Assembly: GCF_003628535.1 (NCBI RefSeq)
Contig: NZ_RBCI01000002.1
Span: 186,001 to 250,000 of the forward strand
Reading direction: 5' to 3'
DNA: 64,000 bases
From: Flavisolibacter nicotianae
GTDB lineage: Bacteria > Bacteroidota > Bacteroidia > Chitinophagales > Chitinophagaceae
Position numbers and translations under genes: made by a program. The notes under the pieces were generated by a model, which worked only from the letters and a program-made list of their open reading frames with translations, did no database searches and was not told where the DNA came from. Positions 1-64,000 of this stretch are shown piece by piece (within the stretch, counting starts at the first letter, position 1; each line of letters opens with the position of its first letter).

Positions 1-514
1 TTTGTTTGAGCAGTTTGTTCTTCAGGCGGAGTTCCAGGAGTTTCGATACCTGTCGCGAAATAATCTGTAAGGTCCTGGCCTTCGTGGCGGGCAAGTCTCG
101 TGGCTTATTGTCAATGACGCAAATGGAGCCAAGGTTATAGCCGGTTGGCGAAACAATGGGGGCACCGGCATAAAAACGAACATTCGGATCCGACTCCACA
201 AAGGGGTGGTTAAAAAAACGGTCGTCATTTCGTGCATCATTTACGATCATCACATCCTTTTCAAGGATGGTGTGGGCACAAAATGAAAGAGACCGGGCTG
301 TTTCGTAAAAGTCGTCTGCGAGGCCGATTTTGGATTTGAACCACTGTCGTTCACTGTCGATAAAGCTGATGGCGGCAATCGGGCATCCGCAAATGTCTGC
401 CGCCACTTCCAAGAGGTCGTCGAATTCCCTGTCCTTCCCGCTATCGAGAATGCCATAGGAGTAAAGATCCTGCAGGCGGAGGTCTTCATTGAGGGGTAGG
501 GATGCGATGGGCAT
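1..514 (-). CDS. GAF-domain signalling protein, probably a sensor histidine kinase (3' end outside window)
   Basis: The reading frame is open from about 586 down to base 1 with no stop, so the gene runs off the left edge. I translated it by hand from the minus strand. The visible 171 residues start MPIASLPLNED and form one GAF domain of the type found at the N-terminus of many Bacteroidota hybrid sensor kinases. Recognisable pieces are FDDLLEVAADICGCPIAAIS, SERQWFKSKIGL, FCAHTILEKD, FYAGAPIVSP and GYNLGSICVIDNKPR. The ATG at 514 gives the usual start of this family; an in-frame ATG at 586 would add 24 residues. Kinase domains are not in the window, so a diguanylate cyclase or other output is also possible. 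Confidence 0.8.
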   Translation of the reverse strand, partial: MPIASLPLNEDLRLQDLYSYGILDSGKDREFDDLLEVAADICGCPIAAISFIDSERQWFKSKIGLADDFYETARSLSFCAHTILEKDVMIVNDARNDDRFFNHPFVESDPNVRFYAGAPIVSPTGYNLGSICVIDNKPRDLPATKARTLQIISRQVSKLLELRLKNKLLKQ

Positions 515-586
515 ATGAACCTGTTCCGGCGTAATGGATAAATCCGAAAACGCCTCAAAAATATTCCGAAACGGCCCTGCGTACAT

Positions 587-893
587 GCAAACCGCAGTGA
601 TTTTTTGTTCGCTATTTGTTTGCACTTAGTGTGCGCTGGTGTTGCTGCTTATCCGCGCAGCCGAAAAGTGCTGTTGCCCGGTTGTATTCAATGGCAGGCC
701 TGTTTTTCAGCTATCAAAATGACCCTGGTTCTAGCCCCAATTTGCACGGGTTCTCTATGGCGGTGCCAGCACGAAGCGGTTGGTGAACGACCATTTCCGG
801 ATTGCTTCCCGGCCGTATTTTTGGCCGGCATTCGATTGGTGCAGCCGTTCGGGTTGCCTATTTGTTTTATTCTTTTACCGACCAGTGGCAGGC
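587..893. other. Intergenic region between divergent genes
   Basis: About 300 bases separate the divergent GAF gene and the next plus-strand gene. Open frames crossing it are rich in Cys, Trp and Pro and do not look coding. Both promoters should lie here, but I could not find a good TTTG/TAnnTTTG pair on either strand. Confidence 0.5.
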
Positions 894-1730
894 ATGAGTG
901 GAAAGACCTTGATCGAACAGGAGTTTTCGGTTCCCTTCCGGCACCTGCAGTTCCATTTTGGCGGTGTCAGTTGCAAAAAGCGGATCCCGGCGCTGAATAA
1001 AAAGGTTCCCATCACCATCATTAATTACAATATCCGCGAAGAGTTTGATGCGGTGAAAGACTATTTTGCCAATGCCCTGGGCACAACCGCGATTCACATC
1101 AGGGTTCGCATTGCCATAACGAACGACCAGCCCAGCACCATTGAAGCCACATCGCCGGAGATCGATGCCATCAACACCCGCCTTATTGAAACCGTTCGGT
1201 TCCGGTATGTAAAAGAAGCCGTGCGGAAAAAGGCGTGGCCGGAGACGGGAAAGAACCTGCTGACCATGGATGAATTTTTTGAAGCCTTGTCGGAAGAAAC
1301 ATTCAACCCGGCTGCTTTTTACAGCCAGGAAAGCGAACTGGCGGAGGACCTGCTGGCCGTTACCGAAACGAAACATTACCAGCACCTGCGGTTTTTATCA
1401 TCTGCACATGTCCACCACATCATGCGGCTGCGGTTTGTGTTAAAGCCATTTTCCTTTTTGTTCCTGCTCGAAGGGCAGGAACAGTACCACATCGTGTGGG
1501 AAACACTGGACACGGAAGAAGCCACTTATGTGTGGCCGGTGGCCAAGGATGTCGGCAAAGTAAAGTTGGCCCTGCAAAAGGTGGAAGATGTTCTTCAACT
1601 GGTGAATGTACAGGGTAAAACGGCCTACCTCAGTTCTGACGAAACCTGCTCACGGATCTTTCATCACTACAAAGAGGGCATCAGGGGATTTGTCAAATGG
1701 AAAAACGAACTGGAAAGCCGTCTGACATGA
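894..1730 (+). CDS. Conserved-looking hypothetical protein, 278 aa
   Basis: I do not recognise this family. The frame stays open upstream to 780, but the upstream part (many Phe, Trp, Cys) looks non-coding, so I place the start at ATG 894 (MSGKTLIEQEF). The protein is soluble, has no signal peptide or membrane segment, and is rich in charged residues. Its middle (about residues 60-130) reads like an alpha/beta domain: ITIINYNIREEFDAVKDYF, then EIDAINTRLIETVRFRY. No catalytic motif is evident. It stands alone, followed by a long intergenic stretch. The homogeneous codon use and 278-residue length support a real gene; function unknown. Confidence 0.7.
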   Translation: MSGKTLIEQEFSVPFRHLQFHFGGVSCKKRIPALNKKVPITIINYNIREEFDAVKDYFANALGTTAIHIRVRIAITNDQPSTIEATSPEIDAINTRLIETVRFRYVKEAVRKKAWPETGKNLLTMDEFFEALSEETFNPAAFYSQESELAEDLLAVTETKHYQHLRFLSSAHVHHIMRLRFVLKPFSFLFLLEGQEQYHIVWETLDTEEATYVWPVAKDVGKVKLALQKVEDVLQLVNVQGKTAYLSSDETCSRIFHHYKEGIRGFVKWKNELESRLT

Positions 1731-2117
1731 TTTGCGGGTTCAAAGGCAACACCGACCCTGGTGCAGAAACCCGGTTCACCTGTACCAACTATTCGCCGCA
1801 GGCATGTTTAAATGTTTTTAAAAAAGAGGCAGTGGGCAAACAAAAAGGCCGGATAGAAATCCAGCCTCGTGTAAAATCCAATATCCTATGAAAAACCAGT
1901 TCAGTAATAAACAAATTGTAAACCAATTCTTCTGCACAGGGAGAACAGCAGGCTCACCTGTTGAAAACAGGACGGGGCGGGAATTTTTTTGCCCATCTTT
2001 TCGGTAATCCTTAACGCACTGCTTTCCAATATGGGTACGCCATTTGCTTTTTTATTCAATGGAAAATAATTAATTCATACCCACGTTTACCAATAAACAG
2101 GGAAAGTGATTGTGCAG
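1731..2117. other. Intergenic region, nothing clear
   Basis: This 387-base stretch holds a 64-codon open frame (1697-1891) overlapping the end of the upstream gene, which looks random. A weak inverted repeat (ggccgga...tccagcc, near 1848-1866) follows an A-rich stretch but has no T run. I see no convincing RNA or regulatory element. Confidence 0.4.
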
Positions 2118-2324
2118 ATGGAAGATCAGTTTAAAAAATTAGAAAATGCCGACCTGAAAGCCTTGTATGAAAAACAATTGCAGGCGCTTTCCGATGCCTT
2201 GATCAGCGGTGCAGAATGGAAGGACGTGCAGGACCAACGCAACCTGCTCATCGAAATTTCCAAACGCCTGCATCGCGGCAACAGCAGCAGCAGTCCGGCC
2301 GACTATCCTAACCGGGGAGAATAA
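2118..2324 (+). CDS. Small hypothetical acidic protein, 68 aa
   Basis: A short cytoplasmic protein starting at ATG 2118 (MEDQFKKLENADL); GTG codons at 2106 and 2112 are possible earlier starts. It is predicted to be almost wholly helical, with a heptad-like run of Leu and charged residues (residues 5-55), and ends in a short Ser-rich tail. I do not recognise it. It sits just upstream of the stressosome operon in the same direction (121 bases before rsbR), but nothing links it to that operon except position. Confidence 0.6.
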   Translation: MEDQFKKLENADLKALYEKQLQALSDALISGAEWKDVQDQRNLLIEISKRLHRGNSSSSPADYPNRGE

Positions 2325-2444
2325 AATTTCTTTCTTTATTGCCATCCCACGATAACCCAGGCTTGCAGGGTGAGTGTTTAATTTTTCTCTACTTTTACGC
2401 CTGCTTCATCATACATTCACCTTAATTCAATCTCAAATACAAGT

Positions 2445-3311
2445 ATGAAAGTGGATATTTCCAAGCTTCTTCAAAAGAAGAAGAAGCAAATTTTAGAGCA
2501 ATGGATGAACAACCAACTGGCCGATGAAAGCCTGCGTGAAGACCTGATGAGCAATGACGAGTTGCGGATACAGTCAGAAGAATTGCTCAATGCGTTGGTA
2601 ACCTCTGTCAACAACCGCAACATCGACGACGCCCAGTCCCCTGATTTTGATACCACCATTGAAATTCTTTCGGGAATTTCCATTTCACGTGCCCGGCAGG
2701 GTTATTCGCCCAAGGAAACAGGCATTTATGTTTTCAGTTTGAAGGATGCAATCTTGCAAACATTGCAGGAAGAAATCAAAACAGACCCGGTGACATTGTA
2801 CACGGTGTCCTTTAAGGTCGGTAAGCTGATAGACAGCTTTGGTGTAACCACGTTCGAAACCTTTATCAAAGGCCGCGAAGAAGTCATCCTCCGCCAGACC
2901 GACGAAATTGCGGAGATATCTACACCGGTGATCCGGGTGTGGGATGGGATACTGGCCCTGCCCATCATTGGCACCCTGGACAGTGCCCGCACGCAGGTGG
3001 TAATGGAAAACCTGTTGCAGCAGATCGTCGACTCGGGGAGCAGCATTGCCATCTTGGACATTTCGGGGGTGCCGGCCGTTGACTCGCTGGTTGCGCAGCA
3101 CCTGATCAAAACCGTGAGTGCCACACGCCTGATGGGTGCCGAGTGCATCATCAGCGGCATTCGTCCGGAAATTGCCCAAACGGTTGTACACCTGGGTATC
3201 GACCTCTCCAACATTGTTACCAAAGCTTCGCTGGCCAGCGCCCTGCGGTATGCGTTTACCATGTTGCAGTTAGAAGTAAGAAAAACAGCAAAAGAAAAAA
3301 ACAGTCTCTAA
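2445..3311 (+). CDS. rsbR: RsbR-type stressosome co-antagonist (STAS domain)
   Basis: 288 aa. The N-terminal half (residues 1-150) is an all-helical RsbRD-type sensory region (KLLQKKKKQILEQW...SLREDL); the C-terminal half (about 160-275) is a STAS domain (VIRVWDGILALPIIGTLDS, then ILDISGVPAVDSLVAQHL). In Bacillus subtilis RsbR paralogues form the stressosome shell with RsbS and are phosphorylated by RsbT on two threonines. The residues aligned by eye with those sites are Ser180 (LDSAR) and Ser214 (AVDSLV) here. First gene of a six-gene operon, six bases before rsbS. The N-terminal domain has no cofactor motif that I can name, so the signal it senses is unknown. Confidence 0.92.
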   Translation: MKVDISKLLQKKKKQILEQWMNNQLADESLREDLMSNDELRIQSEELLNALVTSVNNRNIDDAQSPDFDTTIEILSGISISRARQGYSPKETGIYVFSLKDAILQTLQEEIKTDPVTLYTVSFKVGKLIDSFGVTTFETFIKGREEVILRQTDEIAEISTPVIRVWDGILALPIIGTLDSARTQVVMENLLQQIVDSGSSIAILDISGVPAVDSLVAQHLIKTVSATRLMGAECIISGIRPEIAQTVVHLGIDLSNIVTKASLASALRYAFTMLQLEVRKTAKEKNSL

Positions 3312-3317
3312 GTATAT

Positions 3318-3722
3318 ATGGACAGGATACCAATCCTCCGGATGGGGAATTTTTTACTGGTCACGATCCAGGTCGATCTGTACGACAGGTTGGCCTTGAA
3401 CCTGGAAAGTGACCTGGTGCAGATGGTGAGCAAAACCGGTGCAAGAGGCGTTCTGATTGACATTTCCGCCCTTTCCATCGTTGATTCGTTCATGGGACGC
3501 ATCATCGGCAATATTGGAAGCATGAGCAAGATTATGGATGCCGAAACCGTGGTAGTGGGCATGCAGCCTGCCGTGGCCATTACGCTGATCGAACTGGGAC
3601 TGGAACTGAAAGGAGTGAGCACCGCACTCAATGTTGAGAAAGGAATGGAATTGCTACGAAGTAAAATCGGTTCTTTCGAGGACTTTGAGGAGGAAGAACA
3701 CGATGATCATCGTCCTGAGTAA
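3318..3722 (+). CDS. rsbS: RsbS-type STAS antagonist
   Basis: 134 aa, a single STAS domain with no sensory extension, the expected size and layout of RsbS, the protein that holds RsbT in the stressosome. It begins MDRIPILRMGNFLLVTIQVD and contains LIDISALSIVDSFMGRIIGN; Ser57 in VDSF aligns with the RsbT-phosphorylated Ser59 of B. subtilis RsbS. The C-terminal tail is acidic (FEDFEEEEHDDH). It follows rsbR by six bases, and its last 20 bases overlap the start of rsbT, which suggests coupled translation and fixed stoichiometry. Confidence 0.93.
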   Translation: MDRIPILRMGNFLLVTIQVDLYDRLALNLESDLVQMVSKTGARGVLIDISALSIVDSFMGRIIGNIGSMSKIMDAETVVVGMQPAVAITLIELGLELKGVSTALNVEKGMELLRSKIGSFEDFEEEEHDDHRPE

Positions 3723-4116
3723 AGACACGCTTGTCATACAAAAAGAGCAGGATGTAGTACCGTTTCGCAACCGGATCAAAGAGTATGCGGTCAAGATCGG
3801 AATGGGGTTGGTGAACCAAACCAAATTGATCACCGCTGCTTCCGAACTGGTTCGCAACATGCTGCGCTATGGCGGTGGTGGAACGACAATCATCGAAGTG
3901 GTGAGCAAAGGCCGTGAGAACGGCATTCGCTTAACTTTCCAGGACAAAGGTCCCGGCATCAAAGACATTCAACAGGCCATGAAGGACGGATTCTCTACCG
4001 GTAAAAGCCTTGGCCTGGGTTTGCCCGGTGCCCGGCGGCTGGTGAACGAATTCGACATTAAAAGTGTGGTGGGAAAAGGGACAACAGTTATCGTTACAAA
4101 GTGGAAGAATGGTTAA
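3703..4116 (+). CDS. rsbT: RsbT-type serine/threonine protein kinase (switch kinase)
   Basis: 137 aa GHKL-fold kinase. Visible motifs are the N box (SELVRNMLRYGGGG, about residues 47-60), the G1 box DKGPGI and the G2-like GLGLPGARRLVNEF. In known systems RsbT phosphorylates RsbS and RsbR, leaves the stressosome and switches on a partner. I chose ATG 3703 (MIIVLSKDTL); the frame is open to 3631, but that segment lies inside rsbS. Overlaps rsbS by 20 bases and the next gene by 8. No RsbU-type phosphatase with an RsbT-binding N-terminus is present nearby, so the partner of free RsbT is not obvious. Confidence 0.92.
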   Translation: MIIVLSKDTLVIQKEQDVVPFRNRIKEYAVKIGMGLVNQTKLITAASELVRNMLRYGGGGTTIIEVVSKGRENGIRLTFQDKGPGIKDIQQAMKDGFSTGKSLGLGLPGARRLVNEFDIKSVVGKGTTVIVTKWKNG

Positions 4117-5125
4117 TGCAGTACACCTCCGGCTGAACGCGGCAGACAGAAGTTATTTTGCGATATTGAAAAAAGAAATCCATGCACTGGCTGCATCGGC
4201 CGGTTTCGGCCTAAAGCGGCTGGCGGAGATCGATATCGTGGTCGCTGAAATTGTTTCCAACCTGTCCAAGCACGCCATTGGCGGAGAAGTGCTGGTAAAA
4301 CTGATCGAAGAAAAAGGGCTCCAGGGCATCGAGATCATCTCTATCGACAACGGCCCAGGCATCAATGACCTGAAGAACATGATGGTCGATGGGGCTTCTT
4401 CCAAAAACACGCTGGGTCAGGGCCTGGGCGCCATCCGGCGGCTTTCCGATGTTTTCCAGATCTATACGCAAAAAGGGTGGGGCACGCTGCTGCTTTCCCG
4501 TTTGTTTGACGGAAAACTGCCGGAAAAGAAAGTACGTGCCGGTTTCGACGTCCGTTCGCTGCTGGTTCCCAAACCGGGAGAAACGGAATGCGGCGACGGA
4601 TTTTATTTCAAACACTCCAAAGAGCATCTCAAGTTATTCCTGGGCGATGGCCTTGGGCATGGGAAAGAGGCGGCCATTGCCGTGAACACGGCTATTGAAG
4701 CCTTCAAGGTCTGTCACGAACACAGCCCGGTAGAGAACCTTCGATTCATTAACCTGGCCGTCAAAAAAACAAGAGGCCTCGTGGCAACCGTGGCTATCTT
4801 TCACTTCAAAGAACGTCGCTGGGCTATTTGCGGCGTGGGCAACATCAGTACAAAGACCTACAGCGTCAATGGCGCCAAATACCACAATCCGTATAATGGA
4901 ATCGTTGGCCTTAACATGCCGACTTCCATGAAAGACCAGGAAATTCTGTACGAACCGGGACAATGCCTGATTATGTGCAGCGACGGACTGAAGTCGAAAT
5001 GGGATATGCTGAAATTTCCCGGAATTTTGCGGAATGACCTTTCGCTGCTTGATGCCGTCTTGTTCAAAGAATTTGTACGGGGCACCGACGATGCATCCAT
5101 TGCCAGTTGTAAACTTTATGTATGA
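4109..5125 (+). CDS. RsbX-like PP2C/SpoIIE phosphatase with N-terminal GHKL ATPase domain
   Basis: 338 aa fusion. Residues 1-135 are a second RsbT/RsbW-like ATPase (N box EIVSNLSKHA, G1 box DNGPGI, G2-like GQGLGAIRRL). Residues 145-338 are a SpoIIE-type PP2C phosphatase (ECGDGF, GDGLGHG, MCSDGLK and C-terminal GTDDASI hold the metal-binding acidic residues). In Bacillus, RsbX dephosphorylates RsbS and RsbR to reset the stressosome; that is the likely role. The ATPase-phosphatase fusion also occurs next to rsbRST in other phyla. I chose ATG 4109; upstream in-frame codons lie inside rsbT. It overlaps the histidine kinase by the ATGA junction at 5122. Confidence 0.88.
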   Translation: MVNAVHLRLNAADRSYFAILKKEIHALAASAGFGLKRLAEIDIVVAEIVSNLSKHAIGGEVLVKLIEEKGLQGIEIISIDNGPGINDLKNMMVDGASSKNTLGQGLGAIRRLSDVFQIYTQKGWGTLLLSRLFDGKLPEKKVRAGFDVRSLLVPKPGETECGDGFYFKHSKEHLKLFLGDGLGHGKEAAIAVNTAIEAFKVCHEHSPVENLRFINLAVKKTRGLVATVAIFHFKERRWAICGVGNISTKTYSVNGAKYHNPYNGIVGLNMPTSMKDQEILYEPGQCLIMCSDGLKSKWDMLKFPGILRNDLSLLDAVLFKEFVRGTDDASIASCKLYV

Positions 5126-6783
5126 AGACGCAGGAGTTAATCCGGGTAACGTTGCAGAATGAAATGGACCTGATCCTGGCCCACAAGCGCAGCATGCGAC
5201 TGGCGGAACTGGCCGGGTTATCGTTGTCGGCACAAACTACCTTTGCCACGGCAGTTTCCGAAGTGTCGCGAAACACCATCGAACACGGAAAGAACGGCTG
5301 CCTGGTGTTGAGCATCACCGAGGCCCAACGCGAAAAATACATCGTTGCCAAGATTCTCGATGAAGAACAGCAACACCAGAAATACGAAGGGCTTGCGTTT
5401 GCCAAGCGGCTGGTGAGCAAGTACAACATCTCTACGACCGAAAAGCAGACCTCCATCGAACTGTATTATTCCATTCCTTTCGCCGACAAGCTTGACGCCC
5501 AAAAGCTGGACGAGTGGAAACGGGTCTTCCGCAGTGAACCCCCTCTCTCGCCCTACGAAGAGATCAAGCGAAAGAACGAACTGCTGCAGGACCTTGCCCA
5601 GAAACTGCAGGAAAGCGAGCAACAGTACAAGATGCTCACCAATGCACTGCCGCTGATCATTTTTTCGCTGAGCGACAAAGGCGAACTGATTTATGCCAAC
5701 GAATGGCTGAAGCGCTTTACGGGCATGACCACTTCGCAACTGAATGCCTCCCGCTGGAAGGAAGTGGTGCATCCCGAAGACTATGATTCATTTTCCATCC
5801 TGGTCAAACAGGAAGTGCCGTTGGGTGCATCCACCATTAAAACCCAGTGCCGCCTGCGTCACAAGGGTGACGAGGATTACTACTGGCACCTGGTTTCCAT
5901 TTCGCCGCTCAATGATGAAAAAGGCAAGTTGCTCTACTGGATCGGTTACTTCGTCGACATCAATGCACAAAAGATGGTGGAAGAAACCCTGCAGAACAAC
6001 AAGGAGCTGAAAGAAACGCAGGCCCGGTTACGGGAAAATCAGGCTGCTCTCGAGCACAACATCACAGAGTTGAACCGCAGCAACCTGGAACTGCAGCAAT
6101 TTGCCTACGTGGCTTCGCACGACCTGCAGGAACCGGCACGGAAGATCAGTTTTTACAGCGATTTCCTTTTAAGTAAATACGAGCCGGTACTGGACGAAAA
6201 AGGCCGTGATTACCTGAATAACATGCAGGCTGCCTCCCGCCGCATGCGTAGCCTGATCAACGACCTGCTGGCATTTGCCCAGGTAGAGCGAAAAGCGGTC
6301 CAGTTTAAAAAAATCAACCTGAACCAGGTAACGCACAACGCACTGCAGGATCTTGAAATGCTGATCGAGGAAAAAGGCGCGATTGTTCACATCGACCCTT
6401 TGCCGTTGATCGAGGCGGATGAAAACATGCTGCACCAGTTGTTTGAAAACCTGATTAGCAACGGGATCAAATATGCCCGGGACAACGTAAAGCCGGAAAT
6501 AAAAGTCTGGGGCGAGACAGACAACAACGATCTCCGGATTCACATCAACGACAACGGCATTGGTTTCGAAGAGAAATTTTTGCCGCAAATGTTTACGCTG
6601 TTTCAACGGCTGCACTCTACACAGAAATACGAGGGCACCGGCCTGGGGCTTGCCATTTGCCACAAAATTGTTGCCCTGCACGGCGGCAACATCACAGCGC
6701 AAAGCCGCCTCGGAAAGGGATCGACGTTCGTGATCACATTACCGATTAACCACTCCGCAGTTTATGAAAAGCAAAGACATTGA
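5122..6783 (+). CDS. Hybrid-type histidine kinase: degenerate RsbW-like ATPase + PAS + HisKA + HATPase
   Basis: 553 aa, cytoplasmic, no membrane segments. Order: residues 1-120 resemble an anti-sigma-factor type GHKL domain (N box SEVSRNTIEH) but the expected DxGxG box is replaced by ILDEEQQH; about 165-285 PAS/PAC (KGELIYANEWLKRF, RWKEVVHPEDYDSF); 290-325 coiled coil; HisKA with phosphoacceptor His333 (YVASHDLQEPARK); 430-550 HATPase_c (NLISNGIKYA, DNGIGF, GTGLGLAICHKIV). The N-terminal domain resembles the products of the two preceding genes and is a plausible docking site for stressosome signalling (inference). Starts in the upstream stop (ATGA); its end overlaps the response regulator by 20 bases. 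Confidence 0.92.
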   Translation: MKTQELIRVTLQNEMDLILAHKRSMRLAELAGLSLSAQTTFATAVSEVSRNTIEHGKNGCLVLSITEAQREKYIVAKILDEEQQHQKYEGLAFAKRLVSKYNISTTEKQTSIELYYSIPFADKLDAQKLDEWKRVFRSEPPLSPYEEIKRKNELLQDLAQKLQESEQQYKMLTNALPLIIFSLSDKGELIYANEWLKRFTGMTTSQLNASRWKEVVHPEDYDSFSILVKQEVPLGASTIKTQCRLRHKGDEDYYWHLVSISPLNDEKGKLLYWIGYFVDINAQKMVEETLQNNKELKETQARLRENQAALEHNITELNRSNLELQQFAYVASHDLQEPARKISFYSDFLLSKYEPVLDEKGRDYLNNMQAASRRMRSLINDLLAFAQVERKAVQFKKINLNQVTHNALQDLEMLIEEKGAIVHIDPLPLIEADENMLHQLFENLISNGIKYARDNVKPEIKVWGETDNNDLRIHINDNGIGFEEKFLPQMFTLFQRLHSTQKYEGTGLGLAICHKIVALHGGNITAQSRLGKGSTFVITLPINHSAVYEKQRH

Positions 6784-7195
6784 CATCTTAATGGTTGACG
6801 ACGATGAAGAAGATCGTCTGCTTCTCAAAGATACCTTTGAAGAATTAGGCTATGGCGACTGTGTGCAGTACGAAGAGAACGGCGAACGGGCTTTAGCCTA
6901 CCTGCAGCAATGTACCAAGGAAGGCGCAACGCTACCCTGCCTGATGATCCTGGACCTGAACATGCCCAAACTAAACGGCAGGCAAACACTAAAACTGCTG
7001 AAAGCCGAACCTTCCCTGCAGCACATTGCCGTGGTTATTTATTCTACGTCGCTAAACCCCGTTGAGCGGGATGAGTGCCTGGCCCTGGGTGCACACTCGT
7101 ACGTGGTAAAACCGATTTCCTACAAAGAGTCTGTCGACATTGCCAACAAGTTTTTTGCCCTGTGCAAGTCGTTGAAGGCGATTGCAGCGAAGTAG
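6764..7195 (+). CDS. Single-domain response regulator
   Basis: 143 aa receiver domain with no output domain. Acidic pocket VDDDEEDR (residues 11-18), phosphoacceptor Asp64 (LMILDLNMPKLNG), conserved Ser/Thr in IYSTSL and Lys in YVVKPIS are all present. The sequence type (DILMVDDDEEDRLLL) is the Rcp1/CheY-like class usually paired with PAS-type cytoplasmic kinases. Last gene of the rsb operon; start overlaps the kinase gene by 20 bases. It probably receives phosphate from His333 of that kinase and acts by protein contact, since it cannot bind DNA by itself. Confidence 0.93.
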   Translation: MKSKDIDILMVDDDEEDRLLLKDTFEELGYGDCVQYEENGERALAYLQQCTKEGATLPCLMILDLNMPKLNGRQTLKLLKAEPSLQHIAVVIYSTSLNPVERDECLALGAHSYVVKPISYKESVDIANKFFALCKSLKAIAAK

Positions 7196-7365
7196 TGAAA
7201 TTTTTCTGGCAGGACGAAAAATGCCCAAATGCAGTCCGCAGGCAGCTCTCCGTTTGTTACAAAGAGCATTCGCTGTCTCACAAAAAAAACGGTGCAACAG
7301 ATCGCATTTATTTTCTCTATCTTCCGTGGCGAAATCAGGAACCAACCTCCCTTCAACGCACGTTT

Positions 7366-8268
7366 ATGAGAATAATCTCCCTGCTTTTTCTTTCGCTTTT
7401 GCTGCGATCCGTTGCGGTTGCGCAAACAATCGCCGTTTCGGGCCAGTGTATGACCGGGACCATCACACTGAATAAAATTGCCGATGTAAACGGGCAGGTT
7501 GCTTACGAAGGCACGGGAACCGTTGCCGGCACGGCTGGTGTCACCGTCGATATTTTCTGGATGGGCGCACCCGATAACGTGTGGGTATTGGCGTTTGACG
7601 GGCAGCCTTATTATCAAAGCCCGTGTAACCGCTCCACGCCGCCCAGCACCAGCAATCCTTCCTGCTCCTGGTCGGGGGTTACGCCAAGTCCCAATCCGCC
7701 TTGTACCGGTGGTACCGCACTCTCTATCACAGGCTCGGGCACACTGCCGATTCGCCTGGTTAGCTTTACAGCCGCAAAGACCGGCCGGCAGGTGCAGCTC
7801 AACTGGATCACAGCATCGGAAACCAACAACAAAGGTTTCGAAGTGCAGCACAGTCGCAACGGCGCCGACTGGACGACGATCGGGTTTGTCAATGGCGCGG
7901 GTAATTCTGCCACGGAACGGGCTTACCATTTTACCGATGCCACGCCGGTATCCGGCCGCAATTATTACCGTCTCCAGCAACGCGATCTGGATAACCAATC
8001 TGCTTATTCTGCCATCGTAAGTGTGGATCTTTCTGCCGGTGGTTTTTACACGCTGCAGCAGGCCGGCAATGGCCGCTACCAGTTGAGCATTGATGCCAAC
8101 GGGCCGGTGGAGATTTCTGTTGTAGATATGAACGGACGCAAGCTGTTTGGCCAAACAGTGGCGCAGGGCCTTCACCCGGTAGATCTGTCGCCGTATGCGA
8201 AAGGCATCTACCTTCTCCAGATCAAAAAAGACACGGATCTGCTTACCGAGAAACTGATAAAACAATAA
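7366..8268 (+). CDS. Secreted protein with C-terminal T9SS type A sorting domain
   Basis: 300 aa. Signal peptide at residues 1-20 (MRIISLLFLSLLLRSVAVAQ). The N-terminal domain (20-130) is a small Gly/Thr-rich beta domain with a Pro/Ser/Cys-rich stretch. Residues 135-215 match the fibronectin-like segment that often precedes T9SS tails (ASETNNKGFEVQHS, YYRLQQRDLDN). The last 80 residues are a Por-type sorting domain (VEISVVDMNGRKLF, GIYLLQIKKD, EKLIKQ). It should be exported by Sec, then moved across the outer membrane by T9SS and its tail removed. First of five genes with gaps of 4-18 bases. The ATG at 7366 is set by the signal peptide; the frame is open to 7075 inside the response regulator. 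Confidence 0.88.
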   Translation: MRIISLLFLSLLLRSVAVAQTIAVSGQCMTGTITLNKIADVNGQVAYEGTGTVAGTAGVTVDIFWMGAPDNVWVLAFDGQPYYQSPCNRSTPPSTSNPSCSWSGVTPSPNPPCTGGTALSITGSGTLPIRLVSFTAAKTGRQVQLNWITASETNNKGFEVQHSRNGADWTTIGFVNGAGNSATERAYHFTDATPVSGRNYYRLQQRDLDNQSAYSAIVSVDLSAGGFYTLQQAGNGRYQLSIDANGPVEISVVDMNGRKLFGQTVAQGLHPVDLSPYAKGIYLLQIKKDTDLLTEKLIKQ

Positions 8269-8272
8269 CCCC

Positions 8273-8857
8273 ATGAACAGTAGCAATACCAGCCGGCGAA
8301 GTTTCCTGGGCAGCCTGGCCGTACTCTCTGCCGGCGCCGCCTTTGGTTCCGTCGGCCAATTTCTTCCCCTGCCGCAAACCGAAGACCTGCAGCAGCTCTG
8401 GAAAAATTTTTCAACGAAAAACAGTGGCCGGCGTTTTAGCGGGACCGTTCAGCAGGACGGCAATCTACCCGTAGCCAATGGACATTTTCACCGGGACGGT
8501 GACGCAGTTGTTTTTTCCGAACACCATCTCGTGGCAAAGCCCACCTGGATTTATTGGAACGAAGAAGCCAGGCGGCCTTCGGATGTGGTAGTTACGTTTT
8601 TCAGCGCTGACGGGGAAAACGAAAAACTTTTCCGGCTCAACCGCTTTGAACTGGAAGCGCTGCAGGCACTACCGATGGAGGAAGAGACTACCGATTCCAT
8701 TCTGCTGCTGAAAAGAAGCTTGCAAAAAACCAGTGCGTCAAAGCCACCGTTGTTGAAAGTAAAAGCGAAGGTGCGGAAGGGACAGCAGGTGAATATCATC
8801 GCCAGCGTTTTGGAAAAAGAAACAGTTTTGAACAAGAAAATCATTTATCACGTTTAA
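8273..8857 (+). CDS. Hypothetical protein with Tat (twin-arginine) signal
   Basis: 194 aa. The N-terminus reads NTSRRSFLGSLAVLSAGAAFG: an RRSFLG twin-arginine motif and a hydrophobic stretch, which suggests export in a folded state, perhaps with a cofactor. The rest is a mostly beta domain without motifs I know (GTVQQDGNLPVANGHFH, PTWIYWNEEARRPSDVVVTF), followed by a charged C-terminal beta segment. The gene begins four bases after the T9SS-type gene and ends 12 bases before the tail-collar gene, so the three are almost surely co-transcribed. It may be a chaperone or partner of the collar protein; that is inference from position only. Confidence 0.75.
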   Translation: MNSSNTSRRSFLGSLAVLSAGAAFGSVGQFLPLPQTEDLQQLWKNFSTKNSGRRFSGTVQQDGNLPVANGHFHRDGDAVVFSEHHLVAKPTWIYWNEEARRPSDVVVTFFSADGENEKLFRLNRFELEALQALPMEEETTDSILLLKRSLQKTSASKPPLLKVKAKVRKGQQVNIIASVLEKETVLNKKIIYHV

Positions 8858-8869
8858 ACTTTTATTGTT

Positions 8870-9394
8870 ATGCCAGAAAGTCCATTGCTCGGAGAAATTA
8901 CCATATCCGGGATAAACTTTGCTCCACGCGGTTATGCCTTCTGCCAGGGCCAAATTCTGTCGATTGCCCAAAATACTGCCCTCTTTGCTCTTTTGGGTAC
9001 GACGTATGGCGGCAATGGCCAAACCACGTTTGCTCTTCCGGATCTCCGTGGTCGTGTGCCTATGGGCCAAGGACAGGGGCCAGGTCTTTCACCCAGAACC
9101 CTGGGTGAACTGTCCGGTACGGAAACCGTTACCCTCCTGTCAACGCAAATGCCTATCCATAACCACGCCTTCACCGCGGTATCGGATGCCGGCGATACCT
9201 CATCGCCTTCCGGGGCGTACCTAGCCAATACCGGTGCATTGGACAGAGAATACAAGACCAGCGGAACAGCGGTGCAAATGAACCCGGCTGCGGTTGGGAC
9301 AGCCGGTGGCAGCCAGCCCCATAACAATATGCCGCCATATCTGGTGTTGAATTTTTACATTGCTCTCGAAGGCATATTTCCTTCCCGTAACTAA
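8870..9394 (+). CDS. Phage tail collar domain protein (MdpB family)
   Basis: 174 aa with the hallmarks of the Collar/MdpB family: start MPESPLLGEITISGINFAPRG, then AFCQGQILSIAQNTALF, GTTYGGNGQTTFALPDLRGR, HNH in PIHNHAF, and the end MPPYLVLNFYIALEGIFPSR. Members occur in phage tail fibres but also, as here, as chromosomal genes in Bacteroidota and other bacteria without phage neighbours, often as sets of paralogues. Function is unsettled; a self-assembling trimeric surface or extracellular fibre is the usual guess. No signal peptide is visible. The neighbours here are secreted proteins and a sulfotransferase rather than tail genes. Confidence 0.9.
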   Translation: MPESPLLGEITISGINFAPRGYAFCQGQILSIAQNTALFALLGTTYGGNGQTTFALPDLRGRVPMGQGQGPGLSPRTLGELSGTETVTLLSTQMPIHNHAFTAVSDAGDTSSPSGAYLANTGALDREYKTSGTAVQMNPAAVGTAGGSQPHNNMPPYLVLNFYIALEGIFPSRN

Positions 9395-9412
9395 ACTGTT
9401 TGCGTCGAAACA

Positions 9413-9991
9413 ATGGTACCCGATCTTTTATGGTGGCGGCAGTTGTCGCCGGGATGGAAACAGGCGTTTGCCGAAACGGTTTTTCACCATGCGAATGAGC
9501 CAACTCCCGGTGAGTTGGCTCAGCTTTTTGCATTGCAGGCCCTGCGTTTTGCCGGTCCCCGTGCGGCCTATGCCAATATGCGTTTTGAGCTGACTGATCT
9601 TTCGGGCGTTGCAGCGCTGACCAACCTGACCGTGCTGGTCGTCATCCACCATAGAATCGAAACAATCACCGAAGTGCAGTCGCTGACACAATTGAAAGCC
9701 TTGTTTTTGCTCGACAACCAGATCAAAAGCCTGGCAGGTATCGAAGACCTTTTGTCGCTGGAGCAACTGTATGTGCAATTGAATCAAATCGACAGCCTGA
9801 AGCCCGTGGCGAAGCTCACGAACCTGAAGGAACTGTATGTGCACGACAACCCGCTGTCGTCGCTGGAAGGTTTAACAGAAGCCCATTCGGAAAAACTGGA
9901 AGGTTTCTTTTGCAAGCCCAATGAGGGACTGAAGCAAAAAGAAATCATGCGGGTGGAGCGGGAACTCTATATCCGCTGCCGCGGCATCTGA
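9413..9991 (+). CDS. Leucine-rich-repeat protein (SDS22/internalin-type repeats)
   Basis: 192 aa. A helical cap (residues 1-55) is followed by about five 22-residue leucine-rich repeats: LTDLSGVAALTNLTVLVVIH, IETITEVQSLTQLKALFLLD, IKSLAGIEDLLSLEQLYVQL, IDSLKPVAKLTNLKELYVHD, then LSSLEGLTE, and a basic C-terminal cap. No signal peptide, so probably a cytoplasmic protein-binding scaffold. It lies between the tail-collar and sulfotransferase genes (18 and 9 base gaps), where it might present a substrate to the sulfotransferase (inference). A terminator-like hairpin lies inside its coding region at 9496-9522. Confidence 0.85.
   Translation: MVPDLLWWRQLSPGWKQAFAETVFHHANEPTPGELAQLFALQALRFAGPRAAYANMRFELTDLSGVAALTNLTVLVVIHHRIETITEVQSLTQLKALFLLDNQIKSLAGIEDLLSLEQLYVQLNQIDSLKPVAKLTNLKELYVHDNPLSSLEGLTEAHSEKLEGFFCKPNEGLKQKEIMRVERELYIRCRGI
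9496..9522 (+). terminator. Intragenic hairpin with short T run (possible attenuator)
   Basis: TGAGCCAACTC and GAGTTGGCTCA form a perfect 11-base-pair inverted repeat around a five-base loop, followed at once by a GC then TTTTT. It has the form of an intrinsic terminator but sits about 28 codons inside the LRR gene, in the sense direction. It might lower transcription of the LRR and sulfotransferase genes relative to the three upstream genes. Coincidence from codon choice cannot be excluded. Confidence 0.4.
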
Positions 9992-10000
9992 TCAAATTTC

Positions 10001-11002
10001 TTGTCTTCACGAAACAGTACTACGTCTTTGAAACCGTCATTCGCCTTGCACAATTGGCTTCCTGTACGAATGCAGAAATCGTCCCCGGCTCTTTTGTGCG
10101 AATGGCTGTATATGGGCGAAAAAGAATTTACCGAACCTTTTTTTGAAGAGACCCTATCCGCCTGCAAATACGCCCAGGGCGGACGTCGCCGCTACAAATC
10201 CGTTTCGGATCTGCCCATGCTGGTTGAGTGGTCGACGGGCATTGCAGCTCTTGCACCAACGGCGATCATCTTTCACGTGTCCCGTTGCGGCTCCACGCTG
10301 CTTTCCCAGTTATTGAGTTTGGAAAAGGAAAACCTGGTGCTGTCGGAAGTTCCGTTTTTCGACAACGTCCTCCGGTTGCCGTTTCAATTGCCCTCGGTCA
10401 GCCAGCCTGCTGCCGGCGAGTACTTCCGGGCCGCATTGGCCTTTTACGGCCGGCAACGCAACAGCGAACAGCAGAATCTTTTTCTCAAAGCCGATAGCTG
10501 GCACCTGCATTTTTACGAACAGCTTCGAAGACTTTTTCCACAGATCCCTTTCATCCTTCTTTACCGCGAGCCGTTCGAGGTTTTGCGCTCACAGCAAAAA
10601 CAGCGGGGCCTTCAATCGGTGCCGGGCATGATAGAACCGCAGCTGTTTGGTTTTACAGAAGAAGAAAGCCGCGAGTTAAACCCGGACCGATACATGGGCC
10701 ATGTACTGACTTCTTATTTCAGGCAGATCAGCAGGATCATCGAAAGCGATCCGCTGGCCTTTGCGTTTGACTACGCAGCCGGCATGGATAACATCATCAG
10801 GGACGTGTACAGCCTCGTGCAACTCCCGTTTTACTCTTCGCTGGAACAGCAGTTTGAAGAACGCTGTCGCTACCATGCCAAACGTCCGCAACAGGTGTTT
10901 GCGGAAATGGGGGAGAAATCGCAATGGCCCGGTTACCTGGAGCCTTGTTATGCATTTTATGAAAAGGTAAAAAAACTACCTGCCGGCTTCCAAAGACGAT
11001 AG
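10001..11002 (+). CDS. Sulfotransferase family protein
   Basis: 333 aa. The PAPS 5'-phosphosulfate-binding loop is seen as IFHVSRCGSTLLSQLLS (about residues 89-105), with a later FILLYREPFEVLRS that fits the 3'-phosphate-binding strand-helix of sulfotransferases. The enzyme should move sulfate from PAPS to a hydroxyl or amine; the acceptor is unknown. I use the TTG at 10001, because the following SFALHNWLPVR looks like part of the domain; the first ATG (10070) would cut it away. It begins nine bases after the LRR gene and ends head-on in the APS kinase gene, overlapping by 27 bases, which fits a shared role because that kinase makes PAPS. Confidence 0.82.
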   Translation: MSSRNSTTSLKPSFALHNWLPVRMQKSSPALLCEWLYMGEKEFTEPFFEETLSACKYAQGGRRRYKSVSDLPMLVEWSTGIAALAPTAIIFHVSRCGSTLLSQLLSLEKENLVLSEVPFFDNVLRLPFQLPSVSQPAAGEYFRAALAFYGRQRNSEQQNLFLKADSWHLHFYEQLRRLFPQIPFILLYREPFEVLRSQQKQRGLQSVPGMIEPQLFGFTEEESRELNPDRYMGHVLTSYFRQISRIIESDPLAFAFDYAAGMDNIIRDVYSLVQLPFYSSLEQQFEERCRYHAKRPQQVFAEMGEKSQWPGYLEPCYAFYEKVKKLPAGFQRR

Positions 11003-11509
11003 GACAAAAGAGAGCAGGCAATGGCCGGACTCTGTAACGTTCATCACACCGGTGTCAATCACAAGGTCCGGCGCCGAAGGCAATTCGTAGGGATCGTTGA
11101 TGCCTGACAGGTTGCGGATCTTTTGGGGGTGATCGTCGGGAAGAAATGCTTTTTGGTAAAGACCTTTTGTGTCTCTTTGAATCAGGATCTGCAGATCGCA
11201 CCGCACCCAAATAATCTTCGCACCAACAGTTTCCGAAATTTCTTTCCGTATTTCTTCATAGGGGTTGATGGCAGCGATGATGGCAATGACGCCTTGCTGG
11301 TAAAAACCGTTTGCTACACCGGCAAGCCGCCGCATGTTTTCTTTCCGGTCGGCTGCCGAAAAGCCAAGGTCCTTACAGGTCGTTTGCCGGTACACATCCC
11401 CGTCAATCACTTCTGCCGCCAGGCCCTTTTCGTCCAGGCCTTTTTTCAGCGCAAAGGCAAGCGTGGACTTTCCTGCGCCGGACAAACCTGTGAGTTGAAG
11501 AATGAGCAT
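10976..11509 (-). CDS. cysC: Adenylyl-sulfate (APS) kinase
   Basis: 177 aa, full length for the family. Walker A GLSGAGKST (residues 8-16), then DGDVYR, the lid-like GFSAADRKENMRRL, INPYEEIR, WVRCDLQILIQRDTKGLYQKA and DLVIDT are all typical. It phosphorylates adenylyl sulfate to PAPS. No ATP sulfurylase (CysD/CysN) and no PAPS reductase are adjacent, so this copy probably serves sulfation, not assimilation. Last of three minus-strand genes (hydroxylase, HExxH protein, cysC), 37 bases after the HExxH gene, and convergent with the sulfotransferase with overlapping 3' ends. Confidence 0.93.
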   Translation of the reverse strand: MLILQLTGLSGAGKSTLAFALKKGLDEKGLAAEVIDGDVYRQTTCKDLGFSAADRKENMRRLAGVANGFYQQGVIAIIAAINPYEEIRKEISETVGAKIIWVRCDLQILIQRDTKGLYQKAFLPDDHPQKIRNLSGINDPYELPSAPDLVIDTGVMNVTESGHCLLSFVLSSLEAGR

Positions 11510-11546
11510 GGGGAGGATAAAAAATAAATAATGAAGAATGAGGGCA

Positions 11547-12038
11547 CTAATCGCGGAGCCATTTTTTCATGACCGGGTAAACGGAATCTGCACCCGGTGC
11601 CGTTGTTGTCAGACCCAGCCATTGCAGCATCGGCACGCCAATGTAATTTCCGTTACTGAAATTTTCCACGATGGATTCGCCGCCGCCCTGGTAACCCTGC
11701 CCGTGAAAAACAAAATGCGGATCGATGGAGAGATGAATGCAGGCGGCATAGCTCCAGGCAATGGCCATCATCTCTTCGGCCGGCGCATCCTTCCGCTGAC
11801 CGATGGCAGGCCCGCTTAGTGTGTTTCGATCGGCTGCAGGAACTACGGCGAGATGTGCCGCTTCATGGAGCACATCACCGTGGTGCCGGAGCTTTTCTTT
11901 GTCGATCAGGATCCGGCCTTCTTCGATAGACAAGCCGGGTAGAAAACAATCCTGCTCCGGCAGGCTGCAATAGCTTGTTTCAATGCCGATGCTGTGGATA
12001 AAACCCAGTGTTTTTTCGAAAAAATATTCGTTGGTCAT
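11547..12038 (-). CDS. Hypothetical protein with HExxH motif (metalloprotease-like)
   Basis: 163 aa. Residues 58-62 read HEAAH inside GDVLHEAAHLAVV, the zinc-binding motif of gluzincin/metzincin-type proteases. The stretch before it, EEGRILIDKEKLRHHGDVLH, resembles the approach to the active-site helix in IrrE-like and other small metalloprotease folds. I see no further family marker, and catalytic activity is unproven. Its start overlaps the stop of the beta-hydroxylase gene by four bases (ATGA), so the two are translationally coupled. Not secreted by signal peptide. Confidence 0.75.
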   Translation of the reverse strand: MTNEYFFEKTLGFIHSIGIETSYCSLPEQDCFLPGLSIEEGRILIDKEKLRHHGDVLHEAAHLAVVPAADRNTLSGPAIGQRKDAPAEEMMAIAWSYAACIHLSIDPHFVFHGQGYQGGGESIVENFSNGNYIGVPMLQWLGLTTTAPGADSVYPVMKKWLRD

Positions 12039-12730
12039 GACAGGCTGTTTTCGAGGTTGGCGGCCAGTTCCAGGGAAGTTGGCGTATTCTGTTTGCGCAA
12101 TTCGGCAATGATTTTTTTCGTGGTTTCGGGATCGTGGTGGTGCTGTTTTTCCTCCGCCTGTTTTTGCACCCGTGCTTGTTGCGCAAACAGGTTACGTACC
12201 CACTCGTTAACCTTGCAATCAATCACGAGGTGCACACGGTCGGTAGTGCCGGCGTTTTTGACGCGGTGTTTAAGCGAGAGGTTCAGGTACCAGCATTCGC
12301 CTTCCTGCATCACTACCTGTTCTTCTTCGAGGTAAAACGCCACACCCGGGTTGGTGGTCACCGGGATATGAAACCGCACCTCGCCTTCTTCAAAACTCAT
12401 CTCCTGGTCGCAGTGTTCTTTGATGATGGCGCCGGCGTGCAGCTTCATCAACCGGACAGCCCTTTTTTCGCAGGCGAAAAAACGAAGCACCGACTGAATG
12501 GAAGGAAAGGACTGCAGCAGCGGCGTATCGCTGTATGGATTGGTCGTGGCATGGACGGAAACAATGTTTTCAGCACTGCCGTTCAGGGACCGCAGCGGCG
12601 ACACATTCCATTGCCCTTCGTAATGGCTTTTGTTGTAATGCTGCTTCCACCGGCTCTCTTCCATTTGCGCCATTTCGGCCTTTATTTTTTCGACATCGAA
12701 ATGTTGTTGCAGTTGCAGGTATTTGATCAT
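12035..12730 (-). CDS. Aspartyl/asparaginyl beta-hydroxylase domain protein
   Basis: 231 aa. Residues about 60-175 match the AspH-type double-stranded beta-helix dioxygenase: LMKLHAGAIIKEHCD (His106 as first iron ligand), PGVAFYLEEEQV, GECWYLNLSLKHRVKNAG (His155 as second ligand) and DRVHLVIDC (Arg165 for 2-oxoglutarate). Such enzymes use Fe(II), O2 and 2-oxoglutarate to hydroxylate Asp/Asn or related substrates. The C-terminus (190-231) is a charged helical tail rich in Gln, Lys and His. First gene of the minus-strand trio. The co-location with a sulfotransferase and PAPS-forming kinase suggests stepwise hydroxylation and sulfation of one product (inference). Confidence 0.87.
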   Translation of the reverse strand: MIKYLQLQQHFDVEKIKAEMAQMEESRWKQHYNKSHYEGQWNVSPLRSLNGSAENIVSVHATTNPYSDTPLLQSFPSIQSVLRFFACEKRAVRLMKLHAGAIIKEHCDQEMSFEEGEVRFHIPVTTNPGVAFYLEEEQVVMQEGECWYLNLSLKHRVKNAGTTDRVHLVIDCKVNEWVRNLFAQQARVQKQAEEKQHHHDPETTKKIIAELRKQNTPTSLELAANLENSLS

Positions 12731-12756
12731 GGCGGACTTTTAACGCAGCCAATATA

Positions 12757-12927
12757 GTGGATTTGGAAGCACGCAGCGAAGAGCGTCGAAAAGCTTTGCT
12801 GTTTTTGCAAATTGCTGGCGGAATGAAAACCGCTCACGCTGTTCAATTGGCTGAAGCAGCCAATCGGTGTAACAGTTTACGACAAGAAAAATTTCTGGTA
12901 AGACTACTTGAGACGATAACCGTTTAG
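12757..12927 (+). CDS. Possible small ORF, 56 aa
   Basis: A GTG-started frame (VDLEARSEERRKALLFLQ) of 56 codons fills the gap between the hydroxylase gene and the next minus-strand gene, ending in TAG at 12925-12927. It reads like an amphipathic helical peptide with normal amino-acid composition. There is no ATG start and no clear ribosome site, and it overlaps the end of the minus-strand small gene by four bases. I list it as a weak candidate only. Confidence 0.22.
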   Translation: MDLEARSEERRKALLFLQIAGGMKTAHAVQLAEAANRCNSLRQEKFLVRLLETITV

Positions 12928-13115
12928 AGTGGAAGCGGAGCCGCTTCGTTGAGCGAACTGATATGGTTGTAGATTTCCTGTATCTCGGAATGAATCGCCT
13001 TTAGTTCGTCCTGCGAACGCTTTTCTTTTAAGGCAAGGGTAAATGCTTTGTTTCTTTCCACCAGCCGTGCCGACAGGTCTAGCACAAATTGAATTCTTGT
13101 CTTCTTCTGCACCAT
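12924..13115 (-). CDS. Small hypothetical helical protein, 63 aa
   Basis: Start taken at ATG 13115 (MVQKKTRIQFVLD); an upstream ATG at 13205 would add 30 residues of poor quality. The protein is strongly helical and coiled-coil-like (LVERNKAFTLALKEKRSQDELK), ending ISSLNEAAPLPL. Short cytoplasmic proteins of this kind are common in Chitinophagaceae but I do not know a function. It is alone between the sulfation locus and a serine hydrolase gene. Confidence 0.55.
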   Translation of the reverse strand: MVQKKTRIQFVLDLSARLVERNKAFTLALKEKRSQDELKAIHSEIQEIYNHISSLNEAAPLPL

Positions 13116-13254
13116 GCGAAAGGTTGTATAGATCGACTGTAACAAATTTAGGGCCGCTCCCCGAACAGAGGCGTGCCCGGCAAAATGGTCGAAGAAGAAA
13201 GCCAAATTTCTTGCCTTCCTTTTTTTATTTGTGGACGAATGGGGCGTTCTTTTC

Positions 13255-14361
13255 TCACCGCAGAGCTGCGTCGAGGAGGGCTTTCAATTCCCTGTATTTT
13301 TCATTGCGGCCTTTGTTTTTCAGGTTAAAGGTCATCAGGAAAGCACAGTAGTTTTTTTCATGATCCACCAGCGGGAAGGAACCAAAAAGGCCGGGGCTGC
13401 AAACGGCTTTGGTGCGGTTGTTCGGCGTGGACGTTTCCATCACCCACTCGCCAAAGCCATAACCAAAGTTGCCGGCTTCTGCTGGTGCATAGGCGATTCG
13501 CACAGGCGGTGTGATGCGGTTGACTTCCATTTCGGCAATGCTTTTTTCCGAAAGGATGCGCTGGTTATTGAAAACACCCTTGTGCAGGATCATCACCAGG
13601 AAATTCAGGTAGTCTTCCGGTGTGCTTTGCGCACCGCCGGCGGGTAGTGCTACCCGGCCTTTGCCAAAATCGGTCTTCTTCATCTGCAGGGGGGCGGCAA
13701 GCCGCTCCGCAAAAAGCGTTTCAAACGATTTTCCGCTGATCTTTTCCAGCACGGCGCCTGCGATCTGCAGGCCGGTATTGCTGTAACGAAATACCTGGCC
13801 GGGTTCTCCTTCCATGGGCAGCAAAGCAATTTGTTCGATGGCTTCGTCCATGCTGCCGACGTCTTTCATCTCCCGCAGGCTTTCCCGGAGTTCCGGTGCC
13901 TGGATGGCTGTCAGGTGCGAAAGACATTGGCCGATGGTGATCTTGCCTTTTCCGTGATGGGAAAGAGCGGGCAGCCAGCGGCCGACCGTATCCGTGAGAT
14001 GGAGTTTTCCTTCGTCAACAAAGGTCATCACCAGGGCGGCGCTGAGCCACTTGCTGCAACTGGCAATGGGCTGGCGGGTTGTGGCGGTGTAGTCGTTGAG
14101 GTTGGGCTCTTTGCCCTGCCTGCGGGCTATGAATTTGCCAACGGCTTTTTGGCGGCGGCTCATCTCGTTCACCGCCTGTGAGTAGACAACCTTGCCATCT
14201 TTGTACACCAGTAGCATGGCCCGGCCGCCCAGGTCCCGGATATTGGTTTGCAGCCAGGAATCGACAGCAGCAAAGGATTGTGCACGACCGGCAAGACTTG
14301 CAGCGACCAGCAGAAGCAGGAGAAGAATGCGCACTTGAATTCGAACGCAGGTTGTTTGCAT
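13255..14361 (-). CDS. Serine hydrolase, class C beta-lactamase/esterase family, exported
   Basis: 368 aa. N-terminal hydrophobic signal (RILLLLLLVAASLAGRAQS). Catalytic SxxK is S101-C-S-K104 (PIASCSKWLSAALVM), the Tyr motif is YSNTG (about residue 190), and GYGFGEW lies where the third motif is expected. Domain PF00144 covers nearly the whole mature protein. These enzymes are mostly esterases, D-amino-acid peptidases or peptidoglycan-linked hydrolases; resistance activity should not be assumed. Divergent from a second hydrolase of the same superfamily at 14489, with 127 bases between. Confidence 0.9.
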   Translation of the reverse strand: MQTTCVRIQVRILLLLLLVAASLAGRAQSFAAVDSWLQTNIRDLGGRAMLLVYKDGKVVYSQAVNEMSRRQKAVGKFIARRQGKEPNLNDYTATTRQPIASCSKWLSAALVMTFVDEGKLHLTDTVGRWLPALSHHGKGKITIGQCLSHLTAIQAPELRESLREMKDVGSMDEAIEQIALLPMEGEPGQVFRYSNTGLQIAGAVLEKISGKSFETLFAERLAAPLQMKKTDFGKGRVALPAGGAQSTPEDYLNFLVMILHKGVFNNQRILSEKSIAEMEVNRITPPVRIAYAPAEAGNFGYGFGEWVMETSTPNNRTKAVCSPGLFGSFPLVDHEKNYCAFLMTFNLKNKGRNEKYRELKALLDAALR

Positions 14362-14488
14362 AGGTGGTTGACTTTGTTTTTTGCAAGGGGTTTAGCGGCT
14401 TAAAATAATACACGGCGTTTGCGGTTCAAAAGGAAAGCAATTTTGTTCCGTATTTTAAGGGCCTTATTCTTCCTTTTATTCTTCTGTT

Positions 14489-16033
14489 ATGCATCGACGG
14501 ATTTTTATTCTTGCACTTGTTTTTTGCGGCCAGCTTGGTGCCTGGGCACAGAATACGGTTGTCCGGTACCGGCAGGCTGTGTTTGCCGATCCGGCCCGCG
14601 TTGAAAAAATCAAGGCCGCCCTGCCCTTGGTCGATAGTTTGTACAAGGCCTTTGCTGCCCGGATTCATTCGCCGGGTTTTGTGTATGGCATTGTGGTCGA
14701 CGGCCGGCTAATTGGCTCGGGACAAAGCGGCGTGCTGGAAACAGGAAAAAATACACCGGCAGGTTCCCAATCGGCATTTCGCATTGCGTCGATGAGCAAA
14801 AGCCTCACCGCAATGGCTATCCTGCAACTGCGGGACGCCGGCAGGCTACGGTTGGATGATCCTGTTTCGCTGTACATTCCCGCCTTTAAAACGCAGGAGT
14901 ACCCGGCAGCGGATGCACCACCGGTCACCATCCACCACCTGCTGACCCATGCAGCAGGCTTTCCCGAAGACAATCCCTGGGGCGATCGTCAACTGGCGAA
15001 GACCGACCAGGAATTACTGGCCTTGCTCAGCAGGGGCATTCGTTATTCCAATGTGCCCGGTGTTGCTTATGAATACAGCAATCTTGGTTTTGCCACGCTG
15101 GGCTACATCATCAAAGCCGTTTCGGGGCAAGCGTATGACCGGTATATCACAGAACACATCCTGCAGCCGCTGGGCATGAACCATACCTATTACGAATTCA
15201 CCAAGGTTCCTGCGGAGCAACTGGCGCACGGCTACCGCTGGCTCAACGGGCAATGGGTGGAACAGCCCCTGCTGCACAACGGCGTGTGGGGCGCCATGGG
15301 CGGTATGATCACGACCATCGAAGATTTTAGCAAATACCTGGCGCTGCACCAGGCTGCTTGGCCGCCACGAAGCGAGAAAGAAACGGGCCCGCTGAAACGA
15401 AGTTCGCTGCGTGAAATGCAGCAGCCCTGGAATTTTAGCGGCCTGAATGCAGCTTACGTCTATCCTTCCGGTCGTCCCTGCGCGGTGGCATCGGCCTATG
15501 CCTATGGCTTGCGGTGGCAGCGTGATTGCGAGGGCCGTGTTTCGGTAGGGCACAGCGGCGGCTTGCCCGGCTTTGGCAGCAACTGGCAAATTTTACCCGA
15601 CTACGGCATTGGGGTCGTTTGCTTCAGCAACCTGACCTATGCTCCAACCACCGCTATCAACAACCAGGTGCTTGATACCCTGGTTAGGCTGGCGGGGTTG
15701 AAGCCGCGGCAGTTGCAGCCTTCATCCATCCTGGTGCAGCGCAGGGATCAACTGGTGCAATTGCTGCCGTCGTGGAAAGGGGCAGAGACGGCCGGCATTT
15801 TTGCTGAAAATTTTTTCCTGGACTATTTTCCCGATGTGTTGCGGAAAGAGGCAACGGCCATATTTGAAAAAGCGGGAAAGATCCTCCGTGTGGGTGAGGT
15901 GGTACCCGAGAATGGCTTGCGCGGCTCCTTTGTGCTGGAAGGCGAAAAGGCGAATGTGGAAGTCAGTTTTACCCTTACACCGGAGAACCCGCCGCTGATC
16001 CAGGAATACCACATTCGCGAACGGAAAAACTAA
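14489..16033 (+). CDS. Serine hydrolase, class C beta-lactamase/esterase family, exported
   Basis: 514 aa with signal peptide MHRRIFILALVFCGQLGAWA. Catalytic SxxK is S101-M-S-K104 (IASMSKSLTAMAI); the Tyr motif is YSNLGFATLGYI; VSVGHSGGLPGFGSN matches the HxG-type third motif. The last 110 residues form an extra beta domain often seen in longer members of the family. Periplasmic or surface hydrolase of unknown substrate. Only 28 bases separate it from the Crp-type gene downstream, so the two may be co-transcribed. It is divergent to the hydrolase at 13255 and only distantly similar to it. Confidence 0.9.
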   Translation: MHRRIFILALVFCGQLGAWAQNTVVRYRQAVFADPARVEKIKAALPLVDSLYKAFAARIHSPGFVYGIVVDGRLIGSGQSGVLETGKNTPAGSQSAFRIASMSKSLTAMAILQLRDAGRLRLDDPVSLYIPAFKTQEYPAADAPPVTIHHLLTHAAGFPEDNPWGDRQLAKTDQELLALLSRGIRYSNVPGVAYEYSNLGFATLGYIIKAVSGQAYDRYITEHILQPLGMNHTYYEFTKVPAEQLAHGYRWLNGQWVEQPLLHNGVWGAMGGMITTIEDFSKYLALHQAAWPPRSEKETGPLKRSSLREMQQPWNFSGLNAAYVYPSGRPCAVASAYAYGLRWQRDCEGRVSVGHSGGLPGFGSNWQILPDYGIGVVCFSNLTYAPTTAINNQVLDTLVRLAGLKPRQLQPSSILVQRRDQLVQLLPSWKGAETAGIFAENFFLDYFPDVLRKEATAIFEKAGKILRVGEVVPENGLRGSFVLEGEKANVEVSFTLTPENPPLIQEYHIRERKN

Positions 16034-16061
16034 CGGTACGGAGAAATTTTTCGCGTTCACG

Positions 16062-16643
16062 ATGGAAACAGAAAGACTCAAAAAATTCCTTTTGCAAGTG
16101 CACCCGCTTTCCGAAGAGGAACTGGCAGCACTTACGGCCACCTGGCAACCGCTGACGGTGAAGCGGAAGGTGGTGCTCACCGCGGCCGGTGAAACCGAAC
16201 GGTACCTGTATTTTGTCCTGGAGGGTATACAGCGTGCCTTTTACCTGGGTGACGACAACAAAGAAGCCACCATCGTGTTTACCTACCCGCCATCGTTCAG
16301 CGGTGTGGCCGATAGTTTTCTCACGCAAACCCCCTCCTTGTATTTTCTGGAAACACTGACGGCCAGCCGGCTGCTGCGTATGCACCACGATGAACTTACT
16401 GCGCTGATGGAACGGTATCCCGCCGTGCGGCAGCTGTTTTTCAAGGCCTCCGCTTTTGCACTCAAGGGCGCACTGGAGCGGCATATAGAATTGCAATGTT
16501 TTACCAATGAAGAAAAGTTCCGAACGCTGTTCCGGCGAAGCCCGCACCTGTTAAACCTGGTGCCGCACAAGTACCTGGCTTCTTATCTTGGTATCGACGC
16601 CACCAACTTCAGCAAGCTGCTGGCAAGGGTAAAGATTGAGTAA
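16062..16643 (+). CDS. Crp/Fnr-family regulator (cyclic-nucleotide-binding-like domain)
   Basis: 193 aa. The N-terminal half is a cNMP-binding-type jelly roll (LTVKRKVVLTAAGETERYLYFVLEGIQRAFY), followed by the dimer helix and a short C-terminal winged-helix segment (LNLVPHKYLASYLGIDATNFSKLLARVKIE) in the place of the DNA-recognition helix. The phosphate-binding RxS motif of true cAMP receptors is not evident, so the effector may be something else. Many Bacteroidota carry dozens of such regulators. It lies 28 bases after the serine hydrolase gene. Confidence 0.85.
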   Translation: METERLKKFLLQVHPLSEEELAALTATWQPLTVKRKVVLTAAGETERYLYFVLEGIQRAFYLGDDNKEATIVFTYPPSFSGVADSFLTQTPSLYFLETLTASRLLRMHHDELTALMERYPAVRQLFFKASAFALKGALERHIELQCFTNEEKFRTLFRRSPHLLNLVPHKYLASYLGIDATNFSKLLARVKIE

Positions 16644-16766
16644 GACCTGTAAGACATCGATGCAACCGTTTTAGCGCTCCCGTTTTTTCTGTTCCGTCGA
16701 AAACTTGGTATTCACCAAGATTCCTGTCTGCCCCTGTTTTCATTTTTGCGTTACTAAAACAACAAG

Positions 16767-17348
16767 ATGAATTACAACAGTCGTTCTTTGGTAGACAGCC
16801 TGCAGGCCGATGTGCGCAGCCTTATTTTACAGGTCAATCAATTGCAGATATTGCCGGCTTACCTGTTACAAGCACAACCCGCTTTTCAGCAGTGGAGCCC
16901 GGCACAGATACTGGAGCACCTGAATATGTATGCACGGCATTACATCCAAGCGATGGAAGAAGGTTTGCACCTGAACCAACAACCTGCCGCCACGAAATTT
17001 CGTCCGGGCTGGCTGGGCAACTATTTTACAAGGCTGATGATGCCGGAAGAAAACGGCAGCGTGAAAAACAAAATGAAGGCGCCAAAGCAGGCCATCCCCG
17101 CGTCACAGCCCGATGCCGAAATGCAGGTAGCGGAGTTCCTGCAGCACCAGCACCATTTGCTCAACCTGCTGGAAATTGCCAAAGGCGCCGACCTCGCGTC
17201 GGTACGTATCCCCACGACTTTGCACAAACTGGTACGCCTGAAACTTGGCGACACCTTCCGGTTTTTTATTGCACACGAGCAACGGCATTTTTTACAACTG
17301 CAAAATGCGTTGGCGATACTGGAAAAGAGAATGCACGTGGAGGCATAA
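16767..17348 (+). CDS. DinB-like four-helix protein
   Basis: 193 aa. The sequence fits the DinB/YfiT-like putative metalloenzyme fold: QQWSPAQILEHLNMYARHYI (His near residue 50), FLQHQHHLLNLLEIAKGADLAS in the middle, and FFIAHEQRHFLQLQNALAIL near the end, which supplies the second and third His of the usual H-H-H site. In other phyla members are thiol transferases or mycothiol/bacillithiol-dependent enzymes; here the substrate is unknown. Single gene, with a candidate -7 element CATTTTTG at about 16740. Confidence 0.85.
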   Translation: MNYNSRSLVDSLQADVRSLILQVNQLQILPAYLLQAQPAFQQWSPAQILEHLNMYARHYIQAMEEGLHLNQQPAATKFRPGWLGNYFTRLMMPEENGSVKNKMKAPKQAIPASQPDAEMQVAEFLQHQHHLLNLLEIAKGADLASVRIPTTLHKLVRLKLGDTFRFFIAHEQRHFLQLQNALAILEKRMHVEA

Positions 17349-17407
17349 CCATTGAAATGGAGGCTGTGTTTGGCCATGCGCCTTCGCGGTTTGCGGAGCA
17401 TATACCC

Positions 17408-17839
17408 TTACTTTTTCAGCAACTGGCCGAACCGTTTCAGGTCGGCCAGTTCGGCCGGAGAAAGCGGTTGGTTGTTGTTGTATTTCGATTGGAGAAAACG
17501 TACGGTTTTGTGCTGCGGGTATTTGGCCAGGATGGCTTCAATAAGCTGGCCCGTGCTTTCATCTTTTTGATAAAGCGGTGTGCTTTCTTTTGGTGCTTCC
17601 GACTTTGTGCGGTTGGGCATTTTGTTGATCATGGCTTCCAGCGACGCCAGCTTGCCCGGTGCGAGGTCTTCAATTTTTTGCGCTTTGGCGTAAAGACCCT
17701 GCAACTGGCCTTTGGTCAGCCAGCCACGGCTGATGTATTGTTTGTACAGGCTAATGATAAAGGACGAAACGGGGTAGGCGAGAATACAGGCTTCCAGTAC
17801 TTCGTTCACAATGTCGATACTGCCTTTTTTGTGTTCCAT
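17408..17839 (-). CDS. Hypothetical protein with two related helical segments
   Basis: 143 aa, soluble. I do not recognise a named family. Two segments look like copies of one unit: residues 20-54 (AYPVSSFIISLYKQYISRGW, then LTKGQLQGLYAKAQ) and 103-137 (KYPQHKTVRFLQSKYNNNQP, then LSPAELADLKRFGQ). Both follow the pattern YP-x6-L-x3-Y, then L-x3-QL/EL. The linker is Pro/Ser/Lys-rich. Such short helical repeats occur at the ends of phage helicases and other nucleic-acid enzymes, so a nucleic-acid role is possible but not shown. It lies 29 bases downstream of the methyltransferase gene, on the same strand. Confidence 0.7.
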   Translation of the reverse strand: MEHKKGSIDIVNEVLEACILAYPVSSFIISLYKQYISRGWLTKGQLQGLYAKAQKIEDLAPGKLASLEAMINKMPNRTKSEAPKESTPLYQKDESTGQLIEAILAKYPQHKTVRFLQSKYNNNQPLSPAELADLKRFGQLLKK

Positions 17840-17868
17840 TCGGTTGTTTGCGCAAGGGGTTGGTGATT

Positions 17869-19020
17869 TCAGGAGGCGGGCCTTTTTTCTTCCGGCGATT
17901 GTTCGTTGCTTCTTTCCGCTTCTTCCTGCACGATTGCGGGCTCAAGGTACGCCGCTTCGTATTGGTGTCGCAACTGATCGATGCAAATCGTTTCGTCGTT
18001 GCGTTTCACATACCAGAACAGCCAGCCGTTGCCGGTGTCTTTTTTCTGGATGGCAGCGCTGATCTTGTGAATGGAACCGGTGATGCCGTCGTGCTCCAGT
18101 GAGGCATCGGCCAGCACGATCGCCACCTGCTTTCCATCCCTGCTGAACAACGGCTCGCCGGTTGCGATGTAGCCCTTCTCTACCAGGTTGCCAAACGACA
18201 CCCGAGGCTTACGGTTTTCCATCTTGTATACTAGTAGCGAATGATCGAGAGGTTCAATTGTTTTCAGCCGCTCGTGGGCAATCCGAATGTAAAACGCGTC
18301 GCGTTCAAAGGCAATGAAATTCCGCCCCAGGCGCTTGGCTACCGCCGCCGTTGTGCCGCTGCCGGAAAAAGGATCCAGCACGACGTCGCCGGGATTGGAC
18401 GTGGAAAGAATCACCCGTTGCAACAGCGCTTCGGGCTTTTGCGTGGAGTGTGCTTTTTCTCCGTTTACCCTGATCCGTTCACTACCGGTGCAAATCGGGA
18501 TCAACCAGTCGCTGCGCATTTGCAGGTCGTCGTTTGCGGTCTTCATGGAGCGGTAGTGAAACGTGTAAAGCGAGTCTTTGGAACGGGTGGCCCAGATCAG
18601 TGTTTCGTGTGCATTGTTGAACCGTGTGCCCTTGAAATTGGGCATGGGATTGGTCTTTACCCACACCACGTCGTTCAGCAGCCAAAAGTCCAGGTCCTGC
18701 ATGATGGCGCCAACCCTGAATATGTTGTGATAGGTACCGATGACCCAGATGCTGCCGTTGGTCTTCAACACGCGGCGACATTCGCTTAGCCAGGCACGAC
18801 AGAATTTGTCGTAGGCCTGGGTTGATTCGAACTTGTCCCAGGTATCATCCACTGCATCCACCCTGGTAAAGTTGGGCCGGTACAACTCGCCGTTTAACTG
18901 CAGGTTGTAGGGCGGGTCGGCGAAAATGAGGTCAACCGAATTGGCCGGCAGCATTTGCAACAGGTCGATGCAGTCGCCTTGAACGAACGTGTTCAGCGGA
19001 AAGGGGCCAATTTTCGACAT
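17869..19020 (-). CDS. DNA adenine N6-methyltransferase, CcrM/HinfI-like, with RAMA-type C-terminal domain
   Basis: 383 aa. Motif IV DPPYNL (LIFADPPYNLQLNG) is N-terminal and motif I DPFSGSGTT (DVVLDPFSGSGTTAAVA) is C-terminal, the beta-class order. The overall sequence (FNNAHETLIWATRS, KAHSTQKPEALLQRVI) is very close in type to M.HinfI and CcrM, which methylate GANTC. Residues 270-345 form a RAMA-like extension as in CcrM (VSFGNLVEKGYI...GSIHKISAAIQ). The tail is acidic. No restriction endonuclease gene is adjacent, so this is probably an orphan epigenetic enzyme. I chose ATG 19020 (MSKIGPFPLN); 19038 is also possible. Confidence 0.9.
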   Translation of the reverse strand: MSKIGPFPLNTFVQGDCIDLLQMLPANSVDLIFADPPYNLQLNGELYRPNFTRVDAVDDTWDKFESTQAYDKFCRAWLSECRRVLKTNGSIWVIGTYHNIFRVGAIMQDLDFWLLNDVVWVKTNPMPNFKGTRFNNAHETLIWATRSKDSLYTFHYRSMKTANDDLQMRSDWLIPICTGSERIRVNGEKAHSTQKPEALLQRVILSTSNPGDVVLDPFSGSGTTAAVAKRLGRNFIAFERDAFYIRIAHERLKTIEPLDHSLLVYKMENRKPRVSFGNLVEKGYIATGEPLFSRDGKQVAIVLADASLEHDGITGSIHKISAAIQKKDTGNGWLFWYVKRNDETICIDQLRHQYEAAYLEPAIVQEEAERSNEQSPEEKRPAS

Positions 19021-19040
19021 GGCAGGGGGTTTCAACAAAT

Positions 19041-20801
19041 TTACTGTTTTGCCGCTGTTTGTTTTTTATAGGCCAGTTTCGTTGGGGCACCGATCGATTT
19101 GAGCACGCCGACGAGGATGGTCTTCCACACGAGCATCATAAAGCCGCCGGTCGGGTCGCGTTGAAAACTGCCCTGCTCCACTCGCGGTGTTTTCCCACCT
19201 TTTGGATTGTCTTTTTTTAACACCACCAGGTTGGCCAGGAGCGAGGTGACGTCTTTTTTGTCCAGTGTTGTTTTGCCCTGGTCTTTTTCGAGCAAGGCCA
19301 GCTTTAAATCGTTGTAAAGCACCTGCACGGTTCCGCTGGCACCCGTTTCGTCACCCCTGATGGTGGCGTCAAGTTTTTTCAGTTCACCTTTTTCCACCCT
19401 CATCATTCCCAGCGGCGCTGTAAAAGAATTCAACAGACTCCCGGCATATGGCGTCGCTGAATGAACGGAGGCGGAAAAGCGGCCGGATTTTGCCCGGCGC
19501 ATGTCGAATTCAAACCGTGCCCGCACGGGAACCTGGTGCATGAGCAAAGCGGTTCCGTTGACCACGACCGGTGCTTTGTTTTGGTTGCCGGCATTGGTAA
19601 TATCCATCGACGCATTATCGAAATAAATGGTTCCGCTTTGTTGTGAAAGCGGATTGTACTCCTCGTACGATAGATCGAGGTTGCGGATCTTTATTCGGGC
19701 AATATCCAGTTTAAACGGAAGTTTCAGCAACAACTGGTTGGGAAAGTTGCCCAGCTTTTTTTTCGACGGGAGGCTGCGGTTAAAATACACCGAGAATTTT
19801 CCACCTCTCATTTCTACTTCAGTAGCCAGCACGTCTTCTTCGTTGAGCAGAGACCACCAGTCCACGCCGGTCAGGGTAACCGTCGGAATGGAAAGCCCGT
19901 ACATTTCCTTTGCCTGCTTCTGCTTTTTGACAAAGGCCTGCTTGCTAAGCGGTGAACCAAAGGAAAATTTGTTTAACGTGATCTGCTTTTGTGCCGCATT
20001 CACCGAAACGCCGGCGATCTTCAGGTTGTACAAGCCGTCTTTTGTTCTGCTGCTATAATCGTGAAAATCGAGGCGGGCTTCTTTTGCAAAAAGAAAGCGG
20101 CTTTTATCCGCCCGGGTTTCTTCGTTGAGCAGGATGTCTTTCATCAGCACCTGCACGTTGGCAAATCGTTTCGTTGTACCCTTTTGTTTGTCGTGCACAC
20201 TGATGTTGCCATCCTGCACAACCAGCTTGTCCAGCGAGAGTTTTTGCATTTCTTTCAGGAAGCGTTGCGTGAAGTCGCATTCGGGTTTTGTCCTGCCGGC
20301 TTTGTAATGCACGATTTCGATCTCGGGGTTCACCAGTTTCACGAGTTTGTAATCCATGGTTTTGCTGGTGATGGCGTCGTCGAGGTTCACGCCTTCGATG
20401 TGCAAATTTTTAAACGCAAATGTGAAAACGTCATCGGGCAAAAGCCCCGATGCTTTCAGGGCTTCAAGCTGTTTTGCGTCCGGACGAACCGTTACGTTTC
20501 GCAACGCAATGGTGGATGCCAGCACATCTACTGTCAAATCGCCAACGGTCAGCTCGTACAAACCATTTGAACTTTTTTTCAGCAGTTGCTGCAGGCGTTC
20601 AACAAAGTGCGGACGCAGGTCGAGGGCGGAGACTTTTTTACCTCCTAGCGTATCTGTTTTTTTCCCTTCACGCACAAGATTATTGCCCGTGGCTTTTTCC
20701 TCGTCGCGGATAGTGGCACGCAGGTAAACCTGTACCGCAAAATAACCGGCAATGAGCAGCAGGGCCGGGGAGAGCAGCAAAAGAAGTCGTTTCCTGGACA
20801 T
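19041..20801 (-). CDS. AsmA-like/DUF748-type membrane-anchored protein
   Basis: 586 aa. One N-terminal membrane anchor (residues 5-25, LLLLLSPALLLIAGYFAVQV) and a long periplasmic region of repeated beta-strands (LTVGDLTVDVLASTIALRNV; IHIEG-like strands; IRNLDLSYEEYN; YAGSLLNSFTAPLG), typical of AsmA/TamB-related proteins that bridge the envelope and move lipids. The end contains FMMLVWKTILVGVLKSIGAP, a conserved C-terminal element of Bacteroidota members. I use ATG 20801 (MSRKRLLLLL); the frame extends to 20849. It ends 20 bases before the methyltransferase start and may share its transcript. Confidence 0.75.
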   Translation of the reverse strand: MSRKRLLLLLSPALLLIAGYFAVQVYLRATIRDEEKATGNNLVREGKKTDTLGGKKVSALDLRPHFVERLQQLLKKSSNGLYELTVGDLTVDVLASTIALRNVTVRPDAKQLEALKASGLLPDDVFTFAFKNLHIEGVNLDDAITSKTMDYKLVKLVNPEIEIVHYKAGRTKPECDFTQRFLKEMQKLSLDKLVVQDGNISVHDKQKGTTKRFANVQVLMKDILLNEETRADKSRFLFAKEARLDFHDYSSRTKDGLYNLKIAGVSVNAAQKQITLNKFSFGSPLSKQAFVKKQKQAKEMYGLSIPTVTLTGVDWWSLLNEEDVLATEVEMRGGKFSVYFNRSLPSKKKLGNFPNQLLLKLPFKLDIARIKIRNLDLSYEEYNPLSQQSGTIYFDNASMDITNAGNQNKAPVVVNGTALLMHQVPVRARFEFDMRRAKSGRFSASVHSATPYAGSLLNSFTAPLGMMRVEKGELKKLDATIRGDETGASGTVQVLYNDLKLALLEKDQGKTTLDKKDVTSLLANLVVLKKDNPKGGKTPRVEQGSFQRDPTGGFMMLVWKTILVGVLKSIGAPTKLAYKKQTAAKQ

Positions 20802-20909
20802 CACCGGAAGGATTTCAAAAGGCAAGCCAGAACAGTCTCGTGCCGCCAAAGCCGCACAACGCTTGTATCATGGCATCAAGGTTGTAAAGGTTGGGGGAAA
20901 TGATGCCTC

Positions 20910-21719
20910 ATGAACAAGCTCGTATCCGAAACAGAATATAGCTGGAACAAGATTCCGCTGCTCACGCTTTTATTCTGGATCATGAAAATAACGGCCACAA
21001 CGCTGGGCGAAACCGGCGGCGACCTGGTGGCGCAAACGCTTAACGTCGGTTATGCGGTGAGCACACTGATCTTTTTGGGTTTTTTCCTCGTGGTGCTGAC
21101 GCTGCAGCTCCTGGCCAAACGCTACATTCCACCCATTTACTGGGCCGTGATCGTGGCAACGAGTACCGCGGGAACAACCATGTCGGATTACATGGACGGA
21201 ACGTTGCAGCTTGGTTATGCCAAGGGTGCCATGCTGCTTGTTTCCCTTCTCATTGTAGTTCTGTTGATATGGAAGATGGTGGAGAAGAGTTTGTCGGTGA
21301 ACCGAATCAGCAGCTTTCGCGGCGAAATTTTTTACTGGCTGGCGATTCTTGTTTCCAATACCCTGGGTACGGCGCTGGGCGATTTTCTTGCCGATGATTC
21401 CGGGCTGGGTTTCGGTGGCAGTGCGCTGCTCATTACGGCTGCGCTGGTGTTGGTTGTGCTGGCCTACTTCTTTACAAAAATCTCCCGTGTTGTGCTGTTC
21501 TGGATTGCGTTTGTGCTGACCCGTCCTTTTGGCGCCACCTTTGGCGACCTGCTAACCAAGCCGCACGAACAAGGCGGGCTTGCTTACGGCACAAAGGGGT
21601 CGTCGCTTATTCTGTTGGTGTTGCTGATCGGTCTCGTGATTTACGAAATGGTGCGGCAATCGAAGCAGGCGGGTGGTGAACGGTACAGCCACCAGCGGGT
21701 GAAGGTCGTAACGCGGTAA
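20910..21719 (+). CDS. Integral membrane protein of COG4705 type with four internal repeats
   Basis: 269 aa, about eight membrane segments. The chain consists of four related units of two helices, each with a G/D-containing signature: TTLGETGGDLVAQTLNVGYA (residues 30-49), STAGTTMSDYMDGTLQLGYA (about 86-105), NTLGTALGDFLADDSGLGFG (about 151-170) and RPFGATFGDLLTKPHEQGG (about 210-228). The Asp and Gly positions are conserved in all four and probably line a common site. Members are annotated only as membrane-anchored protein; some are linked to metal resistance by position, which I cannot judge here. A strong bidirectional terminator follows. Confidence 0.8.
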   Translation: MNKLVSETEYSWNKIPLLTLLFWIMKITATTLGETGGDLVAQTLNVGYAVSTLIFLGFFLVVLTLQLLAKRYIPPIYWAVIVATSTAGTTMSDYMDGTLQLGYAKGAMLLVSLLIVVLLIWKMVEKSLSVNRISSFRGEIFYWLAILVSNTLGTALGDFLADDSGLGFGGSALLITAALVLVVLAYFFTKISRVVLFWIAFVLTRPFGATFGDLLTKPHEQGGLAYGTKGSSLILLVLLIGLVIYEMVRQSKQAGGERYSHQRVKVVTR

Positions 21720-21775
21720 CCCGCTTTAATGCTGCTTGTTCAACGGCAGTGGAGCGAAAAATTTTACCGAAGAAA

Positions 21776-21803
21776 AAAGGGCTGCCGTTGCGGGCAGCCC
21801 TTT
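21776..21803. terminator. Bidirectional intrinsic terminator
   Basis: AAAGGGCTGCC and GGCAGCCCTTT form a perfect 11-base-pair stem with loop GTTGCG, flanked by A-rich sequence on the left and T-rich on the right. It lies between the convergent COG4705-type and M16 peptidase genes and can serve both. Confidence 0.9.
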
Positions 21804-21822
21804 GCGTTTTTTGCGAACAGGG

Positions 21823-24777
21823 TTAGAAGGCCCTGCTCACATTTTCGTATCCGAACAGGTCATCTACGGCCACTTTTTTCACCTCCCCGTATTTCTTCAG
21901 GTCGTCTACATTGATCTTTTTTTCCGAGGCAATCACGGTGTACGTGAACGGCTGGTTCTGGAACTGCTGCTGGTGGTAAGCGGCAATATCGGCCAGTGTC
22001 AGTTTGTCGAGTTCATTGTACACGGTCTTGCGCACATCTTCCGTCAGGCCTTTCTTCTTTGCATTCAGGTAGCTGAAGATGATGGCGTCTTTGGTGATGC
22101 GCTGTGTTTCGATGTCTTTTTTCTGACTCTTCACTGCGTTCACAAAATTCTGCTCTGTCTTCGGCATTTCCTTCAGCAGGTCGTTCATGCCGTTGATGGC
22201 ATCGTTCATCTTGTCGGCCTGGCTGCCCACGTACCCCACAAAGGTGTAATCGTCTTCCTTCTTGGCCGGGGTCTGCACAAACGCATAGGTTGAGTAGGCC
22301 AGCGCTTTTGATTCGCGGATGGTCTGGAACACAACGGAACTCATGCCACCACCGAAATAGTTGTTGTACAAGTTGATCTTGGCCGTGCTTTTCGGATCGT
22401 ACTGGCCGAGGTCACGCACCCAGTAGATCTCCGATTGCACCGCATCGTAATCGTTGAACAGAACCTGGTTGGCTGCTTGTTTCAATGGTTTGAACTGAAC
22501 GGCTTTGGGGGCCGCTGTCCATGCTTTGGGCATTGGGTGAAGCCTGCTGATGTCGGCACTCAGTTTGGCCAGGGGTGAAGGACCATAGTAAAGCACGTCG
22601 TGCTTGTACGACGGCAGCGCATGCAGCAGCGCGACAAGGTCTTCGGCCCTGAGTGATTTGATCTCTTCGTTTGTCAGTACATAATTGAACGGGTTGTTGG
22701 CTCCGTACACTGCGTAGTCGCGGATCGCAGCAGCAATCGCCTGTTTGTTGGTCTTGTTGTTGGCGCGGCTTTTCAGCAGGCGGTCTTTCAGCGCTTCCAG
22801 TGCTTTTTCATCTGCCTGGCAATTGCGCAGCAGGTGTTCGAACAGGGCTACCGACTGGTCGAAGTTTTCCTGCAGGCCGCTGATGGTGATGGTGGTTTCT
22901 TCGTTGGCCGCATTGGCAGAAAAGCTGCTCGCCAGGTTGTAAAACTGCTTGGTGATGTCTTCGGCCGTGTATTTCTCGGTACCCAAAAACTGCAGGTACT
23001 GCAGTGCAATGGGAAGCATGCGGTTGTTGAAATTGCCCATGCTGAAATAATAGTTCAGGCGGAACAGGCTGTTGTCTTTGTTGGGAACAGTCAACACGTC
23101 GGCCAGTCCGGCTTTTCCTTTCTGGATGTCTTTGTTGTAATCCATCCATACCGGCTGGGTGGGCGCCAACGCATCTTTGGTGATCGATTTTACAAAATCG
23201 GATTGTTTGCCGGCATTGGTTTCTACCGGGGTGATGGCCGGCTTTTCCACCTTCACGATGTTTTTGTCTTCGCCTTTGCGTTTATAGATCACCGCATAGT
23301 TGTCGGCGAGGAAAAAGCGGTTGGCAAAATCCACGATCTCTTTCTTGGTTACCTTGGCCATGTCGTCCAGTTGCGCCACGTTTTTATCCCATCCCTGTCC
23401 GCGGTTTTTGATAAACTGGTCCACGATGTCTTCCACGCGGTTGGCGTTGTTTTCCATCGCTGTCAGTTGGCTCAGTTTGTAGTTGGCCACGATGGCCTTG
23501 ATCAGCGATTCGTCGAACTCGCCCTTTTTCAGCTTGTCAATTTGCTCCAGCAAAATGTCTTTCACCTGTTCCAGCGTCTGACCCTGTTTTGGATTGGCCA
23601 GCAGCACAAACACGCCGTAGTCTTTGTATTGACGCACACCGGCGCTGGCACCGAGCACTTTCTGGCTCTTGTTTAAATTCAGGTCCAGCAGACCGGCTTT
23701 GCCGTTAGCAAGGATGGAAGAGGTAAGGTCGGCCAAAAAGGCTTCACGTGAGTTGGACGGACCGGTGCGGTATACAATGCGCATGGTTTCGGCCGAAGGA
23801 CCATAGATCTCTTTTACCACGGCGCCTTTCACCGGTGCTTCCACAGGGCCTTTGTATTCTTCCACCGGTTTGGGCTGCATGTAATTGAAAGCAGCGTCCA
23901 CCTTTTTGATCACTTCGTCCGGGTTGAAATCTCCCGCCAGCACAATGGCCATGTTGTTGGGCACATAGAATTTGTAGTAGTACTCGCGGATCGCTTTCAG
24001 GGAAGGATTTTTCAGGTGCTCGATGGTGCCAATGGTGGTTTGCTGCCCGTAGTTGTGCGTGGGGAACAGCAGGCTATGCATAGCTTCCTGCACCTTCCAG
24101 CCGTCGTTGTCGAGCGAACGGTTTTTCTCTTCGTATACGGCTTCCAGTTCCGTGTGAAAAATGCGGAAAATCGGTTGACGGAAGCGTTCGGACTGGATGG
24201 TTAAGAATTTATCCAGCGCAGTGGCGGGAATGTTTTCTTCGTACACCGTTTCCTCCACCCAGGTATGGGCGTTGGTGCCCTGCGAACCGAGAGCCGCCAT
24301 CATCTTGTCGTACTCGTTGGCAATGGCGTATTTGGCAGCAATACCCGACACGCTGTCAATGGTGTGGTAGATGGTTTTGCGTTGTGCTGCATCCGTGGTC
24401 GAGTTGTACTGCTCGTAAAGATTGTCTACCTGGTCGAGGTAAGGCTTTTCCTGTGCCCAGTTGAGCGAACCAAATTTGTCAGTGCCCTTGAACAGGAGGT
24501 GTTCGAGGTAGTGCGCAAGGCCGGTGTGATCTTTGGGATCGGTGTTGCTGCCGGTACGCACCGGGATGCGAACGGCAATGCGGGGCTCTTTTTTGTTGGG
24601 CGATAGGGCGACCGTCAGACCGTTCTTCAACGTGTAAAAACGGGTTCCCATCGGGTCGTTGGTAACATACCTGTACGTGTAGCCGCCAGCGGTAGCGGTC
24701 TTCCATTCGTACTTTTTTTGTGCCTGTGCCGCGGTGCTAACCACAAGCAGCAGGAGAAACAAGTGCGTAAACTTCAT
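21823..24777 (-). CDS. M16-family zinc peptidase, two M16 units in one chain, exported
   Basis: 984 aa. Signal peptide MKFTHLFLLLLVVSTAAQAQ. The first half has the inverted zinc motif HYLEH (His89, Glu92, His93, in GLAHYLEHLLFKGT) and the distal Glu region LEAVYEEKNRSLDNDGW. The M16_C segments (YKFYVPNNMAIVLAGDFNPDE and, in the second half, LYYGPSPLAKLSAD) show the tandem arrangement of pitrilysin/PqqL-like enzymes; the second catalytic half is inactive, as usual. It degrades peptides in the periplasm or at the outer membrane. Start fixed at 24777 by the signal peptide; 42 upstream codons to 24903 look non-coding. Confidence 0.93.
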   Translation of the reverse strand: MKFTHLFLLLLVVSTAAQAQKKYEWKTATAGGYTYRYVTNDPMGTRFYTLKNGLTVALSPNKKEPRIAVRIPVRTGSNTDPKDHTGLAHYLEHLLFKGTDKFGSLNWAQEKPYLDQVDNLYEQYNSTTDAAQRKTIYHTIDSVSGIAAKYAIANEYDKMMAALGSQGTNAHTWVEETVYEENIPATALDKFLTIQSERFRQPIFRIFHTELEAVYEEKNRSLDNDGWKVQEAMHSLLFPTHNYGQQTTIGTIEHLKNPSLKAIREYYYKFYVPNNMAIVLAGDFNPDEVIKKVDAAFNYMQPKPVEEYKGPVEAPVKGAVVKEIYGPSAETMRIVYRTGPSNSREAFLADLTSSILANGKAGLLDLNLNKSQKVLGASAGVRQYKDYGVFVLLANPKQGQTLEQVKDILLEQIDKLKKGEFDESLIKAIVANYKLSQLTAMENNANRVEDIVDQFIKNRGQGWDKNVAQLDDMAKVTKKEIVDFANRFFLADNYAVIYKRKGEDKNIVKVEKPAITPVETNAGKQSDFVKSITKDALAPTQPVWMDYNKDIQKGKAGLADVLTVPNKDNSLFRLNYYFSMGNFNNRMLPIALQYLQFLGTEKYTAEDITKQFYNLASSFSANAANEETTITISGLQENFDQSVALFEHLLRNCQADEKALEALKDRLLKSRANNKTNKQAIAAAIRDYAVYGANNPFNYVLTNEEIKSLRAEDLVALLHALPSYKHDVLYYGPSPLAKLSADISRLHPMPKAWTAAPKAVQFKPLKQAANQVLFNDYDAVQSEIYWVRDLGQYDPKSTAKINLYNNYFGGGMSSVVFQTIRESKALAYSTYAFVQTPAKKEDDYTFVGYVGSQADKMNDAINGMNDLLKEMPKTEQNFVNAVKSQKKDIETQRITKDAIIFSYLNAKKKGLTEDVRKTVYNELDKLTLADIAAYHQQQFQNQPFTYTVIASEKKINVDDLKKYGEVKKVAVDDLFGYENVSRAF

Positions 24778-25006
24778 GCTGTGTTTATTTTGAAAAAGAA
24801 TAAGCGGATGTTTTGTTATCCAGTCTGTTGGTGCCGTTCCGGTTGCAGGGAGAAAGGACGTAATATAAGTCCGGAACGGCTGACAACGGTTACCACTCAT
24901 CATAAAATATTTTGAAAGGCGGAGCCGGATACGCTTTGTGTTGGCCGTTCGCGAAAGGTGGTGTAAAATCGTTACCGTAGTTTCGGTTCCCTAATTCCAC
25001 CTGCAC

Positions 25007-26518
25007 ATGAAAAGTTTCCTGTTCCCGGTTGCCGTTCTTTTCTCGCTGGCGGGCAAAGCGCAGCCGGTTGCACAATTCGTCCGGCAAAACAAGGCGCAAC
25101 TCCTCGACGAATATGTTCGCTTTCTTTCGATACCCAACGTGTCTGCCGATACGCCCAACATTCGCAGAAACACTGCCTTTATCCGCGAAATGATGGAACG
25201 AAGGGGAATCCGGGTGCAACTGCTGCAGGGAACCACGCCGGGTGTGACACCGGCTGTTTTCGGCGAGATCAAAACCCCGGGTGCCGCGAGAACACTGGGT
25301 TTTTATGCCCACTACGACGGGCAGCCCGTCAACCCGAAGCAATGGCACGAAGGACTGGCGCCATTCGAGCCGGTGGTGCTGACAGCACCGCTGGAAAGCG
25401 GTGGAAAAATTGTCGGGCCGTACAAAGCCGGCGAACCGGTTGACGACAGTTACCGCATTTCGGGCCGCGGCAGTGCCGATGATAAAGCAGGAGTCATGGT
25501 CATCCTGAACGCCTACGATGCGCTGGTGAAAACCGGTGCAAAGCTTTCCGCCAACATCAGGTTCCTGTTCGAAGGGGAAGAAGAAGTCGGCTCCATTCAC
25601 CTCGACGAAATTTTTCGCCGGCACAAAGACCTGCTCACCGCCGACGCCTGGATTGTGGTAGACGGGCCAAAGCACATCACGGGCAGGAAGACCCTTTCGT
25701 TTGGTGTTCGGGGCGACGTGAACATGGCGTTGACGGTCTATGGCGCCAGGCGTCCGCTCCACAGCGGGAATTACGGCAACTGGGCGCCCAACCCGGCTTT
25801 GCGGCTGGTGCAACTGCTTGCTTCCCTAAAAGACGAAAACGGGAACGTGCTGGTGAAAGATTTTTACGCCGACGTGACACCGTTGTCACCGCGGGAAAAA
25901 CAGGCGCTCGCCCAACTCCCCAACAGCGATTCGCTGCTGAAAAAAGAACTGGGCCTGAAAGACCCGGAAATGCCTGGCCGCTCCCTTGCCGAAGGGCTCA
26001 TGGTGCCAACGCTCAACATCAACGGCATCCAGAGTGCCAATGTGGGCGCACAGGCCAGCAACGTGATCCCGGCAAAGGCGGAAGCCGTACTGGACCTGCG
26101 GCTCGTGAAAGGCAACGACTGGCGGCGACAGGTGCAAAAAGTCGTTGATCATATCAAAAGCCGGGGCTTTACAGTAATAGACCATGAGCCAACCGATGAA
26201 GAGCGGGCCGCGTCGGCAAAGCTGGTAAAGATTACAATGGACCACGGTTATAATGCACAACGCACATCCATGGACCTGCCCATCGCAAGGGCCGTGCAGG
26301 AGGCAGTACAGTCGACCACCAACGACCCGCTGGTGCTGGTGCCTTCGGCGGGTGGCAGTCTTCCGCTTTACCTGTTTGAAGACGTCCTCCAGTCAAAGGT
26401 GATGGTTCTTTCCATTGCGAATTACGACAACAACCAGCACGCGGAAAATGAAAATGTGCGGATTGGGTTCTTGTGGGAAGGCATCGAAACCGTCGCCGCC
26501 GTGATGCGGATGAAATAG
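25007..26518 (+). CDS. M20-family dipeptidase/deacylase, exported
   Basis: 503 aa. Short signal peptide (SFLFPVAVLFSLAGKAQ). Zinc ligands are visible as LGFYAHYDGQP (first His and catalytic Asp), GRGSADDKAG (bridging Asp), FLFEGEEEVGS (catalytic Glu and ligand Glu) and a C-terminal His region (NYDNNQHAENENVR). The lid/dimer domain sits at about 215-370. This is the M20 type with carnosinase/DapE-like architecture seen in many Bacteroidota as secreted dipeptidases. Divergent to the M16 gene (229 bases between), so the two peptidases may share control. Confidence 0.92.
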   Translation: MKSFLFPVAVLFSLAGKAQPVAQFVRQNKAQLLDEYVRFLSIPNVSADTPNIRRNTAFIREMMERRGIRVQLLQGTTPGVTPAVFGEIKTPGAARTLGFYAHYDGQPVNPKQWHEGLAPFEPVVLTAPLESGGKIVGPYKAGEPVDDSYRISGRGSADDKAGVMVILNAYDALVKTGAKLSANIRFLFEGEEEVGSIHLDEIFRRHKDLLTADAWIVVDGPKHITGRKTLSFGVRGDVNMALTVYGARRPLHSGNYGNWAPNPALRLVQLLASLKDENGNVLVKDFYADVTPLSPREKQALAQLPNSDSLLKKELGLKDPEMPGRSLAEGLMVPTLNINGIQSANVGAQASNVIPAKAEAVLDLRLVKGNDWRRQVQKVVDHIKSRGFTVIDHEPTDEERAASAKLVKITMDHGYNAQRTSMDLPIARAVQEAVQSTTNDPLVLVPSAGGSLPLYLFEDVLQSKVMVLSIANYDNNQHAENENVRIGFLWEGIETVAAVMRMK

Positions 26519-26565
26519 CACGCCGGCTTCTGCTCTTTTTTGCGCCGGGCCACGGCTGTAAATGA

Positions 26566-26591
26566 CAAGAACACACCAGGGTGTGTTCTTG
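26566..26591. terminator. Inverted repeat between convergent genes
   Basis: CAAGAACACACC and GGTGTGTTCTTG form a perfect 12-base inverted repeat with a two-base centre. It lies between the M20 gene and the convergent small gene at 26625. There is no T run, only GCAAAA after it, so it may be a factor-assisted terminator or a protein site. Confidence 0.5.
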
Positions 26592-26624
26592 CAAAAGTCA
26601 ACAGTGATCCGTATGGATAAGGGC

Positions 26625-26936
26625 TCAGGCCTCTTTTTCCCAGGGCAAATACGCTTCGTACTCGATGCTGCCTTTGATGAGGCGAGCTTCCACGTATTCG
26701 TAGGTGGATGGCCGTTTGCGGAAGCTTCCTTTCTCGACAATTTCCAGGAAACCATGAATGGTGTCGTCGTCGGGAATGGGGAAAGCAAGGTTGCCAAGCG
26801 AGGTTTTGATCTTTAGCATCAGCTTCTGGCTTTCATTGAAAATAATGGTGACGTAAGCGTCAAACGTGAAGCGCAGTCCGTCCTGGCGTTTGAAGACGGT
26901 ACCGAATTGGGGACATTGGATTATTTCGACATGCAT
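26625..26936 (-). CDS. Hypothetical protein, 103 aa
   Basis: A small beta-rich protein without signal peptide: FGTVFKRQDGLRFTFDAYVT, then LKIKTSLGNLAFPIPDDDTI, and EARLIKGSIEYEAYLPWEKE. I do not recognise the family. The balance of residues and the clean start and stop suggest a real gene. It is convergent with the M20 gene and divergent to the HipA-like gene. Confidence 0.6.
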   Translation of the reverse strand: MHVEIIQCPQFGTVFKRQDGLRFTFDAYVTIIFNESQKLMLKIKTSLGNLAFPIPDDDTIHGFLEIVEKGSFRKRPSTYEYVEARLIKGSIEYEAYLPWEKEA

Positions 26937-27228
26937 GGGGCGAAAGTAAAAGTGGGCGGTTTCATATCCAATTGCACTATTACGGAAAAATTTTGGTGGT
27001 TCTACGGCGGCAATCCGGCGCTGTTTTGGAAGATATTAAAGGTAAATTCTCGCATCGGTACGAGTGGTTTTTTGAGCGGGCAACTGCGGAAACTGCGTGA
27101 TTTACGATTCCGGTATTGGGAAGCGTCTTTTTCCGGCGGATGTGCAGTTGCCTGCTCCTTGCCTGTGGCAATGCAAACCGCTTCATCCTGCCGGCATTTT
27201 TTACCTGGGAAAGCCGCCATCAACCGGA

Positions 27229-27262
27229 TTTGAAACCTGCTTTGCGAAAGCGGTTACATTTG
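27229..27262 (+). promoter_or_regulatory. Bacteroidota-type promoter of the HipA-like gene
   Basis: TTTG at 27229-27232 and a perfect -7 element TAcaTTTG at 27255-27262 are 22 bases apart. A start about seven bases downstream would leave a leader of only about ten bases before the ATG at 27280, which also supports that start codon. Confidence 0.6.
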
Positions 27263-27279
27263 CGCAAAGCAAAGCAGAT

Positions 27280-28071
27280 ATGGACCAGGAGTTGTCGCTC
27301 CGAACGGTGACGGTTACACGCTACGTTACACCTTTGCGGGAAGGCGGTTCGCTGCCGGCCATTGTGGAGGCAGATGACGAGTTTTTGTATGCGCTCAAGT
27401 TTCGCGGGGCCGGCCAGGGGGTAAAGGCCCTGGTAGCAGAGTTGCTCGGTGGCGAAATTGCCAGGGCGCTGGGACTTCGGGTGCCGGAGATCGTGTTTGC
27501 CCAGGTCGACCCGGCCTTTGGCCGCACGGAGCCGGACGAAGAAATCCAGGACCTGCTCAAGGCCAGCGCTGGTTTGAACCTTGCCTTGCATTACCTGTCC
27601 GGTGCCATCACGTTCGACCCTGTGGTGACAACCATTGACGCCACGCTGGCCTCGCAGATCGTGTGGCTGGATTGCTTCCTGACCAACGTGGATCGTACGC
27701 CGCGGAACACCAACCTGCTGATGTGGCACAAGGAACTTTGGCTGATCGACCATGGCGCTTCGCTTTATTTTCATCACAGCTGGGACAACTGGAAAGAACA
27801 ATCGGAGCGGCCTTTTGTGCAGGTGAAAGACCATGTGCTTTTGCCCTGGGCCAGCGAGATGGAGACGATCGACCAGCAGTCCAGGAAAATCCTGACTCCC
27901 GAACGGATCGCCGCCATTGTTGGCCTGCTACCCGACGACTGGATCAACACGGATTCTTACCCGGCAGACGTCGATGTGCGAAAGGTCTACGAGGACTTTT
28001 TGCGCAACCGTCTTACTCATTCTTCCACCTTTGTAAAAGAAGCGCAGCATGCCCGGAAAGCATTTGTTTGA
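27280..28071 (+). CDS. HipA-like protein kinase, short form
   Basis: 263 aa. The C-terminal half carries the HipA/PI3K-like active site: VDRTPRNTNLLM (catalytic Asp and the Asn five residues later) and WLIDHGASL in the place of the DFG motif. The N-terminal half has KFRGAGQGVKALVAELLGGE, fitting the ATP-lysine region. At 263 residues it lacks the N-terminal subdomain of E. coli HipA (440 aa). I take ATG 27280; the frame stays open to 27097 but the promoter lies inside that part. It overlaps the DUF3037 gene by 23 bases. Substrate unknown; HipA itself phosphorylates glutamyl-tRNA synthetase. Confidence 0.82.
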   Translation: MDQELSLRTVTVTRYVTPLREGGSLPAIVEADDEFLYALKFRGAGQGVKALVAELLGGEIARALGLRVPEIVFAQVDPAFGRTEPDEEIQDLLKASAGLNLALHYLSGAITFDPVVTTIDATLASQIVWLDCFLTNVDRTPRNTNLLMWHKELWLIDHGASLYFHHSWDNWKEQSERPFVQVKDHVLLPWASEMETIDQQSRKILTPERIAAIVGLLPDDWINTDSYPADVDVRKVYEDFLRNRLTHSSTFVKEAQHARKAFV

Positions 28072-28432
28072 ATATGCCGTGGTGCGGGTGGTGCCGAAGG
28101 TTGAGCGGGAAGAGTTTCTCAACGTAGGCATTGTGCTTTACTGCAAGCAGCACCGCTACCTGCACACTTTTTTCCACCTCGATGAGGAACGCCTGAAAGC
28201 GTTTGCTCCTTCGCTCGATCTTGCCGAGGTGCAGGCTTACCTGGCGGCGTTTGAAAAGATAAGCCAGGGCGCCAAAGACGGCGGACCCATTGCCAAACTA
28301 GACCTGCCGTCCCGCTTTCGCTGGCTGACCGCTACCCGCAGCACCATCGTGCAGGTTTCCAAAACCCATGTGGGTCTGTGTGAGGACCTGGAAAAAGCCG
28401 GGCAAAAATTGCTGGAGCAATTAGTGCTTTGA
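28049..28432 (+). CDS. DUF3037 protein, partner of the HipA-like kinase
   Basis: 127 aa. It matches DUF3037 in form: start FEYAVVRVVPKVEREEFLNVGIVLYC, then LHTFFHLDEERLKAFAPSLDL and RFRWLTATRSTIVQVSKTHVG. Genes for DUF3037 are often found directly after short HipA-like kinases, and here the overlap of 23 bases shows tight coupling. The pair may be a toxin-antitoxin-like or signalling unit, but no helix-turn-helix HipB-like gene is present, so the usual hipBA mode does not apply. Function unknown. Confidence 0.85.
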   Translation: MPGKHLFEYAVVRVVPKVEREEFLNVGIVLYCKQHRYLHTFFHLDEERLKAFAPSLDLAEVQAYLAAFEKISQGAKDGGPIAKLDLPSRFRWLTATRSTIVQVSKTHVGLCEDLEKAGQKLLEQLVL

Positions 28433-28655
28433 GGTTATTCCGTGTTCGACGTTTGACGTTGGATCGTTCAGCCTTCATTCTTTTCCTGACGAAACAGCAA
28501 CAGAAAAGGGAGAACAGAACCCTCGGCAACCAGCATCAAAGCCTGAACAGGCGAGCCCTTGTTAAAGAAATCTTCATTAACAATTGCTAACAAAAGATGG
28601 GTAAAGGTTTGCTCCAGATTTGGCAGAACGGCCAAATCAACGTTCCCTCCATTTT

Positions 28656-29315
28656 ATGAAAAAACATTTATTCTTCCTGTCCTTCCTCTTTGTTTCGGGA
28701 GCCGTGATGGCGCAATCAAAACCTTCGTTCGGTGTCCGTGTAGGCGTGGTCAATTCATCCATGAGCGGCGATGCCGTCAATAATTTTCAAAACCTCCTGA
28801 CCTATACCGGCGGGGCTGTTACCTCGCACAGCAAAACCGGCTTTTACGGTGGCGGCTTTGTTTCCATTCCCGTGTCGGAAAACTTTTCGGTTGAGCCGGG
28901 ACTTACGTATACCCAAAAAGGATATGAGCTGAGAGGAAGCCTGGGCATCAAGGGCACCGATATCATTGGCGGCAAGTCGCAGCTCGACCTGGCCTATATT
29001 GAAATGCCCGTTCTGGCAAAGGCGACGATCAGCGGCCTGCAACTCTTTGCCGGTCCGCAGGTCGGCTACCTGGCCAGCGCTAACTTGCATACAACCGCCG
29101 GCGTTTTCGGTTTCAATTTTATCAACGATAAGCGGGATGTGAAAGACCAGTTCAATCCCTGGGATGTGTCGCTGACCGGTGGTGTTGGCTACCAGTTCGG
29201 CAATGGCTTTAGCATCAATGCAGCCTATGATCACGGGCTGTCGAAGGTCAATTCGGGCCAAAGCATTCAGGCCTACAACCAGGCCGTAAAAGTGGGTGTG
29301 GGCTTCCGTTTTTAA
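28656..29315 (+). CDS. Outer-membrane beta-barrel protein (PF13568-like)
   Basis: 219 aa. Signal peptide MKKHLFFLSFLFVSGAVMAQ. The mature part alternates hydrophobic and polar residues as in an eight-strand barrel: FGVRVGVVNSSMSG at the start, FSVEPGLTYTQKGYEL, AYIEMPVLAKATISGLQLF and AVKVGVGFRF at the end with the terminal Phe typical of BAM-inserted proteins. Start at 28656 set by the signal peptide. Function unknown; a paralogue of the same type lies at 61970-62623. Confidence 0.87.
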   Translation: MKKHLFFLSFLFVSGAVMAQSKPSFGVRVGVVNSSMSGDAVNNFQNLLTYTGGAVTSHSKTGFYGGGFVSIPVSENFSVEPGLTYTQKGYELRGSLGIKGTDIIGGKSQLDLAYIEMPVLAKATISGLQLFAGPQVGYLASANLHTTAGVFGFNFINDKRDVKDQFNPWDVSLTGGVGYQFGNGFSINAAYDHGLSKVNSGQSIQAYNQAVKVGVGFRF

Positions 29316-29339
29316 TCCGGACAAAACAATCTCTTCGGG

Positions 29340-29373
29340 CAGCCGCTTTGGAAACAAGGCGGCTGTTTTTTTT
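29340..29373 (+). terminator. Intrinsic terminator after the barrel gene
   Basis: CAGCCGCTTTG, loop GAAA, CAAGGCGGCTG and then eight T residues. The stem is 11 pairs with one G-T pair. Confidence 0.88.
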
Positions 29374-29483
29374 GAGCGGCTTGCAAGTGGCCGGCACCGT
29401 TTCCATGACTGCGAAATAAGGCGGATAAAAGGCCACCGGAAACGCCTGACATGGCGTAACTTTATTATATTAAATCAGTGGTT

Positions 29484-29930
29484 ATGAACCAGCACATTAT
29501 CTCGCGGATCGCCATTTACATCCTAGCCTCTGTTATGTTTTATTTTGGCATCCGGCATTTGCTTTATCCCGATGTATTGGTTGTTTCTGTACCGGATTTT
29601 TTGCCTGGTGGCAAGTTTTGGGTTTATCTCACCGGTGTGGCATTTATCCTGGCCGCGCTTTCCTTTTTCGTCAATGTATGGGTACGAACAGCAGCCTACA
29701 TGTTGGCCTTGCTGCTGTTTGTCATTGTCCTGACCATACACCTGCCCAATTACCTGCAAACGGCCGATAAAGCGTACCAGCAAATGGCCCTGACCAATTT
29801 GCTCAAGGACGCGGCTCTTGCTGCCTTTGCTCTCTACATTGCCAGCAATGCCAGGCATCAGCGAATCCTGGAAGAAACCGAAGTGGAGGAGGAGATCAAA
29901 GCAATCAGGATCGAACCCGAGCCGATGTAA
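29484..29930 (+). CDS. DoxX-like small membrane protein
   Basis: 148 aa, four predicted membrane helices (about residues 8-27, 45-63, 68-87, 105-124) and a charged cytoplasmic tail (LEETEVEEEIKAIRIEPEP). The first helix region FYFGIRHLLYPDVL, followed by VSVPDFLPGGKFWVYLTGV, fits the DoxX/DoxD-like superfamily. Members act in quinone or thiol redox reactions at the membrane in some bacteria; here the role is unknown. The start at ATG 29484 follows a GTG at 29478. A weak -7 element TAACTTTA lies at about 29456. Confidence 0.75.
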   Translation: MNQHIISRIAIYILASVMFYFGIRHLLYPDVLVVSVPDFLPGGKFWVYLTGVAFILAALSFFVNVWVRTAAYMLALLLFVIVLTIHLPNYLQTADKAYQQMALTNLLKDAALAAFALYIASNARHQRILEETEVEEEIKAIRIEPEPM

Positions 29931-30047
29931 TCCGGCCGGCGCCTCTCACAAAAGAACCATCGTTCTTCAGCGCTGGCTGATTAAATCATGCTTACTCCAA
30001 AGCATTCCCCAGTCCCCTTTTACAAGCCTTTTTTCCGTTCGTGTGAT

Positions 30048-30458
30048 CTAGCGGGTCACACCGGCAGGGTTCATCACAACCACCGCAGGTTGCGGAAACA
30101 GCGCGGCAATTTTTTGCTGCACAAATTCAGGCGGAAAAGGTTTGGCTATAAAATCATCGGCATCAAAGCGCATCACACGACTGGTGGGACAGCAGTAGCC
30201 CGACATCAGCATCACCTTCGTTCTGTCGGCTTCAGGCCCGTGCTTGATCTTCCAGCAAAGCTGGCGGCCGTCTTCTCCATTTACGTTGATGTCTATAATG
30301 ACCAGTTCGGGTTTGAAAAGCGACAGGACATATTCGGCTTCCGAAAGTGAAACGGCTGACTCTACTACAAATCCATGTTGCTGGAGTTTGCGCTCCATGA
30401 GCATCAGCAGGTCAATGTCGTCGTCTACCACTAAAATCTTCACTCCATTTTTCTGCAT
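30048..30458 (-). CDS. Single-domain response regulator
   Basis: 136 aa receiver domain (MQKNGVKILVVDDDIDLLML). Acidic pocket VDDD at residues 10-13, phosphoacceptor Asp in LVIIDINVNGEDGRQLCW, Ser in VMLMSGY, Lys in FIAKPFPPEFV. No output domain and no kinase nearby, so an orphan. I choose ATG 30458; the frame remains open to 30605, but that extension is rich in Cys and Pro and unlike a protein. C-terminal tail is short and hydrophobic (FPQPAVVVMNPAG). Confidence 0.88.
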   Translation of the reverse strand: MQKNGVKILVVDDDIDLLMLMERKLQQHGFVVESAVSLSEAEYVLSLFKPELVIIDINVNGEDGRQLCWKIKHGPEADRTKVMLMSGYCCPTSRVMRFDADDFIAKPFPPEFVQQKIAALFPQPAVVVMNPAGVTR

Positions 30459-30973
30459 AAAACAACAGTTAAAACAGTTACACAATCCTGCTGGCCGGTA
30501 CGAACAGCAGCAATTCTCAGTAGGGACAGAAGATAATTTCTTGGGTGGTGGATTGTAGAAAGAGGTTGAAAAGTGGAAAGTTTCGTGGCCACATTGGTGC
30601 GTCAACCTCTATTTCAAAAGTATTGTACAATGGTTCCCCCGTCAAGAGCAGAATCGCCCTTTCCTTGAATCGTGTTTTTACGGATAAGTGTTCGCTTTGG
30701 ACTGTAGAACTACGTGACGGAATTATGTGAAAATACGTAGTTGGCGCCGCTGCCACGGTGAGTCGAACGACGCCGGTTCGACCCGGTGCAAGGGCGGTGG
30801 AAAGAGCGGAAAGCGGGCTGTGTACAACTATTTTTTCGGCCGGCTCTCGCATTGAAAACAGGGTAGAGAAGCCGACTCCGGAATCTGCAGGATATGTACA
30901 AGCGATGTGCAAAACTATTTTCCTTTTTGTCGTTTGCTGCAGTGCTTAATTTGACCAGGCGTTACCCGTTTTT
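30459..30973. other. Long intergenic region, nothing clear
   Basis: About 515 bases between divergent genes. A 131-codon minus-strand frame (30517-30912) and short plus-strand frames have poor composition. Near the left edge, a direct repeat TAACTGTT...TAACTGTT (minus strand, about 30465-30482) lies just upstream of the response-regulator start and could bind a regulator. A T-loop-like GGTTCGACC at about 30776 lacks the rest of a tRNA. Confidence 0.4.
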
Positions 30974-31351
30974 ATGCCGAAATACAAATCTGTGGGAAGG
31001 GCTTACCTTTTTTGGACAGTGGGTCTTTTTGGTTGTTTAGGTCTTCACAGGATTTACCTGCGGAAGAAAAAGACGGCCGCTGTATGGATGCTTACGCTGG
31101 GATTACTGGGTATCGGTGCGCTGGCTGATCTTATTTTTTTGAAATGGCTTGTAAAACGCTATAACATGATTCAAAAACTCAACGAAATCCAGAACGAATT
31201 GCTGCGTACAGAGCAGTGGCGGGAAGAACTTGCCCGCAAACAGAAATACGACGAAGCCTCCTACAAGAGGGACAAGGAAAAGCTGCTCCGCCGCGAAATG
31301 GCACGCCTGCGCCTAAAGCTGAAACTGGGACGGGAGATCGAAAGAGAATAG
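30974..31351 (+). CDS. TM2-domain protein with coiled-coil tail
   Basis: 125 aa. Two helices with the TM2 pattern: AYLFWTVGLFGCLGLHRIYL, then TAAVWMLTLGLLGIGALADL. They are followed by a long charged coiled coil (residues 60-125: EIQNELLRTEQWREELARKQ, LLRREMARLRLKLKLGREIE). TM2 proteins usually have GxxGxHRFYLG between the helices; here it is GCLGLHRIYLRKK. Cytoplasmic-facing membrane protein of unknown role. Confidence 0.75.
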   Translation: MPKYKSVGRAYLFWTVGLFGCLGLHRIYLRKKKTAAVWMLTLGLLGIGALADLIFLKWLVKRYNMIQKLNEIQNELLRTEQWREELARKQKYDEASYKRDKEKLLRREMARLRLKLKLGREIERE

Positions 31352-31487
31352 GCAATCAGCAATTTGAACAGAACATCAATAAGTGTGGACTACCGGAATG
31401 GGAGTTCTGCCTTTTGTTTCTTGCCGGTTGCAAATTGCCCATTGCCCCCATGGCACAGCAATTGTCCTTTTACCGAAAACGATTTTT

Positions 31488-31658
31488 ATGAAGGGAAAAT
31501 ATTTTGCTGCGGCGGGGCTGGCCCTTGCAGGTTTTGTTGTGTATTATTTTTTGAACAAAAGAAAGAACAGCGAAGTGGCGCAGCCGCAAAATGAAAACGA
31601 ACGCCATCACCTTACCAATGCTTTTGCCAAGGCAAAACAGGTGGCAGTCGGCAGGTAA
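31488..31658 (+). CDS. Small membrane-anchored protein, 56 aa
   Basis: Starts at ATG 31488 (MKGKYFAAAGLALAGFVVYY): one N-terminal membrane helix, then a basic stop-transfer (FLNKRKN) and a hydrophilic tail of 30 residues with NERHHLTNAFAKAKQVAVGR. It resembles YtxH-like or similar short membrane proteins common in Bacteroidota. Too short for a sure assignment. The longer frame upstream (31383) looks random. Confidence 0.6.
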   Translation: MKGKYFAAAGLALAGFVVYYFLNKRKNSEVAQPQNENERHHLTNAFAKAKQVAVGR

Positions 31659-31690
31659 AGCGGCATTCGTATGACTGGCTGCAGCAGGCC

Positions 31691-32101
31691 TTATTCCGGC
31701 CGGTAATTCCACAGTCCCAAGCTGCCTCGTATGGCGATGGGTTTAATGAACGGAACCGGGTTTTGCAGCAGCCAGGCATACCGGCCTTTGGTGTAATCGC
31801 CAAAGGCTTTTTCTTCCAGTGTGAGATGTGCCAGTGCGGTAGCGGGAAGCTGCAGCGTTTCAACAGGGACAATTTCCTCCAGGAAAACACTGCCGATGAT
31901 GGCACCAAATGGGAGGCGCTCGAAGTCGTGGATATACCGGTTAAAGGGTGGATCGCTCACGAGGGCCGCTCCTTTTTTCCCCATACTGGCATGGATGAGC
32001 AGTTCGCCGCGATAGGCGGTTTGCCAGGAGCGGGTTTCAATTTTTTTGGCGCCCATGATAACTAGGCTGGCCCAGGGTTGTAACAGCGACAGAACTTTCA
32101 T
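31691..32101 (-). CDS. ASCH-domain protein
   Basis: 136 aa. Begins MKVLSLLQPWASLVIMGAKK and IETRSWQTAYRGELLIHASM, the classical ASCH N-terminal pattern, then AIIGSVFLEEIVPVE, GRYAWLLQNPVPFIKPIAIR, and the end GSLGLWNY. ASCH domains share a fold with PUA and are thought to bind RNA; some bacterial members hydrolyse N4-acetylcytidine. A real gene with family-typical length; the role here is unknown. Confidence 0.9.
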   Translation of the reverse strand: MKVLSLLQPWASLVIMGAKKIETRSWQTAYRGELLIHASMGKKGAALVSDPPFNRYIHDFERLPFGAIIGSVFLEEIVPVETLQLPATALAHLTLEEKAFGDYTKGRYAWLLQNPVPFIKPIAIRGSLGLWNYRPE

Positions 32102-32117
32102 CTCACTTTATTCTAAC

Positions 32118-32144
32118 AAAGCGTCCTGCCGGTGCAGGACGTTT
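32118..32144 (-). terminator. Hairpin, possible terminator of the gene at 32384-32611
   Basis: CGTCCTGC, loop CGGT, GCAGGACG is a perfect eight-pair stem, extended by AAAG/TTTC flanks. On the minus strand it lies between the small gene at 32384 and the ASCH gene and is followed by CTTTGTTAG; the T run is weak. Confidence 0.5.
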
Positions 32145-32383
32145 CAATTTGGCCGGTACGCTGTACAGGCAGTAAAGCCAACGGTTTGCAAGGTTCAGTA
32201 TATCCAAACCATACCTCCATTGTGATAGAAGAAAATCGTGCCATTGCTTTGGCGATTTCGGCTGGCAAACTTTCAATCAAAATCATGAGGGTGACAGCGA
32301 AACCAAACATAGGACCTAATGCCGGGGAAAGTTGATTGCACCGCTTTAGTAGAGGTCTAGTAAATAAAAAGAAGGCATTCGCC

Positions 32384-32611
32384 TCAGGCAAGGCACCACC
32401 GGCCGTCCTCGTCTTTGGTATAGGAAAGGCCATTGCTCATGTGATAGATTTCCCGGCCGGTCTTCGGATGCACCGATATTTTTTGTTCATAGACACGAAT
32501 ACCGTTGTTTTCTCTTGCGAGGTAAACAAGAAGCGCATGCATGGTGGGCTGCACCTCGTGCAACCATTGCTCATCGCTCTCGCGGACAAATGCCTGGCTC
32601 ATACCGATCAT
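32384..32611 (-). CDS. Small hypothetical protein, 75 aa
   Basis: Cytoplasmic, with a compact alpha/beta look: AFVRESDEQWLHEVQPTMHA, then LLVYLARENNGIRVYEQKIS and TGREIYHMSNGLSYTKDEDG. ATG codons at 32611 and 32602 are both possible. I do not know the family, but the composition is normal and the longer frames on the other strand are not. About 230 bases upstream of the divergent glycine-zipper gene and 282 bases from the ASCH gene. Confidence 0.6.
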   Translation of the reverse strand: MIGMSQAFVRESDEQWLHEVQPTMHALLVYLARENNGIRVYEQKISVHPKTGREIYHMSNGLSYTKDEDGRWCLA

Positions 32612-32842
32612 TTTTTGTGTTTAGCAATCGTTTGTTTTCACAGGAGCGTAAAGTTGCCATTTGCGCTGGCCGTGCCTTGGCGTGAACCTGTTCCCGCTGT
32701 AGGGGCACAAAGGAACAGTTGTGAAAAATATGCCATCGTCAGGCTCGCTTGGGGTGGAAATGATCCATGCCGGCCTTGGCAAGAGACTTGCTTCTTTATA
32801 AAAGTCGTCATACCCATGATGGCTGAATAAAAAAAGTAAGTT

Positions 32843-33103
32843 ATGAAAAAAGCATTGTTGATTTTATTGTTGGCGATGGGCACCACCATGGTGTCGGCGA
32901 CCTTTAATGAAGCGGCTGCACAAAAGAAATGGAGCAGCCGGAAAAAAGGAGCGGTGATCGGGGGTGTCGTGGGCGCAGGCACGGGTGCAGCTGTCAGTCA
33001 CAAAAAAGGAAAAGGTGCGATCATCGGCGGCGCGGTAGGTGCCGGTGCCGGTTACGTGATCGGCCGTCACCGCGACAAGAAAAAAGGTCGTGTTCGTTCG
33101 TAG
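32843..33103 (+). CDS. Glycine-zipper (YMGG-like) exported small protein
   Basis: 86 aa. Signal-like N-terminus KKALLILLLAMGTTMVSATF, cleavage near AAAQ-KKW, then two glycine zippers: KKGAVIGGVVGAGTGAAVSH and KGAIIGGAVGAGAGYVIGRH, each followed by a basic patch. Such YMGG/OmpA-type zippers insert in or associate with membranes. Many Bacteroidota have it as a short single-gene unit; an excellent terminator follows. Confidence 0.85.
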   Translation: MKKALLILLLAMGTTMVSATFNEAAAQKKWSSRKKGAVIGGVVGAGTGAAVSHKKGKGAIIGGAVGAGAGYVIGRHRDKKKGRVRS

Positions 33104-33120
33104 ACCGTGATGTTTTTCCC

Positions 33121-33161
33121 ACATGAAAAAAGCTCCGTAGCGGACGGGGCTTTTTTCATGT
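33121..33161. terminator. Intrinsic terminator, symmetric
   Basis: A 17-base arm ACATGAAAAAAGCTCCG pairs with CGGGGCTTTTTTCATGT around a short loop, with one G-T pair. A-run on one side and T-run on the other, so it can work in both directions; it ends the glycine-zipper transcript. Confidence 0.9.
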
Positions 33162-33312
33162 GGCAGCCTAAGGGCTGACCGTTGTTTTTGCCACAAGGAT
33201 CGAAGCCCTTTAATGGTTAACCGACAAAATGAAAGCGTTAAACTAAAACGCACAAAGGTCAATTAAACATTGTCCAATTTTACGGTCTAAACCTCGCACC
33301 AAACAACCAATT

Positions 33313-33561
33313 ATGAAAGACCGTACGTATACATCCACTACCGACATTGAGCGGGCAAGGGCTTTGTGGGAGAAGGGCGTTTTCCTGGCACAACGAACCG
33401 AAGGCTTTCACACCCTGCAGCTTTATCAATTGCACGATATCTACGTCGAAGTTAGCTGGCACACCCATTTCAACGTAGCCCTGAAGGTGACGACCTTCAG
33501 TGAGACTTCGCACCTGGATCCCTATCTCGAGGCCATTTCACTGGACGGTTTACTGACCTAA
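33313..33561 (+). CDS. Small hypothetical protein, 82 aa
   Basis: Starts MKDRTYTSTTDIERARALWE; later LAQRTEGFHTLQLYQLHDIY and VEVSWHTHFNVALKVTTFSE. It is a soluble alpha/beta protein of a type I associate with short conserved proteins of Chitinophagaceae, without known function. Single gene with no partner. The ATG at 33313 is the only good start. Confidence 0.65.
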   Translation: MKDRTYTSTTDIERARALWEKGVFLAQRTEGFHTLQLYQLHDIYVEVSWHTHFNVALKVTTFSETSHLDPYLEAISLDGLLT

Positions 33562-33675
33562 GCTTTACTGAAACCGGTTGCTCTACTAATGTTTTGATGA
33601 CCCGATAAGATTTCCTGTACGCCGCAACCCGGCGTTTCAACAGCAACCTTGCGGTTGCTTCTTACTTTTGCCCGC

Positions 33676-34350
33676 ATGAAAACCTGGGCAGATCACCTTT
33701 ACGAATTCTACACATCGCTCCACCCCACACAAAAACTGCCCAACCATGTACAATGGCTTTACCCCCAGCAAAGCGAGGCGGTATTGCAGGTTGTCAAGAC
33801 TTTTTTGGTGAAGTATTTCAATGATGCAGGCAGGCGCCAGCTGTTCCTGGGGATCAATCCCGGGCGGTTTGGTGCCGGCATTACGGGTGTCAATTTCACA
33901 GCAGCCCGCCAGCTAACAGAAGACTGCAGGATTGCGCATCCATTTGGCAAAGGCTCCGAGCTTTCGGCCGAATTTATTTACGCGGTTGTCAATGCCTATG
34001 GCGGGCCGGAACTGTTTTACCGGGATTTTTTTATTGGATCTGTGTGCCCACTGGGCTTTGTGAAAGAAGGCAGGAACATCAATTATTACGACGACAAAGA
34101 CCTGCAAAAGGCTGTGGAGCCGTTTATCATCGAAAGTATCGAAAAGCAATTGCGTTTCCCGGTTGACCGCAGTCGCTGCCTTTGTATTGGTGGAGAAAAA
34201 AACTTCAAGTATCTCTCCGGACTCAACAACCGTTTTCACTGGTTTAGTGAAGTTGTGCCGCTGCCTCATCCGCGTTTCATCATGCAGTACCGCCGCAAAG
34301 AAATTGCTTCGTTTATCCAGCTCTATTTGGCGGCAATGAAAAAGGTTTGA
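33676..34350 (+). CDS. SMUG2-like uracil-DNA glycosylase family protein
   Basis: 224 aa. The motif LGINPGRFGAGITGVNFTAA (about residues 57-76) is the active-site region of the SMUG2 subfamily (Pedobacter heparinus type). The second motif is in VPLPHPRF (about residue 195), with the His of the uracil-DNA glycosylase superfamily. Such enzymes excise uracil or deaminated bases. I choose ATG 33676 (MKTWADHLYEF); the frame is open to 33649. Its last codons contain the promoter of the MATE gene. Confidence 0.87.
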   Translation: MKTWADHLYEFYTSLHPTQKLPNHVQWLYPQQSEAVLQVVKTFLVKYFNDAGRRQLFLGINPGRFGAGITGVNFTAARQLTEDCRIAHPFGKGSELSAEFIYAVVNAYGGPELFYRDFFIGSVCPLGFVKEGRNINYYDDKDLQKAVEPFIIESIEKQLRFPVDRSRCLCIGGEKNFKYLSGLNNRFHWFSEVVPLPHPRFIMQYRRKEIASFIQLYLAAMKKV

Positions 34351-34358
34351 TATATTTG
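34326..34358 (+). promoter_or_regulatory. Bacteroidota-type promoter of the MATE gene
   Basis: TTTG at 34326-34329 and a perfect TAtaTTTG at 34351-34358 are 21 bases apart. The -33 element lies inside the last codons of the glycosylase gene; the -7 element begins directly after its stop. Predicted leader of about 105 bases before ATG 34470. Confidence 0.65.
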
Positions 34359-34469
34359 TTTCTCTTCAAGCAAGCGCATATGATTTTCTAACAAGCCTTT
34401 TACGGCATTTTCCATCTGCAGGCTAAACGCCTTTTTCCTGTTTCGTCCATTTACAAAACCAACCTCTTT

Positions 34470-35885
34470 ATGTCGCAGACTGTGACGCAACCAAAAGTTG
34501 TCAAAGCTTTTTCTCTATTCATCCGCGCTGTGAAAGGTGAGCCGCAGGACTACACTGTGGGTAGCATACGCCAGGCTATTTTTTTATTGGCTGTTCCCAT
34601 GATTCTCGAGATGGGCATGGAAAGCGTGTTTGCGCTGGTGGATCTTTTTTTCGTAAGCCGGCTGGGTAAACATGCCGTGTCTACCGTTGGCCTCACCGAG
34701 TCAGTACTGACCATTATTTATTCCATTGCCATTGGTGTTAGCATGGCAGCCGCAGCCATGGTGGCCCGCCGCATCGGTGAGAAAAATGAAAAAGGCGCTG
34801 CTTCGGCCGCTATGCAAAGTTTGTGGCTCAGTCTTGCCATCATTCTTTTTTTTAGTATCACGGGAGTGGTGTTCGCTGCGGACATTCTTCGCCTGATGGG
34901 TGCTGAGACAGAGACGATCGGAACCGGTGCTACCTACACCCGCATCATGATGGCCAGCAGTACGGTGATCATGCTGCTTTTCCTGATCAACGGGATCTTC
35001 CGCGGCGCCGGTGATGCTTCGATTGCGATGCGCAGCCTGGCCATTGCAAACGGGTTTAACATCGTGCTTTGTCCACTCCTGATCAACGGCCTTGGCCCCG
35101 TTCCTGCATTCGGGATTACCGGCGCAGCAATGGCCACGTCGATCGGCCGGAGCATTGGCGTTTGCTACCAGCTTTATCACCTGTTCAACGGCAAAAGCGT
35201 GGTCAGGTTATCGAAGGCTTCGCTGAAAATCGAAGGAGCGATCATCCGGTCGCTGGTAAAGATTGCCTGGCCGGCGACCTTCCAGTTTATCATTGCGTCC
35301 TGCAGCTGGATTTTCCTGGCGCAATTGGTTGCCGAAACAGGACACAGCGCCGCTTCTGCCGGTTACCAAACGGCGATCCGCATCATCATGTTTTTTCTTT
35401 TGCCGGCCTGGGGCATCAGCAACGCAGCTGCCACGCTGGTTGGACAAAATCTCGGTGCAAAGAACCTGCTGCGGGCTGAGCAGTCGGTGGAGCAAACGGC
35501 AAAGTACAATGCCATTTTCATGGGGATGGTATCCTTGTTGTTTTTGTTTTTTCCGGGAGCGATTGTAGGATTGTTTACACCAATCATTGAAGTGCAACAA
35601 TATGCAATCACGGCACTGCGAATCATTAGTGCGGGCTATATTTTTTACGGCATCGGCATGGTATTGATCAATGCTTTTAACGGTGCCGGCGATACCCGTA
35701 CGCCAACCGTCATCAACATCTTTTGTTTTTGGCTGTTCCAGTTGCCGCTGGCTTACCTGCTGGCCAAGTATTTTGCGCTTGGTCCCAAAGGTGTATTCAT
35801 TGCAATCCCGGTTGCGGAAATGGTCATTACCGTTGCGGCTTTTATTCTTTTTAAAAAGGGTCGGTGGAAAGCCGTCAAAATCTAG
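34470..35885 (+). CDS. MATE-family multidrug/cation antiporter
   Basis: 471 aa with 12 predicted membrane helices in two related halves. Typical sequence is seen at AIFLLAVPMILEMGMESVFA, VDLFFVSRLGKHAVSTVGLT, GIFRGAGDASIAMRSLAIAN (first half) and the second-half counterpart LINAFNGAGDTRTPTVINIF. It exports organic cations or drugs using Na+ or H+; the substrate cannot be read from sequence. The N-terminal 40 residues are hydrophilic, which is slightly long for MATE. Single gene with its own promoter. Confidence 0.93.
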   Translation: MSQTVTQPKVVKAFSLFIRAVKGEPQDYTVGSIRQAIFLLAVPMILEMGMESVFALVDLFFVSRLGKHAVSTVGLTESVLTIIYSIAIGVSMAAAAMVARRIGEKNEKGAASAAMQSLWLSLAIILFFSITGVVFAADILRLMGAETETIGTGATYTRIMMASSTVIMLLFLINGIFRGAGDASIAMRSLAIANGFNIVLCPLLINGLGPVPAFGITGAAMATSIGRSIGVCYQLYHLFNGKSVVRLSKASLKIEGAIIRSLVKIAWPATFQFIIASCSWIFLAQLVAETGHSAASAGYQTAIRIIMFFLLPAWGISNAAATLVGQNLGAKNLLRAEQSVEQTAKYNAIFMGMVSLLFLFFPGAIVGLFTPIIEVQQYAITALRIISAGYIFYGIGMVLINAFNGAGDTRTPTVINIFCFWLFQLPLAYLLAKYFALGPKGVFIAIPVAEMVITVAAFILFKKGRWKAVKI

Positions 35886-36001
35886 ATATCGCCGCAAAAA
35901 ACATGTTCCGTTACTGGTGCTGGCATTTTCTTCTTCCAAGGCAAGGAGGTGGTTTTTGTTTGGTATGGTAACTTCGTTTGGAAACCGTGTTTCGATCTGT
36001 T

Positions 36002-37045
36002 ATGAACAATACGACCATTGATAATAATGTCCTGAAGCAGATTTTCTTCATTGCCGTCATCTTGTTTTTGGGAATCGTACTGGCGAAGGAGTTGTGGTTT
36101 TTCTTTTCTGCTTTTTTGGGTTCGGTTACGTTTTATGTGCTGATGCGGCAGCGGATGTTTTTCCTGGTAGAAAGAAGAGGCTGGAAACCAACACGTGCCG
36201 CCATCGTGCTGCTGGTGCTCTCCTTTTTTGTGATCCTGGTGCCGATTGGGTTGCTGGGAAACATCCTGTATTCTAAAATCAGCTACCTGGTAGCACATTC
36301 CAACGAGCTGATCAATTCGCTGAATGTCGCTGCCGGCCGCCTTGAAGATAGGATAGGTTACAAGTTCATCGACACCAATGCCATGAATAAGGTGAGCAGT
36401 TACCTGGCGCAGCTGCTGCCGAAGATTTTAGGGGTGACATTCAATAGCATTATGCTGGTTGCCGCCATGTATTTCCTGCTCTACTTCATGTTGGTTAACG
36501 GACGCCGTATGGAGACGGCCCTGTATGAATACATTCCCCTGAAAGATTCCAATGTTGATCGGCTTGGAACCGAGCTGCGCAACATTATCTCGTCCAGCGC
36601 CATCGGCATTCCGCTAATCGCATTTGTACAGGGGATTGCCGGGCTGATCGGTTACCTCATCATTGGCGTTAACGAGCCCTGGCTTTGGTTTGTCGCCACG
36701 ACCATTGCAGCCATGTTGCCTGTTGTTGGGGCGGCCATCATCTATGTGCCACTGACCATTATGTTGTTTGTCCAGGGTCATACCGGCAAAGGCATAGCCA
36801 TGGGCCTTTGGGGTTTTGTTGTCATCGGCCTGATCGACAATGTGTTTCGTTTGCTGGTGAACAAACGGCTTGGCGACATTCACCCCCTCATTACCATCTT
36901 TGGTGTCTTGATTGGCGTACAATTGTTTGGCTTTATTGGGTTGATTTTTGGCCCGGTACTGATTGCCCTATTTATTTTGCTGCTACGTATCTATTCTTCG
37001 GAGTTTATTGTCAAAAAACGGGAAGTGAAAGAGGTGGATAAGTAA
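36002..37045 (+). CDS. AI-2E family permease
   Basis: 347 aa with about eight membrane helices. The family pattern is seen as VLFFVILVPIGLLGNILYSK near the start and, in the C-terminal half, FVQGIAGLIGYLIIGVNEPW, MLPVVGAAIIYVPLTIMLFV, IDNVFRLLVNKRLGDIHPLI and GVLIGVQLFGFIGLIFGPVL. Named after the TqsA/YdgG autoinducer-2 exporter, but members also include Na+/H+ antiporters. I use ATG 36002 (MNNTTIDNN). Lies 116 bases after the MATE gene; may be on the same transcript. Confidence 0.9.
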   Translation: MNNTTIDNNVLKQIFFIAVILFLGIVLAKELWFFFSAFLGSVTFYVLMRQRMFFLVERRGWKPTRAAIVLLVLSFFVILVPIGLLGNILYSKISYLVAHSNELINSLNVAAGRLEDRIGYKFIDTNAMNKVSSYLAQLLPKILGVTFNSIMLVAAMYFLLYFMLVNGRRMETALYEYIPLKDSNVDRLGTELRNIISSSAIGIPLIAFVQGIAGLIGYLIIGVNEPWLWFVATTIAAMLPVVGAAIIYVPLTIMLFVQGHTGKGIAMGLWGFVVIGLIDNVFRLLVNKRLGDIHPLITIFGVLIGVQLFGFIGLIFGPVLIALFILLLRIYSSEFIVKKREVKEVDK

Positions 37046-37097
37046 AACAACTACAATTCTTTAACGTAAGAATCCGTGCTGCCCGGGTACTAGTTCG

Positions 37098-37105
37098 TAA
37101 CTTTG
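37098..37105 (+). promoter_or_regulatory. -7 element (TAacTTTG) before the L,D-transpeptidase gene
   Basis: A perfect Bacteroidota -7 box 98 bases upstream of the ATG at 37204. I see no TTG at the proper -33 distance, so it may need an activator. Confidence 0.45.
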
Positions 37106-37203
37106 TTCGGCGATGGCAAAAACATGATTTTTTGCTTGTCCATGCGGGGGGTGCATACTATTTTCACACCCGCAGCGTTTATCCAAAAAACCTGAAAAAC
37201 CCA

Positions 37204-37956
37204 ATGCACGTGAAAAAAATCTTTTTACCGGCATCCCTTGTTTGTCTTCTAACCGTACTGATCGCTATCCCAACGCTGAAGGCCAGAAGCAACAAGACAC
37301 TCGTAAAGAGTACAGTCGTTACCGAAGAAAAGACTGAGTCAAAATCCCTTTCCGCAGTAGAGGTCGCTTCCAATTTGCTTTACGACAGTTTGAAGCTGGC
37401 CGATATGGGCCTGTCCAAAGATGCCATGCTGATGGCCTACAAAGGACAGCAAGTGCTGGCGCAACGCGGCGTGCTGAACAGGGACAATGTCGTGGCTATT
37501 TGCGATTTCAGCCAGTCATCAAAAGCGAAACGCCTTTATATCATTGATACCAAGAACTACCAGGTGCTGATGAATACCTATGTTGCACACGGTAAAAATT
37601 CCGGGCTTGACTATGCCGAGAACTTCTCGAACCGCCCCGAATCACTGCAAAGCAGTCTTGGCTTCTATGTTACGAAAAACACCTATTTCGGCAAGCACGG
37701 TTTATCGTTGAAGCTCTCCGGACAGGAGAATGGTTTTAACAACAATGCCGAATCAAGAGCCGTTGTTATTCATGGTGCCAATTATATTGGTGATAACCGT
37801 CTTCAATCCCCTTACATGGGTCGCAGCTTCGGCTGTCCTGCTGTACCACAGGAACTGTCGGCAAAAGTGATCGACCTGTTGAAGGATGGAACTTGTTTGT
37901 TTATTTATTCTCCGAATCAAGCCTATCTGCACGGATCCAAAATACTAAACGGCTGA
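37204..37956 (+). CDS. Exported L,D-transpeptidase-like protein (YkuD_2 type)
   Basis: 250 aa. Signal or anchor at residues 5-25 (IFLPASLVCLLTVLIAIPTL). The catalytic region reads VVIHGANYIG (His190) and GRSFGCPAVP (Cys211), as in the murein L,D-transpeptidase catalytic family PF13645; before it comes LYIIDTKNYQVLMNTYVAHG. These proteins work on peptidoglycan cross-links or lipoprotein anchoring in the periplasm, although activity of the YkuD_2 branch is poorly known. Start at 37204 from the signal peptide; the frame is open to 37132. A strong terminator follows. Confidence 0.88.
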   Translation: MHVKKIFLPASLVCLLTVLIAIPTLKARSNKTLVKSTVVTEEKTESKSLSAVEVASNLLYDSLKLADMGLSKDAMLMAYKGQQVLAQRGVLNRDNVVAICDFSQSSKAKRLYIIDTKNYQVLMNTYVAHGKNSGLDYAENFSNRPESLQSSLGFYVTKNTYFGKHGLSLKLSGQENGFNNNAESRAVVIHGANYIGDNRLQSPYMGRSFGCPAVPQELSAKVIDLLKDGTCLFIYSPNQAYLHGSKILNG

Positions 37957-37981
37957 TTTGGACGCAAACAAGGATGGATGA

Positions 37982-38020
37982 ACAAAGCCCACCGTACCCT
38001 ATGGTTGGGCTTTTGTTTTT
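37982..38020 (+). terminator. Intrinsic terminator of the L,D-transpeptidase gene
   Basis: ACAAAGCCCA pairs with TGGGCTTTTGT (one bulge), with an additional CC/GG pair in the loop, followed by six T residues. The T tract also holds the -33 element of the next promoter. Confidence 0.8.
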
Positions 38021-38044
38021 TCTGCCGGTGCCCGGTTACCTTTG
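38012..38044 (+). promoter_or_regulatory. Promoter of the GNAT gene, overlapping the upstream terminator
   Basis: TTTG at 38012-38015 and TAccTTTG at 38037-38044, 21 bases apart, fit the consensus fully. Transcription would begin near 38050, the first base of an in-frame GTG, so the mRNA may be leaderless. Confidence 0.6.
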
Positions 38045-38049
38045 TGGCT

Positions 38050-38502
38050 GTGACAACGCTCCACTATAAACGCATTCCTGCCGGGTCGCCTGCCTATGAA
38101 GACATGCTAGCCCTTCGCATGCGAGTATTGCTTGATCCGATTGGTATCCCCCGGTCTTATATCAATCCGCAAAAAGAAGCCGGAGACTTTCTTCTGGGTG
38201 CCTACCAGGACGATGCTCTCGTGGCCTGTTGTATTTTAACCCCGCTATCCGGACGTGTTGTGCAGCTCCGGCAAATGGCGGTAGACCTGCCGTTTCAGAA
38301 AAAGGGATCAGGTGCAGCTTTGTTGTCATTTGCCGAAAGCATTGCAGGGCAAAATGGATATACCGAACTTGTGATGCATGCACGGGACACGGTGCTTCCC
38401 TTCTATGCAAAGTGCGGCTACCGGATTGCCGGCGAACAGTTTTTCGAAGTGGGAATTGCGCATCATAAAATGAGCAAGACTCTCCGGCCGGCAACCGTTT
38501 GA
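38050..38502 (+). CDS. GNAT-family N-acetyltransferase
   Basis: 150 aa if started at GTG 38050 (VTTLHYKRIPAGS). Acetyl-CoA-binding motif A is visible as VVQLRQMAVDLPFQKKGSGA (Q-x3-G-x-G/A form), followed by LLSFAESIAGQNGYTELVMH and the motif B region PFYAKCGYRIAGEQFFEVGI, as in ElaA-type or YjcF-type enzymes. The frame is open back to ATG 37978, but those 24 codons are inside the upstream terminator and promoter, so that start is unlikely. Substrate not predictable. Confidence 0.8.
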   Translation: MTTLHYKRIPAGSPAYEDMLALRMRVLLDPIGIPRSYINPQKEAGDFLLGAYQDDALVACCILTPLSGRVVQLRQMAVDLPFQKKGSGAALLSFAESIAGQNGYTELVMHARDTVLPFYAKCGYRIAGEQFFEVGIAHHKMSKTLRPATV

Positions 38503-38560
38503 AACCGGCTTTCCTGATCGGGTAGAAGGCATTGTTCAGAGCTCGTTATTTTTTAGGTGT

Positions 38561-39340
38561 ATGACACAAAAAGTCATTTCATACCAGATTGCCGATTCGA
38601 TCGATGTCAAACAGTTCAGTGCTTTTTTTAAAGCTGAGCTGTATTACAGCGATCCATCCGAATTGTTTTACCGCATCGACACCGACCATTATCTCTACGT
38701 GTTCAAGTATGGCGCAGTTTGCTTTTTAAACTACGATCCCGTTAGCATTTCCGAATTTTTACGCATCATCAAGCCGTTTTGCAAGAACATTTTTGAAAAC
38801 AGCCTGACCGATGAGTTTTTGGTCGAAACCGGCTCGAAAGACCTGCGGGTGGGATTTAATAAAATCGAAATTCCATCGGCCAGCATCGACGTGCTGCGCC
38901 TGGTGATGATCAATGTGTCGCAGTCTGTGGCGCTGGACTATTACGGGGAGCAAACTTCCAAACTGCTGGCCGAAACCAACCAGTACACGCAAATGCTGGA
39001 AACGAAAGGCCGGCTAGGGATTACCGGGAAAAAATTAAAACAGTACATCGGCCGCACCCTCCTGCTGCGCAACCGCATTGCGGAGAATATTTACGTCTTC
39101 GATTCTCCGCCGGAAACGTGGGAAAACGAAAGGCTCAACAAAGCCGATTCGGATCTGAAACGAACATTTGATTTGCAGGTGCGTGTGCGGGTGATCCACG
39201 AAGGCTTGAGCATTGTCCGCGACAACCTCGAACTTTTCCGCGGACTGCTCCAGTACCGCAACAGCAATATTTTGGAATGGATCGTCATCATCCTGATTTT
39301 GGTGGAAGTGCTGAACATTGCAATTGAAAAATTGTTTTGA
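38561..39340 (+). CDS. RMD1/DUF155-family membrane-anchored protein
   Basis: 259 aa. It follows the family layout: soluble N-terminal domain (LFYRIDTDHYLYVFKYGAVC, FLVETGSKDLRVGFNKIEIP), helical middle (LLAETNQYTQMLETKGRLGI, GRTLLLRNRIAENIYVFDSP) and one membrane helix at the very C-terminus (LEWIVIILILVEVLNIAIEK). The eukaryotic relatives Rmd1, Rmd8 and Rmnd1 act in mitochondria and meiosis; Rmnd1 is linked to mitochondrial translation. The bacterial function is unknown. Single gene. Confidence 0.88.
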   Translation: MTQKVISYQIADSIDVKQFSAFFKAELYYSDPSELFYRIDTDHYLYVFKYGAVCFLNYDPVSISEFLRIIKPFCKNIFENSLTDEFLVETGSKDLRVGFNKIEIPSASIDVLRLVMINVSQSVALDYYGEQTSKLLAETNQYTQMLETKGRLGITGKKLKQYIGRTLLLRNRIAENIYVFDSPPETWENERLNKADSDLKRTFDLQVRVRVIHEGLSIVRDNLELFRGLLQYRNSNILEWIVIILILVEVLNIAIEKLF

Positions 39341-39593
39341 AACCCTTTTCGCCAGGCCGTTATTTGGAAGGATTGATTCCTAACGGTCCTGTCTTTTTTT
39401 GATGTTACCGTGCCTTTTGATCTGGCCATTTTATTGGACCCAGACCGGGTAATTTGCCCAGCGTACATGCTTTTTTCGGGGCCGGGTTGGTATAATTTTT
39501 TGACCGTTGAAAACTCTTTTGGCCGCAATCGACAGATAGACGTAAATTAGTATGCATAAACCAGTTCTTACGACCTTTTAAATTCTAATCATT

Positions 39594-39971
39594 ATGGCAA
39601 AAGCTTCGAAAAAAGCAGCAACAAAAAAGACAGCAGCAAAGAAAGCTCCTGCAAAAAAAACAGCTACCAAAGCCCCTGTTAAAGCAGCACCTAAAAAAGC
39701 GGCTGCAAAGAAATCAACCCGCAAACCCAATGCAGCTTTCATGGCGCCTCTGCAGCCCGATGACACACTGGCTGCCGTGGTTGGCAGCAAGCCGATGCCC
39801 CGTACGGAAATCGTTAAGAAAGTATGGGACCACATCAAGAAGAATAACCTGCAGGACAAAACCAATAGGCGCATGATCAATGCCGATGCAAAAACAAGAA
39901 CGCTCTTCGGCAAAGACCAGATCTCGATGTTTGATCTTGCTAAGATTGTCAACAACCACATTAAAAAGTAA
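39594..39971 (+). CDS. SWIB/MDM2-domain protein with histone H1-like Lys/Ala tail
   Basis: 125 aa. Residues 1-45 are almost only Lys, Ala, Thr, Pro (KKAATKKTAAKKAPAKKTAT), as in histone H1 C-terminal tails and the H1-like proteins of Bacteroidota and Chlamydia. Residues 50-125 are a SWIB domain (AFMAPLQPDDTLAAVVGSKP, MPRTEIVKKVWDHIKKNNLQ, IDM-like QISMFDLAKIVNNHI). It probably binds DNA and compacts the nucleoid or affects supercoiling, as shown for some chlamydial SWIB proteins. Followed by a good terminator; likely highly expressed. Confidence 0.93.
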   Translation: MAKASKKAATKKTAAKKAPAKKTATKAPVKAAPKKAAAKKSTRKPNAAFMAPLQPDDTLAAVVGSKPMPRTEIVKKVWDHIKKNNLQDKTNRRMINADAKTRTLFGKDQISMFDLAKIVNNHIKK

Positions 39972-39978
39972 AACAGTG

Positions 39979-40010
39979 AACTACCGGGTCGAAAGCCCGG
40001 TAGTTTTTTT
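39979..40010 (+). terminator. Intrinsic terminator of the SWIB gene
   Basis: CTACCGGG, loop TCGAAAG, CCCGGTAG and seven T residues. Confidence 0.92.
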
Positions 40011-40476
40011 CTCCCCTTTTCCTGCCTTGCTTTTGCCTGCAAGTGCAGAAGCAAATCGTTTGCATAATTCGCTTTTACCGATCGCCTTTTTCTTCATTTT
40101 TTTCCGTTAAGCCATTCGTCTACTTCAACCGGCGACCTTGGTTTTTATTTCATTGCTTGTTGACGTTGTACTCCGGTTCTGCGCATTGCTTGATAGCAGG
40201 ATCTGTTGAAGAGACTCCCCTTTCCGGGGCAAAGACTGTTACACGCCCATCGTTTTATTTAGAGTCGGCATTTCGTAGCGATATCCGTTTCCATCACCTA
40301 TACAGTACCGAAGGGAAATTTGTTTGGCGGTAAAGCACTCATCGTTATCCTCAATTCTTTTCGGAGATATTCACCTCGTTTTTGGATGACAAATGTTTGA
40401 TAGGTATAAAAACACGGCATTCGACGTTTGCGGTTATTCATTTTTGCCGGGGAAATTGAGTAACTTTTAAAGGAAT
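40011..40476. other. Long intergenic region, nothing clear
   Basis: About 465 bases, T-rich at the left. A 96-codon frame (40043-40333) is rich in Phe, Cys and Arg and looks random. No terminator, RNA or repeat structure stands out. Near 40468 a weak -7-like TAACTTTT precedes the split gene. Confidence 0.4.
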
Positions 40477-40815
40477 ATGGCTGCTTCAAGTGTATCATCT
40501 TCGGTATTACCAACAGCACCTTCGGTTGCAGACGTAGAGCGAATTGCAGCGCAGGCAATCCCCGTGCTTCGCAACCTGCAGATCACGCAGTGTTACTGCG
40601 AACTGTCGGCGTCATTTGCCCACCGCACAGGGCTGGTGGCCAATTGGTGCACATTTGCCACCTGGGCTTCCAGACAGGCAGGCCAAACAATCCGTAAGGA
40701 AGACATTCAACGAAGTATGGCAACCTGCCTGGAAGAGGACGACGAATTGCAAACGGCACTGGTGTTGGTGATCACAGTTGCCCGGGAACTGGGTGCGCAG
40801 AAATCAACAGGGTAG
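40477..40815 (+). CDS. N-terminal part of a gene split by an in-frame TAG (family unknown)
   Basis: 112 aa ending at TAG 40813-40815. Contains [20 protein letters not shown], then [20 protein letters not shown], a helical module I recognise only as recurring at the start of larger hypothetical proteins in several phyla. It ends at [17 protein letters not shown], in the middle of a helical region. The next frame starts at the very next base in the same reading frame and continues the same type of protein, so the two parts are probably one 396-codon gene with a nonsense mutation, a sequencing error or programmed readthrough. Confidence 0.7.
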
Positions 40816-41670
40816 GTGAAAAATTCGATCCTGGAAAATTTTGCTTCCACTGCAGCGCAAAAAGCCGCCGAAGCCGTGAGTCGCGGCAATAAAAAAGTGT
40901 TTGAAGAAATCGCCCTGCAGTTTGCCCGGTTTATTCAAGTATGCCTGAACGACGAAACCTATAACGAAGAGCACATCACGGCTTTTTGCCGCCAGCTCAA
41001 TCCCGGGCCACCGCCTGACCGACAGGACTACCTGCAACGTGCTTTCCGGCATTACTACCTTGCTTTTTTCGAACAGGATGAAAAACGCAGGGCCGAACTC
41101 TCCCTTCTTGCGAATCTGGAAATCGGCTTTCACGAACAAACCCGGTTGCAACCCGAAATTTTAGAGGCGCTGAATGCCGGTAGCATGGATATCGATCCGG
41201 TAAAAAAATACGTGCATGCATTGCTGATGGCGGACACAGGCTTTTGGAAAAAGCTCTACTTTCTTATTCAGCGTGTTTTAGGGAAAACAGGTTTTTTGGA
41301 CGAGGCCATTGCCGCCCTGGCGGTGCGTGTACAAGAGCTGCTGCGTCGGTTGCTGACAGCACACCTGATGGTTCTGTCGCTACCGGGCAGGCATCTCCAT
41401 TTGGGAAAAGATCTGACTACATCCTTCCCCGCGCAACTGGTTCATTTGGAAAATGCAGACCTGCTTTCGCTGCTTCGCACCATTGACCCCACACCGGATA
41501 GTGTATTGCAAAGCGGTGCGACGGACTGGGCCAGCCTGCCGGAACGAATCCATTTTATTGCCGATCTTTTTCGCTGCTTCCAGGAAGACGCAACCCTGTT
41601 TTCTGACGCTTTTTCAACCCTGCAAGCCGCGGATATCAAGGCTGGTCGTGTTCCGGCCGGTGAATTGTGA
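40816..41670 (+). CDS. C-terminal part of the TAG-split gene
   Basis: 284 aa from a GTG directly after the TAG (TAGGTG), in the same frame. Sequence QKAAEAVSRGNKKVFEEIAL, then FARFIQVCLNDETYNEEHIT, LNPGPPPDRQDYLQRAFRHY, and further on GRHLHLGKDLTTSFPAQLVH and TDWASLPERIHFIADLFRCF. It is all-helical with no membrane segment. The residues around the join ([11 protein letters not shown], stop, VKNSILENFASTAAQKAAEA) make a continuous helix if the stop is ignored. Function unknown; might be lipid- or heme-oxygenase-like in fold, but I cannot support this. Confidence 0.7.
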   Translation: MKNSILENFASTAAQKAAEAVSRGNKKVFEEIALQFARFIQVCLNDETYNEEHITAFCRQLNPGPPPDRQDYLQRAFRHYYLAFFEQDEKRRAELSLLANLEIGFHEQTRLQPEILEALNAGSMDIDPVKKYVHALLMADTGFWKKLYFLIQRVLGKTGFLDEAIAALAVRVQELLRRLLTAHLMVLSLPGRHLHLGKDLTTSFPAQLVHLENADLLSLLRTIDPTPDSVLQSGATDWASLPERIHFIADLFRCFQEDATLFSDAFSTLQAADIKAGRVPAGEL

Positions 41671-41862
41671 TGCAATATCGAGCCGGCAACAGGCCTTTCC
41701 CAATTATCCACGATTGGAAATGTCAAAAGCGCGGCGTTCTTTTGCGATGGGGAAAGGAAGAGCTGGTTGGAATGGCGGGAATTTTCCCGGCTTCACGTAG
41801 GTCGATGTGATTGTGATTACAACATTTTTTCATGTGTCGTGGTTTTCGCAGCCTTTTTACCG

Positions 41863-41870
41863 TACATTTG
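41863..41870 (+). promoter_or_regulatory. -7 element (TAcaTTTG) before the small gene at 41911
   Basis: Perfect -7 box 40 bases before ATG 41911. Upstream TTTT at 41843-41846 is a poor -33 element at 16 bases. Confidence 0.5.
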
Positions 41871-41910
41871 CGCTCCCTTACCACCGAAAACCCAAACCAT
41901 ATCTTAACCT

Positions 41911-42147
41911 ATGCAAAAGTTTTTACATTTCGAGATCACCATGGCTGTCAAAGACAGGCCGAAAACGTTCCAGGTCATTACCCTTATGCTATTGGCCTTT
42001 TCAATAACAGTTATCCTTGTTAACTCGGTTTCCCGCCTTTCTTCTCTTGATGTAGCAGGAAAACAGACCCTGGGACAAGCCCCCGTGACACCGTATGCCG
42101 GGTTTGTTACCTCGCCGGCCCACCACCTGGTCACGCTAAAAAAATAA
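41911..42147 (+). CDS. Small membrane-anchored hypothetical protein, 78 aa
   Basis: MQKFLHFEITMAVKDRPKTF, then one membrane helix (QVITLMLLAFSITVILVNSV) and a 40-residue tail (SRLSSLDVAGKQTLGQAPVT). Probably a type II membrane protein with the C-terminus outside. I do not recognise it. It has its own -7 box and a short terminator-like hairpin directly at the stop codon, which argues for a true transcription unit. Confidence 0.6.
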   Translation: MQKFLHFEITMAVKDRPKTFQVITLMLLAFSITVILVNSVSRLSSLDVAGKQTLGQAPVTPYAGFVTSPAHHLVTLKK

Positions 42148-42167
42148 AACCCTCCGAAGAGGGCTTT
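42147..42167 (+). terminator. Small hairpin after the 78-aa gene
   Basis: CCCTC, loop CGAA, GAGGG flanked by AAAA and CTTT. Short stem with a stable tetraloop. Confidence 0.5.
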
Positions 42168-42257
42168 ACTGCAACTGAATTGTTGTCTCGTTGCTTACAG
42201 GGTGTTGAAGTTTTACTGACCAGGGTAACGGGTTGGTGTTGTTTCAATAGGTCCTTA

Positions 42258-42491
42258 TCAGTCACGTATAATCGTTTTCTTTTCCACCACTCTGTTTGTA
42301 CTACCACCACCACTTAACAGGGCTACCAGCAATACCACAAACACAAGACCACCAATCACCCACAACCAGGGAAAACTGCTACCGCCGCCGCCTGATTTCG
42401 TAATATCCACATTTACATCGGCTCCACCATTCTGTGCCATTGCCATCACGCTCATCAAAGCGGATAAAACAAGAAAAGAAAGTCGTTTCAT
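42258..42491 (-). CDS. Small exported/membrane protein, 77 aa
   Basis: Starts MKRLSFLVLSALMSVMAMAQ (signal peptide), followed by NGGADVNVDITKSGGGGSSF and a second hydrophobic helix (PWLWVIGGLVFVVLLVALLS), then a basic tail (NRVVEKKTIIRD). The form, a short Gly-rich segment before a C-terminal membrane helix, is frequent in Bacteroidota small proteins. Start at 42491; the frame upstream to 42764 covers the antisense of another gene and is not coding. Confidence 0.7.
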   Translation of the reverse strand: MKRLSFLVLSALMSVMAMAQNGGADVNVDITKSGGGGSSFPWLWVIGGLVFVVLLVALLSGGGSTNRVVEKKTIIRD

Positions 42492-42597
42492 ATAAGGTAT
42501 TTTACTTAGTAGATTAAAAGACCGTGCCAGAATAGCCGCAATTCGTATGGACCAATCTGGGCGGCAAAGGTTTTGCTGCGTAAATAAAAAAACGCAT

Positions 42598-42828
42598 ATG
42601 AAAAAGTTCCTTCTGAGCTTCCTTGTTGTGGTTGCACTCGGGTTGACCGCTGCCGCGCAAAACAAGGAAGTAAAAGCCACTGACAAAAAAGTAAAAGTGG
42701 AAACATCTGTGGCCAAATCCAAGGTCAAAAAGACATCCACACCCAAGCAAAAAGTGCACAACATCCTTCATCCCAAACGCAAAAAGTACAGCGGTGTAAA
42801 AGTGAAACACGAAGCAAAGAAAGACTGA
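42598..42828 (+). CDS. Small exported Lys-rich protein, 76 aa
   Basis: Signal peptide MKKFLLSFLVVVALGLTAAAQ, then a highly basic region (KKVKVETSVAKSKVKKTSTP, KQKVHNILHPKRKKYSGVKV). Probably periplasmic; the charge suggests binding to peptidoglycan, LPS or nucleic acid, but nothing specific is visible. Divergent from the small gene at 42258-42491; good terminator behind it. Confidence 0.75.
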   Translation: MKKFLLSFLVVVALGLTAAAQNKEVKATDKKVKVETSVAKSKVKKTSTPKQKVHNILHPKRKKYSGVKVKHEAKKD

Positions 42829-42861
42829 TCCGGCCAATGCTGTTTTGCCAGCGAGGCTGCA

Positions 42862-42892
42862 GCCGCACCACCACTTGGTGCGGTTTGTTTTT
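42862..42892. terminator. Intrinsic terminator between convergent genes
   Basis: GCCGCACCA, loop CCACT, TGGTGCGGT, then TTGTTTTT. It ends the Lys-rich protein gene and could also act for the convergent gene at 42910. Confidence 0.8.
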
Positions 42893-42909
42893 AGTTGCCG
42901 GCAGTCCCT

Positions 42910-43425
42910 TCAATCGGTTTTCCGTTTAAAAAAGGATCCGTCGCGGGATGGAGAAAAATAGTACATGGCCGAGATCCCAAAGAAAGTCACATCACTGGCC
43001 GAATAACGGCCGCTGTAAAAGTACTGGCCAAAAACAACGTTGAAGTGCAGCCGGTCGTTGTGTGCATATTCGATACCGGATGTGAGCTCGGTCATGAAGT
43101 TTTCTCTTGCATGGAAAATTCCGCCGATGCCGGCGGTAAATGTATTGGTGAATTTGCCCTGCTGAAACACGTTGAGGTTAGGACGTAGCTCAAGATAAAC
43201 GGAACTGTCCCTGCCGGGCATTGATGCCATGGTGGTTTTGCCAATGTCGATACCCATGCTGAAAACGCTCCACTGGCGGCCGATCTCGAGTGCAAGGTTG
43301 CTTTTTTCGGCAATGGTGCCAGCCGAATTGGTCAGGCTGGGCGCCAGCGAAATATAGGTCTGCGCGAAGCTGCAAGGCGAAAACAGGGTGCTAAGAAAAA
43401 GCAGGATGACAACCTTCATCGGCAT
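42910..43425 (-). CDS. Hypothetical exported protein, probable small beta-barrel
   Basis: 171 aa. Signal peptide VVILLFLSTLFSPCSFAQ. Mature part has alternating strands: LALEIGRQWSVFSMGIDIGK, NTFTAGIGGIFHARENFMTE, RLHFNVVFGQYFYSGRYSAS, FFGISAMYYFSP. This resembles an outer-membrane barrel of about eight strands, not assigned to a family. ATG 43425 and 43419 are both possible starts. Just upstream lies the terminator of the DUF3570 operon. Confidence 0.7.
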   Translation of the reverse strand: MPMKVVILLFLSTLFSPCSFAQTYISLAPSLTNSAGTIAEKSNLALEIGRQWSVFSMGIDIGKTTMASMPGRDSSVYLELRPNLNVFQQGKFTNTFTAGIGGIFHARENFMTELTSGIEYAHNDRLHFNVVFGQYFYSGRYSASDVTFFGISAMYYFSPSRDGSFFKRKTD

Positions 43426-43444
43426 GATTTGAACAGAAAAATAA

Positions 43445-43471
43445 AACGCTTTCTTTTCAAAAGAAAGCGTT
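43445..43471 (-). terminator. Intrinsic terminator of the thioredoxin-ApbE-DUF4266-DUF3570 operon
   Basis: AACGCTTTCTTTT and its complement form a 13-base inverted repeat; on the minus strand it is followed by TTATTTT. It lies 31 bases after the DUF3570 stop. Confidence 0.85.
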
Positions 43472-43502
43472 GTCTTGCTGCTGCCGGCGAAAAGAAAAGC
43501 CG

Positions 43503-44714
43503 CTACTTAAACTGCAGGTTCAGCGAAACGATGTCCGAGTTCAGCCCGGTAGTCCGGTTGTAGTGCCCGTACCGCAGTTCCAGTGCACTGATGCGCTGCA
43601 CATGAAAGACACCTGTGGCCGGCGTCAGCCGGAAGCCGGCGCCGTAGAAATGGCTGTTGAATGCCGACAGATCATAATTGCTGGTGTAATAGGTTTCCGA
43701 AGGCGAGTGAACTTTATACGGTGCAAAATAATTCACGCTGTTTTGTTTGTAATAGCGGTAAAACGGTGTCAGCGAGAAGAAAGGCGAAAGTTTCATCGAT
43801 GTCTCGAACTGGGCCGTGTGAGCTGTAAGGCCCCAATCGTCGTGATAAAACCGGTAAAAGCTGCGCAGGATTAACTTGTCGCCCACGAAATAGTTGGCGC
43901 GGAAACCCAACGGGATTTTTAATCTTGTGTCCGGTAGGTTTTCAATCGCGACGTTCCCATCAGTGAAATAAATACGGTGAAAAGGCAGCCCCAGGTATCC
44001 CTGCTGGTAAACAACGTCGGCAATAAGGGCCAACTGCAGGCTGGGGTTGATAATCTGCGAGTATGAAAACGAGCCGCTGAACGAGTTGCGGCTGGCGGTG
44101 GCATAATCATCGCCTCTTTCTTCTTCACGGGTTGTGGGTATAACGCCGGAGCGCAGCTCAATGGGATAAATCAATTTCAGGTTGTCGAGATAAGCCTGCA
44201 GCCGGGCACTGAACTCGCCGTTGCGGTTGGCTGTTTTTTGGGCAAACAGCACATTTGCACCGATGGACCGGTAGTCGAATTCGTTGGAAAAGGAAAGGCC
44301 CGCGCCAACGGTCGTGCCCTTTGCATTGTTTTCAGCCATCCAGCTCAGCGAAGGATAAATGCGGGTGTCGGCGTGCGAAGGAGAGGAGATGGTGTAAGGA
44401 TTAATCTTGTCGGAAGAGGCAGACGTATAATGGTCCATGCCCACTTCCAGGTGAAAGCTGTGTTTGATATCCTTACGACCCCATTTGACAAATTTCAGGT
44501 CGACGGTATTGGAATAGTCCGTGAGGTTTTCGGTGCCGATGCCACCTGTGACAGCGGAGTTGTTTCCGTCCTGCCGGTAGTAGCTCGAAACGAGGTTGGC
44601 TTCTTCAAACGTCAGTTTGCGAGGTTTGTACGTACTGGTATCTTTTTCTGTCTGTCCAAACAAAGCCACGAAACTGAGAAAAAGCCCGACTACGGATAAG
44701 CAGATTTTTTTCAT
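43503..44714 (-). CDS. DUF3570 outer-membrane barrel protein
   Basis: 403 aa. Signal peptide KICLSVVGLFLSFVALFGQ; then about 16 amphipathic strands, for example LKFVKWGRKDIKHSFHLEVG, DHYTSASSDKINPYTISSPS (a conserved DUF3570 segment), FSYSQIINPSLQLALIADVV and the end DIVSLNLQFK. Start at ATG 44714; the earlier frame to 44825 runs across the DUF4266 gene end. It is the last gene of a four-gene operon with thioredoxin, ApbE and DUF4266, a set I know from Bacteroidota and marine Gammaproteobacteria but without described function. It may be the exit channel of that system. Confidence 0.9.
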   Translation of the reverse strand: MKKICLSVVGLFLSFVALFGQTEKDTSTYKPRKLTFEEANLVSSYYRQDGNNSAVTGGIGTENLTDYSNTVDLKFVKWGRKDIKHSFHLEVGMDHYTSASSDKINPYTISSPSHADTRIYPSLSWMAENNAKGTTVGAGLSFSNEFDYRSIGANVLFAQKTANRNGEFSARLQAYLDNLKLIYPIELRSGVIPTTREEERGDDYATASRNSFSGSFSYSQIINPSLQLALIADVVYQQGYLGLPFHRIYFTDGNVAIENLPDTRLKIPLGFRANYFVGDKLILRSFYRFYHDDWGLTAHTAQFETSMKLSPFFSLTPFYRYYKQNSVNYFAPYKVHSPSETYYTSNYDLSAFNSHFYGAGFRLTPATGVFHVQRISALELRYGHYNRTTGLNSDIVSLNLQFK

Positions 44715-44790
44715 GTAAAATCGTTGAAGTATATGTGTACAGGTTCGGCTTCGAGCAAAGAGTATCAAATGCCGTCCAATCGCTTGCTGC

Positions 44791-45024
44791 TCAGTTGCAG
44801 CCGCAGCCGCCGCCGGTTTTACCACCGTTGGCGCCGGATGCTCCTTCGCGGTAGGTTTGAAAACTCATTTCGGTTTTTTCCACCTTGCGGGCAGCCAGTG
44901 CCATTTCGTTGTCATTGAGTTTGTTCTTCTGGTATTCCTTTACCGTTGTGCACGAAGACAGCACAAAAATGACCAAAGCCAGAAAGGCTGGTAAAGCACT
45001 GGGGAAGCAGCGGGCCTTTTTCAT
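44791..45024 (-). CDS. DUF4266 lipoprotein with Cys-rich C-terminus
   Basis: 77 aa. Lipobox LALVIFVLSSC (Cys at about residue 25), then VKEYQKNKLNDNEMALAARK, SFQTYREGASGANGGKTGGG and the terminal GCGCN. The C-terminal Gly-rich motif ending GGGCGCN is a hallmark of DUF4266 and could be a metal or redox centre, or a site of modification. Its start overlaps the stop of the ApbE gene by four bases (minus strand), so it is coupled to the flavin transferase. Confidence 0.88.
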   Translation of the reverse strand: MKKARCFPSALPAFLALVIFVLSSCTTVKEYQKNKLNDNEMALAARKVEKTEMSFQTYREGASGANGGKTGGGCGCN

Positions 45025-45983
45025 TGTAAAATTTTAATGTTGTTTGACGTGAAAAGCCTGTTCTCTTCATCGATGATGATGCAACTCAATCCCCTGATCT
45101 GGTTGATCAGGTCCAATCCCACCTTTACGCCCATGATCATGACCGGCGTGGCCATGGCATCGGCGATTTCGGCATTGGGACTGATGATGGTGACACTCTT
45201 GATCCCGTGCACCGGCAAACCGGTTTTAGGGTCGATGGTGTGCGAATAACGCTTGCCGTCGATCAGCGCATATTTTTCATAGTTGCCCGATGTGGCGACG
45301 GACATGTTGGTCAGTTCAACATAGGAAAATGGTTGCCGTGCCGAGGCCGGATCAGCTATGCCGATGGTCCAGGGTTTTTCGTCGGGCTGGTATCCCCAAA
45401 CCGTAAGGTCGCCAGCTGCATTCACCACGCCGCTTTGCACACCGCGTTGTTGCAGTACGGCCTTGGCCATTTCAGCCGCATAGCCTTTACCAATTCCGCC
45501 GAAACCAATCCGCATTCCTTTTTCCTTTAAAAAGACCGTGCCCTTTTTTTCGTCCAGTAGGATGTTGCGGTAATTAATCAGCCTGACCATTTCTTTTGCC
45601 GTGGCCGCATCGGGCAACGAGGTCATCTGCTGGTCGAAGTTCCAAAGCCGCTTGTCGATGGAGCCGTAAGTAATATCGAAAGCGCCCTGGGTAATTTCGG
45701 AAATGCGCTTAGAACGTTGAATCAGGTCGAACACTTCTCTGTCCACCTTTACGGGTTTTACCCCGGCAAAGCGGTTGATCAGTGCTGTTTGGCTTTCTTC
45801 GGTATAGGTCGTGAACAACGATTCGATACGGCGGATTTCTTCTACCGCTGCCGCGATGTGTTCTTTTGCTCTTTCGGGATTTTTTTCCACCACGGTAATT
45901 TCAAAGCGGTTGCCCATCAACTTGAGCACCTCTTTGTGCGCTGCAGGCGCCTGTGCCAAACGGCTATTGGTTGGCATGAACAA
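45021..45983 (-). CDS. apbE: FAD:protein FMN transferase (ApbE family)
   Basis: 320 aa. ApbE markers: MGNRFEITVV near the N-terminus, FDITYGSIDKRLWNF, IGFGGIGKGYAAEMAKAVLQ, VVNAAGDLTVWG, YSHTIDPKTGLPVHGIKSVT and ADAMATPVMIMG with the metal-binding Asp and Thr. The enzyme links FMN to a Ser/Thr of an exported protein. A signal peptide or lipobox is expected but not visible; the N-terminus is MFMPTNSRLAQAPAAHKEV. It overlaps the thioredoxin gene by 20 bases. The target may be encoded in the same operon, although no classical flavinylation site is certain there. Confidence 0.92.
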   Translation of the reverse strand: MFMPTNSRLAQAPAAHKEVLKLMGNRFEITVVEKNPERAKEHIAAAVEEIRRIESLFTTYTEESQTALINRFAGVKPVKVDREVFDLIQRSKRISEITQGAFDITYGSIDKRLWNFDQQMTSLPDAATAKEMVRLINYRNILLDEKKGTVFLKEKGMRIGFGGIGKGYAAEMAKAVLQQRGVQSGVVNAAGDLTVWGYQPDEKPWTIGIADPASARQPFSYVELTNMSVATSGNYEKYALIDGKRYSHTIDPKTGLPVHGIKSVTIISPNAEIADAMATPVMIMGVKVGLDLINQIRGLSCIIIDEENRLFTSNNIKILQ

Positions 45984-46404
45984 GCGTTTTCAGCTGGCCT
46001 GTAAAATCGTCGGGTGAAACATTCGGATAACCATCCCACGACTTTACCACCTTGCCGTCTTCTGTCAGCAAAAGCGTAAGCGGGAAGTTGCCTTGCGGGT
46101 TGTATTGATCAGCCAGTTTTTCGTTTAGTTTCTGCTGGTCTTTGGGGAGTTGGTTTTTCTTTAGGCGTGGAAAGTCTGCATTTACCAGTTCAAGGTTGGA
46201 TTCGGCAAAGTCCTCAAACGGTTTGCTTTCAAAAATTTCCTTGTGCAGCCGGATGCAGGGAATGCACCAGTCGGAACCGGAAAACGAAAGCAGGATGTAT
46301 TTGTGTTCTTCTTTTGCTTTCAGCTTTGCCTGGTCAAAATCGGTTTGCCATTTTGGGGCAAAATTCAGAAAGAAAAAAAGCGATAGAAAAGGGAAGGCCT
46401 TCAT
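45964..46404 (-). CDS. Thioredoxin-family protein, exported
   Basis: 146 aa. Short hydrophobic N-terminus (FPFLSLFFFLNFA), then a thioredoxin fold with active site WCIPC (in SGSDWCIPCIRLHKEIFESK) and cis-Pro region NFPLTLLLTEDGKVV. WCxPC with Ile-Pro suggests a periplasmic reductase or isomerase. First gene of the four-gene operon; its likely partner is the CGC tail of the DUF4266 lipoprotein (inference). A promoter candidate lies 41 bases upstream. Confidence 0.9.
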   Translation of the reverse strand: MKAFPFLSLFFFLNFAPKWQTDFDQAKLKAKEEHKYILLSFSGSDWCIPCIRLHKEIFESKPFEDFAESNLELVNADFPRLKKNQLPKDQQKLNEKLADQYNPQGNFPLTLLLTEDGKVVKSWDGYPNVSPDDFTGQLKTLVHANQ

Positions 46405-46444
46405 AAAAAATGGGTTTCCATAAAACTAACGATCACTACCCGCA

Positions 46445-46474
46445 AAAAAGTATAACGAAATGCAGATTAACAAA
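46445..46474 (-). promoter_or_regulatory. Promoter candidate of the thioredoxin-ApbE operon
   Basis: On the minus strand TTTG (46471-46474) is followed after 18 bases by TACTTTTT (46445-46452), one mismatch from TAnnTTTG. The operon start codon is at 46404. Confidence 0.45.
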
Positions 46475-46625
46475 CCTGTAATGGCAGCTTAGCGTTTTTT
46501 TTTACACCCCGGTGCATTGACCCGGTGAATGAATGCAAGGGAGTTGGAATGTTGAATTGCTGTGGAGTGCTTATTTTGTGTCAACCGAAGTACAAGAGAT
46601 GTGACCCGATTTCGGTAACCACCGT

Positions 46626-47348
46626 ATGTTCAGACACAGAGGAAAAAGCAGAACGCTGATACACAACCTGAGACTTGCTTCCCTTTTATCGTTCGTAGCC
46701 GGTATCGTCAATGTGAGCGGCTTGTTTGCCGTGCAACGACTCACTACCAATGTCACGGGTCATTTTGCCTATTTTGCCGATGAGATGGCCAAAAAGAATT
46801 TTACGACGGCCCTTGTTTACCTGCTTTACATCGTTGCCTTTTTTTTGGGTGCATTTTGTTCCAACCTGCTGGTCGAGATCATGTCCAAACAAACCATCCG
46901 TTTTGTCAATACCATACAGGTGGGAGTGGAGATGGCGATCCTGGCTTTCATTGCTTTTCTGCACCCGCAAACCGTTGCCGCCGCTGCAAACATCATTGCC
47001 TGCCTGCTCCTGTTTGCCATGGGAATGCAAAATGCACTGGTGACGACTCTTTCCAATGCCGTGGTGCGAACGACACACCTCACGGGCTTGTTCACTGACC
47101 TGGGAATCGAGGTTTCACAACTCTTTTTTTACAAAAAGACCGAGCAGCGCAGGCAGCTCGCCTCCTCCATTAAACTGCGGCTGACGATCATCTGCTTTTT
47201 CTTTCTGGGCGGAATCACCGGCGGCTTTGGTTACCTCGTGTCGGGGATCAGTGTTTTGTTGCTGGCGGTGGCTGTATTGGCCATTGCACTGGTGTACGAC
47301 AGTGTGCGGCTCCGGATCGTTACGATCAAACGCCGGTATCGGAGCTGA
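46626..47348 (+). CDS. YoaK/DUF1275 membrane protein
   Basis: 240 aa, six predicted membrane helices. The family pattern is seen in LASLLSFVAGIVNVSGLFAV, TTNVTGHFAYFADEMAKKNF, AMGMQNALVTTLSNAVVRTT and HLTGLFTDLGIEVSQLFFYK, including the conserved TGH, GMQNA and HLTG motifs. Members are distantly related to small-molecule transporters; function unknown. Divergent to the thioredoxin operon. Confidence 0.9.
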   Translation: MFRHRGKSRTLIHNLRLASLLSFVAGIVNVSGLFAVQRLTTNVTGHFAYFADEMAKKNFTTALVYLLYIVAFFLGAFCSNLLVEIMSKQTIRFVNTIQVGVEMAILAFIAFLHPQTVAAAANIIACLLLFAMGMQNALVTTLSNAVVRTTHLTGLFTDLGIEVSQLFFYKKTEQRRQLASSIKLRLTIICFFFLGGITGGFGYLVSGISVLLLAVAVLAIALVYDSVRLRIVTIKRRYRS

Positions 47349-47403
47349 TGCCAGCCTTTTGCGACTTCAGCGACTGTTTGAAAAAAGGAGCGACCGGTGA
47401 TCT

Positions 47404-47745
47404 CTATTCCGCCTTTGCCATGTAGAGCCAGGCTTGTTTCCCCGATGCCAGCACCACGCTTACCCGTTGGTAGTTGGCTGGTTCATACCTGTCTGCCTGC
47501 AGCAGTTCTTCGCTTGTGATTTCGAAAACCATTCCCCGAATGCCGTCGTTTGGTTTGTCGGAACGCACGGCAGTGGATTGGTTCCTGTCTTCGCCCTTGG
47601 CGAGAAACGCTTCGTCGCTGATCTCGATTGCGGCAACGCAGTAGCCATTCAAGGCATCGCTGGTTCCATGTAAACGTCTGCCGAAAAGCGCTAGTTGCAC
47701 TGCTTCGTTTTGCAAGGTCCCGTATGAAAAAAGGAATTCGTTCAT
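47404..47745 (-). CDS. Gamma-glutamylcyclotransferase-like (AIG2/GGACT) protein
   Basis: 113 aa. Start MNEFLFSYGTLQNEAVQLAL contains the YGTL(R/Q) signature of the GGCT fold; later LNGYCVAAIEISDEAFLAKG and MVFEITSEELLQADRYEPAN, with the catalytic-type Glu in the E-x6-D-x-YE segment, then YQRVSVVL. Enzymes of this group cleave gamma-glutamyl amines or peptides; short bacterial forms are mostly uncharacterised. I reject a longer start to 48021, because the added part overlaps the upstream gene. Confidence 0.87.
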   Translation of the reverse strand: MNEFLFSYGTLQNEAVQLALFGRRLHGTSDALNGYCVAAIEISDEAFLAKGEDRNQSTAVRSDKPNDGIRGMVFEITSEELLQADRYEPANYQRVSVVLASGKQAWLYMAKAE

Positions 47746-47771
47746 GGTGGTTGTGGTATCAGTCCCGGTCC

Positions 47772-48449
47772 CTATTCTCCCCGGTAAGGATCTTTGATTT
47801 TCTTCGCCTGGTACCGGAAGGATGAAAATTTTACCGCGCAGTTTTTCCCGGTTGGCGACTGTGCCAGGAAGCCGACCCGCACGTTGTTGGAGCCTTCGAA
47901 TTGCAGGTGCCGCACCAGGTACCAGCTCTTGTTGTTGGTTGAATAGTACAGGGTGATCACGTTCCCGGCTTTGGCCACTTTGTAATAAACCTTGTTGGCA
48001 TTGAGCTGGACGGAATTGCAATCGTCGGAAACCGTTTTGGTGACTACGCTAACTACCCGCCTGGCACCGGTGTAGTCTTTTTCAAAACAAAATTTCACCC
48101 AGTTCAGGCTGTCCTGCACCAGCACAATGGCGCCGCCGTCCCATTTGCTGGCAAACGCATGTTCAATAGACGCGGAGAGCACAAAATTTTCATCGGCCCT
48201 GAACAACAGTTTTGGCGCATTGTCGGTGTTGTAGCTCGCATTCGGATCCCTGAACATATCGGTTTTTTCGCCGGCCACGATGGTCAGCGTGGTGTTGTTC
48301 AGCGCATATTGTTCCGGTGGATTTTCCCATCCCAGTTTCCGCGGAAGGCCAACGATTCGCATGCTGTCTGCCGTTTGTGCAAGGCAAACCTGCGCTGACA
48401 GGAGAAGAAATAGCGTTAGCAGTTGGCAAGCAAAACGTTTTTTACGCAT
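47772..48449 (-). CDS. Exported DUF1349 (concanavalin-like lectin fold) protein
   Basis: 225 aa. Signal peptide CQLLTLFLLLSAQVCLAQ. Then the DUF1349 pattern: WENPPEQYALNNTTLTIVAG, KTDMFRDPNASYNTDNAPKL, WDGGAIVLVQDSLNWVKFCF and VRVGFLAQSPTGKNCAVKFS. It has a beta-jelly-roll fold and may bind or cleave glycans in the periplasm. It ends 26 bases before the AIG2-like gene start; the two could share a transcript. Confidence 0.88.
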   Translation of the reverse strand: MRKKRFACQLLTLFLLLSAQVCLAQTADSMRIVGLPRKLGWENPPEQYALNNTTLTIVAGEKTDMFRDPNASYNTDNAPKLLFRADENFVLSASIEHAFASKWDGGAIVLVQDSLNWVKFCFEKDYTGARRVVSVVTKTVSDDCNSVQLNANKVYYKVAKAGNVITLYYSTNNKSWYLVRHLQFEGSNNVRVGFLAQSPTGKNCAVKFSSFRYQAKKIKDPYRGE

Positions 48450-48639
48450 AGCTGCAATCGTGTTCTGTTTTTTCTTTTGAAGAAGGTTTGTTGCTGGTTA
48501 AAGATAATCCTTCAGGATAGATTGCCGCAAGGCAAGCCTGCGGTAATGATTAATGGTTGCTTGCGTTCGCAAGCAGATTCACAGTTCCCTGTTGAATTGC
48601 TGCCGCACACGGTTCGTGGCATTGAACAGGCACTGGTTT

Positions 48640-49200
48640 CTATTGGTTCATGCGTTTGCGGGCTTCCATGCACCAGGTGAATTCTTCCAAAAACAATTTG
48701 GCCCGCTTGTCGGTTGTTTCCTTGTCAACCGGCACGCCGTCTTTATTGTACGCATCCTGCACTTTGGGAACGCGGAAGACGGCCGGTGTCACGAGGGCGC
48801 CAATTTTCAGGAACAAAAAAGCAAGCGACGGACCAACCTGCGAGCCGCCAAAGGCACCGGCCGAAACGGTCGCAATGCCAATGGGCTTGCGCTTCCATTC
48901 GGGGTATAAAAGATCGATGGCATTTTTGAGGGCAGCCGGGTAGCCGCCGTTGTATTCCGGTGTGACGATGATCACGCCATCGGCCTTTGTGATTCGTTCG
49001 GCAAACTGCAGCACAGCAGCCGGTGGGTCTTTCATAAACCGCAGGCGTTCGTCGAAGACCGGGAACTGGTATTCGTTCAGGTCGATCAGGTCAACAGTGC
49101 CCAGCGAATGTTCCGTCACGTACTGTTTCAGGTACAAAGCCACACGGTGACTGTTCCTGCCAATGCGGACACTGGAAGAGAGTAGCGCAATTGAATACAT
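48640..49200 (-). CDS. NADPH-dependent FMN reductase
   Basis: 186 aa flavodoxin-like fold. SSSVRIGRNSHRVALYLKQY is the FMN phosphate loop, and VIIVTPEYNGGYPAALKNAI is the signature of the azoreductase/chromate reductase group (YieF/SsuE-like), followed by KPIGIATVSAGAFGGSQVGP. Reduces quinones, azo compounds or flavins. I choose ATG 49200 (MYSIALLSSS); the frame runs to 49338 but the extension is not protein-like. Divergent from the fluoride-riboswitch transcript. Confidence 0.92.
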   Translation of the reverse strand: MYSIALLSSSVRIGRNSHRVALYLKQYVTEHSLGTVDLIDLNEYQFPVFDERLRFMKDPPAAVLQFAERITKADGVIIVTPEYNGGYPAALKNAIDLLYPEWKRKPIGIATVSAGAFGGSQVGPSLAFLFLKIGALVTPAVFRVPKVQDAYNKDGVPVDKETTDKRAKLFLEEFTWCMEARKRMNQ

Positions 49201-49481
49201 ACAAGATGGTTTGTCGGTGAAATGATTTTTTGCTGTTTGGAAAACAGGCTGTTGCAAACAGTTGGCCGATACGTCAAGGTAGGCATCTTTCTGCGAACCG
49301 GTGGTTTGTCTTTCTGCAATCCCGGGTCTGTGTGGCAAAGGATTGCCGGGAAATGGAGCTGCAAAAAACCGCTGAAAACGTGAACGGAGAGGGTGGTGGC
49401 AGCGCGGTCATAATTGCCCTTCCGCCTGTGACGGCAGGCGCCTGTCGAATTTGTTTACAGCTTATCTTCGCTTGGCTTACA

Positions 49482-49533
49482 CAGGAAATGGTGTCTTCCT
49501 GACCCAACCGCTCCCCGAGCTAATGGCGCCTAC
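49482..49533 (+). promoter_or_regulatory. Fluoride riboswitch aptamer (crcB motif)
   Basis: GGAAATGGTGTCTTCC forms the first hairpin (GGAA/TTCC) with loop ATGGTGTC; a second small stem GCTC, CCC, GAGC follows; the 3' part is GAGCTAATGGCGCCTAC, very close to the conserved GCTgATGrCnCCTAC end of fluoride riboswitches. The loop GGTGT can pair with GCGCC to make the required pseudoknot. It lies directly before a CLC-type gene whose motifs are those of fluoride/proton antiporters, as in known systems. Confidence 0.85.
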
Positions 49534-49570
49534 AAATAGTCCTGTCATTACTCATAAATCTATTTGTAGG
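49529..49570 (+). promoter_or_regulatory. Riboswitch expression platform: translation-blocking hairpin
   Basis: CCTACAAATAG (49529-49539) and CTATTTGTAGG (49560-49570) are perfect complements, 11 pairs with a 20-base loop, ending directly at the ATG (49571). The left arm includes the CC-TAC of the aptamer pseudoknot, so the two structures exclude each other. Predicted: without fluoride the hairpin covers the start region; with fluoride the aptamer holds the left arm and translation begins. No T run, so it is not a terminator. Confidence 0.75.
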
Positions 49571-50926
49571 ATGGATAAATACCAGTATTCGTTTGAACAG
49601 TTGAAAATTGCACGGCACCTGCTTTACTGGACGGTGCTGATTCTTCCCGTGGCTATCGTGGTGGGCTCTCTGGTGGCTTTGTTTCTTTGGCTGCTGGACC
49701 TGGCCACGGCAACACGCTGGCAAAACACCTGGCTGCTTTTTTTGCTTCCCCTGGCGGGCCTGCTCATTACCTTTCTCTACCGGTTTTACGGAAAAAATTC
49801 CGATGCGGGTAACAACCTCATTATGGACGAAATCCACAAACCGGGCGGCGGCATCCCCACGCGGATGGCCCCGCTGGTCCTGTTCTCAACCGTTGTAACG
49901 CACCTCTTTGGCGGCTCTGCCGGCCGGGAGGGAACAGCGGTTCAAATGGGGGGCAGCATTTCCTCTCTTTTTTCCAAATGGTTCAAACTAAAACACCGGG
50001 ACAAGCGCATCCTCCTCATGGCAGGCATGGCAGCCGGTTTCGGGGCCGTGTTCGGAACACCCGTAGCCGGGGCGGTATTTGCCATGGAAGTGCTGGCCAT
50101 CGGACGCATAAAATACGATGCCCTGCTGCCTTGCCTGATTGCTGGTCTGGTGGCCGATATTACCTGTTCTGCTTACGGCATTCACCACACGCAATATAGG
50201 ATTGCTTTTGTGGGGCACACGCACCAGGTATGGTCCTGGCTCCCCGTTTCGTTTGACCTTTTGTTGCTGGGCAAAGTCATCGTGGCGGGAGTTGCATTTG
50301 GGTTTGCCGGCTTTCTTTTTGCCGAAACCTCGCACCTTCTCAAGGAAGGCGCTGCCAAATACGTTCGCAACAAATGGCTGCTGCCGGTGGTCGGAGCGGC
50401 CCTGGTTATTAGCACCAGCTATGCACTGGGAACCTTTGATTACCTGGGATTGGGCGTCACCAACCCGCGGGGAGGCGTCAGCATCGTTTCGGCTTTTACA
50501 CCCGGCGGTGCCGCTACCTGGAGCTGGCTCTGGAAATTGCTGCTGACGGCCCTTACGCTCAGTACGGGATTTAAGGGCGGGGAAGTAACGCCGTTGTTTT
50601 TTATCGGGGCAACACTGGGAAATACGCTGGCGGCGATCAGCGGTTCGCCGGTCGATCTTTTTGCGGGTCTTGGCTTCATTGCGGTTTTTGCAGGAGCCAC
50701 CAATACGCCACTTGCCTGTACACTGATGGGGATCGAGTTGTTTGGCGCCAACAACGTGGTGTATTTTGCCGTGGCCTGTTTTACCGCTTATTATTTCAGC
50801 GGCCATTCAGGCATCTACGGCTCGCAACGGCTTGCCGTATCAAAATTTCATCTCACCCACACCGGGGAGCGCACCCTGAAACAAATGAAGCAGGAAAAAG
50901 CGGCAGTAAGCAAAAGGAAACAATAA
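49571..50926 (+). CDS. CLC-family fluoride/proton antiporter (CLC-F type)
   Basis: 451 aa with 10-12 membrane helices. The CLC signature regions are GGGIP (residues 92-96), [14 protein letters not shown] (GREGT instead of the chloride-type GREGP) and [20 protein letters not shown] (instead of GxxGGxFxP). GREGT together with GFKGGEVTP marks the fluoride branch rather than the chloride branch. It should expel F- in exchange for H+. ATG 49571 is fixed by the riboswitch hairpin; the open frame back to 49451 goes through the riboswitch. The basic C-terminal tail ([16 protein letters not shown]) is cytoplasmic. Confidence 0.9.
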
Positions 50927-51007
50927 CGGCTGGAAAAGCTGGAATGGCAAACCATACCAAACAATTCGCCAAAGCGTTTATATCTTGTCCCCGCTAAATG
51001 CCAGTCA

Positions 51008-51862
51008 ATGAAAAAAATCCTGTCTATTATCCTTTGTCTGCCGCTCACCGTCCTTTCGCAGGACTTCCACTTTTCGGCAAGGCTCGGCCTCGCCAACTAC
51101 CACGGCGACCTGACGCGAAAAACCATCAACCTTGCCGGTACAAAGCCCCTGTTTTCACTGGGCGCCCGGTACGACCTTTCGGAACACCTGACCGCCAGGA
51201 CCTATTTCAGCTACACCTCGCTGCAGGCCGACGATAAAAAAGGAACAGACGAAATGAAGGCCCGCAACCTGAATTTTAAAACCAGGCTTTTTGAATGGGA
51301 ACTGTCCGGCCAGTATAATTTTTTTAGCCTGAACAACGAATGGTGGACACCCTATGTGTTTGCCGGCATCGGCGTTTACCATTTCAATCCCTATACCACC
51401 GATGCGGACGGGGCCCGGGTCTTTCTGCAACCCCTCAGCACCGAAGGGCAGGGCATTCGGACGGGTTCGTCACCTTATAAGCTGACGCAATTCAGCATAC
51501 CTTTTGGTTTGGGTGCCGATTATTCGCTAAACGAGGACATGCGCCTCGGGCTCGAGTTCGGCTACCGCAAACTGTTTACCGACTACCTCGATGACGTCAG
51601 TACCACCTATGTGGATCAGAATGCCCTGCTGCATGCCAAAGGCGACAAGGCGGTGGAACTTGCCTGGCGGGGCGACGAGGTAAACGGGGCTCCCTATCCA
51701 ACCGACGGCACCCTGCGGGGAAGCCCGAAAGCAAAGGATGGTTATTACTACGTGGCGCTTACTTATACCGTCCGTTATTTCTTCGACAAGTACAAGGCTG
51801 TTGCGGGAATCCCTTCGGGGAAAAGGGATAAAAAAGTTGGCTGCCCTGCTACTCGGTTTTAG
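51008..51862 (+). CDS. DUF6089-type outer-membrane barrel protein
   Basis: 284 aa. Signal peptide MKKILSIILCLPLTVLSQ. It begins FHFSARLGLANYHGDLTRKT, the common start of DUF6089 proteins, then LFSLGARYDLSEHLTARTYF, WWTPYVFAGIGVYHFNPYTT, LGLEFGYRKLFTDYLDDVST and GYYYVALTYTVRYFF. The segment YLDDVSTTYVD is highly typical for the family. Function unknown; OmpA-like barrels of this kind are linked to gliding/T9SS gene sets in some members. It is 81 bases after the CLC gene, possibly on the same mRNA. Confidence 0.87.
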   Translation: MKKILSIILCLPLTVLSQDFHFSARLGLANYHGDLTRKTINLAGTKPLFSLGARYDLSEHLTARTYFSYTSLQADDKKGTDEMKARNLNFKTRLFEWELSGQYNFFSLNNEWWTPYVFAGIGVYHFNPYTTDADGARVFLQPLSTEGQGIRTGSSPYKLTQFSIPFGLGADYSLNEDMRLGLEFGYRKLFTDYLDDVSTTYVDQNALLHAKGDKAVELAWRGDEVNGAPYPTDGTLRGSPKAKDGYYYVALTYTVRYFFDKYKAVAGIPSGKRDKKVGCPATRF

Positions 51863-51982
51863 CAGAACAGCCAGTAGCCGCCTTTGGTTTTTTTGTAGAA
51901 AGCGACAAAGAAAGCCGTCGGCAGTATGCAATGGAAAACAGTGACAAGAATTGCCCATTGCCTGCTGCTTACTCTTAAAGAC

Positions 51983-52735
51983 CTAAAAGCCGCCACGGCC
52001 CCCCAGGATTTTTCCCAGTAACCCGCCGGTGCTGCGCATACCACCGCCGCCACTGAGCATACCAATCAGCGAGCCAAGACCGCCGCCACCCAACATGCCC
52101 CCGAGGCCACCGCCTCCGCCGAGCATACCGCCCAGCGCACCGCCAAGGCCTCCTGTGCCGCCGCGCCGTCCGAGTCCGCGGGAGATCATGCTGCCGATCA
52201 GCATGGGTGCGGCAATGCTCAACACGCTTTTCAGTAACCCGCCGGCGTTGATACCGGCCTTTTGCAGCTTTTCCTGCAAGCCGCCCCCAAGCAGGGCTTG
52301 CGGTTGCGCCGGTTCGCCACCGGCTGGCGCAGGCGACGCCGGCTGCTGGGCCACTTCGTCGAGAACGGAAAGCTGCTCCTGGTTCAGGCCAAGGTAGCTG
52401 CTGATCTTGTGAATGCTTTGTTCTTCAGCTTCCGAGTAATCGCTGTCGGATTTGGCAAAGGCCAGCAGGTCGGTCACCAGCGAATATTTAAGCTGGCTGT
52501 TTTTCAACACATCCAGGCACTGGTTCAGTTCTTCACCCGAAAGTTCGGTGGCTGCCCGGCGCACGACATCCTGCTGTTCAGTTGAAAGTTGGGCCGCTTC
52601 GGCCAGTTGCTGAATGTAAGCCAGTTCTTCTTCTGATGCCTGCCTGTCGGCTGTGGCCAGCGACGCAATGGCGCCGAGGTAAGCGCCTTTTTCCCTGTCG
52701 CTATAGCCTTCCAAAACGGTTTGATGCTCTGACAT
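51983..52735 (-). CDS. TerB-like protein with long Gly-rich tail
   Basis: 250 aa. Residues 1-130 form a TerB-type helical domain (EKGAYLGAIASLATADRQAS, EEELAYIQQLAEAAQ, LLAFAKSDSDYSEAEEQSIH) with two acidic motifs that in TerB bind Ca2+. Residues 135-150 are Pro/Ala-rich linker; 155-250 are very Gly-rich with repeats GGMLGGGG and a hydrophobic segment (LLKSVLSIAAPMLIGSMISR). The tail may self-associate or insert in membrane. Convergent with the DUF6089 gene. Unknown role. Confidence 0.8.
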   Translation of the reverse strand: MSEHQTVLEGYSDREKGAYLGAIASLATADRQASEEELAYIQQLAEAAQLSTEQQDVVRRAATELSGEELNQCLDVLKNSQLKYSLVTDLLAFAKSDSDYSEAEEQSIHKISSYLGLNQEQLSVLDEVAQQPASPAPAGGEPAQPQALLGGGLQEKLQKAGINAGGLLKSVLSIAAPMLIGSMISRGLGRRGGTGGLGGALGGMLGGGGGLGGMLGGGGLGSLIGMLSGGGGMRSTGGLLGKILGGRGGF

Positions 52736-52901
52736 GATGAATGATTTGTGGGATCACAGAAAAAATAAGACCGCGGTGGCAGGCGCCGGCCGGAAAGTGC
52801 AAAAGGCTGGCACAGTTGTTACGGGTAAGGTTTGGAAAAGATTTTTACGATACGTGCAGCCAAATGCACGCTTTTTTTGTTCTACTAGAAAAACACCTTT
52901 T

Positions 52902-53105
52902 ATGCTGGCAACGTATAAGCTACCTCGCTTTCTCGATTACCTCTATACCAACTACCATCGTTATTACGAACTGTATGTCGGTCGGTTAATGGAACTTTTT
53001 CCCAGTGATGAAGAAACGGAGAACACCCTTTACATCCAGGACGAAGAAAAAACCAGCAAGGCCGATAACGAAGAGATCTATCACTTGTGGATGGCGTTTC
53101 ATTGA
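52902..53105 (+). CDS. Small hypothetical protein, 67 aa
   Basis: MLATYKLPRFLDYLYTNYHR, YYELYVGRLMELFPSDEETE, NTLYIQDEEKTSKADNEEIY, ending HLWMAFH. Acidic, Tyr-rich, soluble. Not recognised. It stands between the TerB-like gene (divergent) and the MFS gene (107 bases downstream). The frame open to 52734 upstream looks random, so I start at ATG 52902. Confidence 0.55.
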   Translation: MLATYKLPRFLDYLYTNYHRYYELYVGRLMELFPSDEETENTLYIQDEEKTSKADNEEIYHLWMAFH

Positions 53106-53212
53106 TTTGAAAACAGGCAAGGCAGGGCTCCGCTTTACAGGATGTGATTTGGTTCGCATGTTCTTTGCAGCAGTCGTTGTGGTACGCGTTGACTGATGAC
53201 TGAACCCTGAAC

Positions 53213-54460
53213 ATGAAATTACCTTCTTCGCTGCGGGCTTTGCAGGCCTACAATTTCCGGCTTTATTTTTTTGGACAGGCGGTGTCGCTTGTCGGCACCT
53301 GGATGCAACGCATCGCTGTAAGCTGGCTTGTGTACAATGTAACCCATTCTGCTTTTTACCTGGGACTGATTGGTTTTGCCGGGCAGATACCCATGCTGGT
53401 ACTGTCGCCTTATGCCGGTGCGTACGTGGACCGCCACAGCCGGTACCGTACTTTATTGGTTACACAGGTTGCTTCCATGATCCAGGCAGGGTTACTGGCG
53501 CTGCTGGTGTTTCTTGGCTACTACCATGTGCTCACCATCCTTCTTTTAAGCCTTGCGCTGGGCGTTATCAATGCATTTGATACGCCGGCGCGGCAGGCAC
53601 TGATGATCGTGCTGGTGCAAAACAAAAAGGACCTTCCCAACGCCATCGCACTGAATTCTTCCATGGTGACCCTGGCGAGGCTGGCAGGGCCGGCGGTGGC
53701 AGGCATTCTACTGAGTTCATTTGGTGAAGACATTTGCTTTGGCCTGAATTTTCTCAGCTTCGTTGCCGTCATTGCTTCGCTGCTGCTGATGAAGCTCCAT
53801 TTGCCCGAACGGAAGAAGCATCCGGATCCCATCCTGAAAGGATTGAAAGAAGGATTTGTGTACCTGCGCCGGCATCGTGGACTGCGCTCGGCCATTGCGC
53901 TGATGGCGTTTACCTCCTTTCTGGCGATGCCTTATACCAACCTCTTTCCCTTATATGCGCAAACCATTTACAAAGGCAATGTGGCCACCTTTAGCTGGAT
54001 GAACAGCATCGGGGGCCTGGGTGCTTTGCTGGGTGCCATGTACATGGCCAGCCGCACGGAAAAAACCAATCTTTTACGCCTGATTGTTTTTTCGAGTCTC
54101 CTGTTTTGCCTCTCGCTTACCTTTTTTGCATACACGACACAATTGACCGTTGCCCTGTTGTTTATTTTGATCGGCGAAGGCGGCATGCTGGCACAGATTG
54201 CTGCCACCAACACCTATGTGCAGACCCGCGTGGAGGAGAGCATGCGTGGCCGGGTGTTGAGTTATTACGGGATGGCTTTCCAGGGAATGCAGCCTTTGGG
54301 AAGCCTGGTTGTTGGGTGGTCGGCGCATGCCCGGTCTGCGCCTTTCACCGTGATGCTCGAAGGTGTCCTGGGACTGCTTGCAGCCCTTGCATTCATTCCC
54401 ACACTGCGGAGGATTCGAAAAAGAGAAGACCGCGAACGGTTAAGGAATAGTCCCGGGTAA
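53213..54460 (+). CDS. MFS transporter (enterobactin exporter EntS/DUF894-like)
   Basis: 415 aa with 10-12 membrane helices. N-terminal LQAYNFRLYFFGQAVSLVGT, WMQRIAVSWLVYNVTHSAFY, and the loop 2-3 motif SPYAGAYVDRHSRYR. The central loop is long and basic (HLPERKKHPDPILKGLKEGF). These features match the MFS_3/EntS-like group. Substrate cannot be predicted; siderophore or drug export is common in the group. Ends with a basic tail (RRIRKREDRERLRNSPG). Confidence 0.9.
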   Translation: MKLPSSLRALQAYNFRLYFFGQAVSLVGTWMQRIAVSWLVYNVTHSAFYLGLIGFAGQIPMLVLSPYAGAYVDRHSRYRTLLVTQVASMIQAGLLALLVFLGYYHVLTILLLSLALGVINAFDTPARQALMIVLVQNKKDLPNAIALNSSMVTLARLAGPAVAGILLSSFGEDICFGLNFLSFVAVIASLLLMKLHLPERKKHPDPILKGLKEGFVYLRRHRGLRSAIALMAFTSFLAMPYTNLFPLYAQTIYKGNVATFSWMNSIGGLGALLGAMYMASRTEKTNLLRLIVFSSLLFCLSLTFFAYTTQLTVALLFILIGEGGMLAQIAATNTYVQTRVEESMRGRVLSYYGMAFQGMQPLGSLVVGWSAHARSAPFTVMLEGVLGLLAALAFIPTLRRIRKREDRERLRNSPG

Positions 54461-54476
54461 AATGGCCTGCAGCCGG

Positions 54477-54575
54477 TCAGATCCATTTGTTCATGATGGA
54501 AAGAATGAGCAGGATGGCAACGATCAACATCAGGATCGAGAATCGCACTTCGGGTGAAAGTTTGGAATCTTTCAT
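54477..54575 (-). CDS. Tiny membrane peptide, 32 aa
   Basis: MKDSKLSPEVRFSILMLIVA followed by ILLILSIMNKWI: a charged N-terminus and one membrane helix. Shorter than most gene finders accept, but the composition is clean and the stop lies in the short gap after the convergent MFS gene. Possibly a regulatory small membrane protein. No other evidence. Confidence 0.4.
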   Translation of the reverse strand: MKDSKLSPEVRFSILMLIVAILLILSIMNKWI

Positions 54576-54666
54576 ACAGCATCGTTCCTGCAAGGATTGT
54601 TCCACCGGAACTGTTTTTTCTTTTGCCGGAAAGAAAAGTTTTCGCCGACCGCTGTATCTTTCCTGC

Positions 54667-55959
54667 ATGCTGCGATCCGGTTTTTTCGTTTTCCTTTTTT
54701 TATTTTTTTACATGGCAATGGCACAGCCGCAAACAGACAGTTCTTTTGCTTCGGTGCTTCACACAAATCAGCAAAGTTTGTTTCAACAGGTGTTGCGGAA
54801 TCCCGAACGCTACCGCCTGCAGATCATCTATACACAGATCAACCGCGACCGGCAGAACAAGCCCGTGTTTGCCAATTATTATTTTCATTACGACCCGTCG
54901 CTTTATTTCAACCCGGCCTCCACGGTGAAAATGCCGCTGGCGTTTTTGGCGCTGGAGAAACTGAAAGGGTTGAAGAAAAAAGGCGTTGACAAAAACACAA
55001 CCCTTCTTTTCGACACCAGCCAACCCTGGCAGCGGCCGCTGTACAAGGACACGTCGGCCGCCAATGGCCATCCGACAATTGCGCATTTTATCAAGCGGGC
55101 TTTTTTGATCAGCGAAAATGATCCCTATAACCGGCTTTATCAATTTGTCGGACAGGGCGAGACCAACCGCCGCCTGCACGAAATGGGTTACGCCGATGTG
55201 CGCATCACCCGCCAGTTCATGGGACTCACGCCGGAACAAAACCGGTATACCAATCCAATCCGTTTTGTGAATGGCAGTGGCGAAACCGTTTATGTCCAGC
55301 CACCGGCCTACAACACCGATTCGTTCGACTTCAGCAAGCCAATCAGGGTCGGCAGGGCCTACCTGGAACGGAACGACAGCCTGGTGAATAAGCCCTTTGA
55401 TTTTACGGTACACAATGCGCTTTCGCTGGGCACGCTGCAACAGTTGCTGCAATCGGTTTTGTTTCCGCAATCGGTGAGGGAAAAACAGCGGTTCAATTTA
55501 TCCAAAGACGATTACACCTTTCTTTACCGCTACCTCTCGCAGTTTCCGTCCGAAACAACCGATCCCAAATACGACACAGCAGCCTTTTACGACAGCTATG
55601 TCAAATTCTTTTTTCGCGACAGCACCCGCCGCCTGCCTGCTGGCGTACGGGTCTTCAATAAGGTCGGGTGGGCTTATGGTTTCCTGACCGATGTGTCGTA
55701 CGTGGCCGATTTTACGCACGGCGTTGAATACATGCTGGCCGCAACACTGTATGTCAACAAGGACGAAATTCTCAACGACAACAAGTACGAATACGAAACC
55801 GTTGGCTGGCCGTTTTTGTACCAGTTGGGACAAACAATTTATCAATACGAATTGAAGCGTCCGCGAAAGTTCCGGCCCGATCTTTCAGCATTCAAATTGC
55901 ACTACGAACACCGCGACCCGGCCGACAAGCGGCCATCATTGAAAGAAGTGGACAATTAA
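54667..55959 (+). CDS. Exported serine hydrolase, class A beta-lactamase-like
   Basis: 430 aa. Signal peptide GFFVFLFLFFYMAMAQ. Catalytic SxxK is S85-T-V-K88 (NPASTVKMPLAFLALEKL); a later SENDPYNRLYQFVG supplies the SDN-like element as SEN; NKVGWAYGFLTDVSYV holds the KTG-like motif as K-V-G. This places it in the PF13354 group, but its length and altered third motif differ from true class A enzymes (about 290 aa). Probably a peptidoglycan- or peptide-active hydrolase. I use ATG 54667, as the upstream frame to 54487 lacks signal-peptide logic. Confidence 0.85.
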   Translation: MLRSGFFVFLFLFFYMAMAQPQTDSSFASVLHTNQQSLFQQVLRNPERYRLQIIYTQINRDRQNKPVFANYYFHYDPSLYFNPASTVKMPLAFLALEKLKGLKKKGVDKNTTLLFDTSQPWQRPLYKDTSAANGHPTIAHFIKRAFLISENDPYNRLYQFVGQGETNRRLHEMGYADVRITRQFMGLTPEQNRYTNPIRFVNGSGETVYVQPPAYNTDSFDFSKPIRVGRAYLERNDSLVNKPFDFTVHNALSLGTLQQLLQSVLFPQSVREKQRFNLSKDDYTFLYRYLSQFPSETTDPKYDTAAFYDSYVKFFFRDSTRRLPAGVRVFNKVGWAYGFLTDVSYVADFTHGVEYMLAATLYVNKDEILNDNKYEYETVGWPFLYQLGQTIYQYELKRPRKFRPDLSAFKLHYEHRDPADKRPSLKEVDN

Positions 55960-55961
55960 AT

Positions 55962-56276
55962 TCACTCCGCCTTCTCTTCGCCCTTTTCTCCCAGCTTGAC
56001 AATGTCGCCGCTTTTGAAAAGGATTTCTTTCAGCGTGGTACACCATTTTTCTTTTTTGCGCAACAGAAATTCGAGGTCCATGCCGAAGTGCTTGAACTCT
56101 TCCTGCTGGGCATTCTCCATGATGGCCTTGGCTTCTTTGTCTTTTTCAACCGAGATGCGCTGTTCGTACCAGTTGATGGCTTCCACTTCTTCGATCAGCG
56201 AAGCAAACATGCGGGCCAGCGTACGGGTTTCCTGCGACAGTTCTTCCGGTGGTTCGTGGTATTGGTCAAAAGGCAT
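55962..56276 (-). CDS. Encapsulin-cargo type ferritin-like protein (EncFtn-like)
   Basis: 104 aa. Two-helix ferritin-like chain: SLIEEVEAINWYEQRISVEK (Glu29, Glu32, Trp36, Tyr37) and AQQEEFKHFGMDLEFLLRKK (Glu60, His63 as ExxH), followed by the short C-terminal helix TLKEILFKSGDIVKL. This is the pattern of encapsulated ferritin (Rhodospirillum rubrum EncFtn), where dimers form a ferroxidase site. Such proteins usually carry a C-terminal encapsulin-targeting peptide; here the end is acidic (KLGEKGEEKAE) with no such peptide, and no encapsulin gene is in the window. Start 56276; the longer frame to 56456 is not convincing. Confidence 0.8.
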   Translation of the reverse strand: MPFDQYHEPPEELSQETRTLARMFASLIEEVEAINWYEQRISVEKDKEAKAIMENAQQEEFKHFGMDLEFLLRKKEKWCTTLKEILFKSGDIVKLGEKGEEKAE

Positions 56277-56395
56277 AAAAAAAGTTTGTGAGGAATGATA
56301 ACAAACATCGGACCCGGCCACAGAAATGCATTGCGTTGACCGGTTGCAAATGGCAAGGACGCTTGTAAAGGCACGGCATTTGACGCGTGTGATGC

Positions 56396-58945
56396 ATGCA
56401 GCAAAAATTTCAATCGAATGGCAGAGGCGACGGGTATGTGCATGTGCGTGGTGCAAGGGAACACAACCTGAAAAATGTCAGTCTTCAAATTCCCCGCGAT
56501 GCGCTGGTGGTCTTTACCGGTGTTTCCGGTTCGGGTAAATCTTCCCTTGCCTTTGGAACCTTGTATGCCGAGGCGCAGCGGCGTTACCTCGAGTCTGTTT
56601 CACCCTATGCACGGCGGCTGTTTCACCAGATGCCCGTGCCGGTGGTGGATGAAATTGACGGCCTGCCGCCGGCCGTGGCCCTGCAGCAGCAACGCGGTGG
56701 CACCTCCACACGTTCGTCGGTAGGATCGGTGACCACCATCTCCAACCTCTTGCGCATGCTGTATTCCCGTGCCGGTGAATATCCCAGAGGTCAGGGCATC
56801 ATTTACGCCGAAGCGTTTTCGCCCAACACACCCGAAGGCGCCTGCCCGCAATGCCACGGCCTGGGGCGCATTTACGAGGCTACCGAAGAATCCATGGTGC
56901 CCGACCCGGACCTCACCATCCGCGAACGGGCCATCGCCGCCTGGCCCACGGCCTGGGGCGGACAAAACCTCCGCGATATCCTCATCACGCTTGGTTACGA
57001 CGTGGACATTCCCTGGAAAAAGCTGCCGAAAAAAGACCGCGACTGGATCCTCTTTACCGACGAACAACCACAGGTGCCGGTGTACCCCGGCTTTACGCAT
57101 GAAGAGGTGAAGCGGGCCATCAAACGCGGCATGGAACCGGGTTACATGGGTACGTTTAGCTCTGCCAGGCGCAACCTGTTTTACACCTTTGCTAACACCC
57201 AAAGCGCCATGATGAAAAAGCGGGTGCAGCAGTTCATGGTGAGCAGCGATTGTCCCACCTGCAGGGGCAAGCGGCTGCGGCCCGAATCATTGTCTGTAAA
57301 ATTTGCCGGTTTGGATATCGCCGACATGTCGCGGCAGCCCCTGAAAAAACTGCTTTCCCTTTTTCGGCCTTATGCCGATGGGAGCGCCGCCGGAATCGCC
57401 AAACACCTGAAAGAACAGCACGAGGAAAAAGGCATGGTGGCGCAGCGCATCGCCGAAGACCTGGTAGCAAGGTTGAATGTCCTGCTCGATCTCGGTCTTG
57501 GCTATTTGACCCTTGAGCGCAGCACGCCAACCCTGTCTCCCGGCGAGCTGCAACGGTTACGGCTGGCCACCCAGGTGCGCAGCAATTTGTTTGGAGTGGT
57601 CTATGTGCTGGACGAGCCCTCTGCCGGTCTGCATCCTTCCGATACGGAAGCTTTGTTGCGGGCACTGGACAGGCTAAAGGCTTCCGGTAATTCGCTCTTT
57701 GTGGTGGAGCATGAACTGGATGTGATCCGTGCTGCCGACTGGATCGTTGATGTAGGTCCCGCAGCGGGAGAAAAGGGCGGTGAAGTGTTGTACAGCGGGC
57801 CAATGGAAGGGTTGCGGGAGGTAAAGATTTCCCGCACACGGGAGCACCTGTTCAACGGCCACGCCTTTCCGGATACAACGTACCGGAAGCCAGCGGGATG
57901 GCTCAAACTTGCTGGCGTCACCCGCAACAATCTTTACAACCTTGACGCGGCCTTTCCCCTCGGTGTGATGACGGCCGTTACCGGTATTTCGGGGTCGGGC
58001 AAATCAAGCCTGGTAAGCCAGGTGCTGGTGGAACTGGTGGCGGATTGTCTGGGACACGAATTGCCAGCCGAAGAAGAGGAAGGCGATCCGCTGCAGCAGG
58101 AAACCGTGCAGACGTTGGGCGGCAAGATCACCGGCGGCATGGAAACCATCCGGCGCATGGTACGGGTGGATCAAAAACCCATTGGCCGTACGCCGCGTTC
58201 CAACCTGGCCACTTACACCGGCTTGTTTGATGGTGTGCGGAAACTGTTTGCATCCACCAAAATGGCCCGCAGCCGGCATTACGACGCCGGCCGCTTTTCG
58301 TTTAACGTGGGCAAGGGCCGTTGCGACAATTGCGATGGCGAAGGCTTTGTGATGGTGGAGTTGCTTTTTCTTCCCAGCGTGTACGCTCCCTGCCCTGTGT
58401 GCGGCGGCACCCGCTACAATGCCAAAACACTGGAAGTAACCTACAGGGAAAAAAACATTGCCGACGTACTGCGCATGACCGTGGATGAAGCGCTGGAATT
58501 TTTTGCCGATGAACCCCTGATCTGCCGTGCCCTGCAGATGCTGCACGAAGTGGGCCTTGGCTATTTACGGTTAGGCCAGCCTGCTACAGAGCTTTCGGGT
58601 GGCGAGGCGCAACGCATCAAGCTAGCCACTGAACTGCAACGTCTCGGCAAGGGTAATACACTTTATATCCTGGACGAACCCACCACGGGCCTCCACCCCT
58701 CGGATGTGGAAAAGCTGGTGGTGCAACTGAACCGCCTGGTGGATGCCGGCAATACAGTGATCGTGGTGGAGCACGACATGCACGTGATTGCGCAAAGCGA
58801 CTGGGTCATCGACATCGGCCCCGGCGCCGGCGAAGAAGGCGGCCGCATTGTTGCGCAAGGCACACCGGTCGACGTATCCAAAATAAAGGAAAGCAAAACA
58901 GCACCCTACTTGGCGCGGACGCTGGATCCCCGGGCACAAACGTGA
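56396..58945 (+). CDS. UvrA2-like ABC-type excinuclease subunit A homologue
   Basis: 849 aa, shorter than UvrA (about 940). Two ABC ATPase modules: Walker A GVSGSGKSSLAFGTL (near residue 42) and GISGSGKSSLVSQVL (near 523); signature motifs LSPGELQRLRLATQ (Pro for the first Gly) and LSGGEAQRIKLATE; Walker B VVYVLDEPSAGLHP and LYILDEPTTGLHP. Zn-finger CxxC pairs: CPQCHGLG, CPTCRGKRL, CDNCDGEG and CPVCGGTR. The region between Walker A and the first CxxC is too short to hold the UvrB-binding domain, as in UvrA2/DrrC proteins linked to drug tolerance. Divergent from the EncFtn-like gene. Confidence 0.9.
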   Translation: MQQKFQSNGRGDGYVHVRGAREHNLKNVSLQIPRDALVVFTGVSGSGKSSLAFGTLYAEAQRRYLESVSPYARRLFHQMPVPVVDEIDGLPPAVALQQQRGGTSTRSSVGSVTTISNLLRMLYSRAGEYPRGQGIIYAEAFSPNTPEGACPQCHGLGRIYEATEESMVPDPDLTIRERAIAAWPTAWGGQNLRDILITLGYDVDIPWKKLPKKDRDWILFTDEQPQVPVYPGFTHEEVKRAIKRGMEPGYMGTFSSARRNLFYTFANTQSAMMKKRVQQFMVSSDCPTCRGKRLRPESLSVKFAGLDIADMSRQPLKKLLSLFRPYADGSAAGIAKHLKEQHEEKGMVAQRIAEDLVARLNVLLDLGLGYLTLERSTPTLSPGELQRLRLATQVRSNLFGVVYVLDEPSAGLHPSDTEALLRALDRLKASGNSLFVVEHELDVIRAADWIVDVGPAAGEKGGEVLYSGPMEGLREVKISRTREHLFNGHAFPDTTYRKPAGWLKLAGVTRNNLYNLDAAFPLGVMTAVTGISGSGKSSLVSQVLVELVADCLGHELPAEEEEGDPLQQETVQTLGGKITGGMETIRRMVRVDQKPIGRTPRSNLATYTGLFDGVRKLFASTKMARSRHYDAGRFSFNVGKGRCDNCDGEGFVMVELLFLPSVYAPCPVCGGTRYNAKTLEVTYREKNIADVLRMTVDEALEFFADEPLICRALQMLHEVGLGYLRLGQPATELSGGEAQRIKLATELQRLGKGNTLYILDEPTTGLHPSDVEKLVVQLNRLVDAGNTVIVVEHDMHVIAQSDWVIDIGPGAGEEGGRIVAQGTPVDVSKIKESKTAPYLARTLDPRAQT

Positions 58946-59122
58946 TACCCAAACGTCAATAGGTGGTGCTGCTTTTGTGAGATGTAAAAAGTGAAACGTG
59001 AGACCGCAGTGAACGGCAATCGAAATGATCCTCCAGATTGACGTCTGGGGTCTAACGTTTCGCGATTGTCTGAGAGCGGGCTAGTGCCAGGTTGGTGTAG
59101 CCTCCTTCCCTGCAAGTAATTC

Positions 59123-61081
59123 TTACCGCAGCAAAGCCACCGTTCCTTTTTTGGTGATCGTTTGACGGGTATTGGGATCGGTGTATTGCAGCAGCCAGGC
59201 GTATACACCGATAGGTGCTTTGTTGTTGCGGATCTTACCGTCCCAACCCTCGTTGGGTTGCGATGTGTGGAAGACCACGCCACCCCAGCGGTCCACTACC
59301 TGGAAGCGATAGTTCACTGCGGGGCATTCAAAAGAGGGCTTGAACCGGTCGTTCAGGTAATCGTTATTGGGCGTAAAGGCCGTGGGCACGTAGGACACGC
59401 ATTTGCAGGTGGTAAAATTTACATGAAAGCGTTTGTAGTCGAAAGAGCATTCGTTGCTGATGCGGATGGAGTAAAGCCCTGTGTCTTCAATTAGACGCTG
59501 CGGTGTTTCCATGTTGTTTTCCCACACATAGTCCATCGCTGTGGGCTGCGATACATCCAGTTGCAGGCGGTCGCCGAGGCAAAGACTCGTGTCTTTGACC
59601 GAGGCCGGTACCCGCACGGCGCTATTGTCCTGCAGGATGACCTGCTTGCGTGACGTATCGACTATACACCGGGTATACACATAAGCCGTTACATTGTAAG
59701 CTCCTGCCGCGGAATAAATGTGCTGTGGCGTCAGCGATCTCGAGGCATTCATCTCTCCGGATGCGGGGTCGCCAAAATCCCAGCGCACGGAGTCGACCTT
59801 GTTGAGCAGGAGCGAAAACGCCACCGGCTGATCCCTGCACGACTTGCGCTGCACCGTGATCCCGTTTTCTTTCAGCGAGAAGCTGCCGGACCGGATATAA
59901 TTGTAGTTCAGAAACCGGTATTTCTGTCCCACTTCGACGGCATTTTTTTTATAGACCGCACCCGGTGCTGCCTTGTTGGGTTCTTCAATCACGGAGAGGT
60001 ACAGGTCCTGTTCATGCGTGACCACATCCCGCATGCTCACGTAGATTTTTCCGTCGGGGCCTACCTGCAGGCAGCGGTAAATATTGTAGCAGTCGTGCGG
60101 CGTGCAGCCCGAGCGGTCGGCCCGGTCGTTCATTTTGTAGAGGGTCGCTTCAATCTGCGCCGGCGTGCCTGCATTGAGATCCAGCTGATAAATGTTGTGT
60201 TGTTCCAAACCCGGATCCGATTTTTCATGGGAACCAAAATAAAGCCTGGAGCCGTCGGGAGAAATTTCGCCGTCTTCGAGTGTTTTACCTGCCGGTATCC
60301 GGATTTTCCGCGGGTTGGAAACAAGGCCTGTGGCGTTGTTGAAGTCAAAAACAAAAATGGCGTTGGCGTTAATGGCCGGCATGATTAGCCGCTCACCGTT
60401 GGCGGAAAATTTAAGGTTGCTCCAGCCCTGGTCGAATGTAGGCGGAACAATGGCTGGCGCAAAGGCCGATGTGACAGCGTTCGGCTGTACGCCGCCTGCC
60501 GTTACCAGAAAGGCACTGAAAGCCCCGTTGTCGTAGCTAACGATCCAGGTGTCTTTCTGATTGCAGTGCGCCGTGCCTGCCAGCAGCAGCGCCTTGTTTT
60601 TTTTCAATACGGTAAAATAGTCGGTGGGAGACGAGGACGGGTAAACAATTGCGCCACTTCCAAAATTTGCCTGGGTGTTGATGGTGAGATAAAGCAGCTC
60701 GCCGGGATGCTGACCCTGGGTGGAAATGCCAAAAATATAGTACAGCGAATCGTTGGTGGGGTAAGGGCAGACCAGGGGCATGGCCTGGCCGGCCAAGGGC
60801 CAGCGCCAGTTGTCGGGCAGGATGGGCTCGTGGTTGCTGTTCCAGACGGTAAGGCCGTCGGTATAAAATTGCAGGTAACCGAATCTGCTGCTGATGGCCG
60901 ATGCAAATCGCGGGGGCGGAAGACTGTCGGTGGTAATGGGCGTATAGCCAAGCGGGGTGGGGGGATCGGTGTTAAAGCTCAGTCCCGCATGGTGACCGAA
61001 AAGCCAGTTGTTGTTGATCTTTTGGGCATGTGTCCAAAGCGTGAAAACAGTCAAAAGAAAAAAAAGAAACCTGCCTCTCAA
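59123..61081 (-). CDS. Secreted protein with PKD domain and C-terminal T9SS type B (CHU_C) domain
   Basis: 652 aa. Signal peptide GRFLFFLLTVFTLWTHAQ. The first 400 residues look like a seven-bladed WD/PQQ-type beta-propeller (INNNWLFGHHAGLSF, LKFSANGERLIMPAI, EDGEISPDGSRLYFGSHEKS, CLQVGPDGKIYVSMRD). Next a PKD-like domain (SVRWDFGDPASGEMNASRSL, HIYSAAGAYNVTAYV). The last 85 residues are the gliding-motility-associated tail: VPTAFTPNNDYLNDRFKPSF, VVDRWGGVVFHTSQPNEGWD, GVYAWLLQY and KGTVALLR. Exported by T9SS to the cell surface. Single gene. Confidence 0.93.
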   Translation of the reverse strand: MRGRFLFFLLTVFTLWTHAQKINNNWLFGHHAGLSFNTDPPTPLGYTPITTDSLPPPRFASAISSRFGYLQFYTDGLTVWNSNHEPILPDNWRWPLAGQAMPLVCPYPTNDSLYYIFGISTQGQHPGELLYLTINTQANFGSGAIVYPSSSPTDYFTVLKKNKALLLAGTAHCNQKDTWIVSYDNGAFSAFLVTAGGVQPNAVTSAFAPAIVPPTFDQGWSNLKFSANGERLIMPAINANAIFVFDFNNATGLVSNPRKIRIPAGKTLEDGEISPDGSRLYFGSHEKSDPGLEQHNIYQLDLNAGTPAQIEATLYKMNDRADRSGCTPHDCYNIYRCLQVGPDGKIYVSMRDVVTHEQDLYLSVIEEPNKAAPGAVYKKNAVEVGQKYRFLNYNYIRSGSFSLKENGITVQRKSCRDQPVAFSLLLNKVDSVRWDFGDPASGEMNASRSLTPQHIYSAAGAYNVTAYVYTRCIVDTSRKQVILQDNSAVRVPASVKDTSLCLGDRLQLDVSQPTAMDYVWENNMETPQRLIEDTGLYSIRISNECSFDYKRFHVNFTTCKCVSYVPTAFTPNNDYLNDRFKPSFECPAVNYRFQVVDRWGGVVFHTSQPNEGWDGKIRNNKAPIGVYAWLLQYTDPNTRQTITKKGTVALLR

Positions 61082-61333
61082 GTGCGTTTAGTTAAGGTCT
61101 GGAAATGGCAGCGCTGCTGCGTTTCTGCCTTTAAATGTAAGACGCAGCTGGCGATGTTGCGAATCGTGTTTTCCCGGCTGTGCATTTCCGTGAACGAACG
61201 GTCGTTAGGGACGGATGAATTGTAAAAAACCGGCTTCAATTGAAAGGTCGGCGGACCAGGGAGTTGCGCAGGCTTTTCGTAAGAAGCCGTTGCGCTGCTT
61301 TCGAAGGAATGATTTTTTTAATAGCTTCGGCCA

Positions 61334-61762
61334 ATGGCTACGATCGAACACGAGAATGTTGTCCCGCCCCGGCGGCGCAGTAACGCTTTCCGGCGTGTTG
61401 GCTGCATTTTTTCGCTGGTGCTGCTCCTCCTCCTTTTTGGGTTTGTCTGGTGGCGATACTATTATACGTACAGCGACGGCACCCGCTTTGGATTGCTGCA
61501 AAAGTTTTCGCATCGCGGCAATCTGTTTAAAACCTACGAAGGCGAAATGATCCTGAGCAGTGTCAGTGGAAACCAGAATGTACCGGTGGCCTCGGAAAAG
61601 TTTTATTTCACCGTTACCGATAAAGAAGTGGCCCAAAAGCTGAACGACCTGCAGGGGCACCACGTTACGGTGCATTACATGCAAAAGAACAATGCCGCCT
61701 TCTGGCGTGGCGACAGCGAATACATTGTCGACAGTGTGCGGGCCGAACGCATAGACCAGTAA
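61334..61762 (+). CDS. Membrane-anchored Bacteroidota protein of unknown function
   Basis: 142 aa. One N-terminal helix (VGCIFSLVLLLLLFGFVWWR) after a basic N-terminus, then DGTRFGLLQKFSHRGNLFKT, YEGEMILSSVSGNQ and EKFYFTVTDKEVAQKLNDLQ. This protein type is common in Bacteroidota and sometimes misnamed 6-phosphogluconate dehydrogenase in databases; there is no dehydrogenase motif. The periplasmic domain is probably an OB-like beta domain (HHVTVHYMQKNNAAFWRGDS). Single gene. Confidence 0.8.
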   Translation: MATIEHENVVPPRRRSNAFRRVGCIFSLVLLLLLFGFVWWRYYYTYSDGTRFGLLQKFSHRGNLFKTYEGEMILSSVSGNQNVPVASEKFYFTVTDKEVAQKLNDLQGHHVTVHYMQKNNAAFWRGDSEYIVDSVRAERIDQ

Positions 61763-61969
61763 GCGAAAGCGCCTGTCTTTGTCTCGCGGTCATCCGCTAA
61801 ACCGTGTGTGCCAGGACGTCAGGAACAAAAAACATTTCTTCAGCCAGAAGCCGTCCTGTCAATTGAAGCGACTGTTTTTTCACTTCATGCACCGGAATCT
61901 GCAGTCCCGTTGTTTGCCCGTTTTTCCGTGTGAATGAATGCTGTTTTTTGCGCATTCAATTCACACAAA

Positions 61970-62623
61970 ATGAAAAAAATCCTCTACACCATTTTTCTCT
62001 GTGCTCCCGCTTTTTTTGCGCAGGCACAGCTTACCGATTTGCAAAAACTGGCCGACAGCCACACGCCTCGCTTTGGCGTAAAAGTGGGTACTAACTGGTC
62101 TTATCTTTCCGGCAGTGCCGACGGGTTTACGGCCAATAACAAAACCGGTTTCATGGTCAGTGCGTTTTATTCGCCGGCTTCTCACACGGGACGCGGCTTT
62201 CGTTCGGAACTGGTCTTTTCCCGCCAGGGTTACAGCTTCGATGATGGCGGCAAGAACACCAGTGTGCTGAACGACTACGTTTACCTGCCCCAGTTGGCCA
62301 CCTTTGGCATTGGCAAATTTTTCCAGTTGCAGGCCGGCGCCCAGGTTGGCTTTTTGTTGAATTCGAAAATGAGCGGCGCCAAAGACAGCACCACCACGGG
62401 ACTGATGAACCGCATCGACTACGGCTTTGCTGCTGGCGTGGAATTGAACCCGGTAAAAGGCGTGTTGATCGGGGGCCGTTACAACCTCGGATTGGGTAAA
62501 TTATACAAGCAGTACGAGCAGGGCGGCAGCACCACGCCCATGCCCTTCCCGCTGCCATTTAACCCCGATAAAACCGATATGAAAAACGGTGTGGTGCAGC
62601 TGTTTATCGGTTACCGTTTTTAA
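61970..62623 (+). CDS. Outer-membrane beta-barrel protein (PF13568-like)
   Basis: 217 aa. Signal peptide KILYTIFLCAPAFFAQAQ. Barrel strands: RFGVKVGTNWSYLSG, GFRSELVFSRQGYSF, YVYLPQLATFGIGKFFQLQA, GLMNRIDYGFAAGVELNPVK, GVLIGGRYNLGLGKLY and the C-terminal GVVQLFIGYRF. It is a paralogue of the protein at 28656-29315. Start 61970 by the signal peptide. Terminator directly downstream. Confidence 0.88.
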   Translation: MKKILYTIFLCAPAFFAQAQLTDLQKLADSHTPRFGVKVGTNWSYLSGSADGFTANNKTGFMVSAFYSPASHTGRGFRSELVFSRQGYSFDDGGKNTSVLNDYVYLPQLATFGIGKFFQLQAGAQVGFLLNSKMSGAKDSTTTGLMNRIDYGFAAGVELNPVKGVLIGGRYNLGLGKLYKQYEQGGSTTPMPFPLPFNPDKTDMKNGVVQLFIGYRF

Positions 62624-62646
62624 ACCCGTTATTTCACTTCTGGACC

Positions 62647-62673
62647 AACCCTCCTTTGCGGAGGGTTTTTTTA
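62647..62673 (+). terminator. Intrinsic terminator after the barrel gene
   Basis: AACCCTCC, loop TTTGC, GGAGGGTT, then a run of seven T residues. Confidence 0.9.
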
Positions 62674-62910
62674 TTTGGTACCTGCCGCCGGAAAAGAATA
62701 TGTTCTTCCACTTCGATGATTTTGCCGGGAAACACAGGCGGTCACAACGCAAGAAGAAGAGCACCAATCATTTTCAACAAGGCGGTGAAAGATCCAATTT
62801 GTTTCGCTATCTTTCAGAGACCGATCTTCTTTCAGCACTACTGCTTACCTGATACCGTTTATTCTTCCCCGAAGACAGCCTTCGCAATTATTTTTTTAAC
62901 CTAAACCGAA

Positions 62911-63489
62911 ATGACCATGAAAAAGGTTTTTTACGTTTTGCTTCTGCTGCTATGCGCTGCTTTTTTCACACAACTCCACGCACAGGTTCATTTGAAGGCC
63001 GTGGCACCTCCCGGTGACCTTGGCGGACAGATCATCGGAGACTCAAAACAAAAAGGACATGAAAACGAAATCGAGGTGCTCTCGTACAGCCAGGGTGTTG
63101 CGGGCTGCACACCCAACCTTTCGAGGGGCGGCCTGAATGCCTGCAGGGCATCGGTTGGCAGCCTGAATTTCATGATGCAGTTTAACCCGGGACTGAACCA
63201 GTTGCGCTCCATGGTCCTTTCCGGCAGGCGCCTGCAAACGGCTGATTTTGTTTTTGAAAAAGCGGCTGGTGATCAGAAAATGGTTTACTACAAAATCCAC
63301 ATGGAAGATATTGCTGTTGTGGCCGTGCAGGAAAGCGGCAGCAGCGAACTACCCATGGTTTCGGTGGAATTTGCCGCAGCCCGCATTGCCTGGGCCATTT
63401 ATGCGCAAGACCAAACCGGCCAGACAAAGCTGGTGAACAAGGTCGGGTTTAATGTTGCGACCAACACGTTCTGGTCCTACAGTTTTTGA
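62911..63489 (+). CDS. Exported Hcp-like protein (PF05638, T6SS tube-protein fold)
   Basis: 192 aa. Signal peptide KKVFYVLLLLLCAAFFTQLHAQ, then the Hcp pattern: ENEIEVLSYSQGV, LNFMMQFNPGLNQLRSMVLS, KMVYYKIHMEDIAVVAVQES, LPMVSVEFAAARIAWAIYAQ and VGFNVATNTFWSYSF. True T6SS Hcp has no signal peptide; exported Hcp-like proteins are known in Bacteroidota outside T6SS clusters. No other T6SS gene is in the window. It may form extracellular tubes or caps. Start 62911 or 62917. A truncated exported gene follows 48 bases later. Confidence 0.88.
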   Translation: MTMKKVFYVLLLLLCAAFFTQLHAQVHLKAVAPPGDLGGQIIGDSKQKGHENEIEVLSYSQGVAGCTPNLSRGGLNACRASVGSLNFMMQFNPGLNQLRSMVLSGRRLQTADFVFEKAAGDQKMVYYKIHMEDIAVVAVQESGSSELPMVSVEFAAARIAWAIYAQDQTGQTKLVNKVGFNVATNTFWSYSF

Positions 63490-63537
63490 GCGCAATGCCG
63501 GCGTTTTATTTCACGCTGACTTCTAAAACATTTCAGA

Positions 63538-64000
63538 TGAAAACATTGAAACAACTTGCCTTGCTGGCCCTCTTTTTCCCAGCGGCTTGCCTGCATGCGC
63601 AACAGGCGAAGCAAACAGCAAAGGCTGTACGCGACCTGCCCTTTGCACAATCGATTCCCCGGCTCCGGCAGGCGTCCGATCTGATTGAGAGGGCAACCAT
63701 TCCCGCCATTAAAAAACCGGTCGTTGTTCACCTTGATCTTGCGGCAGAAATAAAAACGATAAAGGATGAATGTCCTTACCTGCTGGCGCAACAGCCAACG
63801 CTGCAACTTTCCGGAGAAAGAACCGACAACCGGTCGGTCAATCTGGAATGGGAAACAACCAATGGCTGGAACAATTATTCATTTCTGCTCGAACGTTCGC
63901 TGGACGATACCCTGCATTTTGAAACCGTCAATTCGGTTTGGGCAAAACCTGTTGCCGGCATTAAAGACTGGTACCGCCAGCCCGACGAAAATGCCTACAA
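63538..64000 (+). CDS. Exported hypothetical protein (3' end outside window)
   Basis: The frame is open from ATG 63538 to the right edge (154 codons). Signal peptide KTLKQLALLALFFPAACLHAQ. The part visible contains a Pro/Lys-rich stretch and then VNLEWETTNGWNNYSFLLER, an immunoglobulin- or fibronectin-like strand pattern seen before T9SS tails (compare the NNKGFEVQHS segment of the protein at 7366). It probably forms an operon with the Hcp-like gene. The C-terminus is unknown. Confidence 0.75.

What the first reader, a model, noticed from the sequence alone, without database searches (positions are those of the whole stretch)
49482..49570. Fluoride riboswitch with an 11-base-pair translation-blocking hairpin abutting the start codon
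The aptamer consensus (first hairpin, GCTaATGgCgCCTAC end, loop-to-3' pseudoknot GGTGT/GCGCC) is followed by a perfect 11-base inverted repeat whose left arm shares bases with the aptamer and whose right arm ends at the ATG. This gives a direct switch model, aptamer or hairpin. The downstream gene has CLC-F motifs, so ligand and gene agree.
Basis: partly seen in the sequence, partly recalled or inferred. Interest (0 to 1): 0.7.

Follow-up and report, generated by a model that had tools for sequence, protein, structure and literature searches.

The report
Fluoride switch that hides start codon
A known kind of RNA fluoride sensor sits just ahead of a fluoride-exporter gene and, in this bacterial family, appears to work by folding the RNA right up to the gene's start codon rather than over a separate ribosome-binding signal.

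Summary
Rfam's fluoride model (RF01734) matches window 49475-49539 (+), 47.4 bits against a cut-off of 34. A perfect 11-bp inverted repeat, 49529-49539 / 49560-49570, ends one base before the ATG at 49571. The gene, 49571-50926, is a CLC-F type fluoride/proton antiporter.

The hairpin is a family trait. In a survey of the window's family (Chitinophagaceae, judged by named relatives), 101 of 105 clcF leaders, the window's included, pair the aptamer's 3' end with a right arm ending 0-6 nt before ATG, and the arms covary. TTTT after the arm is rare (3 of 105), so a translational platform is best supported.

Two refinements. Only 3 of the 11 base pairs use aptamer-core bases, so fluoride should weaken the hairpin (about -12.2 to -5.0 kcal/mol), not abolish it; for this window the modelled gain is small. 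The arm hides no Shine-Dalgarno (SD) site; 0 of 33 window genes have an SD-like core, whereas Sphingobium and Sphingomonas relatives carry AAGGAGG in that arm.

Verdict: known riboswitch class, SD-free translational platform, fluoride response untested.

The parts
49463..49470 (+). Likely -7 promoter element TATCTTCG (Bacteroidota type TAnnTTTG, one base off)
   Evidence: Sequence; TAnnTTyG found in the 60 nt ahead of the aptamer, mostly 3-17 nt ahead, in 99 of 133 family aptamers against 7.7 expected from base shuffles; motif as quoted for B. fragilis in PMC7366714. No clear -33 element seen in the window.
49475..49539 (+). Fluoride riboswitch aptamer (RF01734)
   Evidence: cmscan 47.4 bits, cut-off 34, E 5e-10
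49482..49501 (+). Aptamer first hairpin (P1): arms 49482-49487/49496-49501, loop AUGGUGUC
   Evidence: Rfam alignment and minimum-energy fold
49490..49494 (+). Pseudoknot 5' strand GGUGU
   Evidence: Sequence; register recalled from the T. petrophila aptamer
49510..49520 (+). Aptamer second hairpin GCUC/GAGC
   Evidence: Rfam alignment, fold
49526..49530 (+). Pseudoknot 3' strand GCGCC
   Evidence: Sequence; overlaps the sequestering hairpin by two bases (49529-49530)
49523..49531 (+). Linchpin pair A40 (49523) with U48 (49531); U48 is also in the hairpin left arm
   Evidence: Position by recalled T. petrophila numbering; role of A40-U48 in PMC8752731 passages
49529..49539 (+). Left arm of the sequestering hairpin, CCTACAAATAG
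49540..49559 (+). Hairpin loop, 20 nt
49560..49570 (+). Right arm, CTATTTGTAGG, positions -11 to -1 of the gene; no SD motif at usable spacing
49571..50926 (+). clcF: CLC-F type fluoride/proton antiporter, 451 aa
   Evidence: Pfam Voltage_CLC 6e-73; best solved structure 6d0j CLC-type fluoride/proton antiporter 4e-63, next entry that is not of this antiporter 1e-7

Best explanation
A fluoride riboswitch controls translation of clcF. Without fluoride, bases at the 3' end of the aptamer (49529-49531) join the following eight bases in an 11-bp hairpin whose right arm covers positions -11 to -1, so the 30S subunit cannot load at the AUG (off). [quoted passage not shown] What remains is a weaker, AU-rich 8-bp stem that a ribosome could open (on), and the exporter is made. 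Shown by computation: aptamer, hairpin, gene identity, family-wide conservation and covariation, lack of a U-tract, no SD-like core ahead of 33 window genes. Inferred: fluoride binding, the direction of switching, control at translation rather than through coupled termination or decay.
For: RF01734 hit. CLC-F identity. PF02537 finds no CrcB/Fluc in the genome. In 105 family clcF leaders the arms pair far better than base-shuffled right arms (mean score 10.52 against 4.30, 100 rounds) and better than arms swapped between genomes (8.77, s.d. 0.15; 0 of 1000 swaps reach the observed mean). In the 101 leaders scoring at least 7 the right arm ends 0-6 nt before ATG although 0-12 was allowed, 68 of them at 0 or 1; the other 4 score below 7. 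Pair types: pair 3 A-U 61, G-C 25, G-U 15; pair 4 C-G 93, A-U 5, G-U 3. On a quick CLC-F tree of 100 proteins the two sides of pair 3 changed together in a mean of 6.1 of 11 independent comparisons, never oppositely, and the right side did not differ in 4.9 (median p 0.03). TTTT within 12 nt after the arm in 3 of 105. Removing CCU from the hairpin lowers the modelled opening energy of -15..+12 by a mean of 5.6 kcal/mol over 101 leaders, more than 2 in 96 of them.
Against: For this window the modelled gain is only 2.2-2.5 kcal/mol: a residual stem of -5.0 kcal/mol remains, and in the on model the AUG itself becomes more paired, with codons downstream (unpaired probability of its A 0.57 off, 0.03 on). 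The model treats the aptamer as merely unpaired and has no ligand energy. Arms were anchored by best pairing, which favours pairing. Of seven pairs put on the tree only pair 3 reached p<0.05. Swapping does not remove relatedness. Folding z only -1.87. No experiment.
Confidence: 0.85

Rival explanations
1. Transcription control: the hairpin is an intrinsic terminator, as in Bacillus cereus crcB, and fluoride prevents termination.
For: Overlap of the hairpin with aptamer pseudoknot bases is also the design of transcriptional fluoride switches (PMC13273304, section 33). Some Bacteroidota leaders outside the family do have T-rich stretches after the hairpin, e.g. L172, L184, L193.
Against: The window arm is followed by ATGGATAA, no U-tract. 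TTTT after the arm in only 3 of 105 family clcF leaders. The right arm ends at the start codon instead of well ahead of it.
Confidence: 0.05
2. Translation block is the first event but the main output is mRNA level, through Rho-dependent termination or decay of untranslated mRNA.
For: General coupling of translation and mRNA stability in bacteria (recalled; no call).
Against: Nothing examined here speaks for or against it.
Confidence: 0.3
3. The hairpin is a constant brake, not a switch: because 8 of 11 pairs survive aptamer folding, fluoride has little effect in this window.
For: Opening-energy change only 2.2-2.5 kcal/mol here, against a family mean of 5.0-5.6; the AUG is more paired in the on model.
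Against: The outermost pairs, the ones shared with the aptamer, are the best kept: pairs 0-4 form in all of the 97-101 leaders compared. The full stem is -12.2, the residual -5.0 kcal/mol.
Confidence: 0.08
4. The conserved TATTTG in the right arm is a second promoter element and the inverted repeat is incidental.
For: TCTATTTG differs by one base from TAnnTTTG.
Against: The arms covary, and leaders such as L111, L022 and L168 keep the hairpin with arms lacking TATTTG. A promoter-like element lies instead ahead of the aptamer in 99 of 133.
Confidence: 0.02

Closest known systems
Bacillus cereus crcB fluoride riboswitch (transcriptional)
   Same: Aptamer class; 3' end of aptamer shared with the regulatory hairpin; A40-U48 linchpin position present
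   Different: Output hairpin is a terminator with a U-tract there; here it has no U-tract and abuts the AUG
Translational fluoride riboswitches of Pseudomonas syringae and Burkholderia pseudomallei (named as translational controls in PMC13273304)
   Same: Aptamer class, no intrinsic termination
   Different: Not read here themselves. In two Pseudomonas, one Paraburkholderia and one Citrobacter plasmid leader the hairpin that starts in the aptamer lies tens of bases ahead of the ATG; the fold shows a second, separate hairpin running up to the ATG, so a stem against the start is not unique to the window's family
Sphingomonadales clcF leaders (Sphingobium, Sphingomonas plasmids; Novosphingobium looks alike but its aptamer did not reach the cut-off)
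   Same: Hairpin starting in the aptamer 3' end with the right arm running up to the start codon
   Different: Right arm contains AAGGAGG, an SD-like core; the window and its family have none there
Bacteroides TPP riboswitches said to regulate transcription or translation (Costliow, Degnan and Vanderpool preprint; seen only as a citation in PMC7366714) and GibS sRNA (PMC7366714 passages)
   Same: RNA-based control at an SD-less translation start in Bacteroidota
   Different: Other ligand and aptamer; GibS acts in trans

Membership tests
Fluoride riboswitch (RF01734) | Covariance-model score above the gathering score | tested here: met
   47.4 bits against 34
Fluoride riboswitch (RF01734) | P1, second hairpin and loop-3' pseudoknot | tested here: met
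   Hairpins alignment and fold; pseudoknot 5 pairs, two G-U, read from sequence
Fluoride riboswitch (RF01734) | A40 and U48 linchpin nucleotides | tested here: met
   A 49523 and U 49531 by position; numbering recalled, role in PMC8752731 passages
Fluoride riboswitch (RF01734) | Ahead of a fluoride exporter or tolerance gene | tested here: met
   clcF 49571-50926
Fluoride riboswitch (RF01734) | Binds fluoride and changes gene expression | not testable with these tools
   Needs in-line probing and a reporter
Translational expression platform | Hairpin shares aptamer bases and covers the translation start region | tested here: met
   101 of 105 family leaders score at least 7 with ends 0-6 nt before ATG
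Translational expression platform | Sequesters a Shine-Dalgarno sequence | tested here: not met
   Right arm is CTATTTGTAGG, with AGG touching the AUG; 0 of 33 window genes have GGAG, GAGG or AGGA at -20..-5, 1.0 expected by chance
Intrinsic-terminator expression platform | U-tract after the hairpin | tested here: not met
   Window tail ATGGATAA; 3 of 105 family leaders have TTTT within 12 nt
CLC-F fluoride/proton antiporter | Closest to CLC-F among solved CLC proteins; GREGT-type signature | tested here: met
   6d0j 4e-63, next 1e-7; GREGT present in the translation, its meaning recalled
CLC-F fluoride/proton antiporter | Transports fluoride | not testable with these tools
   Needs an assay

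The most novel reading that the evidence does not exclude
In SD-less Bacteroidota the fluoride riboswitch uses an SD-free platform in which the aptamer's own 3' end pairs with the start-codon region. For clcF the arm stops 0-6 bases before AUG. For crcB in the same family the AUG and codons 2-3 lie inside the stem, so the switch dictates the protein's N-terminus (Met-X-Arg with Arg as AGG): 12 of 14 crcB genes directly behind an aptamer (five from one genus) against 1 of 28 without one.
Probability: 0.5. Interest if true: 0.55.

Novelty: new variant of a known kind. Interest (0 to 1): 0.4.

Why it matters
How riboswitches control translation where ribosomes ignore Shine-Dalgarno sites is hardly described in the papers found here. 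This family offers about a hundred natural, covarying examples with a simple ligand, a short leader and a defined gene, so the rule 'hide the bases beside the AUG' can be tested directly by moving the arm one base at a time. Two relatives in SD-using bacteria carry the same design with an SD in the arm, a natural comparison.

Tried and rejected
Terminator reading: rejected for lack of a T-run in the window and in 102 of 105 family clcF leaders, the window's included. Second-promoter reading of TATTTG: rejected because the hairpin persists in arms without it. SD reading of GTAGG: rejected on spacing (it touches the AUG) and on 0 of 33 window genes with an SD core (starts there are simply the first ATG of non-overlapping ORFs of 200 aa or more, so approximate).

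Counts and dropped rows. 133 family aptamers above cut-off were fetched and oriented; 105 were assigned a clcF start and 28 set aside because none was placed. Pair columns leave out the four leaders scoring below 7 (L068, L094, L105, L144); the tree used 100 of the other 101 (proteins over 250 aa). In other families of the phylum (44 leaders classified) the picture is mixed: 10 abut, 8 weak, 26 overlapping the start, inside the CDS or farther away, some with T-rich tails; starts there are by longest ORF and often unsure. Four clcF relatives outside Bacteroidota (Vibrio, Thaumasiovibrio, two planctomycetes) do not show the arm against the start (placed by the tblastn match, not by a checked ATG). 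The crcB count: 14 leaders whose gene I read as crcB from its sequence; L073 and L120 (ATGNNNAGG present, gene not read as crcB) and L043, L064, L080 (crcB further downstream) were left out; the 28 controls are 30 loci of the best-scoring matches less two with an aptamer, aptamer absence judged by a short motif within 120 nt.

Attempts that led nowhere: a Gammaproteobacteria survey (not accepted) gave way to 16 plasmid clcF leaders out of 40 rows listed of 114 matching records, 12 with a fluoride aptamer above cut-off, 14 viewed. A clear -33 promoter element was not found in the window.

Changed on re-checking: the second hairpin against the ATG in Pseudomonas, Paraburkholderia and Citrobacter leaders is now told, and the odds of the novel case were lowered from 0.55 to 0.5 for it.

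Full report
Observation. The sequence described is there. Rfam's fluoride model matches 49475-49539 on the + strand with 47.4 bits (cut-off 34, E 5e-10) and is the only Rfam match at gathering score in the window; the genome shows one such aptamer. The perfect 11-bp repeat 49529-49539 / 49560-49570 with a 20-nt loop ends directly before the ATG at 49571. Perfect repeats this long turn up in 1 of 2000 shuffles of the 126-nt stretch, and there are five in the 64-kb window, so length alone is modest evidence.

Gene. The 451-aa product matches Pfam Voltage_CLC (6e-73) and, among solved structures, the CLC-type fluoride/proton antiporter 6d0j (4e-63) far ahead of ordinary CLC proteins (1e-7). The genome shows no CrcB by PF02537. 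Two same-genus genomes, G004 and G104, have crcB but no clcF match and no aptamer match. The nearest named relatives are Lacibacter, Ilyomonas, a Sphingobacteriia MAG and Segetibacter (77-82% identity), and the contig lengths of four of those records recur among the family genomes, so the family is taken to be Chitinophagaceae.

Conservation. 130 of 394 family genomes have a match to the aptamer model, 122 above cut-off, and 136 of 388 have a clcF match at E 1e-60 or better. I oriented 133 aptamers; 105 could be assigned a clcF start. Looking for right-arm ends 0-12 nt ahead of that start, 101 of 105 score at least 7, and their ends all fall at 0-6 nt, 68 of 101 at 0 or 1. Pairs 0 to 4 are formed in every leader compared (97-101). 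The mean pairing score is 10.52, against 8.77 (s.d. 0.15, 0 of 1000 reaching it) when right arms are swapped between genomes and 4.30 when they are shuffled. Swapping does not remove relatedness, so I also used a quick CLC-F tree of 100 proteins: for pair 3 (the aptamer A or G after CCU) the two sides changed together in a mean of 6.1 of 11 independent comparisons, never oppositely, the right side not differing in 4.9; median p 0.03. The other six pairs tested did not reach significance.

Output level. TTTT within 12 nt after the right arm occurs in 3 of 105 leaders and not in the window. A Bacteroidota-type -7 element lies ahead of the aptamer, mostly 3-17 nt ahead, in 99 of 133 (7.7 expected); the window has TATCTTCG at 49463-49470. 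The transcript therefore probably starts close to the aptamer and reads through the hairpin into the gene.

No Shine-Dalgarno. Bacteroidota lack SD sequences, and start-region structure tunes initiation in Flavobacterium johnsoniae (PMC6847099, abstract and two sections read); their ribosomes hide the anti-SD tail (PMC9976891, abstract start in a listing). In the window 0 of 33 genes have an SD-like core, 1.0 expected. The right arm's GTAGG touches the AUG. By contrast, clcF leaders of Sphingobium and Sphingomonas have the same hairpin with AAGGAGG in the right arm; Novosphingobium looks alike, but its aptamer did not reach the cut-off. In the Pseudomonas (2), Paraburkholderia (1) and Citrobacter (1) leaders the aptamer-borne hairpin lies tens of bases from the start, and the fold shows a second hairpin running up to the ATG (14 plasmid leaders viewed). 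A stem against the ATG is therefore not confined to the window's family; what marks the family is that the aptamer's own end forms it, without an SD.

Mechanism. By recalled T. petrophila numbering, the left arm takes C46, C47 and U48 from the aptamer. PMC8752731 (passages) reports that A40-U48 is the linchpin that fluoride locks. Holding CCU in the aptamer cuts the hairpin from -12.2 to -5.0 kcal/mol. Over 101 leaders the opening energy of -15..+12 falls by a mean of 5.6 kcal/mol (range 0.55 to 11.9; more than 2 in 96). For this window it falls by only 2.2 (2.5 for -6..+6), and in the on model the AUG pairs more, with codons downstream. So fluoride should weaken the block, not remove it, and this leader may be a shallow switch. 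That is against a strict either/or model and is the weakest point of the account.

Beyond the window. In the same family, aptamers directly ahead of crcB pair CCUG... with a right arm that contains the AUG and codons 2-3. ATG-NNN-AGG occurs in 12 of 14 such genes and 1 of 28 crcB genes without an aptamer (Fisher p 1e-7). Caveats: five of the 14 come from one genus, one (L055) has in-frame stops, the crcB reading of several rests on their N-terminal sequence, and some control starts are uncertain.

Known work. PMC13273304 (abstract, passages, section 33) built covariation models for transcriptional fluoride switches, used P. syringae and B. pseudomallei as translational controls, and has no word beginning 'Bacteroid' in its main text. 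PMC8814607 (passages) says that fluoride riboswitches use terminators or, presumably, translation. PMC7366714 (passages) cites a preprint on TPP riboswitches that regulate transcription or translation in Bacteroides, which I did not see, and reports sRNA repression at SD-less starts. Searches of the held library for fluoride riboswitches in Bacteroidetes or Chitinophaga and for riboswitch control at start codons in Bacteroidetes, Bacteroides or Bacteroidota showed, in the titles and abstract starts listed, no description of this platform; most of those papers I did not open, and subscription papers, including the fluoride riboswitch paper sought, are not held. The claim of novelty is limited accordingly.

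Noticed in passing
L020, L024, L031, L041, L044, L063 and others (family crcB leaders): The fluoride aptamer's 3' end pairs with a right arm containing the crcB start codon and codons 2-3 (ATG-NNN-AGG), so the switch seems to constrain the protein's N-terminus.
   Followed up: partly
L043, L064, L080: A clcF-type hairpin lies against an ATG that is not the crcB start (in L043 a two-codon frame), and crcB starts further downstream; possible coupling through a short upstream frame.
   Followed up: no
L209, L210, L211, L206 (plasmid clcF leaders): Besides the aptamer-borne hairpin, a second hairpin ends directly at the clcF ATG; how it is linked to the aptamer is unknown.
   Followed up: no
G061, G143, G206, G235, G252, G365 and others: Genomes with two to four fluoride aptamer matches, several within a few kb of each other, some ahead of a ~400-aa gene beginning MQLKKATVFVVLLGCTSLFSDMTYE or alike, of unknown role.
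   Followed up: no
window 49423-49440: Short perfect repeat CGCCTG/CAGGCG upstream of the putative promoter; role unknown.
   Followed up: no
window 33119-33163, 9496-9522, 21776-21803, 43445-43471: Other perfect inverted repeats of 11-15 bp with short loops.
   Followed up: no
G004, G104 against G000: Two same-genus genomes carry crcB without clcF or a fluoride aptamer match, whereas the window's genome carries clcF with an aptamer and no crcB.
   Followed up: partly
L079 (G307): clcF behind an aptamer is split between two reading frames.
   Followed up: no
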